A DNA stretch of 43,612 nt from Cytophagaceae bacterium (GTDB lineage Bacteria; Bacteroidota; Bacteroidia; Cytophagales; JAIYAX01): the NCBI GenBank assembly GCA_027488815.1, contig JAIYAX010000003.1, positions 1 through 43,612 on the forward strand, given 5' to 3'. The notes below the pieces were generated by a model, which was not told where the DNA came from, ran no database searches, and was given only the letters and a program-made list of their open reading frames with translations. This document shows positions 1 through 43,612 of the stretch, piece after piece. A program made the position numbers and the translations under genes. Positions within the stretch are counted from its first letter, which is position 1. Each line of letters begins with the position of its first letter.

Positions 1-1
1 C

Positions 2-67
2 TTCTTCAGTGTGTATGTGGAGGAGCAGGACAAGACCTTTACGGGTTGGGTGCAGCTCATCAAGTAG
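2..67 (+). CDS. 3' end of an unidentified protein-coding gene (partial)
   Basis: An open frame enters from the left edge and ends at TAG 65-67, giving only about 21 residues ending in GWVQLIK. A strong hairpin terminator follows 25-30 nt later, as expected for a real gene end. There is too little sequence to name a family, and no function is assigned. Confidence 0.55.
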   Translation, partial: FFSVYVEEQDKTFTGWVQLIK

Positions 68-90
68 CAAAAGCATATAACGAACAACAG

Positions 91-120
91 AAAAAGGGGA
101 GCTATTCGCTCCCTTTTTTT
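91..120 (+). terminator. Rho-independent terminator after the partial gene
   Basis: GGGAGC (97-102) pairs with GCTCCC (108-113) around the loop TATTC, flanked by an A-run and followed by seven T residues. It lies just ahead of rarA and should isolate rarA from the upstream gene. Confidence 0.85.
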
Positions 121-130
121 ATTTTTCCGT

Positions 131-1393
131 ATGGAATCAATTCCCTTAGCCGAACGAATGAGGCCCAGATCACTGGACACTTTTGTGGGTCAAAGCAAAC
201 TTGTGGGTGCAAACGGTTCATTAAGGAGGATGCTGGAGCAAAACCTGTTGCCTTCTATGATCTTTTGGGGGCCTCCAGGGGTAGGCAAAACTACGCTTGC
301 TGAAATTATTGCTGGCAAAATGGGTCTGGGCTTTATAGGGATGAGTGCAGTAAGCGCAGGGGTTAAGGATATCAAAGAGGTGATTGAAAAAGCCCGGCAA
401 TACGGAAAGATGGTTTTGTTCCTGGATGAAATTCACCGGTTTAATAAGTCCCAACAGGATTCATTACTTGGAGCAGTAGAGAAGGGTTATTTGACATTGA
501 TAGGTGCTACAACAGAAAACCCTTCATTCGAAGTGAATCATGCGCTATTGTCAAGAACTCAGGTGATGGTTTTTGAGGCACTTACACCTGCTGATTTAAT
601 GGACTTGCTTCAGCGTGCATTAGACGATGATGTTCTACTGTCTCCAAGAAAGCTCCAACTAAATGACAAAGGTCTGATCAGCACTCTTGCCGATGGTGAC
701 GCAAGAAAAGCCCTGAACCTGCTTGAGTTATGTGCAAATCAACTGGAAACCGGAAGCAATACCATAGATGAGGCTTTGGTTGCCAAAGTAGCAGGCCGTA
801 AAATGTCCAGGTTCGATGCATCCGGAGAGCAACACTTTGATATCATTTCTGCATTTATCAAGTCAATGCGGGGCAGTGACCCAAATGCGGCACTATACTG
901 GTTGGCCAGAATGATTGATGGTGGTGAAGACCCCCTTTTTATCGCCAGGCGAATGATCATTTTGGCTTCCGAAGACATCGGAAATGCAAACCCCAATGCG
1001 CTATTGCTTGCCCAGGCTTGCTTTCAGTCGGTGCATGCAGTAGGAATGCCTGAAGGGCGAATTGTTCTCGCTCAAACTGCCACTTACCTGGCATCATCAG
1101 TGAAAAGTAATGCTTCCTATATGGGTATAGAAAAGGCACTTGCCGAAGTTCAATCCTCTGGTGATCTTGGAGTCCCGCTTCATTTGAGAAATGCACCTAC
1201 CAGGCTTATGAAAGAACTTGGCTACAGCAAAGGATACCAGTATAGCCATGATTACCCGATGAACTTTAGTGAACAGGAGTATTTGCCTGAAGAAATCAGC
1301 GGGAAAGTGTTTTATAGCCCTGCTGATAGTGCTAAAGAACGTGAGATTCGGCAGTTTTTGAAACTTAGGTGGAAAGAGAAGTATGGATACTGA
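131..1393 (+). CDS. rarA: Replication-associated recombination protein A (RarA/MgsA AAA+ ATPase)
   Basis: Clamp-loader-like AAA+ ATPase of the RarA/MgsA/WRNIP1 family, which acts at stalled replication forks in the cytoplasm. The 420 residues match the usual family length. Visible motifs are the Walker A GPPGVGKT at residues 47-54, a Walker B region with LFLDEIHRFN near residue 100, and the sensor-like GATTENPSF shortly after it. The C-terminal half contains the conserved SEDIGNANP segment and ends in the family's C-terminal oligomerisation region. The start at ATG 131 gives the typical N-terminus with PLAERMRP. The gene follows a strong terminator and precedes sucD, which has its own promoter, so it is probably monocistronic. 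Assignment is firm. Confidence 0.95.
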   Translation: MESIPLAERMRPRSLDTFVGQSKLVGANGSLRRMLEQNLLPSMIFWGPPGVGKTTLAEIIAGKMGLGFIGMSAVSAGVKDIKEVIEKARQYGKMVLFLDEIHRFNKSQQDSLLGAVEKGYLTLIGATTENPSFEVNHALLSRTQVMVFEALTPADLMDLLQRALDDDVLLSPRKLQLNDKGLISTLADGDARKALNLLELCANQLETGSNTIDEALVAKVAGRKMSRFDASGEQHFDIISAFIKSMRGSDPNAALYWLARMIDGGEDPLFIARRMIILASEDIGNANPNALLLAQACFQSVHAVGMPEGRIVLAQTATYLASSVKSNASYMGIEKALAEVQSSGDLGVPLHLRNAPTRLMKELGYSKGYQYSHDYPMNFSEQEYLPEEISGKVFYSPADSAKEREIRQFLKLRWKEKYGY

Positions 1394-1402
1394 TGGAACA
1401 GA

Positions 1403-1433
1403 TTTGTAAAGCATCCATAATCGTCTATTTTTG
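1403..1433 (+). promoter_or_regulatory. Bacteroidota-type promoter of sucD
   Basis: TTTG at 1403-1406, a spacer of exactly 19 nt, then TATTTTTG at 1426-1433 match the Bacteroidota sigma-A consensus TTTG-N19-TANNTTTG at every defined position. A transcript starting about 5-7 nt downstream would leave a short leader before ATG 1455. This also rules out the alternative TTG start at 1431, which lies inside the -7 element. Confidence 0.85.
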
Positions 1434-1454
1434 CATGACTCTAAAAAAGATTTC

Positions 1455-2330
1455 ATGAGCGTTCTAGTGAACAAAAATTCTAAGGTGATCGTGCAGGGAT
1501 TTACCGGTACTGAGGGCACCTTTCATGCACAACAGATGATTGAGTATGGCACTCAGGTAGTTGGTGGAGTTACTCCCGGCAAGGGCGGCAGCACTCATCT
1601 TGATCGGCCGGTTTTCAATTCGGTAGCTGATGCCGTGAAGCAAGCAGGTGCCAATGTTTCCATCATTTTTGTTCCTCCCGCATTTGCTGCTGACGCCATC
1701 ATGGAAGCTGCTGATGCAGGTATCAAAGTTATCATAGCTATCACAGAGGGTATTCCTGTGAAGGACATGATGACCGCAAAGAACTACATCAAAGGCAAGG
1801 ATGTGGTTTTAATCGGCCCTAATTGCCCCGGAGTTATCACTCCTGAGGAGGCCAAAGTAGGTATCATGCCAGGGTTTGTATTTAAGAAAGGAAGAATTGG
1901 CATCGTTTCTAAGTCCGGGACACTGACTTATGAAGCAGCTGATCAGATCGTTAAAGCAGGGTTGGGTATTTCTACTGCAATTGGAATCGGTGGAGACCCC
2001 ATCATTGGAACACCTACCAAATATGCAGTAGAGATGCTGATGAATGATCCTGAAACCGATGCCATCGTCATGATAGGCGAGATTGGTGGTAACTACGAAG
2101 CAGAAGCTGCCAAGTATATCAAATCAATAGGCAATAAGAAACCTGTGGTTGGCTTTATTGCCGGACAAACAGCACCTGCGGGAAGAAGAATGGGTCATGC
2201 CGGTGCCATTATCGGTGGTGCAGATGATACAGCTGCAGCCAAAATGAAAATTATGAGAGAATGTGGCATTCATGTGGTTGAGTCTCCTGCCATGATTGGT
2301 GAAACTATGCTCAAAGCACTCAACAAGTAA
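1455..2330 (+). CDS. sucD: Succinate-CoA ligase (ADP-forming), alpha subunit
   Basis: The alpha subunit of succinyl-CoA synthetase binds CoA and carries the phosphohistidine intermediate of the TCA-cycle step succinyl-CoA to succinate with nucleotide triphosphate formation. The 291-residue product has the CoA-binding Rossmann region ([14 protein letters not shown] near residue 20), the GPNCPGVI segment and the active-site GHAGAI with H248 as the phosphorylated histidine. I chose ATG 1455 because it follows the promoter; an upstream in-frame TTG at 1431 would add eight residues but overlaps the promoter. The beta subunit gene sucC is not adjacent, which is common in Bacteroidota. A strong hairpin follows the stop codon. 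Confidence 0.96.
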
Positions 2331-2351
2331 AAGAAGAGATCTAATAAATTT

Positions 2352-2390
2352 AACCGGGGAGGGCAGTCAAATGTCCTCCCCGGTTTGCTT
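2352..2390. terminator. Bidirectional terminator between sucD and rny
   Basis: A perfect 11-bp stem pairs AACCGGGGAGG (2352-2362) with CCTCCCCGGTT (2375-2385), extendable by two more pairs. T-rich sequence follows on the plus side. It sits between two convergent genes and can serve both, though the T-tract on the minus side is weak. Confidence 0.8.
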
Positions 2391-2400
2391 TTAGGCAATT

Positions 2401-3960
2401 CTATTTAGCATAGTTGACCACACGCATTTCACGTATCACCGTTACTTTTATTTGGCCTGGGTACTGCATTTCTTTTTCTATTTTTTGAGAGATGTCAAAT
2501 GATAATTTACCAGCCACGTCATCGCTTACATTGTCGGAGTCAACAATTACCCTTAGTTCCCTTCCGGCCTGAATGGCGTAGCATTTGGTCACTCCATCAA
2601 AGGAAAGCGCAAGACTTTCGAGGTCTTTCAGACGTTTGATGTAAGAGTCAATAATTTCTCGTCTTGCTCCTGGTCTGGAGCCTGAAATCGCATCGCAAAC
2701 CTGTACGATCGGCGAGATAACAGAAGTCATTTCAATTTCATCATGGTGTGCCCCAATTGCGTTGCACACCTCAGGATGTTCTTTGTATTTTTTTGCCAAC
2801 TCCATTCCCAAAAGTGCATGAGGCAATTCCGGCTCATCAGGCACCACTTTGCCGATATCATGAAGCAGTCCTGCCCTCTTGGCCAGTTTCACGTTCAAGC
2901 CAAGTTCAGCGGCCATGGTAGCGCATAGTTTTGCTACTTCTTTGGAATGTTGCAGCAGATTTTGGCCATAGGAGGAGCGGTAGCGCATACGACCTACCAA
3001 TTTGATTAGCTCCGGATGCAAGCCATTGATGCCCAGATCAATGGAGGTACGTTCTCCAAGGTCCATAATTTCTTCTTCTATGCTTTTGCTCACTTTGGCG
3101 ACAACTTCTTCTATCCGGGCAGGGTGAATGCGTCCGTCTGTAACGAGCCTGTGTAGGGAAAGTCTGGCAATCTCACGCCTTACGGGGTCAAAGCCTGAGA
3201 TGACGACGGCTTCCGGGGTATCGTCTACAATGATTTCTACACCTGTGGCGGCTTCAAGTGCCCTGATGTTTCGACCTTCTCTCCCTATGATTTTACCTTT
3301 GATATCATCACTTTCAATATTGAAAATGGAAACACAGTTTTCAATGGCATGTTCGGTGGCAGTACGTTGAATAGTATCGATGACTACTTTTCTGGCCTGG
3401 CGGGTGGCAGACATTCTGGCTTCATCCAAAATGTCCTTTACCATTCCTGAGGATTTTGCTCTGGCTTCATCTTCAATGGCTTGCATGAGCTGATTTCTGG
3501 CCTCCTCGGCGCTCAGGTGAGCTATCTTTTCAAGATTTGAGACTTGCGTCAGCCTCATCTTTTCCACATCTTCCTTCCGTTTGTTTATGATCTCGATTTG
3601 CGCATTGAGGTTTTCTCTCAGGCTATCCATCTCGGCCTCTTTGCGATTGAGAAGTTCCACCTGTTTATTGATTTGGCCCTCCCTTGATTTTACCTTGTTT
3701 TCGGCTTGTAAAATGAAGTTCTTCTTCTTGTTGCTTTCCTCTTCAAACTCTGCCTTGAGTTTCAAGTATTTCTCTTTGGCTTCGAGTATCCTGTCTTTTT
3801 TGAAGTTTTCAGCATTCAACTCAGCCTCTTTGAGGATCAGTTTGGCTTTCTCCCGGGCTTCTTTCTCATACTTTTTTAGGGTGTTTTTCAATAAAAATCG
3901 ACCCCCTGCTAAACCTGCGATTAAGCAACCTATGCCTGTGATGATTATTGCGATCAACAT
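2401..3960 (-). CDS. rny: Ribonuclease Y (membrane-anchored endoribonuclease)
   Basis: RNase Y is an inner-membrane endoribonuclease that starts mRNA decay. The 519-residue length is typical. In order it shows one N-terminal membrane segment (residues 2-24), a long charged coiled coil to about residue 190, a KH RNA-binding domain with the GREGRNIR loop near residue 230, and an HD domain with H367-D368 in HDIGK followed by AHHDE. All metal-binding HD residues I can recognise are present. It lies 68 nt downstream of zapA on the same strand and is probably the last gene of the pheT - coiled coil - zapA - rny run. A bidirectional terminator follows. Confidence 0.96.
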
Positions 3961-4028
3961 TTTCGGTTCATTTGATTTGGGTTAAATCAAAAACCGTCAG
4001 GATCTATCGAAAATGCTTGGGCTTGATA

Positions 4029-4319
4029 TCAACTTTTTTGAACCTGATCCAACAAGTGATGGAGGTGTTTAAGGCGTTCCACCTGTTGTTGGTTGTCCTC
4101 TTCGGCACCCTGGCTTAATTTCAAATTTTCCATGGTGCAATCAAATGCAACCAGAGCCAACAAGTCTACTTTGTCATTTAAGCCAAACTGTTCACGATAG
4201 CTTTTCATTCGCTCGTTGAGCAGTCTGCCTGCCTGGCGTACGTTATGTTCATCCTGAGCTTCTACTTTCAGAGGGTATTCCCGGTCACCAATTTTGATTT
4301 TGATGGAAAGCAGTCCCAA
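4029..4319 (-). CDS. zapA: Cell division protein ZapA
   Basis: ZapA is a small cytoplasmic protein that binds and cross-links FtsZ filaments at mid-cell. The 96-residue product has the family layout: an N-terminal beta-rich head with IKIGDREYPL near residues 9-18 and a C-terminal coiled-coil helix. It is 7 nt from the upstream coiled-coil gene, which implies co-transcription. The pairing with rny and pheT is a recurrent Bacteroidota arrangement, from memory. Confidence 0.88.
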   Translation of the reverse strand: MGLLSIKIKIGDREYPLKVEAQDEHNVRQAGRLLNERMKSYREQFGLNDKVDLLALVAFDCTMENLKLSQGAEEDNQQQVERLKHLHHLLDQVQKS

Positions 4320-4326
4320 GTTTTAT

Positions 4327-4623
4327 TCAGGTATTGTTGATATGCTTAATGCACTTGTCGATGACCCTCAGGTAACCATCTAGCTTACTTTTTAACTGCT
4401 CGCTTTCCGTGTTACGCTCGGTCAATGACGTGACAATGTTATTCATTTTTTCCCGATTTCGGAAATGGTTGTTTTCCTCCCTTAAAAGCTCATTTTGGTG
4501 CAGAACAGTGGCCATTTCTTCCCGCAGGGCTTCCAGATCTGAACGAAGCACCTGATGCGATTGGATAAGCTGTTTCAATCGTTGTTCGAAAAGCAAGAAA
4601 TCATCTGTTGCTTTTTGCTGCAT
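4327..4623 (-). CDS. Small coiled-coil protein upstream of zapA
   Basis: The 98-residue cytoplasmic protein is almost entirely heptad-like helix rich in Glu, Leu, Asn and Arg (for example LREEMATVLHQNELLREE). It has no signal peptide or membrane segment. It sits between pheT (1 nt gap) and zapA (7 nt gap), so the three genes are surely co-transcribed. Its position and coiled-coil character suggest a division-associated partner of ZapA, analogous to ZapB, but this rests on context only. I do not recognise a named family. Confidence 0.8.
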   Translation of the reverse strand: MQQKATDDFLLFEQRLKQLIQSHQVLRSDLEALREEMATVLHQNELLREENNHFRNREKMNNIVTSLTERNTESEQLKSKLDGYLRVIDKCIKHINNT

Positions 4624-4624
4624 C

Positions 4625-7033
4625 CTACCTTCTGATTAATGCCCCTAATTCTGTTTCGTAATGCTTGATGAGTTTTTCCATTAACTGATCCGTTCGTTCA
4701 TCAGTCAGTGTTTTTTCCTTGTCTGACAGGGTAAAGCTGACACTGTAGGATTTTTTACCCACGGGCAGTGGGGCTCCTTCAAAAATATTGAAAACATGCA
4801 CATTGCGGATAAGATGCACATCCAGGTTATAAGCTATCTTTTCTATAGCTCTAAACTGAATGCTTTTGTCAATCACCAGGGATAAATCTCTGCGTACTTC
4901 AGGAAACTTATCTGGTTCCTGAATTTTATCAACTCTTTTGATGGCATTCCATAATGTATTCCAGTTCAGTTCGGCATACCAAACCTCCTGCTTGATGTCC
5001 ATAGCCTTAAGCAAAGATTTCCGCACACGACCCACCCACCCGATCCAATGATCGCCGGCATATATGCCTTGTGAAGCAGACAAGAGCTTGTTTTCTATAG
5101 GTCTGAATGTAAATGACTTGTAGCCACATGAACTGGCCAAAACTTGAATAAGCCCCGCCAGATGATAGAAATCAACTTCTTTGGAATCGGCTTGCCAACT
5201 TTCAACCGGATATTTCCCTGTTGTGAGTAGGCTTAAATGCATTTCTTCTTCGAACTTATCATCCTTTCGTCGGTAAACAGTTCCCCACTCGAAAAGACGA
5301 AGATCTTTCTGACGACGGTTGATGTTATAAGCAGCAGCTTCGAGGCTATGGTAAATCAGATTTGGCCTGAGCACATTCAGTTCTTCGCTGAGTGGATTTA
5401 CGATACGAACCCATTCGTTTTGGTTTTCGGGCTCAAACTTTTCAAGCAAATGTGTGCTCAGCAATGAGTTGGTCATTATTTCATTGCAACCATTTGCGGC
5501 CAGCTTATCGGCAAGGTTGTTCTTTAGGGCCTCAGGGTCCGGTTTTTCAAATGAAGATAAATAGGGTGTTCCTATTCCGGCGGACAGTGGCACCTGGTCA
5601 AAACCCACCATCCGAAGTAGTTCTTCAGCCAGATCGGCAGGGCCATGAACATCTGTGCGTCTCAGCGGCACCGAAACTTCCCATAATTCCCCTTGTTGTG
5701 ATACTTTAAAGCCTAAAGCTTGGAGGATGTTTATTGCTCTATCTTTTTCTATTTGAATTCCCAGAAAGGAATGTAATTTCTCAAAGTTCAGCTGGATGAG
5801 CTTTGGACTCAACGGTTGGGGATAAATATCGAAGAGCTCAGATGCAGGGCTTGCTCCGGCCAGTTCCTGTATCCAGTATACAGCTAAAAGCAATGCGGGA
5901 ATGGTGTTTTCGACGTCTGTGCCACGCTCAAAGCGGAACGATGCATCCGTCTTCAATCCCTGTCGCTGACTTGTTTTACGGACTTCTGTTGGGTGAAAAC
6001 AAGCACTCTCCAAAAATACTGTCCTTGTGTTCTCATCTATGCCGCTATTTTTGCCGCCAAAAAGACCTGCAAAGCAGATGGGTTTTTCCGAGTCAAAAAT
6101 CATGAGGTCTTCGGCATTCAGCTTTCTATCAACTCCATCCAACGTGGTGAATTGAAGATGATTACCTGCTTTGTTTACTATGATTTGATCACCTGCGAGT
6201 TTATCAAAATCAAAAGCATGCAAAGGCTGTCCCAGACCATGAAGAACATAGTTTGTCACATCGACCACATTGTTAATTGGACTTAGGCCAACGCTCCTCA
6301 GCCTCTGCTGAAGCCAGGCCGGCGACTCGGCAATCTTTACCTGCTCCAGTAGAATTCCACTATACCTGTAGCAAAGTGACGGGTCAGCAATGCTTACCCT
6401 GATCGTTCTTTTATTCGAAACCTTGGGTAAGTCATGTTTTGGCAAGCGTATGGGCTGATGAAGTAAAGCAGCGAGGTCAAAGGCCACACCTAAGTGGGAG
6501 GCAGCATCCCCTCTGTTGGGCGTAAGGCCTATTTCGAAAACGTTATCCTGACTTAGCGATAAAGCCAGTGATGCAGGAGTTCCGGGCATGTGGTCAGTAT
6601 TTAATACCAAAATGCCATCATGTGAAGATCCAATACCCAGTTCATCTTCAGCGCAAATCATGCCTTCAGAGCTAATACCTCTGATTTTGGCATGTCCAAT
6701 TTTCATTGTTTCTCCCTGAAAAGGATATAAGGAGGTACCGGGCAGTGCAACGATCACTTTTTGGCCAGCAGCAACATTGGAAGCCCCGCAAACAATAGTA
6801 GCAGGTTCCTTTTTTCCTACATCTACAGTCGTAACCTTGAGTCGATCAGCATCGGGATGAGGATTACAAGTCAGTACATGACCTACAACGCATCCTTCCA
6901 ATGATCCTTTGACCTGCTCAAAAAGCTCCACGTGCTCCACTTCAAGGCCGACCTGGGTTAGCATTCGGGCAGTTTCAGCAGGAGATGGCAGGGGAGAAAT
7001 GAAATCCTGTAGCCAGGAGTAAGCTATTCGCAT
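4625..7033 (-). CDS. pheT: Phenylalanine-tRNA ligase beta subunit
   Basis: This is the large subunit of the heterotetrameric PheRS that charges tRNA-Phe. The 802 residues are the usual bacterial length. Recognisable parts are the N-terminal segment MRIAYSWLQDF, a tRNA-binding OB-fold domain (about residues 40-150), the B3/B4 region carrying the editing site, the B5 domain around residues 400-470, a catalytic-like core, and a C-terminal ferredoxin-like anticodon-binding domain with KFPEVRRDLSLV near residue 715. The alpha subunit gene pheS is not adjacent. The gene heads a minus-strand run through zapA to rny. A perfect -7 element lies just upstream. Confidence 0.97.
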   Translation of the reverse strand: MRIAYSWLQDFISPLPSPAETARMLTQVGLEVEHVELFEQVKGSLEGCVVGHVLTCNPHPDADRLKVTTVDVGKKEPATIVCGASNVAAGQKVIVALPGTSLYPFQGETMKIGHAKIRGISSEGMICAEDELGIGSSHDGILVLNTDHMPGTPASLALSLSQDNVFEIGLTPNRGDAASHLGVAFDLAALLHQPIRLPKHDLPKVSNKRTIRVSIADPSLCYRYSGILLEQVKIAESPAWLQQRLRSVGLSPINNVVDVTNYVLHGLGQPLHAFDFDKLAGDQIIVNKAGNHLQFTTLDGVDRKLNAEDLMIFDSEKPICFAGLFGGKNSGIDENTRTVFLESACFHPTEVRKTSQRQGLKTDASFRFERGTDVENTIPALLLAVYWIQELAGASPASELFDIYPQPLSPKLIQLNFEKLHSFLGIQIEKDRAINILQALGFKVSQQGELWEVSVPLRRTDVHGPADLAEELLRMVGFDQVPLSAGIGTPYLSSFEKPDPEALKNNLADKLAANGCNEIMTNSLLSTHLLEKFEPENQNEWVRIVNPLSEELNVLRPNLIYHSLEAAAYNINRRQKDLRLFEWGTVYRRKDDKFEEEMHLSLLTTGKYPVESWQADSKEVDFYHLAGLIQVLASSCGYKSFTFRPIENKLLSASQGIYAGDHWIGWVGRVRKSLLKAMDIKQEVWYAELNWNTLWNAIKRVDKIQEPDKFPEVRRDLSLVIDKSIQFRAIEKIAYNLDVHLIRNVHVFNIFEGAPLPVGKKSYSVSFTLSDKEKTLTDERTDQLMEKLIKHYETELGALIRR

Positions 7034-7050
7034 GTTAGTTCAGAATAGGG

Positions 7051-7058
7051 CAAAAGTA
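7051..7058 (-). promoter_or_regulatory. -7 element of a probable pheT promoter
   Basis: Read on the minus strand this is TACTTTTG, a full match to TANNTTTG, 18 nt before the pheT start codon. I see no good TTTG -33 element at the usual spacing, so the call rests on the -7 box and its position. Confidence 0.5.
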
Positions 7059-7074
7059 ATCAATAGTCCCGATG

Positions 7075-7695
7075 TCAGTTTGCTTTGGCGGGCATCAGTT
7101 CCCCAGCTAAAATCGGAATATTCAGCCTGTTTTTGAGAGGAGGTACAGGGCATACATACTTTTTGTTGTAAGCACAGTAAGGCTGGTAACATAAATTAAA
7201 GTCAATGTTCAAGGGTTTCTCCTGTAGGTCTATTTCAAGATATCGCCCCCCACCATAAGTCAGGCTGTCATTGGTGAGATCAAAAAATGGAACAAACAGC
7301 CGGTCGTCCTGTTTGTCATCGATCCGCTTAAATGCCATCAATTTGAACTCTTCCCCTCTGAATGAAAAAAGTAAGTCTCCTGCATGAATAAATGGTTCAG
7401 ACAGTCCATCGGTCATTTTCATAAGCAAAGTGCCTGAGTTATCGCTTTTTTCAGAAAAGCGAACCGGTAGCCGATAGTTTAGGTCAGGGCTGAAATAGCT
7501 CAGTTGCTTAAAAGTGTTCCGGTCTTGAATCGGGCTTTGAGGATCGTTTTTGAAGAACAAGTCTTTTTCAGCCCTCATCCTGATCAGCTCGTCCACGTAC
7601 TTTCGTTCGTTGTTTTCGCTGAATACTTGAAACAGTATGGTTGCACAAACCAGTAACACCAGGAGAATTAAAACGATTGTTCGTGAATTGCGCAT
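7075..7695 (-). CDS. DUF1684 family protein, membrane-anchored
   Basis: The 206-residue protein starts with one hydrophobic segment (about residues 7-26) that could be a signal anchor, so the body is probably periplasmic. The C-terminal half carries the DUF1684 hallmarks: GGGRYLEIDL, then NLCYQPYCAYN and CPVPPLKNRLNIPILAGE. The molecular function of DUF1684 proteins is unknown to me. It follows radC by 5 nt and is probably co-transcribed with it; pheT begins 41 nt further on with its own likely promoter. Confidence 0.85.
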   Translation of the reverse strand: MRNSRTIVLILLVLLVCATILFQVFSENNERKYVDELIRMRAEKDLFFKNDPQSPIQDRNTFKQLSYFSPDLNYRLPVRFSEKSDNSGTLLMKMTDGLSEPFIHAGDLLFSFRGEEFKLMAFKRIDDKQDDRLFVPFFDLTNDSLTYGGGRYLEIDLQEKPLNIDFNLCYQPYCAYNKKYVCPVPPLKNRLNIPILAGELMPAKAN

Positions 7696-7700
7696 AGACC

Positions 7701-8405
7701 TTAGAGTTTGCCTTCGTCAGCGAAACTAAAGTATCCCTGATTTGCAAATATAACGTGATCGAGGAGTTGAATGTCCAAAAGCCCGGCACCATCCTGAAGC
7801 TTTTTAGTGATTTTGAGGTCTTCGGAGCTGGGTTGAAGCTGCCCCGATGGGTGATTGTGAACCAGAATAATTCCGGATGCTGATTGCTCCAATGCTTTGG
7901 CAAAAATGACTTTGGGATCAACAATTGTTGAGCTAATACCTCCTGTGGAGATATGACTTTTGTCAAGCACCTGATTGGCCCGGTTGAGCAGTATAACCCA
8001 AAACTCTTCCTGTAAGCGGTCAAGCAGGTAGGGCTTCATTAACTCATAGACATCTTGAGATGATTTGATGACCTCCAGTTGGGCATGAGCCTCTTCTTTT
8101 CTTCTACGACCAAGCTCCATCGCTGCCACAATGGTAATGGCTTTAGCAAGGCCTATGCCTTTGGTTTTTGTGAGCTCTTTAACGCTCTTTTTTGCCAGCT
8201 CATGCAGGTTATTGCCGGACTTGGCCATTAGTTCCCTTCCTAAATCGACAGCCGTCATGTTGCGGGTACCCGAGCCCAGCAAAATGCCAATCAACTCTGC
8301 CTCCGAAAGCGATCTTGGGCCTTTGGCTAATAGCTTCTCCCTGGGCTTGTCATCATCTGCCCAACTTCTCAGGTTTCTTTTCTCGGTTGTATCTGCCGAA
8401 CTCAT
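7701..8405 (-). CDS. radC: RadC family JAB-domain protein
   Basis: RadC proteins combine an N-terminal helix-hairpin-helix region with a JAB1/MPN metalloprotease-like domain. Their cellular role is unsettled despite the old DNA-repair name. The 234 residues include KTKGIGLAKA (HhH, about residues 80-90) and the JAMM motif HNHPSG with H183 and H185 and D196 completing the metal site. The motif is intact. The gene is divergent from the DUF6090 gene across a 92-nt gap and leads a two-gene unit with the DUF1684 gene. Confidence 0.93.
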   Translation of the reverse strand: MSSADTTEKRNLRSWADDDKPREKLLAKGPRSLSEAELIGILLGSGTRNMTAVDLGRELMAKSGNNLHELAKKSVKELTKTKGIGLAKAITIVAAMELGRRRKEEAHAQLEVIKSSQDVYELMKPYLLDRLQEEFWVILLNRANQVLDKSHISTGGISSTIVDPKVIFAKALEQSASGIILVHNHPSGQLQPSSEDLKITKKLQDGAGLLDIQLLDHVIFANQGYFSFADEGKL

Positions 8406-8497
8406 TGTACAAATTAAACCAGTTATGGGCAGAAAAGATCGGCAACCGACCGGTATAATTCATCAGAATGATAAATTAGGGCTTTAATTAATAATGA

Positions 8498-9250
8498 ATG
8501 GAAACAGAAAATTCATCTTTAGGTCAATCTCAGGACTCGGTTCAGGTTAAAAAAATACCTCGACTGCATATCAACAAACGTAGGGTTAGCCAGAAGCTGG
8601 TGTATATTGTGATTGAGATATTAATTATTGTGGTAGCGGTCAATCTGAGTGTCTGGCTCAACAATAAGAACAACCAGCGAAATGAAGACAAACAAGCTAT
8701 AGTGTTCTTAAGTGGCCTGAAAAATGATTTACGGGAAGAACTTATTGAGATTGAAGAGAGCTTGCAGTTTTATAGAAAGGCTAATAAGGCCTATGCCTAC
8801 CTGAGTGATCTTGATCGAAAAGGCAAAGTTGACTCTGACACTTTTAGGACGGCATTTGAAATAGTTGGTATAAGTTCATGGCTTTTGCCCAATAAAAGTC
8901 GATATGAAGGATTTAAACAAAGTGGAAAATTACCTTTTATCAGAGATGATAGTTTACAAAATCAGATTCTTTACTATTTTGAAGATGTGATTCCTTCTCT
9001 GGGACTTTCAGAAGAAAGCTGGATTAGTAATCATAGGAAACTTCAAGCTTATTTAGTTGAAAATCTGGTTAGCTACCCTGATGGAAGTAATAATTCTATT
9101 GAACTTATTAAACAAGCAAAAGCAAAAAACCTTTGCCGGAGTTTAATACCCTGGGACCAACTTTTTAAACGCTATGAGTTGACTAAACAAACAGCAAAAA
9201 ACATTCAAATCAGAATTGAGAAAATCGAAAAAACAGGATTTGAAGACTAG
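8498..9250 (+). CDS. DUF6090-like membrane protein
   Basis: The 250-residue protein has a basic N-terminal stretch, a single membrane segment around residues 34-50 (VYIVIEILIIVVAVNLSVWL), the motif NNKNNQRNEDKQAI directly after it, and a long helical, probably periplasmic, domain. The order of a lone helix, an Asn/Arg-rich stretch and a helical bundle resembles the DUF6090 family common in Bacteroidota. Function is unknown. Its stop codon overlaps the stop of the convergent cyclic-nucleotide-binding gene by 3 nt. Lower GC than its neighbours may indicate accessory status. Confidence 0.7.
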   Translation: METENSSLGQSQDSVQVKKIPRLHINKRRVSQKLVYIVIEILIIVVAVNLSVWLNNKNNQRNEDKQAIVFLSGLKNDLREELIEIEESLQFYRKANKAYAYLSDLDRKGKVDSDTFRTAFEIVGISSWLLPNKSRYEGFKQSGKLPFIRDDSLQNQILYYFEDVIPSLGLSEESWISNHRKLQAYLVENLVSYPDGSNNSIELIKQAKAKNLCRSLIPWDQLFKRYELTKQTAKNIQIRIEKIEKTGFED

Positions 9251-9777
9251 TTTGCAAGAGCCTGAGCCAGGTCAAAAAAGCCTTTTGAGTGCCTGTATTG
9301 CCTGAAAATTCGATACATGGTTTCATATTGGTGTTGAGCCAATGCTGTAATCATCTTTTCCCGTGCTTTTTTGGCCTCATCAAAAAAATCGAAAAGCGCT
9401 TCCTGCGGAAAAATATAGAGTTCGGTTTTTTCGGATTGAGAAATAGCATTGACCATTCTGCGAGTATCGTTCAGCAAACATGACTCACCAAAAGTCTCCC
9501 GCTCATTAACTATTCTAAAAGGCTCGAAATCGTCCCCTTTGTCCAAAAGCAAACTGATGGAGCCTGATTTTACCATGTAAAGTGCCAATGCGGGATCATT
9601 CCTGAAGTAGATCACCTCATCTTTGTCATAGTTTCGTTCTTGTTTTTTCTGGATGAGTAGATGCAATTCACGCTTATCAAGGCTTCTGAAAATAGGGGCA
9701 GCACCCAGAAAACGGATCACCTGAAGCTCAGATAGGCTGTAAGCATTTGAAAACGGATTTTTAAATCTTAATCGCAT
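9247..9777 (-). CDS. Cyclic nucleotide-binding domain protein (Crp-like sensor without HTH)
   Basis: The 176-residue protein contains one cNMP-binding beta-barrel: FRSLDKRELHLLI, then YMVKSGSISLLLD and ETFGESCLLND, where GES is the phosphate-binding-cassette signature, followed by a helix. No DNA-binding helix-turn-helix follows, so it is a stand-alone sensor or adaptor. I chose ATG 9777 over the longer frame to 9870 because the extension lies inside tilS and does not resemble a cNMP domain. With this start it overlaps tilS by 10 nt, suggesting translational coupling. Ligand is unknown. Confidence 0.82.
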   Translation of the reverse strand: MRLRFKNPFSNAYSLSELQVIRFLGAAPIFRSLDKRELHLLIQKKQERNYDKDEVIYFRNDPALALYMVKSGSISLLLDKGDDFEPFRIVNERETFGESCLLNDTRRMVNAISQSEKTELYIFPQEALFDFFDEAKKAREKMITALAQHQYETMYRIFRQYRHSKGFFDLAQALAN

Positions 9778-11102
9778 TGGAATCGGATGAGTTCGTAAGT
9801 CCTTTGGGTCACTTTGTATGCCTCGCTGATCTTTAATCCAATCAGCCAGACAATCTTTCCTTCGGAGCAAAGTACAAGTAGGTCTTTTTTCCTAAGACGG
9901 TCTATTTTTAAATCGATGAGAAGGTCACTAATTTTTTTTTCACCGGTCATACCTATGGGCTGCATGCGGTCCCCGGCTGCCCAGGGTCTTATTTCAAGGG
10001 GCCATTTTAGCAATCCGGCATCAAGTAAGGCAACGTTCGGGTCATTAGGGATAAGCATACTGCCTTGATGAAACTTCCATTTAAGTTGTTGATCATGAGG
10101 AAGTCTGGCCAAGCTATCTTGTTTTTTGAGATGCAAAGGCCAAATGGAATGAGACAAATCAGTTTTCGGCTCGATGATGAAAAAGCTTCGGTCAATAAGC
10201 AGTTGATGACTGGCTGAAGCGTACAGAGCGCCGGGTTGGCTGTGTTTCCGGGTCAATAAGGACCTGCTGTCTTCTCTTGAGAACCCATAGCTTTTGATCA
10301 AATAATAAAGCAACTCAGTTCCTTCGTTCGTTGACTGAAAGGCCGAGCGCTGCAGGTAAAACCGATCTCCTTCTTTTTTCGATGAGGTTCTCAGAATTTG
10401 CTGCAAACTTTTGAAGAATTGCTTTTGCACAACTTCCATCCGCTGAGCAAATCGATCCATGCCTGTCACAAAGGAAGGATTGAGCTTCTCAAATTGAGGG
10501 ATGATCTGTTTTCTGATGTAGTTTCGACGGTAATAAGTGGATTCATTGCTGGCATCTTCCCTCCAAATGATACCCTTTTCTCCTGCAAAATGTATGATCT
10601 CGGATTTACGTGCAAAAAGCAAAGGTCTGATGACCGATCCTTGCATGGGTTTGATTCCCTGCAAACCTTCGATTCCGGTGCCTCTCAGCAAGTTAAGAAG
10701 AATGGTTTCTACTTTATCATCAATATGGTGGGCGGTAGCCATTCGTTGTATGCCCTGACGGCTCATCAGTTCCCGATAAAAGGCATACCTGATTTTTCTG
10801 GCTTTCATTTGTACCGAACCATCATGCTCTTCCCAATGGCTTTGGCTTACTTTTAACACATGGCAAGTGATGGCGTTCGTCTGGCACCAGTCCTTCACAT
10901 GCTTTTCGTCAAGAACACTAGACTCTCCTCTAAGGCCGTAGTTAACATGAGCCAGATCAAATCGAATAGAAGCATGTTGAAACAAATAGGCAAGCACCAT
11001 TGAGTCAACCCCTCCACTGCAACCCAACAGCACTTTTTGCCCCGGATTAATCAGTGCATGCTGTTTTTGAAATTCAATAAACCGCTCTTCGAAGGTAATC
11101 AC
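9768..11102 (-). CDS. tilS: tRNA(Ile)-lysidine synthase
   Basis: TilS attaches lysine to C34 of tRNA-Ile(CAU), changing its decoding from AUG to AUA; it is essential in most bacteria. The 444-residue protein has the N-type ATP-pyrophosphatase P-loop SGGVDS at residues 29-34, TAHHIDDKVETILLNLLRG with the family's H-x-x-D signature, and the C-terminal TilS domain (MTGEKKISDLLIDLKI). It is divergent from the OstA-like gene and overlaps the downstream cNMP-binding gene by 10 nt. Confidence 0.96.
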   Translation of the reverse strand: MITFEERFIEFQKQHALINPGQKVLLGCSGGVDSMVLAYLFQHASIRFDLAHVNYGLRGESSVLDEKHVKDWCQTNAITCHVLKVSQSHWEEHDGSVQMKARKIRYAFYRELMSRQGIQRMATAHHIDDKVETILLNLLRGTGIEGLQGIKPMQGSVIRPLLFARKSEIIHFAGEKGIIWREDASNESTYYRRNYIRKQIIPQFEKLNPSFVTGMDRFAQRMEVVQKQFFKSLQQILRTSSKKEGDRFYLQRSAFQSTNEGTELLYYLIKSYGFSREDSRSLLTRKHSQPGALYASASHQLLIDRSFFIIEPKTDLSHSIWPLHLKKQDSLARLPHDQQLKWKFHQGSMLIPNDPNVALLDAGLLKWPLEIRPWAAGDRMQPIGMTGEKKISDLLIDLKIDRLRKKDLLVLCSEGKIVWLIGLKISEAYKVTQRTYELIRFQCD

Positions 11103-11114
11103 ATGGAATTGGTC

Positions 11115-11122
11115 TAATTTTG
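11115..11122 (+). promoter_or_regulatory. -7 element of a probable promoter for the OstA-like gene
   Basis: TAATTTTG is a perfect TANNTTTG match in the 46-nt gap between the divergent tilS and OstA-like genes. The -33 TTTG is not recognisable at 18-20 nt spacing, where tilS coding sequence lies. Confidence 0.55.
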
Positions 11123-11148
11123 GCTAAAAATACCGCTTTCCCTTTCGA

Positions 11149-12702
11149 GTGCTACTCCTCTCCCTTTCCTATTCATTGAAAAATCGCCTTCTGCTTCTGA
11201 TTATCTTTTCCTTGATGGCTTTACAGGCCTATTCTCAGGAGGGCAATCAAAGGATAGAGTTGGTGCGTTGCGATGCCCTTGACGGTGGAATTTTTAATAA
11301 CCAAAACATCATCAAACTGCTGGGAAATGTGGTTTTCAGGCAGGGAGATGCACTCATGTATTGCGACTCAGCATATCAATACAAATCGATCAATAAGCTT
11401 GAGGCATTCAGCAACATACGAATCGAGCAAGGTGATACCCTCAAACTATATGGAGATAAGCTGGTGTACGAAGGAGAAAAGAGAAAGGCAGTGATCACGG
11501 GAAAAGTGAAGCTCATCAATCAAAGTACAGTGTTGGAAACCAACCTTCTTGATTATTACTTGAGCACACGGGTTGCAAACTACTATACTGGTGGGGTGAT
11601 CACCGATAAGGACACCCGGCTTGTCTCTAAATCAGGTAGGTATGAGGCTTTCATCGCTACTTTTTATTTCAAAGATCAGGTTGTCGCTACCGACAAAGAT
11701 TCGAAAATCGAGACCGATACCCTCATCTATCAAACCGGTATTCGTAAAGCTATTTTCGTTGGGCCTACCCGAATTTATGATAATGACGGTGTGCTTTATG
11801 CGGAAGATGGGGAGTATTATCTCTCAACTAAAGTGTCCAACTTCAGGGGCAGGGTAAGCATGGAGTCCGGCAGCTATTTTCTGAGCGGGGACAGTGTGAA
11901 TTATGATCAGCTCAATCAGTTAGGCTGGGCTAAGGGAAATGTGAAAATGATCTCAAAAAGTGATCAGGTGACCATATACGGTAGGGAAGCGAGGTATAAT
12001 AAGATTACGGGTATCACCAAGGTGTATGGTGATCCCTGGATGGAAAATCTGGTTTCAGGAGACACCCTGTTTTTATCTGCTGACAGTCTTATTTCAATCG
12101 ACCGGAAAGTGGAGAAGTTCAGAATACTATTGGCTTATTATGGAGTAAGGGTATTCAAATCCGACTTACAGGGCATATCCGACTCATTGGTTTATCGGTT
12201 TACAGATTCTACCATTCATTTTTACCGTAAGCCTGTACTTTGGACAGACGATAACCAACTTAGTGCAGATAGTCTTCATATTCAGCTGGCCAATAATAAG
12301 TTGGATAAAATGTTCATGCGATTTAATAGTTTCATCATCAGCATAGACACGTTGGGGTACTTCAACCAAATGGCCGGAAGATATATGACCTCCTTTTTTG
12401 ACTCAGGACGAATCTCCAGGGTAGAGGTAAGAGGAAATGGAGAAAGTATTTACCATGCCTTGAAAGAAGATACGGCACTTATGGGCCTTAACAAAGTCGT
12501 TTGTTCAGATATGAATATCCTGTTCAAAGACAGTGAATTGCAGACGATTACGTTTCTCAGACAGCCCGATGCATTGTTCATTCCACCCAAAGAAATCAAA
12601 GAAGAAGAAACCCGGTTACGAGGGTTTGATTGGAAGCTCAGCCTGCGACCAGATAAGGAAGCAGTTTTGTATCGAGGCAGAACAAGGAAAAGTCTTGACT
12701 AA
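11149..12702 (+). CDS. OstA/LptA-like LPS-transport family protein
   Basis: The 517-residue protein begins with a Sec signal (hydrophobic stretch LLLLIIFSLMAL, likely cleavage after AYSQ) and continues with repeated beta-jellyroll units of the OstA/LptA type, such as NIIKLLGNVVFRQGD and AVITGKVKL, extending over most of the chain. LptA proteins form the periplasmic bridge carrying LPS to the outer membrane. This one is longer than E. coli LptA (~185 residues) and lacks the LptD barrel, as is usual for Bacteroidota OstA-like proteins. The start is uncertain: GTG 11149 is the longest choice, while TTG 11176 gives a tighter signal peptide. The neighbour bamD suggests a shared outer-membrane assembly theme. 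Confidence 0.85.
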   Translation: MLLLSLSYSLKNRLLLLIIFSLMALQAYSQEGNQRIELVRCDALDGGIFNNQNIIKLLGNVVFRQGDALMYCDSAYQYKSINKLEAFSNIRIEQGDTLKLYGDKLVYEGEKRKAVITGKVKLINQSTVLETNLLDYYLSTRVANYYTGGVITDKDTRLVSKSGRYEAFIATFYFKDQVVATDKDSKIETDTLIYQTGIRKAIFVGPTRIYDNDGVLYAEDGEYYLSTKVSNFRGRVSMESGSYFLSGDSVNYDQLNQLGWAKGNVKMISKSDQVTIYGREARYNKITGITKVYGDPWMENLVSGDTLFLSADSLISIDRKVEKFRILLAYYGVRVFKSDLQGISDSLVYRFTDSTIHFYRKPVLWTDDNQLSADSLHIQLANNKLDKMFMRFNSFIISIDTLGYFNQMAGRYMTSFFDSGRISRVEVRGNGESIYHALKEDTALMGLNKVVCSDMNILFKDSELQTITFLRQPDALFIPPKEIKEEETRLRGFDWKLSLRPDKEAVLYRGRTRKSLD

Positions 12703-12725
12703 TCAAATGTAGTTCACTAATTTTG
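12694..12725 (+). promoter_or_regulatory. Probable promoter of bamD-rpoZ-coaBC
   Basis: TAATTTTG at 12718-12725 is a perfect -7 box. CTTG at 12694-12697 lies 20 nt upstream and is one base from the -33 consensus. The start codon of bamD follows 8 nt after the box, so the transcript would have a very short leader. Confidence 0.6.
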
Positions 12726-12733
12726 CAGGCTTT

Positions 12734-13519
12734 ATGAATTCAAGGGTTTTCATTCTTCCCCTTTTACTCCTCACACTATTTTCCTGCTCTAAGTTTCAGA
12801 AAATACAGCGTAGCGAAAATATCAATGAGCGCTACGAGGCTGCATTGAAATATTACAAGTCAGGTGATTACTACAAGGCTGGGGTGCTGCTCGAGGAGAT
12901 GATCCCCGTTATGCGTGGACGTAAAGAGTCTGAGCTAGTGCAGTTTTACTATGCCTATTGCCAGTATTATCAGCGACAGTTGGTGATGGCTTCTTATTAT
13001 TTCAAGAGGTTTTACGAGACTTTTCCACGCAGTGAGTTTGCAGAGGAGTGCATGTTTATGTACGCTTCTTCTCAGTTTGAAATGTCTCCACCTTACCACC
13101 TGGATCAAAGCAGCAGCTTTGAGGCGATTGAGGCGGTAGAGAGTTTTTTAAGGCTGTATCCGGAAACCAAGCATTTGGAGAAGTGCAATAACATGACCGA
13201 TATTTTGAAAGGGAAGCTTGAGCGCAAGGCTTACGAACACGCTAAGTTGTATCATAAAATCGGATATTTTAAGTCAGCTACAGTTGCTATTGAAAATTTC
13301 AGGCAGGATTACCCTACTTCTTCTTTCAATGAAGAGTTGTTGTTTCTAAAAATTCAAAGTCAATACAATCTGGCTAAGCTGAGCGTGGAAGAGAAAAAAA
13401 GGGACCGCTTTAATCAGGCGATTGAGAGTTACCAGCAATTTGTAGACAAATACACCAATAGTAAGTACATGAGAGAGGCAGAAGCTATTTATGCCAACTG
13501 TCTCAACCAAATCGGATAA
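12734..13519 (+). CDS. bamD: Outer membrane assembly lipoprotein BamD
   Basis: BamD is the essential lipoprotein partner of BamA in outer-membrane protein insertion. The 261-residue product has a lipoprotein signal ending in LFSC (lipidated Cys at residue 18), then tetratricopeptide-type helices throughout, for example YYKSGDYYKAGVLLEEM and YYFKRFYETFPRSEFAEECMF, which matches BamD's five-TPR architecture. It begins a tight plus-strand set with rpoZ (5-nt gap) and coaBC (3-nt gap), a gene order well known in Bacteroidota. Confidence 0.93.
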   Translation: MNSRVFILPLLLLTLFSCSKFQKIQRSENINERYEAALKYYKSGDYYKAGVLLEEMIPVMRGRKESELVQFYYAYCQYYQRQLVMASYYFKRFYETFPRSEFAEECMFMYASSQFEMSPPYHLDQSSSFEAIEAVESFLRLYPETKHLEKCNNMTDILKGKLERKAYEHAKLYHKIGYFKSATVAIENFRQDYPTSSFNEELLFLKIQSQYNLAKLSVEEKKRDRFNQAIESYQQFVDKYTNSKYMREAEAIYANCLNQIG

Positions 13520-13524
13520 AAAAC

Positions 13525-13890
13525 ATGAGCACAGCAAAATCGAAGTTTCAAGGAATTTCAACCCGCAGCAACACGCCCGTATCAATCGTGACACGTGATG
13601 CAAGTAGAATAGCAGAGCCTACAGGCAACATCTACAAGTCTATTGTAGTGATTGGTAAGCGTGCAAGGCAAATCTCTACCAAGGCCAAAGAGGAGATCAA
13701 CAACAAGTTGTCTGAGTTTACCACTACGGTTGACAATCTAGAAGAGATCTTTGAAAACAGAGAGCAAATCGAGATTTCTCGCCATTTTGAGCGTATGCCC
13801 AAGCCTTCTCTTGTAGCAGTTGAAGAGTTTCTTGATGGCAAGGTGATGTTCCGTTCTGCTTCAGAGACCGGAGAAGAATCCGAACAATAA
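13525..13890 (+). CDS. rpoZ: DNA-directed RNA polymerase omega subunit (Bacteroidota type)
   Basis: The 121-residue protein contains an omega-like core, NIYKSIVVIGKRARQISTKA (about residues 34-53), where an alpha helix with the R-A-R-Q-I motif contacts beta-prime. Omega helps fold and stabilise RNA polymerase. It carries an N-terminal extension and an acidic C-terminal tail not found in E. coli omega, as usual in this phylum. It is embedded between bamD and coaBC with gaps of 5 and 3 nt, and the position supports the call. Confidence 0.9.
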   Translation: MSTAKSKFQGISTRSNTPVSIVTRDASRIAEPTGNIYKSIVVIGKRARQISTKAKEEINNKLSEFTTTVDNLEEIFENREQIEISRHFERMPKPSLVAVEEFLDGKVMFRSASETGEESEQ

Positions 13891-13893
13891 CCT

Positions 13894-15117
13894 ATGTCAA
13901 TAGAGGGAAAAAAGATACTTCTTGGGGTGACCGGAAGTATTGCAGCCTATAAATCGGCCTCCCTCATTAGGTTGCTGGTCAAAGCTGGAGCAGATGTCCA
14001 GGTGATCATGACCTCCTCCGCTACTGATTTTATCAGCCCGCTTACACTGGCTACTTTGAGTAAGCGGCCTGTTCTTCAGGCCTATTTTGATAAGCAAAGC
14101 GGCCAATGGCATAGTCATGTGGAACTGGGTCTATGGGCCGATATAATGCTGGTCGCTCCACTTAGCGCCCAAACCCTCTCAGCCTTTGCACAGGGGCGCT
14201 GTGAAAACCTGTTACAGGCCACTTATCTTTCAGCCAGGTGTCCGGTATGGGTTGCCCCGGCAATGGATCTTGACATGTACGTTCATCCTTCAACCCAAAG
14301 GAATCTGGACCTGATCAGTGCTGACAGGGTACATATCATACCGGCAGAAACAGGCGAACTGGCATCAGGCCTGTATGGGCAGGGTAGAATGGCAGAGCCG
14401 GAACAGATTTTTGACTTGCTCGAGAAACACTTTAAGTCAGGGATGGCTTTGAGAAACACAAAAGTGTTGCTGACCTCTGGGCCTACCAGAGAGGCAATCG
14501 ATCCTGTGAGATTTATCAGCAATCACTCAACCGGCAAAATGGGAGCAGCTATTGCAGAAGCACTGTTGAACCTTGGGGCTGAGGTGCACATGGTCGCAGG
14601 GCCTTCGCAAGTGTATCCAAAACCCAACCCCAGATTGAAAATCTACCATGTGCAGTCAGCTGAAGAGATGAGTGTACAGGCAGAACAGCTTTTTGGGCAG
14701 TGCCGTTTAGCAGTTCTCACGGCTGCCGTTGCTGACTATCAGGCTGCACAACCTTCTGAGCAAAAGATAAAAAAGTCATCAGACGAATTGAGCATTAGTC
14801 TTCGTAAGACCAAAGACATTGCTGCCGGATTGGGAAAGATTAAGAAAGCAGAACAGTTTATAATCGGCTTCGCCCTGGAAACTCAAGATGAGCGTGTGAA
14901 TGCCAAAGAAAAGCTAAACAGGAAAAACATGGACATGATCGTACTTAACAGTCTATCGGATGCAGGAGCAGGCTTTGGACACGATACCAACAAAGTGACC
15001 TTTTTATTTCAGTCAGGGGAAGAAAAGTCTCTGCCTTTGCTGAGCAAAGCTGAAGTGGCCATTGCCATCAGCGAGGTAGCAGAGAATTGGCTGGCTTCCG
15101 GCCAGGGCAATCGCTAA
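13894..15117 (+). CDS. coaBC: Bifunctional phosphopantothenoylcysteine decarboxylase / phosphopantothenate-cysteine ligase
   Basis: CoaBC makes 4'-phosphopantetheine in coenzyme A synthesis. The 407-residue fusion has the FMN-binding CoaC domain (GVTGSIAAYKSASL near residue 9; catalytic histidine in WHSHVELG; VAPAMDLDMYVHP) and the CoaB ligase domain from about residue 190 (LTSGPTREAIDPVRFISNHSTGKMG). The residue aligned with the E. coli active-site Cys158 is serine here (S158 in ELASGL); I recall this as common in Bacteroidota. The stop codon lies 50 nt inside the convergent TPR gene. The DUF4835 and recN genes that often follow coaBC in this phylum are absent. Confidence 0.96.
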   Translation: MSIEGKKILLGVTGSIAAYKSASLIRLLVKAGADVQVIMTSSATDFISPLTLATLSKRPVLQAYFDKQSGQWHSHVELGLWADIMLVAPLSAQTLSAFAQGRCENLLQATYLSARCPVWVAPAMDLDMYVHPSTQRNLDLISADRVHIIPAETGELASGLYGQGRMAEPEQIFDLLEKHFKSGMALRNTKVLLTSGPTREAIDPVRFISNHSTGKMGAAIAEALLNLGAEVHMVAGPSQVYPKPNPRLKIYHVQSAEEMSVQAEQLFGQCRLAVLTAAVADYQAAQPSEQKIKKSSDELSISLRKTKDIAAGLGKIKKAEQFIIGFALETQDERVNAKEKLNRKNMDMIVLNSLSDAGAGFGHDTNKVTFLFQSGEEKSLPLLSKAEVAIAISEVAENWLASGQGNR

Positions 15118-17407
15118 GCAAATATTCCAAACGGTTATTTCGGTAGCCATCGGCTTTAATACTTGTCGAGTTCAAAATGAGCTGTTCAGCCTCAGCACAA
15201 TTCCCTTTAGCTTTATATAGATCAGCCAATACCCATACAATTTCAGCTTCTTCTGGCTTTCTCATTCTGGCCCGATCTACCAGGTCAAAGGCATCCTGAA
15301 GATACCTAAGTCGGTTAAGAGTGTCCATGTTTGCCTTTTGCTTTCGGCTTTCAGCATAGTAAAGCAAGGAGTAAGGTTGATCTGGTTCTTTTTTTAGAGC
15401 GATATCCAAATAATCTTTGGCAATGTCCGGGTAGCCGATTTGAATATGAAAATAAGCCATCCCTTGCAATGCAGTGATATTTTCCGGTTCAATACTCAAG
15501 GCACTCTGATAGGCTTGAGAAGCCAGGCTAAGACGTTTGGTTCGCTCATCTGGGCTGCGGGTGTAGTTTGACCAACTCAGAAAAGTGCTTCCTACGAGTA
15601 AATGAAGGTTGATGTTTCTTGGATTTCTGGCCAAAGACCTGTTTGCCCTTTCCACGCACATGTCATAATGCATAATGGTATGGTAATACGTCGCAGCTTG
15701 TTCATCAATATCCATTTTATCATAGTAGTGTGGGCGATAAAATGGCCAAAAGATATAGTTAACTCGATGTACCCAATGGGTTTTGCTCACTCTGTTCAAA
15801 TTAAACAAATCTCTTTTGCCATCCATGAAGGCATGTTTTTTCAATAGCTCCAGGTTATCGTCAATTTCCCGAACATAAACGGCGTCAGAAGGATCAACAT
15901 ACACCATTTCAAAGTAACGCTCCCGGTTTAGAAACTCATGTAATGCTGGGAAGTCAATCCGGCTCAAAACAACATAATCAAACTGCTCGACGCTATCCAG
16001 AGCAATAAACTTCATCGGGTCATTGACAACGTCAAGATATTTATTGAAAAAGGTCTGAGGAAAAACATCCAAATCCCTTAAGTCTATAAATGTTTTGAAA
16101 TCTGGGCGAAGCCCCCACATGAGTGCAGAAGAATTGAGATAATCACTAAAAGCTTTTCCCTTAATCTGGTTTTGTTTAATGAATTGTATTGCGCCTGATG
16201 AATTCCTAAGCGGGTCTATACCCAAACCAAATGAGTCTTTCAATGAAAAACTTTCATACCATTTGTTGCTGGCGATCGTCCCATACAAGAACATGATTCC
16301 AGCCAGCAACACATATTTCCAAATGTTAATCGTAAAAATTCGATTTATCCATGAAATAGTACTTAAACCAGTTAAGGCCAATGAGGCTGCAGGCACAGCG
16401 GCCAATGCAAAAAAAGGAATGTTCCTTTGGGCACTTAGGGCAAGGTAAAAAAACATGGCAAGCACAAGAAGATAGCCCGGGCTTAACCATACCATTAGCC
16501 TTAATGGAGACTCTTTCTTGAACTTCATCCAGGCTAAAAACAAGCCTAAAATCAAAAAAAGCATAATCCCCAAGCCCAAATAGGTGGAAATGCCCCAGTA
16601 CAAGGGTTGCCTAAAATCAAATAATTCGACGGTATACTTATTAGCTGAAAGCTGGGAGAAAATCTCAATCGGGTGCAGGATCATTTTAGGTCCATACGGA
16701 TGGAAAGCAGGGGCAAGCAGACATAAAAGGGCCAGCAATCCGTACCTGATCAGCAATTTGATTTCAATTTTTTCATGCACATAATGCATCAGGAGTGCTG
16801 AACTCAAAAACACCACATGAAGAACCATACCCACTCCAAAGGCTTCGTGCAAATTTGCCCAAAGTACCTGGAGAGCAAACATTACATACATCAGCTTTAC
16901 ATTCTTGTATCCTGAAGTGTAAAACCTGACATGCAGGTAGATGAAGAGCAAGCTTAACAGGTGGCTGACCATTTCCGGGCGGGAGGTCATTCTGAATTCT
17001 GAAGCAGCAAAAGCAATGACAGCTACCAGATAAAACGTAAAGTACGATGGCTTATCTTCTTTCGGGCTAAGTAATAGCCACAATGCACGCAGAATGCTAA
17101 GCATGGCCAGGTTGCAGATCAATTGAAGCAAAAGCAGACCTTCTGGCTGAAACACCTGAGCCCATAAGTAAGCGATCACTTCGAAGCCCCACTTGACATT
17201 GATCCAGGGTTGACCAAACCGAGTGTAGGAAAAAGGATCGGTGTAAGGAACCCCATTTTGCAGGATGTACTCACCTGTACGTAACATCCACCAAAGGTCA
17301 GGCTCACTAAAGGTTTTGATTGCCCAAACTGCGGAAAGGAGGTAGACCAAAAACAATCCCACCTTTTCCAGCATGTTCATGCCGGTTGCGGATGATTTTA
17401 ATGACAT
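15068..17407 (-). CDS. Polytopic membrane protein with C-terminal TPR domain (GT-C-like)
   Basis: The 779-residue protein has about ten hydrophobic segments in residues 10-400, then a soluble region and TPR-type helices near residues 580-760 (for example ALSIEPENITALQGMAYFHI). The N-terminus with DLWWMLRTGEYIL, a Pro-Tyr-Thr-Asp-Pro stretch and the first extracytoplasmic loop resembles GT-C glycosyltransferase-like proteins using polyprenyl-linked sugars, but I cannot identify the catalytic residues securely. A role in surface polysaccharide or protein glycosylation is inference. It is last in a four-gene minus-strand run and overlaps the 3' end of coaBC by 50 nt. Confidence 0.75.
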   Translation of the reverse strand: MSLKSSATGMNMLEKVGLFLVYLLSAVWAIKTFSEPDLWWMLRTGEYILQNGVPYTDPFSYTRFGQPWINVKWGFEVIAYLWAQVFQPEGLLLLQLICNLAMLSILRALWLLLSPKEDKPSYFTFYLVAVIAFAASEFRMTSRPEMVSHLLSLLFIYLHVRFYTSGYKNVKLMYVMFALQVLWANLHEAFGVGMVLHVVFLSSALLMHYVHEKIEIKLLIRYGLLALLCLLAPAFHPYGPKMILHPIEIFSQLSANKYTVELFDFRQPLYWGISTYLGLGIMLFLILGLFLAWMKFKKESPLRLMVWLSPGYLLVLAMFFYLALSAQRNIPFFALAAVPAASLALTGLSTISWINRIFTINIWKYVLLAGIMFLYGTIASNKWYESFSLKDSFGLGIDPLRNSSGAIQFIKQNQIKGKAFSDYLNSSALMWGLRPDFKTFIDLRDLDVFPQTFFNKYLDVVNDPMKFIALDSVEQFDYVVLSRIDFPALHEFLNRERYFEMVYVDPSDAVYVREIDDNLELLKKHAFMDGKRDLFNLNRVSKTHWVHRVNYIFWPFYRPHYYDKMDIDEQAATYYHTIMHYDMCVERANRSLARNPRNINLHLLVGSTFLSWSNYTRSPDERTKRLSLASQAYQSALSIEPENITALQGMAYFHIQIGYPDIAKDYLDIALKKEPDQPYSLLYYAESRKQKANMDTLNRLRYLQDAFDLVDRARMRKPEEAEIVWVLADLYKAKGNCAEAEQLILNSTSIKADGYRNNRLEYLLSDCPGRKPANSLLPR

Positions 17408-17445
17408 AGAGAATGTTTTACAACTGAACGTTAACGCTCATCAGT

Positions 17446-17829
17446 TCAATGGACAATCCCGCATTCTTTGCAGAATTTTTTTTTACCAACCGGGTTTTTC
17501 TTGGGTGGGCGTTTATGTCCGAAATAACTTTTGTTGCTGTATTGAGGCTTTTGCATCTCTTTTGCGGTTTTTTGGTTTCGGGCAACTGCATTATCAACCC
17601 TGTCCTCATACTCCCTAACCTTACGATTGTATTCAAATGCCTGGTTTTTCTTTTGCCACCACTTTCTCTTTTTGCTTTTACGGGCACCCTCAGAACTGAA
17701 GCGCACATTTGACTCGGCTGGCTTTACCGTGTTGTCTCTTGAGTTTGGTGCCGTCTGCGCATGCAACGCCTGACTACCTCCCCAAAAAAGAAAGAGACCA
17801 ATTAAGAAAATGATTGTACTACACCTCAT
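17446..17829 (-). CDS. Small basic secreted protein with C-terminal CKECGIVH
   Basis: The 127-residue protein has a signal peptide (hydrophobic core residues 5-20, likely cleavage after ALHAQ), followed by a strongly Lys/Arg-rich body and a C-terminus with CKECGIVH. Two closely spaced cysteines and a histidine at the very end suggest a redox pair or metal site. I recall similar short basic proteins with this ending in other Bacteroidota but know no function. It lies 62 nt after the LysM gene and 38 nt before the TPR gene. Overlapping frames on both strands are less plausible because they lack a signal peptide. Confidence 0.7.
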   Translation of the reverse strand: MRCSTIIFLIGLFLFWGGSQALHAQTAPNSRDNTVKPAESNVRFSSEGARKSKKRKWWQKKNQAFEYNRKVREYEDRVDNAVARNQKTAKEMQKPQYSNKSYFGHKRPPKKNPVGKKKFCKECGIVH

Positions 17830-17891
17830 GCTTGATCAAACGGTTGGCTTGCAGAATTATTTCCCTGCAATTTAGCAATCTTACGTTGATC

Positions 17892-18953
17892 TTAAGGAAT
17901 GTAAGAGAGCTTGACCGGGAAGCGCTTGTCCACCATGCCCAGTGAACTACAGGCTTTTTGAGAAAGTTTGATGATCAGTTTTGTATTCGCACCTGTATCG
18001 GGGAGCTTTCCGATCACCCTGACAAAAACCATGTGACCATTCATTTCATTTTCCACCTGAATGATCGTTCCCATCGGAGCGGTTCGATGCAAGGCAAGGT
18101 AGCGTTGGTGATCTGGGCCTTCTGCAATCACCTCGGCCATCCCTTCTTCCTGGATCTTTTTAAAATCCGTTTTTCGCTTTTGACTCATGTTTTCCTTTGT
18201 CACAGGACTGTAGGAACTTGATGGATCCGTTTCCTGATTAGGGTCAACCAATAAGCTCATATCAACAGGAGCCTTGCCGGTGTCTTTGATGACCGTAATG
18301 CCCGTAGGTTCAGGCTTACTTTCTTTTTCTTTGACATTGGCAGAGGTTTGATCCAGGCTTGTGGTGTCTGTTTTTATAGAGGGCTTGGCTTCAGCAGGGG
18401 GTTCTTTGCTCGGAGCTACGGATTCAACCGGCTTAGTTTCAGTTTTTTTTGTTTTCAGACTGTCAGGTGGGAGCTTGCTTGGTTTTTGTTCAGCATTCCC
18501 GGGCTTGACCTGAAGCAGTTGGCCGGTAGAAATCTCATTGGATTTCAAATTGTTCCATTCCTTTACTTGATCAACACTTATGCTGTATCGACGTGCAATG
18601 CTGTACAGAGTCTCTCCGGGCTTTACTTCATGGCCATCAATTTGGGTTGGAATAACTGGCTTAGGTTGTGCCGGGCTGACTGCAACATTGACTTGCTTGG
18701 CGTTGGCCAAAGGTATTTTAATCACAGTGCCAATAGTGAGCCCACCGCTAAGCCCTCCGTTGCTGTTTTTAATTTCGTCCATTGATGACTTGTACCGTCT
18801 TGACAAGCCATAAAGAGTCTCCCCTTGCTCCACTTGATGTATCACATAAAGCCGGTCTCCTTCACTTTCGATACGTAACGAGTCGTTCGCATAAACGTGC
18901 ATTGTTGCCAGAAGCATGAGCACTCCCAGCTTAAAGCCAAATCGGGAGATCAT
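17892..18953 (-). CDS. LysM / double-psi beta-barrel periplasmic protein
   Basis: The 353-residue protein has a signal peptide (residues 1-22), a LysM domain (HQVEQGETLYGLSRRY near residue 42), a second LysM (HEVKPGETLYSIARRY near residue 110), a low-complexity Pro/Lys/Thr linker of about 110 residues, and a C-terminal RlpA-like barrel (ALHRTAPMGTIIQVEN, then GKLPDTG). LysM binds peptidoglycan; RlpA-type barrels sometimes cleave it, but I cannot confirm catalytic residues here. I chose ATG 18953 because it overlaps the TGA of the upstream gene as ATGA and gives a clean signal peptide. Confidence 0.87.
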   Translation of the reverse strand: MISRFGFKLGVLMLLATMHVYANDSLRIESEGDRLYVIHQVEQGETLYGLSRRYKSSMDEIKNSNGGLSGGLTIGTVIKIPLANAKQVNVAVSPAQPKPVIPTQIDGHEVKPGETLYSIARRYSISVDQVKEWNNLKSNEISTGQLLQVKPGNAEQKPSKLPPDSLKTKKTETKPVESVAPSKEPPAEAKPSIKTDTTSLDQTSANVKEKESKPEPTGITVIKDTGKAPVDMSLLVDPNQETDPSSSYSPVTKENMSQKRKTDFKKIQEEGMAEVIAEGPDHQRYLALHRTAPMGTIIQVENEMNGHMVFVRVIGKLPDTGANTKLIIKLSQKACSSLGMVDKRFPVKLSYIP

Positions 18954-19723
18954 TTGTAAACCCTCAGGTCGGTATTTTCGCATACCATGAAAAGATAATC
19001 ATTTGCCACAAAAAAAGTATCTCTTCCCATCCCTTGCCGATCCCTTGCAAGTATAAATTTATCAACATTTGAGCCTGAGGCCTCAAATACACCAAGCTGA
19101 TGAATGTAGCCTGAGGTTTTTTTTTCATACCAGGCAATTAAAATAAGGTTTTTCCACTCCAGGTAGTCGATGGCCAGAGAGGCCTCCTGACCTGTTTGCT
19201 GAAAAAGGAAGTTGCTCACTTCTTCAAAGTATGGGTGTGCCTGAGGATAATGTTCCGGAAAAAGGCGTTCATCCATCGGTTCCTCTGAGTTTGCAATATC
19301 CGGTTCTGGAACGGGTTCACCACTGCTCAAGTTAAGCCTATGACGTTGGCCAGTCTCATCTGTAACTTCGATAACATGACCCATCAGGCGTTGAAAACTT
19401 AACTCAGGTCGTTTCCAGATGATGTGACTTAGGTTCCCTACAGCAATCCCCTTGAAAACCGGGCTGTTCTGAGCTCTTTCCAGATGAAAAACCAGCCATT
19501 CCTCTTTCATGGCTGCTAGTCCTCCATACCAATCAATCCCGGGGTTTTGAGCTATTGGAATTGAATTTTCGATCATAGCAAGAGAAATGGACACGAAAGA
19601 TAAACTCCTGGTGTTCTCATTTCTTTCTTCAATGAGCATTTGGGTGCCCTGATCGCCCCATAAAATTCTCCATAGTTTACCTGTACATTTGTATTGAAAC
19701 ACCAAACGAAGTGGAGAATTCAT
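18950..19723 (-). CDS. Probable DUF4905 family protein
   Basis: The 257-residue soluble protein has repeated short beta-strand stretches with Trp residues (KLWRILWGD, NLSHIIWKRPELSFQRL), consistent with a beta-propeller-like fold, and resembles DUF4905 proteins of Bacteroidota; the match is from memory. No signal peptide is visible. The open frame continues to 19930, but residues upstream of 19723 are antisense to the nfeD-like gene and look like noise. ATG 19723 overlaps the start codon of the divergent gene within the palindrome CATG; an alternative in-frame ATG is at 19639. It is translationally coupled to the LysM gene by an ATGA overlap. Confidence 0.7.
   Translation of the reverse strand: MNSPLRLVFQYKCTGKLWRILWGDQGTQMLIEERNENTRSLSFVSISLAMIENSIPIAQNPGIDWYGGLAAMKEEWLVFHLERAQNSPVFKGIAVGNLSHIIWKRPELSFQRLMGHVIEVTDETGQRHRLNLSSGEPVPEPDIANSEEPMDERLFPEHYPQAHPYFEEVSNFLFQQTGQEASLAIDYLEWKNLILIAWYEKKTSGYIHQLGVFEASGSNVDKFILARDRQGMGRDTFFVANDYLFMVCENTDLRVYK
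19684..19691 (+). promoter_or_regulatory. -7 element of a probable promoter for nfeD-kdsB
   Basis: TACATTTG matches TANNTTTG and lies 30 nt before the plus-strand start codon at 19722. If the divergent DUF4905-like gene starts at 19723, this promoter lies inside its coding region. I see no clear -33 TTTG. Confidence 0.5.
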
Positions 19724-21071
19724 GAAGGACATTTTGAAGGCTTGCCGCAAGATACTAAGCCTGTTGCTGCTGTGTCTATCAGGGCTGTCAATTGCACAGG
19801 AAAAAGGCAAAGAAGTGCTGGTACTTGAGATCAGGGCCGAGATAGATCCTCGAATGAGCAGATACGTTGAGTTGGCTTTGGCAGAAGCAAGCAGTAGAGA
19901 GGCAGATGCTGTGATCGTAGACATGGACACCTATGGTGGTGCAGTGGACGATGCCGACAAAATCAGAACGATGCTTTTGGAGTATGAAAAACCGGTATTT
20001 GTCTATATCAACAAAAACGCTGCTTCGGCAGGGGCACTAATCTCCATCGCCTGCGACTCGATTTACATGGAGGCCGGCTCAAACATTGGAGCAGCAACTG
20101 TTGTGACCGGAGATGGAAAAGCAGCACCCGATAAATATCAATCGTATATGCGCTCCATGATGCGCTCTACCGCTGAAGCGAATGGCCGGGACCCAAGTCT
20201 TGCTGAACAAATGGTGGATGAAAACTTGAGATTTGATACCTTGATAAAAAAAGGGAAAGTGCTAACCCTTACCACTTCAGAGGCGCTAGAAAAGGGATTT
20301 TGTGAGGGTCAGGTAGATGGTTTGGAAGACGTTCTTCTTAGAACAGGTTTTAAAGAGGCTTCTGTTTTTCGATACAAGTTGGATTGGGATGACAGGATTA
20401 TTGCCTTTTTCCTAAACCCATTTATCAGCTCGATACTTGTGCTGATCATCATAGGAGGTATTTATTATGAACTTCAGACACCGGGAATTGGCTTTCCTTT
20501 AGCTGCCTCTGTTATTGCAGCGGTACTTTATTTTACACCCTATTACCTCAATGGCCTGGCTGCCAATTGGGAGATCCTTTTGTTTTTTATCGGACTTGTT
20601 TTGCTGGGACTGGAAGTGTTTGTCATTCCAGGATTTGGCATAGCCGGGATATCAGGTCTTGTACTTTGCTCCGCTTCTCTGGTATTGGTCATGCTTAATA
20701 ACAATGACTTTGATTTCAGTTTTGTTGATAGCGGCCGGGTGCTAACTGCTTTGCTGGTTTTGTGCTCAGGCCTTTTTGGAGGTGCGCTGCTTTTGTTTTT
20801 CGGAGGGATGAGCCTCGCCAATTCGCCCTTTATGCGCAAGGTCTCTTTACAAAGCACGCAGGCTTCAGGTGAAGGGTTTACTTCCAACCAACTTTCTTCC
20901 GCCATGATCGGTAAGCGGGGGATCGCCGAAACCGGCTTGCGTCCCAGCGGTAAAGTTTCTATCGAGGGTGAATTTTACGATGCCTATTCAAGGGGTGAAT
21001 ACATTGAGAAAGGGACACAAATAGAAGTGATCGAGATGGGCTCTAACTCCCTAAAAGTCAAATCTGTATGA
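19722..21071 (+). CDS. NfeD-type membrane-bound serine protease
   Basis: NfeD proteins join a ClpP-like periplasmic serine protease to membrane helices and a C-terminal OB fold, and are thought to work with SPFH/stomatin partners on membrane quality control. In 449 residues I see a signal peptide (1-25), a ClpP-class domain with DTYGGAVDDA, a nucleophile S102 in NAASAG and the dyad lysine K138, about five membrane segments (residues 235-360), and the NfeD OB domain near the end (GKRGIAETGLRPSGKVSIEG). The catalytic pair appears intact. No SPFH gene is adjacent. It overlaps kdsB by 4 nt (ATGA). Confidence 0.92.
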   Translation: MKDILKACRKILSLLLLCLSGLSIAQEKGKEVLVLEIRAEIDPRMSRYVELALAEASSREADAVIVDMDTYGGAVDDADKIRTMLLEYEKPVFVYINKNAASAGALISIACDSIYMEAGSNIGAATVVTGDGKAAPDKYQSYMRSMMRSTAEANGRDPSLAEQMVDENLRFDTLIKKGKVLTLTTSEALEKGFCEGQVDGLEDVLLRTGFKEASVFRYKLDWDDRIIAFFLNPFISSILVLIIIGGIYYELQTPGIGFPLAASVIAAVLYFTPYYLNGLAANWEILLFFIGLVLLGLEVFVIPGFGIAGISGLVLCSASLVLVMLNNNDFDFSFVDSGRVLTALLVLCSGLFGGALLLFFGGMSLANSPFMRKVSLQSTQASGEGFTSNQLSSAMIGKRGIAETGLRPSGKVSIEGEFYDAYSRGEYIEKGTQIEVIEMGSNSLKVKSV

Positions 21072-21814
21072 ACATTATTGGGATCATCCCTGCACGCTAC
21101 GGCTCTACCCGTTTTCCGGGTAAAATGCTCACCAAAATATCCGGCAAGAGCCTGATTCAAAGGGTATGGGAACGTTGCTCACTCGCCCCATTAGAAGGAC
21201 TTTATATCGCTACTGACCATGAGGCAATTCAAACTCATGCGGAGCAATTTGGTGCTCAGGTGATCATGACCAGCATAGAGCATCCAAGTGGTACCGACCG
21301 TTGTTTTGAAGCACTAGGCAAAATTGGCGGGAAGGTTGATTATGTGATTAATATTCAAGGAGACGAGCCCTTTATTGACCCAATGCAAATCAAAGCACTG
21401 GCAGAAATTCTGGATGGGAAAACCGAGCTGGCAACCTTAATAAAAAGTGCTAAAAAAATTGACGAAGTTCTGGATCAGGCCTCAGCCAAGGTGGTGATCA
21501 ATAAAGATCAGGAAGCGATCTATTTCAGCAGGTCTCCGATTCCTTTTGTTCGTGGGCAGGCGGTCGAACACTGGCTTTCTCATGCTGACTTTTACATTCA
21601 TGTCGGGCTTTATGCCTATCGGGCAGATATTTTGAAAGCCATCAGCCATATCCCTGAAGGTAAATTAGAGTTGGCCGAAAAGCTGGAGCAATTGCGATGG
21701 CTGGAGTCCGGTTACCGGATCAAAACCGTGCTTACCGATGGAGCCAGCCTATCCGTTGACCGGCCGGAAGATGTAGCCAAAGCGGAGGATTTTGCAGCGA
21801 AATGGGGTCTTTGA
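21068..21814 (+). CDS. kdsB: 3-deoxy-manno-octulosonate cytidylyltransferase
   Basis: KdsB activates Kdo as CMP-Kdo for lipid A-core assembly, showing that this organism makes LPS or lipooligosaccharide. The 248-residue length is typical. Diagnostic segments are the nucleotide-binding IPARYGSTRFPGK (residues 6-18), NIQGDEPFID near residue 95 and SRSPIPFVR. It overlaps nfeD by 4 nt and is probably translated with it, a link with no obvious functional logic. Its TGA abuts the stop codon of convergent marC within TGATCA. Confidence 0.96.
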   Translation: MNIIGIIPARYGSTRFPGKMLTKISGKSLIQRVWERCSLAPLEGLYIATDHEAIQTHAEQFGAQVIMTSIEHPSGTDRCFEALGKIGGKVDYVINIQGDEPFIDPMQIKALAEILDGKTELATLIKSAKKIDEVLDQASAKVVINKDQEAIYFSRSPIPFVRGQAVEHWLSHADFYIHVGLYAYRADILKAISHIPEGKLELAEKLEQLRWLESGYRIKTVLTDGASLSVDRPEDVAKAEDFAAKWGL

Positions 21815-22420
21815 TCAATAGAAATAATCTTTTACCCCGGTAAGAACACTTTGCACGGCAAACGATGCCAGGATAAGTCCCATGATCTTACTTAAAACGG
21901 TCAGAATAGACTCCCCGATCTTTTTCTGGATGGACTGAGCGGATAGAAAAAGCAGACAGGCAATGGCCAATACAAACGCTGCAATACACATGGTATAAAA
22001 TTGATCCAGCAAAGGATGGGTATTGGGGTCTGTGATGATAACCACCGTCATAATCGTGGCAGGAGAAGCAAGAGAAGGCATGGCAATGGGAAATACAGTC
22101 ACGTGCCGGTAGTCTTTGATCAGGTGTTTTTCCTCTTCGGGCTTACCTTCTCCAAAAATCATAGTAAGGGCAAACAAAAAAAGAATGATGCCCCCTGAAA
22201 TTTGAAATGCATCTAATGAAATTTGCATAATGTTCATCATGCCCTGCCCGGCGGTAATGAAAAACAGCAGAATAAGAAATGCTGTGAAAGTCGAGCGGTA
22301 GGCTATTTTTCTTTTTTCCTCTTTTCCAAAATGCTTGGTTGCCTCAATGAACACAGGCACAGAACCAATAGGATCTATGACCGAAAAGAGGAAAAGGAAG
22401 GTTTTTAGGAGCTCAATCAT
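21815..22420 (-). CDS. MarC family integral membrane protein
   Basis: The 201-residue protein has six hydrophobic segments and the MarC signatures SVIDPIGSVPVFI near residue 13 and the second-half repeat FPIAMPSLASPATIMTVVI. MarC proteins are uncharacterised inner-membrane proteins once proposed as antibiotic or amino-acid exporters; the role is not established. It is the third gene of a minus-strand run with YciH and a coiled-coil protein and lies 45 nt after the latter. Confidence 0.92.
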   Translation of the reverse strand: MIELLKTFLFLFSVIDPIGSVPVFIEATKHFGKEEKRKIAYRSTFTAFLILLFFITAGQGMMNIMQISLDAFQISGGIILFLFALTMIFGEGKPEEEKHLIKDYRHVTVFPIAMPSLASPATIMTVVIITDPNTHPLLDQFYTMCIAAFVLAIACLLFLSAQSIQKKIGESILTVLSKIMGLILASFAVQSVLTGVKDYFY

Positions 22421-22465
22421 CGATGGCTCAGGTTAGGATTAGATGATCATCGTCAATTAAAGCAA

Positions 22466-22888
22466 TTATTCTTTCTCCAGAGAATGAATTTTTTCCTCCA
22501 GAAGCTTTATACCTAGTTCAAGTTTGTTTTTCACCTGATCATAGCGCTCTTTGGCTACCGTATCAAGTTCCATGAGTTTAAGGTTAAGTTCTTCCTTTTT
22601 AAGCTTCAGTTGTTCAATATCCTGCCTGATGCGGACATCGGCTGTGTCTTCGGTGCTTTTCCAGCGCTCTTCCAGTTTGCTCAGGCTTTGCTCCAAACTG
22701 TCCAGTTGGTCATCTTTCAAATCGTGGTAAGTCATTCTGGCGAGACTATCGGCACGGCTAAGCCATCGGCCAGCCTTCTCTGATACCTCACCGGTTACTT
22801 GTTTAAGGTCTTTATCCGGGAAAAAGTAATCCAGTACAAAGTAGCCGATCAAGGCGATCAGCAGCAGTTGCAGCAGTAGTTTTCTCAT
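22466..22888 (-). CDS. Membrane-anchored coiled-coil protein
   Basis: The 140-residue protein has an N-terminal membrane segment or signal anchor (LLLQLLLIALIGYFVLDYFF, residues 4-23) followed by a long charged coiled coil with heptad leucines to the C-terminus. The body is probably periplasmic. It has no recognisable family motif and no lipobox. It begins 2 nt after the YciH gene and is certainly co-transcribed with it. Function unknown. Confidence 0.78.
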   Translation of the reverse strand: MRKLLLQLLLIALIGYFVLDYFFPDKDLKQVTGEVSEKAGRWLSRADSLARMTYHDLKDDQLDSLEQSLSKLEERWKSTEDTADVRIRQDIEQLKLKKEELNLKLMELDTVAKERYDQVKNKLELGIKLLEEKIHSLEKE

Positions 22889-22890
22889 CT

Positions 22891-23232
22891 CTAGGCTCCT
22901 GCTTTTTTTGCTTTGTACCCTTGTTTTTCAAGCCATAGGATGGCCTTGTCCCTTACGTCTCCTTGAATGAGTATTTGCTGATCTTTGACCGATCCTCCTG
23001 TGCCACATTGGGACTTCAGCTGCTTGCATAGCTGTTCCAGATCAGCTGTTTTGCCAATGAAGCCTTCAATCAGGGTCACCGTTTTTCCTGCTCTTGACTT
23101 TTTGTCCAGCCAGAGTTTTAACATCTGTTTATTGGGAGCCAAGGTGTCAGGTTCCTCTGTATGATCAGTTTGGTAATGAAAGTCAGGGTTTGTTGAATAC
23201 ACTACACCTAACCGGTCTTTGGCTTTACTCAT
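22891..23232 (-). CDS. YciH/SUI1 family translation-initiation-factor-like protein
   Basis: The 113-residue protein carries the eIF1/SUI1 fold: KTVTLIEGFIGKTADLEQL, then KSQCGTGGSVKDQQILIQGD and a C-terminal WLEKQGYKAKKAG. In bacteria YciH is a non-essential eIF1 homologue, reported to affect initiation fidelity. The SUI1 part occupies the last 80 residues; the N-terminal 30 are variable. It heads a three-gene minus-strand unit and has a perfect -7 box upstream. Confidence 0.92.
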   Translation of the reverse strand: MSKAKDRLGVVYSTNPDFHYQTDHTEEPDTLAPNKQMLKLWLDKKSRAGKTVTLIEGFIGKTADLEQLCKQLKSQCGTGGSVKDQQILIQGDVRDKAILWLEKQGYKAKKAGA

Positions 23233-23251
23233 GAAGGTATCTTTTGTAGTG

Positions 23252-23259
23252 CAAATATA
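23252..23259 (-). promoter_or_regulatory. -7 element of the YciH-unit promoter
   Basis: Read on the minus strand this is TATATTTG, a full TANNTTTG match, 20 nt before the YciH start codon in the gap between divergent genes. A -33 TTTG is not obvious at the standard spacing. Confidence 0.55.
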
Positions 23260-23349
23260 GGCTTTCAGCAGCGAGGAGCTTGTCAGGAAAGTGATCCGGT
23301 GGTTTCTTTGTTACTTTGCAATTCAACCTCATTCATTATTGACCAATAT

Positions 23350-25098
23350 ATGGAGCATTTGATCAATCGGGCGCAGTTTGCCAAGGCATTGGGAATTGAC
23401 AAATACCCTATGCTTGATCACCTGCTGATGTGGCTTTCCGGCATGAATGATATCAACCGGCTGTACAACCGTAGTCAGCACAAACAGGGTTTGGAGTTTA
23501 TTGATTCTTTATTGGCCGACCTTAAAGTCAGATATGAAGTTTACCCAGAGGAGATGGCCCGCATACCCAAATCCGGCCCCTTTATTTTGGTTTCCAATCA
23601 TCCTTTTGGAGCGCTAGATGGCCTCATACTCATCCGGCTGATTGCTGAGCAGCGGCCTGACTTCATCGTGATGGCCAATTTTCTGCTTACCTATATCAAA
23701 CCGATCTCACCTTATTTTGTGGGTGTAAATCCTCTGGAGACACATCGCAGTGTTGCCAGCAGCATCACCGGTATGAAAACAGCTCTTGAGCATGTTCAGG
23801 CCGGGCACGGACTTGGGCTTTTTCCTGCAGGTGAGGTGTCAACCTATTACAAAGGCCAAAAAGGAATTTGTGACAAAGAGTGGCAGAAACCTGCTTTGAA
23901 GCTCATTCAAAAGGCTGAGGTGCCAGTCATTCCGGTTTATTTTCAAGGTAGCAACAGTTGGAGTTTTCATCTGATGGGTAAGCTTCATCCTTCTTTGCGG
24001 ACACTGAGACTCCCAGCTGAGCTTGAAAAATCAAGAAATAAAGGGATCAAGGTCAGGATCGGAAATCAGGTTTCCGTAAAAGATATTCAGTCTTTTGATG
24101 AGCCCAGCCATCTCGGCAGATACTTGAGGGCGAAAGTGTATTCCATGGGCTCGGCATTGGAGCAGCGTAAACTTTCATTGGCTCAGATTAAGTTGCCGAC
24201 CCGTCTCCGCCCCGTCATCAGCGGGCTAAGCCGGGAAGTCATCAAGGCAGAATTGGCTTCCATCAAGAACCGAAGAATCACTGTTCAACAGAGCTTTGAG
24301 CTATATCTGGCACCCAGCACTGAAATTCCAAGTGTGTTAAGAGAAATCGGTCGACTAAGGGAGCTGACTTTCAGGCAGGAAGGGGAGGGAACGAACAAGG
24401 AAATTGACCTTGACGAGTACGATGAATATTACCAGCACCTGTTCCTATGGGACAATGAAGGGGAACAACTGTGCGGTGCCTACCGGGTAGGGATGGGCAA
24501 AGACATCGTTAGGCTTTATGGAAGAAAAGGCTTTTACACCAGTAGTCTGTTTAGGATGAAAGATGGCTTTGTGCCTATTTTGGATAAATCGATCGAGCTG
24601 GGCCGATCATTCATAGTACCCGAATACCAAAATAAGCGCTTGCCTTTATTTATGCTGTGGAGAGGTATTTTATGGGTCTTGCTCAACAATCCCGAGTACA
24701 AATTCATCATCGGTCCCGTAAGCATTAGCAATGTATACTCTACGGTTTCCAAGAGCCTGATTGTTGCATTTATCAGGCAGCATTATTTTGACTATCAGTT
24801 GGCGAGGTATATCAAGCCCAAGCGGAAATACTCGTTGGATATGAAGACGTTGGATGCGGCAGCACTGTTGGAAAACTCCAGAAATGACATGAAGAAGTTG
24901 GACCGTATCATTGATGATATCGAGCCAGCCATTAAGTCTGCACCGGTTTTGCTAAAAAAGTATATCCATCAAAACGCCAAAATCATCGGGTTTAACATAG
25001 ACCCTCAATTCAGCGATGCGCTGGATGGGCTGATGATCCTGAATGTGGAAGATGTGCCGGCGGGCACCCTTGAGAACCTGAAGAGGGAGTTTGTGTAA
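23350..25098 (+). CDS. Fused PlsC-GNAT lipid acyltransferase (OlsF/GlsF type)
   Basis: The 582-residue protein joins an N-terminal PlsC-like O-acyltransferase (SNHPFGALDG with H84 and D90, then GLGLFPAGEVS) to a C-terminal OlsB-like GNAT N-acyltransferase (about residues 310-470, with WDNEGEQLCGAYRVGMG and RSFIVPEYQNKRLPLFMLWRG). Such fusions make ornithine or glycine aminolipids: the GNAT half N-acylates the amino acid with a 3-hydroxy fatty acid and the PlsC half adds the second chain. His and Asp are six apart (HX5D) rather than the classical HX4D. The longer frame from 23299 adds residues without family character; ATG 23350 fits better. Head-group identity cannot be read from sequence. 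Confidence 0.85.
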   Translation: MEHLINRAQFAKALGIDKYPMLDHLLMWLSGMNDINRLYNRSQHKQGLEFIDSLLADLKVRYEVYPEEMARIPKSGPFILVSNHPFGALDGLILIRLIAEQRPDFIVMANFLLTYIKPISPYFVGVNPLETHRSVASSITGMKTALEHVQAGHGLGLFPAGEVSTYYKGQKGICDKEWQKPALKLIQKAEVPVIPVYFQGSNSWSFHLMGKLHPSLRTLRLPAELEKSRNKGIKVRIGNQVSVKDIQSFDEPSHLGRYLRAKVYSMGSALEQRKLSLAQIKLPTRLRPVISGLSREVIKAELASIKNRRITVQQSFELYLAPSTEIPSVLREIGRLRELTFRQEGEGTNKEIDLDEYDEYYQHLFLWDNEGEQLCGAYRVGMGKDIVRLYGRKGFYTSSLFRMKDGFVPILDKSIELGRSFIVPEYQNKRLPLFMLWRGILWVLLNNPEYKFIIGPVSISNVYSTVSKSLIVAFIRQHYFDYQLARYIKPKRKYSLDMKTLDAAALLENSRNDMKKLDRIIDDIEPAIKSAPVLLKKYIHQNAKIIGFNIDPQFSDALDGLMILNVEDVPAGTLENLKREFV

Positions 25099-25100
25099 GC

Positions 25101-26261
25101 TCAGATTTTATCCAAAGCCTGCTCAAGATCACCGATAAGAATATCCACCGGCTCCAGACCCACTGCCATTCTGAACAAACCAACCGGAATTTCGTCTTTC
25201 CCATAGCTCAGGCCATGAGCGACCACCGCCGGATATTGAAGTGATTCGTAGCCTCCCCAGCTTACAGCCAATCTGAAACGTTTCAAGGCATGTGCAAAGG
25301 CCAAAGCATCTTTTTCCTGATTGCTCTTAAGTACAAGAGAGAAAAGTCCTGAAGCTCTTGACATTTGTTTTTGAGCCAGTGCATATTGAGCATGGCCTGG
25401 ATGACCGGGCCAGTAGACCGTTTCTATTTTAGGATGGCTCAACAAAAAATCTACGATTTTAGATGTGCTTTCGGATGAACGCTCCAGTCGCAGATCAAGG
25501 GTGCGAAGGCCTTTGAGCAGCAGCCATGCATTAAAAGGAGCCAAAACCCCTCCCAGCGTCATAAACTCGGACTTAAAGATCCGGCTGATATGGGCTTTGC
25601 TTGAACAAATCACTCCTGCAACCACGTCGCTATGTCCTGAATAGTACTTTGTTGCGGAATGAACTACGGTATCGATCCCCATTAAGGCAGGCTTTTGGTA
25701 CACCCCTGTACAATAGCTATTGTCGATGATCGTGTGAATTCCCAGATTTTTCGCCAAAGCAGCAACTTCGGCGATGTCCTGTAGCTCAAAAGTGAATGAA
25801 TTGGGCGACTCCAGGTAAATCAGCCGGGTATTGGGTTGGATCGCATTCTTAAAATTCTCGATTTGTGTTCCATCTACAAAAGTGGTTTGTATCCCAAACC
25901 TTGGAAGAAACTTAGTCATCAGCTTGCCTGTCCAGCTATAAGGCTTGTGAACACTTACCAAATGATCCCCATGTTTCAACACGGAAAGAACGGCTTTGGC
26001 CACTGCGGCACTTCCACTTGAGGTAAGCAACGCAGCCTCTGTGCCTTCAATGGCGGAGAGTTTATTAGCCAGTAAAGCGGTAGTCGGATTCAGTCCACGG
26101 GTGTAAAGCGGCAGTTCCTCTTCATTTTGTAAGGCATCCCGCATCGCCTGCACATTGGGGTAGGCAAAATTGGCTGTTTGCACCAGCGGTGGAACCACAC
26201 TGCCCTGATCATCAAAATCATCTTCACCCAACTGAAGCAGAATGTGACTTAAATCTTCCAT
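25101..26261 (-). CDS. Trans-sulfuration-family PLP enzyme (cystathionine gamma-synthase/lyase-like)
   Basis: The 386-residue enzyme is a Cys/Met-metabolism PLP protein. Visible are YTRGLNPTTALLANKLSAIEG (the substrate/phosphate region), the glycine-rich SSGSAAVAKA, the LESPNSF segment and the PLP lysine K205 in SATKYYSGHSD. The tetrameric fold-type I members cleave or form cystathionine, methionine or O-acyl-homoserine derivatives, and sequence alone does not separate these activities. ATG 26261 was chosen; the longer frame to 26300 overlaps miaA and starts before the enzyme's usual N-terminus. It lies 14 nt after miaA and ends 2 nt from the convergent acyltransferase. Confidence 0.88.
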   Translation of the reverse strand: MEDLSHILLQLGEDDFDDQGSVVPPLVQTANFAYPNVQAMRDALQNEEELPLYTRGLNPTTALLANKLSAIEGTEAALLTSSGSAAVAKAVLSVLKHGDHLVSVHKPYSWTGKLMTKFLPRFGIQTTFVDGTQIENFKNAIQPNTRLIYLESPNSFTFELQDIAEVAALAKNLGIHTIIDNSYCTGVYQKPALMGIDTVVHSATKYYSGHSDVVAGVICSSKAHISRIFKSEFMTLGGVLAPFNAWLLLKGLRTLDLRLERSSESTSKIVDFLLSHPKIETVYWPGHPGHAQYALAQKQMSRASGLFSLVLKSNQEKDALAFAHALKRFRLAVSWGGYESLQYPAVVAHGLSYGKDEIPVGLFRMAVGLEPVDILIGDLEQALDKI

Positions 26262-26275
26262 AGCGGCGAAAATAG

Positions 26276-27169
26276 TCAAGCCTTGATCAACCTCAAGCAC
26301 TCTGCCAGATCAAATTCGGATTGCCAATGCAACTCATGCTGCCTGCGAAACCAGGTAAGTTGCCTTTTTGCATATCTGCGGGTGTTTTGCTTGATACCAT
26401 TTATGGCTTCATCCATGCTGGTTTTTCCGTCGATTACTTCAAAAAGCTCGGTGTAACCAACGGTGTGCAAGGCTTGTAAATGGCGAAAGGGGTACAAACT
26501 GATGACTTCCTCCATCAGTCCTTCACGGATCATCCTATCCACCCGTTGATGGATACGATCGTAAAGCAAAGGCCTGGGAGGGTCAAGGCCGATCCAAACC
26601 ATGTCGAAATCCCTCCTGACAAGCTTCCCTCTTCTGAATTCGCTGTAAGGTTTCCCGGTGCTCCTGATCACTTCGATGGCTCGCTGTACCCTTCTAGGGT
26701 TGTTAAGGTCAGCCTGTTGGGCAAACACAGGATCTTTCAATTTCAATTCTTCAACCAAAGGAGTCAAACCCGATTGATTTAATTCATTTTGGATTTGAAT
26801 CCTGATTTCGTGGTCTACCTCAGGCATTTGGTCCAATCCGTTTGCCAGGGCTTTCATGTACAAACCGGATCCCCCCACGACAATGACTTCGCTGTGATGA
26901 GGAAACAGTTTTTCAAGCAAAGCCAATGCTTCCTCTTCGAATCGGGCGGCATCATAAGGCTCATGTATAGAGCGATGCCCTAGCAGATAATGTGGAACGG
27001 AATGAAGCTCCTGAGCTTCAGGTCTTGCCGTGCCAATGCGCATTTCTTTAAACACCTGCCGGGCATCCGCAGACAAAACAGGTGCATTTAAGGCCAATGC
27101 CAGTTGAACAGCAGCGGCTGTTTTACCGGAAGCTGTTGGGCCTCCTATAAAAATCAATGTTCGACTCAA
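26276..27169 (-). CDS. miaA: tRNA dimethylallyltransferase
   Basis: MiaA prenylates A37 of tRNAs reading UNN codons. The 297-residue protein has the P-loop GGPTASGKT (residues 9-17), SADARQVFKEMRIGTARP, VVGGSGLYMKAL and the C-terminal KQNTRRYAKRQLTWFRR. The start codon is TTG at 27169-27167, since no ATG occurs before the P-loop, and it overlaps the TGA of the glycosyltransferase as TTGA. That implies coupled translation with the upstream gene. Confidence 0.95.
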   Translation of the reverse strand: MSRTLIFIGGPTASGKTAAAVQLALALNAPVLSADARQVFKEMRIGTARPEAQELHSVPHYLLGHRSIHEPYDAARFEEEALALLEKLFPHHSEVIVVGGSGLYMKALANGLDQMPEVDHEIRIQIQNELNQSGLTPLVEELKLKDPVFAQQADLNNPRRVQRAIEVIRSTGKPYSEFRRGKLVRRDFDMVWIGLDPPRPLLYDRIHQRVDRMIREGLMEEVISLYPFRHLQALHTVGYTELFEVIDGKTSMDEAINGIKQNTRRYAKRQLTWFRRQHELHWQSEFDLAECLRLIKA

Positions 27170-28269
27170 TTTCTGGTCAGTTCCTGATAGAAATGTATGA
27201 GCTTTCTGGACTCATTTTGCCAGTTATATTCATCGGCAGCTTTTAACGCATTGGACCTCAACTGCTCATAAAGTGCCTGATCCTCCAATAACCTTTTCAG
27301 CTTTTGCAGAATTTGCTGTCGGTCCAGCGGGCAGAGCAAGCCGACTTCATATTCCCGATTGATCAGCGCATACTCAGGAAAATTGATGGTGAGCTGTGGA
27401 GTGCCTGCATGCATGTAGTCAAAGAACTTGTTCGCAAGGGAGTGGTAGTAACTCAAGCCCTGGAAACTCAACATCAGGTATCCCACTTTTGCCTTTTCTG
27501 TTAACCTCCTTAACTCTTCAGGTCTTACAAAGCCCAGAAACTGCACTTTTTGTTCCAGATGGAGAGAGTTAACCTTGCTCCTGAGTTGTGGCAGAAGATC
27601 TCCCTCTCCACAAATAAGCAATCGGGTTTCAAGCTCCGGCATCACATCAATAAGTTCTTCCAAACCACGGCCAAGATTTACTGCTCCCGCATAGATGATG
27701 TAATTTTCCTTTTCGAGTTGAGAAGGACTATCAGATTTTACACTCGTGTTTCGGATCACTTCAAATCGAACCCTGTAAACCTCAAAAAACACATCAGCAA
27801 GCGATTGTGAAACGGTATAAGCCTTAAGTCCCGGCTTAACGACTTTTTTCTCAATCCCTTTCCAGATACGTTTAATTCCAGGCCGGTCTACCAGCTCGGG
27901 GATTTCAGTAAAATACTCATGGGCATCGTAAACAAAGGGAACCCCTTTGATCCCGGCAGCCCATTTAGCCGCTAGTGCTGTGTCCAGATCAACCCCACAA
28001 ATCAATTGGCACTTGTTCAGCAAAAGGAAAAGAAAAAGACGAAGATTGAATTCAAAGTAGAACCACTTGCCTTTGGAGAACAAGCACCTAAGCCTGATTT
28101 GTTTGTAGGGTCGAGACTCAAGTATTTGAGAGCCTGGTTTTACCCGCCCCAGCAGCCATACATCAAATCCGGCTTCTGCCAAAGAGCTGCAAATTCTCTG
28201 CATACGTTGATCATAATTCAGATCAGTAGTCACCGTAAAAATCAACCTAAGCCCTTGAGAAGCTGACAT
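27166..28269 (-). CDS. Glycosyltransferase family 4-like protein
   Basis: The 367-residue cytoplasmic protein has a GT-B layout. The N-terminal Rossmann half contains DLDTALAAKWAAG and FVYDAHEYFTEIPEL. The C-terminal half has IIYAGAVNLGRGLEELIDVMP, LLICGEGDLLPQLR and a sugar-nucleotide-binding E-x7-E-like region (GLSYYHSLANKFFDYMHAGTP) in which one expected glutamate appears to be replaced. Likely acts in cell-surface glycan synthesis; donor and acceptor cannot be read. It overlaps miaA by 4 nt, though the two functions are unrelated. Confidence 0.85.
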   Translation of the reverse strand: MSASQGLRLIFTVTTDLNYDQRMQRICSSLAEAGFDVWLLGRVKPGSQILESRPYKQIRLRCLFSKGKWFYFEFNLRLFLFLLLNKCQLICGVDLDTALAAKWAAGIKGVPFVYDAHEYFTEIPELVDRPGIKRIWKGIEKKVVKPGLKAYTVSQSLADVFFEVYRVRFEVIRNTSVKSDSPSQLEKENYIIYAGAVNLGRGLEELIDVMPELETRLLICGEGDLLPQLRSKVNSLHLEQKVQFLGFVRPEELRRLTEKAKVGYLMLSFQGLSYYHSLANKFFDYMHAGTPQLTINFPEYALINREYEVGLLCPLDRQQILQKLKRLLEDQALYEQLRSNALKAADEYNWQNESRKLIHFYQELTRN

Positions 28270-28357
28270 GCAGAGGAGTTTCGCTATTGCTTGATCAAAG
28301 GTCTGAAAAAGTAGCTTAACTTTACTAGCCTGTTTTGATCGATTAACATTCGCCGAT

Positions 28358-29131
28358 ATGCCTTACGTCCACCCTGTTTTCCCGCCTGGTATCACGATGC
28401 TGCTGGTAGATGATAATCCTGTTGACAGGTTGATACTAAAACGATTTCTTGAGCAGCATGGCGCAACTGTTGAGACAGCAGAAAGCGGAGAAGAGGCTTT
28501 TAATGAATGCTTGCGAAAGCCATATCAACTGGTGTTTCTTAATGCCAATCTTCCCGGCATGGATGGGGTCAACACAGCCGCTTGGATGCGCTCAGTACCC
28601 CATATGGCCCAAGTACCCATCATCATACTGACGGCTGACAGCAGTAAGTTACCACAGGACGTAAGGCAAGGTGGTAGCTATCAAATGCTTTTGGTAAAGC
28701 CCATTACGACCGAAGGACTACCTGAAATGATCATCGGGCTGCTTGAAGGAAACCAGCCTAAGGGTGTCGACATGAGTCCGGGTGTAGTTCATCTGGCTAC
28801 GGCCCAGTTAAGGCAGCTGAAGCGTTTTTTAGGACCTGAAGGCCTACGGGAATCATTGCAGGATTACCTCGCTGAAGTAGGTATTTTGCTTGAAAAATTA
28901 AAGGAAGAGGCCTCAAAAGAAGAAGTAAAAGCCATACAGGAAACTGCGCATAAGCTCAAAGGAACTTCTGCTACTGTAGGTGCCAAAAAAATAGCTATCT
29001 ATGCAGATACGGCAGCCGCTCTTGCCTTAGACAAACGATGGAAGGAACTCGAAGAGCTCCTCAGAACCATTGAGATATCCCTGAGCTACCTGCAATCCAA
29101 TTACGAACAAGACCTGGCAGATGAAGTCTAA
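28358..29131 (+). CDS. Degenerate receiver domain fused to HPt domain
   Basis: The 257-residue protein has a receiver fold (about residues 12-130) and a C-terminal histidine phosphotransfer domain (about 150-250). In the receiver the acidic pair D18-D19, the Thr of ILTAD (near residue 90) and the Lys of VKP (near 112) are present, but the phospho-acceptor position is Asn: N62 in VFLNANLPGMDG. It therefore cannot be phosphorylated normally. The HPt histidine H198 in ETAHKLKGTSATVG is intact. The protein overlaps the next gene, a complete single-domain response regulator, by 11 nt, suggesting that HPt exchanges phosphate with that protein while the pseudo-receiver serves as a docking or regulatory module. 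The partner kinase is not in the window. Confidence 0.88.
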   Translation: MPYVHPVFPPGITMLLVDDNPVDRLILKRFLEQHGATVETAESGEEAFNECLRKPYQLVFLNANLPGMDGVNTAAWMRSVPHMAQVPIIILTADSSKLPQDVRQGGSYQMLLVKPITTEGLPEMIIGLLEGNQPKGVDMSPGVVHLATAQLRQLKRFLGPEGLRESLQDYLAEVGILLEKLKEEASKEEVKAIQETAHKLKGTSATVGAKKIAIYADTAAALALDKRWKELEELLRTIEISLSYLQSNYEQDLADEV

Positions 29132-29501
29132 AAAATTAATCCTGATTGCTGATGACAGCTATTCAATTACCTCTATTTTGAAAAAAGTGTTTACCCTCAA
29201 AGGCTTTGATGTGGTGACGGTAAAGGATGGCGAAGCACTTATGGATGCGATGGATAATATGGATGTGGACATTCTTTTACTCGACATAAGCATGCCTAAG
29301 CTGAGTGGCATTGACTGTGCTCAAAAAATCAGGTCAATGAATGATCCTAAAAAGGCAGCAATTCCCATTATCTCTATCACCGGCAACTATGGGAACTACT
29401 CCATCGATGAGTTTAAATCAGTAGGGATTGATATGTTTATGCAAAAGCCCCTTGATTACGATCAGTTGGTGAATATGGTAAACCAATACCTGAAAAATTG
29501 A
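29121..29501 (+). CDS. Single-domain response regulator
   Basis: The 126-residue protein is a stand-alone CheY-like receiver with D11-D12, phospho-acceptor D55 in LLLDISMPKLSG, a Thr in SITGNYG near residue 90 and K114-P115 in MQKPLDY. No output domain follows, so it acts by protein contact or phosphotransfer. It overlaps the receiver-HPt gene by 11 nt and is followed 3 nt later by a small unknown gene. Confidence 0.92.
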   Translation: MKSKKLILIADDSYSITSILKKVFTLKGFDVVTVKDGEALMDAMDNMDVDILLLDISMPKLSGIDCAQKIRSMNDPKKAAIPIISITGNYGNYSIDEFKSVGIDMFMQKPLDYDQLVNMVNQYLKN

Positions 29502-29504
29502 GGT

Positions 29505-29780
29505 ATGGAGGTCAAGTACACTCCCCAATATCTGGCCAAACTTGAAGAGCTGTTTGCAGAAAGTGACTATCAGCTGCGCTATGAGAAAGGCCAGTTCAAA
29601 TCGGGCTATTGTGTGCTCAAGGAGCATAAAGTAGCAGTTGTGAACAAATACTACACACTGGAAGGTAAAATCAACTGCCTGATTGAAATCATAAGGACTG
29701 TCAGTTTTGACACACGCCGTATGACAGAAAAAAGCCATAAGCTGCTCACTGCTCTCACTCAGACCAAGTTAAGCCTGTGA
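29505..29780 (+). CDS. Small conserved hypothetical protein
   Basis: The 91-residue protein has no signal peptide or membrane segment. It looks alpha/beta, with YLAKLEELFAESDYQLRYEKG at the N-terminus and helix-rich KINCLIEIIRTVSF later. I recognise no named family, although it reads like small proteins seen next to PhnP-like hydrolases in Bacteroidota. Its stop overlaps the GTG start of the metallo-hydrolase gene by 4 nt (GTGA), so the two are probably translated together. Confidence 0.75.
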   Translation: MEVKYTPQYLAKLEELFAESDYQLRYEKGQFKSGYCVLKEHKVAVVNKYYTLEGKINCLIEIIRTVSFDTRRMTEKSHKLLTALTQTKLSL

Positions 29781-30538
29781 AGATCACATTTCTGGGTACC
29801 GGTACTTCACAGGGGGTGCCCGTGATAGCATGCCCATGCAGGGTATGTTCCTCTTCTGATTTCAGAGACAAACGTTTAAGAGTTTCGGTTTTGGTTGAAA
29901 CCCAGGGGAAATCCTTTGTGATCGATACTGGTCCGGATTTCAGGCAGCAGATGTTGCAGCATAGGGTGAAGCGCCTTGATGCCATCCTTTTTACCCATGA
30001 GCACAAAGACCACACTGCCGGCATGGATGATATACGTTCGTACAACTACCTGCAGCATAAGGCGATCCCGGTATATGCCCATGAGCGAGTCTTTGATCAG
30101 CTCAAACGTGAATTTTACTATGTGTTTGAAGATACCAAGTATCCGGGTGTACCTGAGATCGAAGTACGAGCGATCGATAACCATACTTTTGATGTAGAGG
30201 GAGTGACGGTTACTCCCATACAGGCCATGCACTATAAATTGCCTGTTTTTGGATTTAGAATGGGTGATTTCTGTTACATCACCGATGCCAATTACATATC
30301 GGATCAGGAGTTGGAAAAGGTGAAAGGCTCAAGAGTAGTAGTGCTCAATGGCTTGCAGAGGGAGCCACATATTTCGCATTATACCTTGGCGGAGGCGGTG
30401 GCCTTGCTGGAGAGCATTGCCCCTGAAAAGGCTTACCTCACCCATATTTCCCATAAGCTGGGCCGCCATGCAGAAGTGGAGCAGGAGCTACCGCCATTTA
30501 TCCGGCTGGCTTATGATGGCATGCAAATCATGATGTAA
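29777..30538 (+). CDS. PhnP-like MBL-fold metallo-hydrolase
   Basis: The 253-residue protein has the metallo-beta-lactamase motif HEHKDH (residues 74-79) preceded by the T-G-T-G-T-S-x-G loop. It also has the C-x-C-x-x-C set C19, C21, C24, which matches the extra zinc site of PhnP, the phosphodiesterase that acts on 5-phosphoribosyl 1,2-cyclic phosphate. The C-terminal HISHKLGRHAEVE provides a late histidine region. No phn genes surround it, so the physiological substrate is unknown. Start is GTG 29777, coupled to the upstream gene by GTGA. Confidence 0.88.
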   Translation: MKITFLGTGTSQGVPVIACPCRVCSSSDFRDKRLRVSVLVETQGKSFVIDTGPDFRQQMLQHRVKRLDAILFTHEHKDHTAGMDDIRSYNYLQHKAIPVYAHERVFDQLKREFYYVFEDTKYPGVPEIEVRAIDNHTFDVEGVTVTPIQAMHYKLPVFGFRMGDFCYITDANYISDQELEKVKGSRVVVLNGLQREPHISHYTLAEAVALLESIAPEKAYLTHISHKLGRHAEVEQELPPFIRLAYDGMQIMM

Positions 30539-30540
30539 AG

Positions 30541-30564
30541 AAAAAGCCCGGAGTTCCGGGCTTT
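30541..30564 (-). terminator. Terminator of gapA
   Basis: AAAGCCCGGA (30543-30552) pairs with TCCGGGCTTT (30555-30564). Read on the minus strand the hairpin is followed by a run of U residues, a good factor-independent terminator for gapA. It can also stop transcripts from the plus-strand PhnP-like gene, but the plus-side T-tract is short. Confidence 0.85.
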
Positions 30565-30567
30565 GGG

Positions 30568-31677
<1,110 letters not shown>

Positions 31678-31694
31678 CGCTCCCAAATCGAAAT

Positions 31695-31766
31695 GGTCCG
31701 TTCGTCTAGGGGTTAGGACGTATCCCTTTCACGGATAAAACACGGGTTCGATTCCCGTACGGACTA
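31695..31766 (+). tRNA. tRNA-Glu (anticodon TTC)
   Basis: A full cloverleaf can be drawn. The acceptor arm is GGTCCGT (31695-31701) against ACGGACT (31759-31765), the anticodon loop is CTTTCAC with TTC, and the T arm is ACGGG-TTCGATT-CCCGT. The first acceptor pair is G-U rather than G-C, and discriminator A is at 31766. CCA is not encoded. A promoter precedes and a terminator follows, so it is a single-tRNA transcription unit. Confidence 0.95.
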
Positions 31767-31780
31767 CAATTATCAAACGA

Positions 31781-31815
31781 AAGCCTCTGAAAATCAGAGG
31801 CTTTTTATTTTTTAT
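31781..31815 (+). terminator. Terminator after tRNA-Glu
   Basis: AAGCCTCTGA (31781-31790) pairs perfectly with TCAGAGGCTT (31794-31803) across an AAA loop and is followed by an almost continuous T-tract to 31815. It marks the left edge of the AT-rich RHS locus. Confidence 0.9.
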
Positions 31816-31991
31816 TTAACACTCTTAAGACAATCATGTAAACTAATTTGCGATAATAATTCAATCTAATCATGAAATAATTGAATAAGTTGATTTTTAT
31901 AAAATTATTCTAATATTTTTTTATATTATATCAAGATTTTTAATTTTTTTTGCTCACATCACTTGCACTTAAAATGCTTTATTGTTTTTAT

Positions 31992-32008
31992 TTGGTAAAA
32001 TTTACCAA
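31992..32008 (+). promoter_or_regulatory. 17-nt inverted repeat just before the fibre-protein start codon
   Basis: TTGGTAAA (31992-31999) and TTTACCAA (32001-32008) are perfect inverted arms around a single A, ending 2 nt before ATG 32011. It overlaps a weak -7-like sequence TTTATTTG (31987-31994). It could be an operator for a dimeric regulator or a leader hairpin controlling translation of the RHS operon. Nothing in the window identifies a binding protein. Confidence 0.45.
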
Positions 32009-32010
32009 GT

Positions 32011-33132
32011 ATGAAACTATTAAACAACTTCAAACTATTTACCACTTTACAGATTTTTTGCTGTCTCCTTCCATTTTATGGGTTTGGTCAGGTGGTGCCC
32101 GTTACGTCACAAACACAAACTGTAACCCAGCCTTACAACACTTCAGGTCACGCTGGTTTTTTGGGTTTGGGCGCCGTTAATACAGAGACTGCTCAATCAT
32201 CAGCACTTTATTTTTTTACGCCACAAAAACAACTTCATTTAAAGCAATTTGTATTAAGGAGGTCAAGCCCTGCCACTACAGATGTGCCTACAGTTCGTTT
32301 AACAGCAATAGGAGTAGGTGGCCAAAATTGGAACCCTGGAGGTGGAGGGGGGCCTGAGCCAGAAGGCGAAGGACCTAATGGGTTGTATTCCATAAATTCG
32401 GATTTTAACGATTGGTTTGAAAATGCCCAACACCATTGGGACATGGAGGGAAGAACTAATGGTTTCTCGATTTTGCATACCCCTCATGGTCAAACAGTTC
32501 AAAATAGATTTAACATCACCTCAACTGGTCTAATAGGGATAGCTGAGCAATCTCCTCTTTCCAGATTGCATGTGAGAGGGATTAATGAGCTTAGTGACAC
32601 TATCATTTCAAGGTTTGTTTCAGTTAATGGAACCAATGCCTTGGGAATCGGGAAGAACTCCTTAATTGCTATTGGCTCATCTGCAAATCAAAGCATCTAT
32701 TTAAGAGCAAAAGGAACAGGAGGAGTAGGGGTTGGAGTTGAACCTGGCCAACCCGTGAAAGGGAATTTCCAGGTTGTTGGAAAGAGCCTTTTTGGCATCA
32801 GTGCGCCTCCTCAATCTGCTACTAACAATGGTGTATATACGGTAGCAGTAGATGGAGACTTGTACGCCACACGAATATTGGTCATCAGTAAATCCGGATG
32901 GGCAGATGATGTATTTGAACCTGGGTATCAACTGCCATCTCTGAAAGAAACAGAGATCTTTATCAAGAAGAACAAACGCCTGCCTGGGGTTCTTTCAGAG
33001 AAAGAAGTCATGGAGAATGGGCTTGACTTAAAGGCCAGTGATGCAGTGTTGTTACGAAAAATAGAGGAATTAACCTTGCATTTAATCGAGTTAAGTAAAG
33101 AGGTTGAAAGTCTAAAGAAACAGATTAAATAA
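32011..33132 (+). CDS. Secreted fibre-like protein with Bacteroidota C-terminal coiled-coil region
   Basis: The 373-residue protein has a signal peptide (hydrophobic residues 10-24, cleavage probably after YGFGQ), a Gly/Ser/Thr-rich beta body with a GPEPEGEG linker near residue 115, and a C-terminal segment with DDVFEPGYQLPSLKETEIF, then KNKRLPGVLSEKEVMENGLD and a trimeric-looking coiled coil to the end. That ending is common on Bacteroidota surface and tail-fibre-like proteins and resembles the S74 (endosialidase chaperone) assembly region. I do not see the S74 catalytic residues. Only 19 nt separate it from the RHS gene, so it is almost certainly co-transcribed and may help display or deliver the RHS protein; that is inference. 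Confidence 0.78.
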   Translation: MKLLNNFKLFTTLQIFCCLLPFYGFGQVVPVTSQTQTVTQPYNTSGHAGFLGLGAVNTETAQSSALYFFTPQKQLHLKQFVLRRSSPATTDVPTVRLTAIGVGGQNWNPGGGGGPEPEGEGPNGLYSINSDFNDWFENAQHHWDMEGRTNGFSILHTPHGQTVQNRFNITSTGLIGIAEQSPLSRLHVRGINELSDTIISRFVSVNGTNALGIGKNSLIAIGSSANQSIYLRAKGTGGVGVGVEPGQPVKGNFQVVGKSLFGISAPPQSATNNGVYTVAVDGDLYATRILVISKSGWADDVFEPGYQLPSLKETEIFIKKNKRLPGVLSEKEVMENGLDLKASDAVLLRKIEELTLHLIELSKEVESLKKQIK

Positions 33133-33151
33133 TCCGTATTTTTTTTTAATC

Positions 33152-36100
33152 ATGAAAAATATTGCTGGAATTGCGAAGCAGTCATTTACTGCTGTTTGTT
33201 TAGTGCTTACTGGTTTGTCTGCTTATGCTCAACTTGAGGGGGGCAAGGATTTTGGACAACCCAATGTTCATCGTGTAGAAAAGTCAACCCTTAGTTCCGG
33301 CATGGTTCAGGATAATGTAAACCTGTTCAACGGATCCTTTTCAAGCTCGGTAACACTGGGTACAGTTTCTACTCCGGGTTTAAGCTACACTGCAACTATG
33401 TCTTACAATTCTTCTGTGCAATTAGGTAACAATGAAGAGTTTATGAGTGGCATTCCTTATGGTGAAGGATGGCAGGTGGATATTCCTAAAGTGACTATCG
33501 AATTTACCCCTCAATCATGGGACTTCTATAAAGATTTATTTCAATTTGACCCTTTATGCTCCACTCCATTGCCAGGAGGGGTAATGCCGACTGGATGGAA
33601 TGCGAAAAGAAGAAGAGATTGGTTTAATCCTGTCTTATCGATACCTGGTGTTTTTAGCGGTAAATTGATATTTAAGTTTAATGATGAGAATGGTTTTCCA
33701 GTTTTTGTTCCTGAACGTTTTGAAGAATATATCGAGGCTAAATTAAAATTTACAACAAATAGTTGGTTGCAATACGGGTTTGGGTCTTCTGACTCAAGGA
33801 TTATTGAAGAGAAGTTAGGACCCGAAGGATATAAATTAGTTTACTGGGAAGTGACACTTAAAGACGGAACAATTTACGAGTTTAAACTACCAGTTTATCG
33901 CCAGTATAATGGTAATAATTATCGTCTAAGTAGTTTTAATAGTGATCAAAGTCTTAGAAGAAATATTGTACCAAGTACAGAAACTCCTTTGTGGTACATT
34001 ACAAGAATTTATAAGAAAAGTGAAATACATCAATATATAGATTTTGACTATTTAAGATATGGAAATTATTTTATTTCAGGGGAACATCAGCAATACCATT
34101 TAGCTCGTGGGCTTGCAAATACTTATTTGTCAGATTATGATGAAAGGTATCTTTCAACGTCCGAAATTGATATGCTTTTAAATTATTTTACGTATTTTAT
34201 AACAGGTTTTTACAAGGCAAATAAAATAGGTGATAACCTGAATGGACCTGTATATGACTCCCCTAGAAATGGGATGCTTACCCAGAGTTTTTTCTTTTAT
34301 AAAGAGGTGTTTCCCAAAGCTGTCGTTGCATACCTAGGGAATGGTAAGGAAGATATGGAATATCAAGATGACCTATGGACAGAGTCGCCAAATGCAAGTT
34401 CATTGAGAGACAGTACCGTGATTGATTTAGGTTTGGAACAACACGAAAGACTTGATTTTGAATATAAAAGCAGAAGCATTACAAGTGCTGATAATACAAG
34501 TACTGCACCTTATTCCAACTTAAATTTTCAAGTTAATAGTACAATTCTAAGTCTTGGTCAGCCTGGAGTATCAGCCCTTGATGATTTGTATTTGATGAAA
34601 TCAATTTACTATTGGGGAAAGTATCAGGATGGCCCAATTGTAGGGGGGATACACAGTCCTGTTGCAAGCGATTCCTTTTTCGTGAAGCCGACTTCAACTA
34701 ACAATTTTAATATCAATAGTTCTTCGAGTGATAGAAACACTAAATGGAGAAGGATCAAGAACTTACGGCATTCGAGTTTTATCAGTAATAATAATATAGC
34801 TTGTGATTACATTTATCAGTCTAATGGATTACCACATCCTTCTAACCCTTATGCTTTATATTATGTACAATCACAATCAGGATACCTCTATCACAGTGAA
34901 GAGGATTTAAGTAATTCAGAGGTTATAAATGCTTCTTTTGATCATTCTTTTCTTCAATCTCCGGATATATCTGGAAATTTAATTCCAGGGGATGATTACC
35001 AAATCAGATCAATGATTTTTGCTCCCAGGAGATCTTCAGATGGATCGCATGATCCATCTTATTTTGGCTCTTTTGATTTTGACGTTGCAACCGATGTTCA
35101 AAGATCAAACAATCAACTAATGAAAGTTGATTCACGTAGTTTGTTTTCTACTTTTAATAATCCAATTAAATGGTCTCCTTGGTTGAGTGCATTGAATACT
35201 TATGGCCCTCCTACGGATAATAAAAACGGAATGGTAACGGTCAATACCTTTACATTAGGTAATTACAAGACATCAGTAAATCAACCTGTTTTTATTCGGG
35301 TTGGACCGGCCAATTCTGATCATAATTTTAACTTTCTCAAGTTTGATTATGGTACTAAAGGATTTGAAGAGAATTTGAATCAGCTACCTATTTATCAGCC
35401 CAACTCTATAAATTCTATTCCACCGGGTCACCCTTATTTCAACTATTCCACAAACAATAGTTATACGGGAATAACTCCTAATAGTAATGCGCTTCTGTTT
35501 GAGGAAAAATTTTCTAGTTTCCTTACTTTTTTTAATGAATCAAACATTACCCAAATCATTCCTAGCTATACTAAACCCTATGAACCCATGACCAAAAAAA
35601 ACGAGGCAATTCTAGTCGGCTTTCATAGGAAATTTGATAAAATTGAAATTACTAATTTAGCAGGTAGTGCTAGTACTCCGCCCTATCCTTACATGTATGT
35701 AAATCGCAAAATGCAATACTACAGGGGGGCTACTGCTACATGGGAAGATTTGACTACAAGTACGCCAACTACTTTAAATGAATTAAAAGGTGTTATTCAG
35801 TTTACAGTGCCTACTGATTGGGTTATGAAAGAAGTAAGAGGCTACGATCGGTTTTGGATACGAATTGTAGTTGATGTAGAAGATAACGTTAAGTGGAAAT
35901 GGCCAACCCCACTCTTGCCGAGCCAACTCAGGCTGTTAAGAGAGGGTGAAATCACCTCAGTAAAAGTAAAAATCAGTTCGATGCCTAATGCAGATCCAGT
36001 ATCTCACAATGTTCGGCAACCGGGTGACATAGCGAATACTATTCAACCTTATCCTACTGCATTGTTCTCATATTTTCAACATACGAATCATTTTGTTATA

Positions 36101-39100
36101 AATAGTCAAAGTTCTCCATCTTGTTCAAAACCTCAGTTTCTCCACCCACTTAGAAACACTCCCAATAATTTTGGTGCCGGATTGCCCTGGTTTATGATGC
36201 TTGATTTGTATCATAAGATCTATACTGGTAGTTATGAAGAAGGCAATACTGAAGTTTTGGACAAGAGATCGTTGCCTTTTCTAAGCAATTGGTGGTCGTA
36301 TAAGAAAATTAATAATTCTTCTTCCCCTTGCAATAGTGACACTCCCTGGCCGAATAGACCAACTTTAGCTACTGAAGATACCCGATTAGATCGATTGCAG
36401 TTACTAAGAATTTCGAGGAATACATACATGCTTTCCTCCGTAAAGAAATATGTTCGTCATGGCTTGGTCTCAAATTCTCAATACAAGGTGGGTTACAGTC
36501 CGGGAATGGTCATAGTAGAGCATAAAAACTTCAATTATCGACCGGTTTCCATTCCTGTGTATCTGAACGCAAGACCTGCAAGCCTAACTGCACCTTGCTC
36601 TTCTACTAAAACTTTTGTTTACAATCGACATACTATGCTTCTTACGGGCATTGAAAACAAGGATATCATAAGTAATACTTCCGAGAAGGCATACTCATTT
36701 AATTATGCGAGCTTTCCACTCCAACTTACCAATGGAAGTATTTCAAATTGGAAGGCTGATCCCTCAAAGGTATTCCAATGCTATCATAACGTGCTTTCCG
36801 AACCCATACTCCTTACAGGATATACAAATCCTTTAGGTGCTACTAAAACAATTACTTATTATCCTATCACAGATAGTATGGTTAGGTATATATCCTATAC
36901 TGATGGATTTCGCTCAGCTTACAGGAATAATATGACAAATACCAATAACAATGAGCCATTAAGTAATATCATAGTTTATCTAAACCCAATGGTAAAAGAA
37001 GTTATAGAAACCTCAATACAGGGTAAATCGATCTTAAGGACTTATGAATTTAGTAGGTTTTTTAGAAGAAACACACAGTTGTTTTCTAATACGCAACTTC
37101 TTGAGGCTACGCTACCAGGTACCTTGTATCATGTGATGGCAGAGAAAAATGGTTCTCCGAATAACTATGAATATGGCTTTGAAATAGCTAGAGTTAAATC
37201 ATTTCATTTAACTGGCCAAACCTCACCTTCAACTGTTTTTCTGGGAGAACAGATGTATGCACACGAAACCAATTGGCATTTGTTTGGCAAAGTAAAGTTT
37301 ATCAATACTTACGGACAAAATTTATTGAGGACAAGTCGAAAGTCTTTTGATTGGAACTGGCAGCAAGCCTATTCGGGTGTTCAGGCAAGAATTGGTTCAG
37401 GAAGAGTAGATACAATTGCAAACAAAGGAGAATACAGCGGCTTTCATTTGTCTACACAGCCAGATTTTTGCAACAGAGAACCTTATAACAACACAGAAAT
37501 AGGTGGAAGATCAAGTGACTATATAGACTTTATAACCGGAGTAAGAGACTTTGATAAAGCAGAGGCGACCAGATATACAGGATCATTTAATTTGAACTTA
37601 ACTACTTTTCCAATAACATTTATCAAAAGAAGAGATACCGCTTCCTATTTCATATCTCTTCAAAAATCCGTTGTTACCGAGTATCAATATGCTCCTGTCA
37701 GTTTTCCTGGTACTACTTCACCTGCAAATCATCTGATTAGGGACATGGATAATTGGATAGACATTCAAACTGTAAACAATGCTCATCTATACGGGAATGT
37801 TCCAATAGCAAACAATCTTCAATATCCTTTTTCTAACTTAATGAGCGCAACTCCTATAACCATTAGAATTCTCCAGGAAGTAGAGGAACGAAGGTATTAT
37901 ACGGCAGACCGAACCGGGCGCAGTAACAACAAAGAGTATAAGCGACTTTTGTTTGGTGACTACATGTATAAAGTTGTTCCTAGTTTTAATAAACTTTTGA
38001 ACTATCAGGAGTATGAAAAATTTATAAAATCTACTACGGAAATAGGTTTATCTCAGGCCTATGTTATTAATAGAGGAAATAGCAATAATCCTGAAATAGT
38101 TAGTTTCGAACCCTCTTGGAATGTAAGCAACATCAGAACCTTCAGTCCTCAACGACCAAATGAGAATAAAGAACAATCCTTTTTTTATTATTATGACCTG
38201 CAGAAAGTCCTTGTAAAACCAGATGGTAATTTTCCAAATTTAAGTAAGTTTCCAGATGGCAAGAATGGGTATTTTGCTGCAAGTTTCTTTTACAAAAATG
38301 GAGCTAGAGGCATACCATATAGAATCGATCATTTTACAGGAAACAACGATAAGTTGATCGATCGAAAGACCGAATTCTTTGAATATGACACCTTTATGTT
38401 GAGCTATAAGCAGTATAAAGCGTCATTGTTGGATACTGCTCTTGGTGCGACTTACTTAAGAAAGTTTTATGAGTACTTCCCTCCTTGTAGCCTAAATAAT
38501 TTGTACAGTATGATGAGTGATCTTTTCATCAAAGAAATGCTCACAAACGTTCACATTCCAAGTTGCTTTTATAACAAAGATTACTTTGATAACCTCCTTG
38601 GCCAAAGGAATAGTTCAAATGGACAGAGCTTATCAGTTACTGCCTCAAGTGAGGCGAGAGTAGAAAACAATTCTGCCAGTAGAGAACATTATTTCCCTGA
38701 TTATTTTAGCAAGAGAGTAGTATTCAAGTCTCACTTTGTTTCCATAGATACTACTCATCCTCCCATCTTGAGCAACCCCAATGCCCTTAATGGGGGCTCT
38801 CTGGAACTTTTTGTGCTACCTAACATTGTCGGGACGAATGAAGTACTGAGAACCATCTGGGATTTTAAAATGCCGGTAGTAAGGCAATTGATGATTCATA
38901 AAAGAAACTACTACGGTAGTCCTGAAGTTGTCGAAAATGCAAATGGTTTGTATACCCGGTATATCTACAACTACCCTATGGTAAGACAAATAAGAGATGG
39001 CTCCCAACCCCGTTGTGCTACCAATTCCTACTTATTGCCAGGGCAAAATCCAAACAAAGTAATTGATTTTTGGGCTTCGTACATGTACCATCCGCACCTG

Positions 39101-42100
39101 CCTTCAATGAAAATCGAAGATGTAGCTATATCTGCAACTGAAGGAGGATACCGCAAGTTCGATCCAACATTAAGTTCCAGATACACTTATTACGAATATA
39201 ACAGCAGGAATCTTTTGACAAGTATCAAAGAACACAATGGCTCTAAAATCATCTATGACTATGATGGGTTAAATCGTTTGATCACAGTAATAGAAGATAT
39301 GGAAGTTAAGAAGACTTACACCTACTCCAACTGGAAGCCAACCCAAAGCAATAACAACTATTTGGGAAAGCTTAATTCAAATTATATCGATGAACTAGTG
39401 TTCACCAACTCATACGAAGGAAATATGAGCCGAAGCTATATTGATCCATCAGGCAAACCTATCCATTCTGTGAGCAACACTTTTGAATATGGTCCATCCC
39501 GTAATTTAATCTTTGGGCTAAATTCTAAACATTCGGGTGAAGTAAAATTTGATCATTTTGACCGGCCTTCAAAACAGTTCAAGCATTTCTCCAGAACAAT
39601 CACTGACCCAAGCCAGGCGCTAGCCTTAACGTACAACAGCTCCAATTCCGCTTTTCCGCAGCAAACCTCCGAAATCAAATATTCTAATGATGAGTTTTCC
39701 AGAACACTGGAAACTGCCGACTTCGGAATTGCCCTGGGTTCCACCAATACCGTAGACAACAGCTATACCATGATCAGTGGACCGAACTTGGTGTCGGATT
39801 GCTCCCTGACCTCGCAGGAAGCCGCTGAGCTAATGCCTAGCTATGTATTTGGACAGGCTTCTCAAAGTGTCGAGTATATGTTTAGAAAGACCTCTACCAA
39901 TGACCAGGATGGTAAACAAGTCGATAGCTACCAGGATGCATTAGGGAGGGTAGTCGCCCAGCGCTCCACCATCTCTACCAACAACCATGCGATCACACTG
40001 TTCATTTATAACCCGAGTGACCAGTTGGTGAAGGTCATCGACCCAAGAAAACTGGCCACCACTTATCGGTACAATCTCAATGGATTAGTTATCGAGAAGT
40101 GCAGCCCGGATGAAGGTTGCAAACACTACATGTACGATGCCTCAGGCAGGGTAGTCGTGGAGCAAGATGCAATGTTGAAAACTTCCTTTGCATCTGGAGA
40201 AGGCTATAGGCTATACCATTATGACAAATTTGGTAGCCTATTTAAACAAGAGCGTAGGGTCTTGTATAATACTACCGATATTCCTTTTAGTAACTACTCT
40301 GGGGTAAGCTTCAGGCGCAGTAATACCTTCAGATTTCAAGAGTTTAGCAACTACAAAAAATTTGGAGACCTTGAAGGAACAGCAAACTCCAGCATCATAC
40401 CTGAAAAAGAGTGGGTGTACTATGGCCCAAACATGACTACTCCTATCTATCTTCACTCCAAGGCAAGAAGCTTCTTTAGGGATAGATCATACCGCTGGGG
40501 CAGACTGGCTCATACCCTCTCGTTCAACCACTATGGCAAGGCCGTACAACTCGAAATATACAACTACAACAGCAAGGGGCAGGTCAAAGACTTTGTGGTG
40601 CAGACCAATTTGCGAGGTATGGAAGAGCCTCAGCCGGGTAGTGTTCATCTCATCCGAAACACCTACTCCTACACCGGCCAGCTTGACAAGCAGGAGATCG
40701 ATATCAATATGGACTGCAGGCTCGACTTCTACACCCGGTACATCTATGACCGCTATGACCGGCTGAAGGAAGTGTATGCAGGGCACCAGAGCAATGCCGC
40801 AAACCCCTACAAGATTGCCTCCTACCAGTATCGGGATCAGGATGATCTGCTGAGCAAGGCGAGCTACCATCAAAACAACCAGCTGATTAACGATGCCTTT
40901 TATTACTACGATGCCAACAGGGACCGGCTGACCCGAATGGACGATGCGCACTTGACCTGGGACCTGTTTTATGACAATACGATGCCTGCAGGTGTGACAG
41001 GCATAGCGCCTAACTACAACGGCAACATCAATGCTACCAAATCTCTTTACAAATGGACGGCAGCAGGCCTGGGAGTAGTGGGCCGTACCTACCGGTACCA
41101 GTACGATGACATGAACAGGCTCACGTTTGCAGGTACGGACCAGGCAGCCAATGGGGTAAACGGTGATGAAACGTTTGTTTACGATAAATCAGGTAACTTC
41201 TTCAGTATCTCAAGAGTGACAAACTCTGGTAACCGTACTGTCAACTACGCCTATGTTTCAAATACCAATAGGCTGGGGAGCACTTCAATTGGGAGCCAAC
41301 TGGATAAGTCAATGGAGTACGACCATAATGGGAACATGACCCAGAACGGCAGAGTGGGTCTTGACTACAAGTTATTCAAATATGGTCAATCCAACCTGCC
41401 CTATGCCTACTACAGAGATATACCACCAACGAATGGCGGCCATACGAATGAAGACAGCCTTTGGCTGCTCTATGGCGTAAATGATTTACGCATAGGGTTG
41501 TATCAACCCAATCATACCTATCTGGATGCAGGCATCAGCCACTACCTACGAGACCATACCGGGCGTGAGCTGGCCATGAACAAGCAAAACGCTGATGGCA
41601 CAAACAGCAAATGGACCTACTATCTGTTTGGCCATGGAGGGCAGCGAATTGCCAGCTATACACCTGACGTTTTCCGTCAGCCAGATGCCAATTTTTACCA
41701 GGGTATAGCACTTGGAGGCAATACAGACCCACATATGGTTACGGCAGAGGCCTATCCATTAACTACCACAGGCCCGCATGACTACTGGATAGGAGCAGCA
41801 GGTGCATTAGAAGTGGGGAGATTAAGAGTACCAACAAATTTACTAGGCTCAACCTACTTTACCTACCAGACCTCCCCGGACCTCAACACGAAACACCACC
41901 TGCGCATGGTCTCCAACGATCACATTGAGCTACGGGAGGGAGCCACCATCGGAGGGCTGGAAGCTGAAAGCAGAGTGTCGATTTTCACCCTTGACCCCGG
42001 GGCATTTTGTACTACCTTTGATAATACCGATATGCCGGGCATGAAGTACCATACCTACGACCACCTGGGCAGTTTGCGTGTGACCTACCGCCGATCTGGT

Positions 42101-42952
42101 GCCAGCCTGCCCGTAGACGCCCTCTACGAGTACAGCCCCTATGGCAGGGTGGTGCAGACCTACCAGGCAGCAGGGCGAGACCGCTACCTGAGCACGGGCC
42201 ATGAGCGTGAGGAAGCGACCAACTACGACTACCGCCTTGCCCGCCTATACGATGCCGAGCTGGGTAGGTTTTTGGGGGTGGATGCTCTGGCGGGGAAATT
42301 CCCAGGGTGGAGTTCGTATAATTATGTATTTGCTAACCCGATAAGGTTTGTCGATCCGGATGGGAGAAGACCTTTTCCAGTAAATGATTATTATCTAGCA
42401 GAAAGATTTAGAATAGATTCATGGTTTGGCCCAAGAAATACAGGGTTAAAATATGCCAGTAGAGTACATAAAGGTCTTGATTTTAATTTTGGAGCTGGGA
42501 AATTTGATTATGGTGCTCCTGTTTTAAGTACACATGACGGTATCGTTACTATAAAGGATGACATGTCAGGAAATACTGGCCGTATGGTAACGGTAACATC
42601 CCCGGATGGATCATTTAGGACAAAATATATGCATCTAAAGTCAATTAATGTAAAAGAGGGTCAAGAAATCAATGAGTCGACACAAATTGGAGAAATAGGA
42701 GGATCGAGATCAGGTAAAGAGCAAGGAGGGTTAGTTCATTTGCATTACCAAATTGAAAAGCTAAATAAAGTGTCTAAAATTTGGGAGCATTATAATCCAA
42801 CAGAAGAAAAAGGAAATTCTAAAGAAAACGTCGTTGACCCTCAAACATGGATCAATGCTAAAGCCGAAGACAATATGAGGGATTCAAAATTGATTGAGCA
42901 AGATAATACTAGAATGGAAATGTTGGCCCCTATGATTAGAAAGGAACCATAA
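33152..42952 (+). CDS. Giant secreted RHS-repeat protein with C-terminal M23 peptidase domain (candidate polymorphic toxin)
   Basis: The 3266-residue protein has a Sec signal peptide (residues 1-26, AYAQ), an N-terminal region with VNLFNGSFSSSVTLGTV and GEGW typical of RHS/YD proteins, a long beta-rich middle, RHS/YD repeats from about residue 2010 (for example YDYDGLNRLITVIE), and the RHS core at 2970-3071 from DHLGS through YDYRLARLYDAELGRFLGVD to DPDG (3068-3071). After DPDG comes a 195-residue tip with M23 motifs: H3106 and D3110 in HKGLD, H3161 in YMHLKS, and H3196/H3198 in HLHYQ, the full LytM zinc and catalytic set. It should cut peptidoglycan cross-links. No T9SS sorting tail is visible. 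The gene is AT-rich except for a GC-rich core. A lipoprotein gene follows 2 nt later. Confidence 0.9.
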   Translation: MKNIAGIAKQSFTAVCLVLTGLSAYAQLEGGKDFGQPNVHRVEKSTLSSGMVQDNVNLFNGSFSSSVTLGTVSTPGLSYTATMSYNSSVQLGNNEEFMSGIPYGEGWQVDIPKVTIEFTPQSWDFYKDLFQFDPLCSTPLPGGVMPTGWNAKRRRDWFNPVLSIPGVFSGKLIFKFNDENGFPVFVPERFEEYIEAKLKFTTNSWLQYGFGSSDSRIIEEKLGPEGYKLVYWEVTLKDGTIYEFKLPVYRQYNGNNYRLSSFNSDQSLRRNIVPSTETPLWYITRIYKKSEIHQYIDFDYLRYGNYFISGEHQQYHLARGLANTYLSDYDERYLSTSEIDMLLNYFTYFITGFYKANKIGDNLNGPVYDSPRNGMLTQSFFFYKEVFPKAVVAYLGNGKEDMEYQDDLWTESPNASSLRDSTVIDLGLEQHERLDFEYKSRSITSADNTSTAPYSNLNFQVNSTILSLGQPGVSALDDLYLMKSIYYWGKYQDGPIVGGIHSPVASDSFFVKPTSTNNFNINSSSSDRNTKWRRIKNLRHSSFISNNNIACDYIYQSNGLPHPSNPYALYYVQSQSGYLYHSEEDLSNSEVINASFDHSFLQSPDISGNLIPGDDYQIRSMIFAPRRSSDGSHDPSYFGSFDFDVATDVQRSNNQLMKVDSRSLFSTFNNPIKWSPWLSALNTYGPPTDNKNGMVTVNTFTLGNYKTSVNQPVFIRVGPANSDHNFNFLKFDYGTKGFEENLNQLPIYQPNSINSIPPGHPYFNYSTNNSYTGITPNSNALLFEEKFSSFLTFFNESNITQIIPSYTKPYEPMTKKNEAILVGFHRKFDKIEITNLAGSASTPPYPYMYVNRKMQYYRGATATWEDLTTSTPTTLNELKGVIQFTVPTDWVMKEVRGYDRFWIRIVVDVEDNVKWKWPTPLLPSQLRLLREGEITSVKVKISSMPNADPVSHNVRQPGDIANTIQPYPTALFSYFQHTNHFVINSQSSPSCSKPQFLHPLRNTPNNFGAGLPWFMMLDLYHKIYTGSYEEGNTEVLDKRSLPFLSNWWSYKKINNSSSPCNSDTPWPNRPTLATEDTRLDRLQLLRISRNTYMLSSVKKYVRHGLVSNSQYKVGYSPGMVIVEHKNFNYRPVSIPVYLNARPASLTAPCSSTKTFVYNRHTMLLTGIENKDIISNTSEKAYSFNYASFPLQLTNGSISNWKADPSKVFQCYHNVLSEPILLTGYTNPLGATKTITYYPITDSMVRYISYTDGFRSAYRNNMTNTNNNEPLSNIIVYLNPMVKEVIETSIQGKSILRTYEFSRFFRRNTQLFSNTQLLEATLPGTLYHVMAEKNGSPNNYEYGFEIARVKSFHLTGQTSPSTVFLGEQMYAHETNWHLFGKVKFINTYGQNLLRTSRKSFDWNWQQAYSGVQARIGSGRVDTIANKGEYSGFHLSTQPDFCNREPYNNTEIGGRSSDYIDFITGVRDFDKAEATRYTGSFNLNLTTFPITFIKRRDTASYFISLQKSVVTEYQYAPVSFPGTTSPANHLIRDMDNWIDIQTVNNAHLYGNVPIANNLQYPFSNLMSATPITIRILQEVEERRYYTADRTGRSNNKEYKRLLFGDYMYKVVPSFNKLLNYQEYEKFIKSTTEIGLSQAYVINRGNSNNPEIVSFEPSWNVSNIRTFSPQRPNENKEQSFFYYYDLQKVLVKPDGNFPNLSKFPDGKNGYFAASFFYKNGARGIPYRIDHFTGNNDKLIDRKTEFFEYDTFMLSYKQYKASLLDTALGATYLRKFYEYFPPCSLNNLYSMMSDLFIKEMLTNVHIPSCFYNKDYFDNLLGQRNSSNGQSLSVTASSEARVENNSASREHYFPDYFSKRVVFKSHFVSIDTTHPPILSNPNALNGGSLELFVLPNIVGTNEVLRTIWDFKMPVVRQLMIHKRNYYGSPEVVENANGLYTRYIYNYPMVRQIRDGSQPRCATNSYLLPGQNPNKVIDFWASYMYHPHLPSMKIEDVAISATEGGYRKFDPTLSSRYTYYEYNSRNLLTSIKEHNGSKIIYDYDGLNRLITVIEDMEVKKTYTYSNWKPTQSNNNYLGKLNSNYIDELVFTNSYEGNMSRSYIDPSGKPIHSVSNTFEYGPSRNLIFGLNSKHSGEVKFDHFDRPSKQFKHFSRTITDPSQALALTYNSSNSAFPQQTSEIKYSNDEFSRTLETADFGIALGSTNTVDNSYTMISGPNLVSDCSLTSQEAAELMPSYVFGQASQSVEYMFRKTSTNDQDGKQVDSYQDALGRVVAQRSTISTNNHAITLFIYNPSDQLVKVIDPRKLATTYRYNLNGLVIEKCSPDEGCKHYMYDASGRVVVEQDAMLKTSFASGEGYRLYHYDKFGSLFKQERRVLYNTTDIPFSNYSGVSFRRSNTFRFQEFSNYKKFGDLEGTANSSIIPEKEWVYYGPNMTTPIYLHSKARSFFRDRSYRWGRLAHTLSFNHYGKAVQLEIYNYNSKGQVKDFVVQTNLRGMEEPQPGSVHLIRNTYSYTGQLDKQEIDINMDCRLDFYTRYIYDRYDRLKEVYAGHQSNAANPYKIASYQYRDQDDLLSKASYHQNNQLINDAFYYYDANRDRLTRMDDAHLTWDLFYDNTMPAGVTGIAPNYNGNINATKSLYKWTAAGLGVVGRTYRYQYDDMNRLTFAGTDQAANGVNGDETFVYDKSGNFFSISRVTNSGNRTVNYAYVSNTNRLGSTSIGSQLDKSMEYDHNGNMTQNGRVGLDYKLFKYGQSNLPYAYYRDIPPTNGGHTNEDSLWLLYGVNDLRIGLYQPNHTYLDAGISHYLRDHTGRELAMNKQNADGTNSKWTYYLFGHGGQRIASYTPDVFRQPDANFYQGIALGGNTDPHMVTAEAYPLTTTGPHDYWIGAAGALEVGRLRVPTNLLGSTYFTYQTSPDLNTKHHLRMVSNDHIELREGATIGGLEAESRVSIFTLDPGAFCTTFDNTDMPGMKYHTYDHLGSLRVTYRRSGASLPVDALYEYSPYGRVVQTYQAAGRDRYLSTGHEREEATNYDYRLARLYDAELGRFLGVDALAGKFPGWSSYNYVFANPIRFVDPDGRRPFPVNDYYLAERFRIDSWFGPRNTGLKYASRVHKGLDFNFGAGKFDYGAPVLSTHDGIVTIKDDMSGNTGRMVTVTSPDGSFRTKYMHLKSINVKEGQEINESTQIGEIGGSRSGKEQGGLVHLHYQIEKLNKVSKIWEHYNPTEEKGNSKENVVDPQTWINAKAEDNMRDSKLIEQDNTRMEMLAPMIRKEP

Positions 42953-42954
42953 AA

Positions 42955-43398
42955 ATGAGACAACCCATGAGGCATTTCTTCTTCTTTTTCTTCTTAATTA
43001 ACTTTCTGTCAGGATGTACAAGAAACAAAGGTGATGATAAGTCTAACACAACTCCTGATTCGAATAAATCCCCTTCAATTGTAGCGATGGAAGATTTTAA
43101 GTTTTTCTTTAAAAAATTTAAAGAAGATAGTTTTTTTCAAACCCAGAGAGTAGACAAGCCATTGATATTATTAATCGTTGATGAGGAAAACATAGAAAAG
43201 ACTAGTGAGTTAGTCAATTATGTTTCATTTAATCAGAAAGATTGGGATGGGAAAATTGTTTTGAAATTTGAAAACATTTCTAAAGATACCGTTAATGTGA
43301 TTTTAGGATTAGAAGATACTGGGGTACATATTGAGCATTTATTTGTAAACAGAAGTAATAAGTGGTATTTGTATCAAATAGGTAACTTTTCTGATTAA
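42955..43398 (+). CDS. Small lipoprotein, candidate immunity protein (DUF4348-like)
   Basis: The 147-residue protein has a lipoprotein signal with an unusual run of six Phe, then LSGC (lipidated Cys at residue 21), an Asp/Ser/Asn-rich tether and a compact domain beginning EDFKFFFKKFKEDSFFQ and ending WYLYQIGNFSD. That pattern resembles DUF4348 lipoproteins of Bacteroidota, a tentative match from memory. The start codon is 2 nt after the RHS stop, so expression is coupled. A periplasm-facing lipoprotein is where protection against a peptidoglycan peptidase would be needed, hence the immunity hypothesis. An in-frame ATG at 42967 is a possible alternative start. Confidence 0.75.
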   Translation: MRQPMRHFFFFFFLINFLSGCTRNKGDDKSNTTPDSNKSPSIVAMEDFKFFFKKFKEDSFFQTQRVDKPLILLIVDEENIEKTSELVNYVSFNQKDWDGKIVLKFENISKDTVNVILGLEDTGVHIEHLFVNRSNKWYLYQIGNFSD

Positions 43399-43415
43399 TA
43401 GATTAGGCTTTCCCC

Positions 43416-43612
43416 ATTCCCCATTGGTTGGTGTTCCGTCACCAACCAAGTTTTTATCTGCTGGGCAAGACTGTTATGATTATTGGATTCCCCATTGGTT
43501 GGTGTTCCGCCGCAAACCAAATTTTTATCTGCTGGGGCAAGACAGTTATGATTCCCCTTTGGTTGGTGTTCCGCCGCAAACCAAATTTTTATCTGCTGGG
43601 GCAAGACAGTTA
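43416..43612 (+). repeat. Tandem ~64-bp repeat array (at least three copies, continues past the window)
   Basis: Copies start at 43416, 43487 and 43551, each opening with ATTCCCC. Copies 2 and 3 are nearly identical over 62 nt; copy 1 differs at several bases and has about 8 extra bases at its end. Each copy contains an inverted TTGGTT/AACCAA repeat followed by TTTTTATCTG and CTGGGGCAAGAC (one G fewer in copy 1). The array is cut by the window edge. Confidence 0.9.
43424..43455 (+). terminator. Terminator-like hairpin in repeat copy 1, after the lipoprotein gene
   Basis: TTGGTTGGTG (43424-43433) pairs perfectly with CACCAACCAA (43440-43449) around TTCCGT, followed by G and TTTTT. It begins 26 nt after the lipoprotein stop codon and probably ends the fibre-RHS-lipoprotein transcript. 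The equivalent hairpins in copies 2 and 3 have one mismatch and one wobble pair. Confidence 0.75.

What the first reader, a model, noticed from the sequence alone, without database searches (positions are those of the whole stretch)
42366..43398. Candidate peptidoglycan-targeting toxin-immunity pair: RHS-M23 tip plus adjacent lipoprotein
Sequence shows an RHS core ending at DPDG (residues 3068-3071) followed directly by a 195-residue domain with every M23/LytM motif (HKGLD, YMHL, HLH). Two nt after its stop lies a small lipoprotein. In polymorphic toxin systems the variable tip follows the RHS core and the immunity gene follows the toxin gene. A cell-wall peptidase calls for protection in the periplasm, which a lipoprotein provides. 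A DUF4348-like lipoprotein as the immunity partner of an RHS-M23 toxin is not something I know to be described.
Basis: partly seen in the sequence, partly recalled or inferred. Interest (0 to 1): 0.8.

Follow-up and report, generated by a model that had tools for sequence, protein, structure and literature searches.

The report
Wall-cutting toxin tip with lipoprotein antidote
A giant bacterial weapon protein ends in a predicted cell-wall-cutting enzyme, and the gene right behind it encodes a membrane-anchored protein of an unstudied family that repeatedly accompanies this same enzyme in other bacteria, so it is very probably the antidote that protects the producer.

Summary
A 3266-aa RHS protein (33152-42952) has its RHS-associated core ending at DPDG (42353-42364), then a 195-aa tip with a complete M23/LytM active site. 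Two nt after its stop lies a 147-aa lipoprotein (42955-43398) that is a divergent member of DUF4348, an NTF2-like family. The toxin-immunity reading is well supported by comparison. Of ten M23-tipped RHS genes found, six are followed directly by a DUF4348-like lipoprotein, and three of the other four by a different exported protein. None of 36 other-tip RHS cassettes has a DUF4348 neighbour. A second copy of the core in the same genome is 95% identical up to the first base after DPDG and then unrelated, and GC drops from 51% to 36/30% there: the tip-immunity cassette is exchangeable. DUF4348-like lipoproteins otherwise mostly stand alone; in one family of the class a two-domain form sits next to murB. 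No toxicity, binding or delivery was shown, and structure prediction could not test the complex. This is a new toxin-immunity pair, with a probably new immunity family, inside the known RHS polymorphic-toxin scheme.

The parts
33152..42952 (+). RHS polymorphic toxin gene, 3266 aa, N-terminal Sec-type leader (MKNIAGIAKQSFTAVCLVLTGLSAYAQ)
   Evidence: ORF; RHS_repeat, YD repeat and Rhs_assc_core matches; leader read from the sequence
42131..42364 (+). RHS-associated core, residues 2994-3071, ending DPDG
   Evidence: TIGR03696; 95% identical second copy on contig C15 that stops matching at 42365
42365..42952 (+). Variable C-terminal tip, 195 aa, including stop; low GC (35.7% against 51.5% in the core region)
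42464..42766 (+). M23/LytM zinc metallopeptidase domain; predicted zinc and catalytic residues H3106, D3110, H3161, H3196, H3198
   Evidence: PF01551 E 2e-17; PDB relatives TagE, ShyA, DipM, lysostaphin; residues invariant in five aligned tips
42955..43398 (+). DUF4348-like lipoprotein, 147 aa, predicted immunity protein
42955..43017 (+). Lipoprotein leader and lipobox (NFLSG-C21)
   Evidence: sequence; Cys conserved in at least 90% of 21 family members
43087..43380 (+). DUF4348 / NTF2-like domain, residues 45-142
   Evidence: PF14254 E 4e-4; family profile vs 4mjf 7e-31 and 3sbu 2e-28

Best explanation
The two genes are an exchangeable toxin-immunity cassette of an RHS polymorphic toxin. The RHS protein is exported (leader), its RHS repeats form the carrier, and the C-terminal M23 tip is released into the periplasm of neighbouring bacteria, where it cuts the peptide part of peptidoglycan. 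The lipoprotein, anchored in a membrane and facing the periplasm of the producer and its kin, protects against the tip, most likely by binding it and blocking the zinc cleft. Shown here: anatomy, intact catalytic residues, cassette boundary, and repeated tip-specific pairing. Inferred: toxicity, delivery, periplasmic side of the anchor, and direct inhibition.
For: Complete M23 signature. Same core, 95% identical, with an unrelated end in the same genome, and a GC step at the junction. The genome carries further RHS arrays in which nearly every core-tip is followed at once by a small gene. Six of ten M23-tipped RHS genes have a DUF4348-like lipoprotein directly downstream, 0 of 36 RHS cassettes with other tips do (Fisher P 2e-5; leaving out the window and the one found through the lipoprotein, 4 of 8, P 5e-4). 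DUF4348-like genes are rare: 26 of 395 genomes of the class. Three of the other four M23 tips are followed by another exported protein, as a periplasmic target requires. Tip and lipoprotein distances correlate over six pairs (r 0.67, 18 of 720 permutations as high).
Against: No toxicity, binding or rescue data. The linked-chain AlphaFold model gave a confident M23 domain but no confident lipoprotein, so no interface. DUF4348-like proteins mostly occur without a toxin and the paired ones are not one clade. The distance correlation leans on one close pair. The control cassettes are not phylogenetically independent. The delivery route was not examined.
Confidence: 0.78

Rival explanations
1. The pair is toxin and immunity, but the lipoprotein does not inhibit the enzyme; it protects by changing or shielding the producer's peptidoglycan or by helping export, as modification-type immunity does for lysostaphin-like M23 bacteriocins.
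For: Known immunity to lysostaphin and zoocin A works by altering the wall (own knowledge). Toxin tips are more alike than the lipoproteins, e.g. 57% against 26% for window and L107, which is loose for a tight interface.
Against: The lipoprotein is a small NTF2-like domain with no known wall-modifying enzyme homology; non-catalytic NTF2-like immunity proteins are established (PMC3482391).
Confidence: 0.12
2. The M23 tip is not a warhead but helps the RHS protein cross or remodel the wall (self or target), and the lipoprotein is an adaptor or regulator of that enzyme.
For: M23 domains are common in envelope machines (one search lists SpoIIQ, EnvC and a phage ejectosome). NTF2-like DUF3828 proteins linked to wall hydrolases were proposed as regulators (PMC3924330).
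Against: The tip sits in the exchangeable position where the same core elsewhere carries a different end, and the G357 array keeps it as one of several alternative tips.
Confidence: 0.07
3. The lipoprotein is an unrelated housekeeping or orphan gene that lies there by chance.
For: DUF4348-like genes mostly stand alone; the contig ends 214 nt downstream, so the neighbourhood is not fully seen.
Against: Six pairs in distinct genomes against a rough background of 2.5e-5 per gene, estimated (binomial P about 3e-17 for 4 of 8).
Confidence: 0.02

Closest known systems
RHS polymorphic toxins with variable C-terminal tips and downstream immunity genes (Zhang et al. 2012, PMC3482391)
   Same: RHS core with DPxG end, exchangeable tip, immunity gene directly downstream, arrays of alternative cassettes in the genome
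   Different: That survey has no M23 in the text held (0 occurrences) and knows one lipoprotein immunity, Imm65 with Tox-JAB-1
Imm-NTF2 and Imm-NTF2-2 immunity proteins
   Same: NTF2-like fold, non-catalytic, next to a toxin
   Different: Linked to Tox-NucA and Tox-JAB-2, not M23; no NTF2 immunity family among the Pfam matches of the window protein
DUF4348 (PF14254) and BACOVA_00961-like (PF22057) NTF2-like proteins, PDB 3sbu, 4mjf, 2ml5, 2ml6, 4r4k
   Same: Sequence family of the lipoprotein
   Different: Function unknown; no paper in the searched library mentions DUF4348; most members have no toxin beside them
DUF3828 NTF2-like proteins in operons with NlpC/P60 (sometimes M23 or lysozyme) proteins (PMC3924330)
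   Same: NTF2-like exported protein paired with a wall hydrolase
   Different: Different Pfam family; hydrolases not described there as RHS toxins; proposed as regulators
T6SS effectors with M23 domains (Tpe4/14/18/24 of Acinetobacter, PMC6833914; WHIX effectors, PMC12135965)
   Same: M23 peptidase as an antibacterial warhead, exported immunity protein
   Different: LysM or WHIX carriers delivered by T6SS, not an RHS protein with a Sec leader in Bacteroidota
Lysostaphin and zoocin A
   Same: M23 peptidase fold used as a killing factor
   Different: Secreted bacteriocins with wall-modifying immunity (own knowledge)

Membership tests
RHS polymorphic toxin | RHS/YD repeats and RHS-associated core | tested here: met
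RHS polymorphic toxin | C-terminal domain directly after the core differs between copies of the same core | tested here: met
   C15 copy, 527/553 identical up to 42365, then unrelated
RHS polymorphic toxin | Immunity gene directly downstream, specific to the tip type | tested here: met
   6 of 10 M23 tips, 0 of 36 other tips
RHS polymorphic toxin | Tip is toxic and neighbour protects | not testable with these tools
   needs expression
M23 (LytM/lysostaphin) peptidase | Pfam model and HxxxD, H, HxH residues | tested here: met
M23 (LytM/lysostaphin) peptidase | Cleaves peptidoglycan peptides | not testable with these tools
   needs assay
DUF4348 (PF14254) | Score over Pfam gathering threshold | tested here: not met
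   window protein 20.3 bits against 27.2; partners in L110, L111 and L105 pass
DUF4348 (PF14254) | Homology by profile of relatives | tested here: met
   all 21 aligned members match PF14254 at E 0.01 or better; profile vs 4mjf 7e-31
Bacterial lipoprotein | N-terminal hydrophobic leader with lipobox Cys | tested here: met
   LSGC at residues 18-21; Cys conserved; read by eye, no dedicated predictor

The most novel reading that the evidence does not exclude
DUF4348-like lipoproteins are a general family of M23 endopeptidase inhibitors in Bacteroidota: a two-domain housekeeping form beside murB restrains the cell's own wall peptidases, patchy single-domain forms are orphan immunity genes, and RHS-M23 cassettes recruited them more than once as cognate antidotes.
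Probability: 0.2. Interest if true: 0.7.

Novelty: new member of a known kind. Interest (0 to 1): 0.52.

Why it matters
It gives a first testable function to DUF4348, a family with at least two solved structures and no described role in the literature searched, and adds M23 to the RHS toxin repertoire of Bacteroidota together with its antidote. If the antidote blocks M23 enzymes directly, it would be a natural inhibitor of a widespread wall-peptidase class.

Tried and rejected
First genome-contig scan with the tip alone found nothing; the scan with a two-sequence alignment succeeded. A fused core+M23 profile mostly returned separate RHS and housekeeping M23 genes. Plasmid and viral searches found nothing. 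Structure of the lipoprotein alone was poor (mean pLDDT 46), so it was not used for a fold search. I rejected 'chance neighbour' and 'RHS-generic neighbour' (0 of 36). The paired lipoproteins as one dedicated clade were not supported.

Full report
Observation. The 3266-aa ORF (33152-42952) and the 147-aa ORF (42955-43398) are real. The RHS-associated core (TIGR03696) covers residues 2994-3071, ending at DPDG. The following 195 residues hold a Pfam M23 domain at E 2e-17, with H3106, D3110, H3161, H3196 and H3198, the zinc-site and catalytic positions of LytM-type peptidases; sequence relatives in the PDB are TagE, ShyA, DipM and lysostaphin. The tip starts at 42365, one base earlier than stated. 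The lipoprotein has a canonical LSGC lipobox. Alone it matches DUF4348 weakly (E 4e-4, below threshold) and the NTF2-like structure 3sbu at E 3e-4. A profile of it and 20 relatives finds 4mjf at 7e-31 and 3sbu at 2e-28, and all 21 match PF14254.

Cassette structure. The same genome has eleven RHS cores. Contigs C26 and C27 carry runs of RHS core-tip genes, nearly all followed at once by a small gene. The end of contig C15 holds a second copy of this core, 527 of 553 bases identical, ending exactly at 42365; beyond it the C15 copy stops after five codons and is followed by another small gene. GC falls from 51.5% in the core region to 35.7% in the tip and 30.0% in the lipoprotein. This is what tip exchange at the core boundary would leave.

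Co-occurrence, from the lipoprotein side. Searching 390 genomes of the order with the lipoprotein gave about 20 true relatives. One, G357, lies directly behind a 2154-aa RHS protein with an M23 tip; that gene heads an array of further RHS cassettes with other tips. In 395 genomes of the class, 26 have a relative by profile, and among the loci held none but the window's lies next to an RHS-M23 gene.

Co-occurrence, from the tip side. A scan of 84,980 species genomes with an alignment of the tip found four further RHS-M23 genes with 39-61% identical tips: Chitinophagaceae MAG L107, L109 (labelled Methylophilaceae, possibly misbinned), Aestuariibaculum L110, Flavobacteriaceae L111. All four are followed within 13 nt by a lipoprotein of the DUF4348-like family. 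Three more M23-tipped RHS genes came from the class search, and one from the order search. Their neighbours are a DUF4738 lipoprotein 272 nt away (G810), a Sel1-repeat lipoprotein (G784), a transposase-like gene (G810, second copy) and an unrelated protein with a signal peptide (G008). A 1138-aa Flavobacterium protein with an SLT-like and a closely similar M23 domain, not RHS, is followed by two lipoproteins, one weakly DUF4738-like. So M23 warheads go with exported neighbours in general and with DUF4348-like ones most often.

Control. Among 46 distinct RHS cassettes in the loci held, 37 with non-M23 tips have no DUF4348-like neighbour (36 with a readable downstream ORF), against 5 of 9 M23 tips, or 6 of 10 with L109, whose core fell under the threshold. 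Fisher P is 2e-5, and 5e-4 after leaving out the window and the G357 gene. The cassettes are not independent in descent, so these P values are guides.

Evolution. Tip and lipoprotein identities correlate over six pairs (r 0.67, 18 of 720 permutations as high), mostly through the close L110/L111 pair. The tree of 55 DUF4348 domains does not place the paired ones in one clade; well-supported branches force at least two changes of state. Either the family was recruited more than once, or stand-alone members are orphan immunity genes.

Structure. The M23 part of a linked L111 tip+lipoprotein model is confident and matches ShyA, LytU and lysostaphin. The lipoprotein part and the lipoprotein alone are not, so no statement on an interface is possible.

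Literature. No paper in the searched library holds 'DUF4348'. NTF2-like immunity proteins are known, and one lipoprotein immunity (Imm65) is noted, in PMC3482391, whose held text has no M23. NTF2-like DUF3828 proteins in operons with NlpC/P60 wall hydrolases were proposed as regulators (PMC3924330). M23 T6SS effectors are known. The pair is therefore a new member of a known kind, with an immunity family that seems undescribed; most subscription journals and preprints were not searchable.

Verdict. Toxin-immunity pair: well supported by comparative genomics, not by experiment. Direct inhibition of the zinc enzyme: plausible, untested.

Noticed in passing
L142, L148, L151, L157, L161, L162: In six genomes of one family (f30 of the same class) a two-domain DUF4348 lipoprotein gene lies 3-93 nt from a murB-like gene, like an operon (murB confirmed by NCBIfam for L142 and L148; by N-terminal sequence for the others). 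This links the DUF to wall synthesis.
   Followed up: partly
43415-43612: Three direct repeats of about 63 nt (two 98% identical) at the contig end; related copies on contigs C5, C7, C14 and C28 of the same genome. They probably broke the assembly.
   Followed up: partly
L045:7970-9194: Copy of the window's RHS core followed by only five residues and a stop, then a 214-aa gene of no Pfam family: looks like a cassette that lost its tip but kept an immunity-like gene.
   Followed up: partly
L042, L043 (contigs C26, C27): Arrays of RHS core-tip plus small-gene cassettes, most with no Pfam match to tip or neighbour: a source of undescribed toxin-immunity candidates.
   Followed up: partly
L100 / L108 (Flavobacterium sp. 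ALJ2): 1138-aa non-RHS protein with SLT-like and M23 domains, the latter 44% identical to the window tip, next to a second copy of its C-terminal region: the same warhead on another carrier.
   Followed up: partly
L105:7891-13487 (G357): Further cassettes in the G357 array: one tip has an L,D-transpeptidase-like motif (HPDGGNYIGTQGCIGL), another an HExxH-like motif (HEKQH), each followed by a gene with a leader.
   Followed up: no
32011-33132: 373-aa exported protein with no Pfam match directly upstream of the RHS gene (19 nt), ending in a short coiled coil.
   Followed up: no
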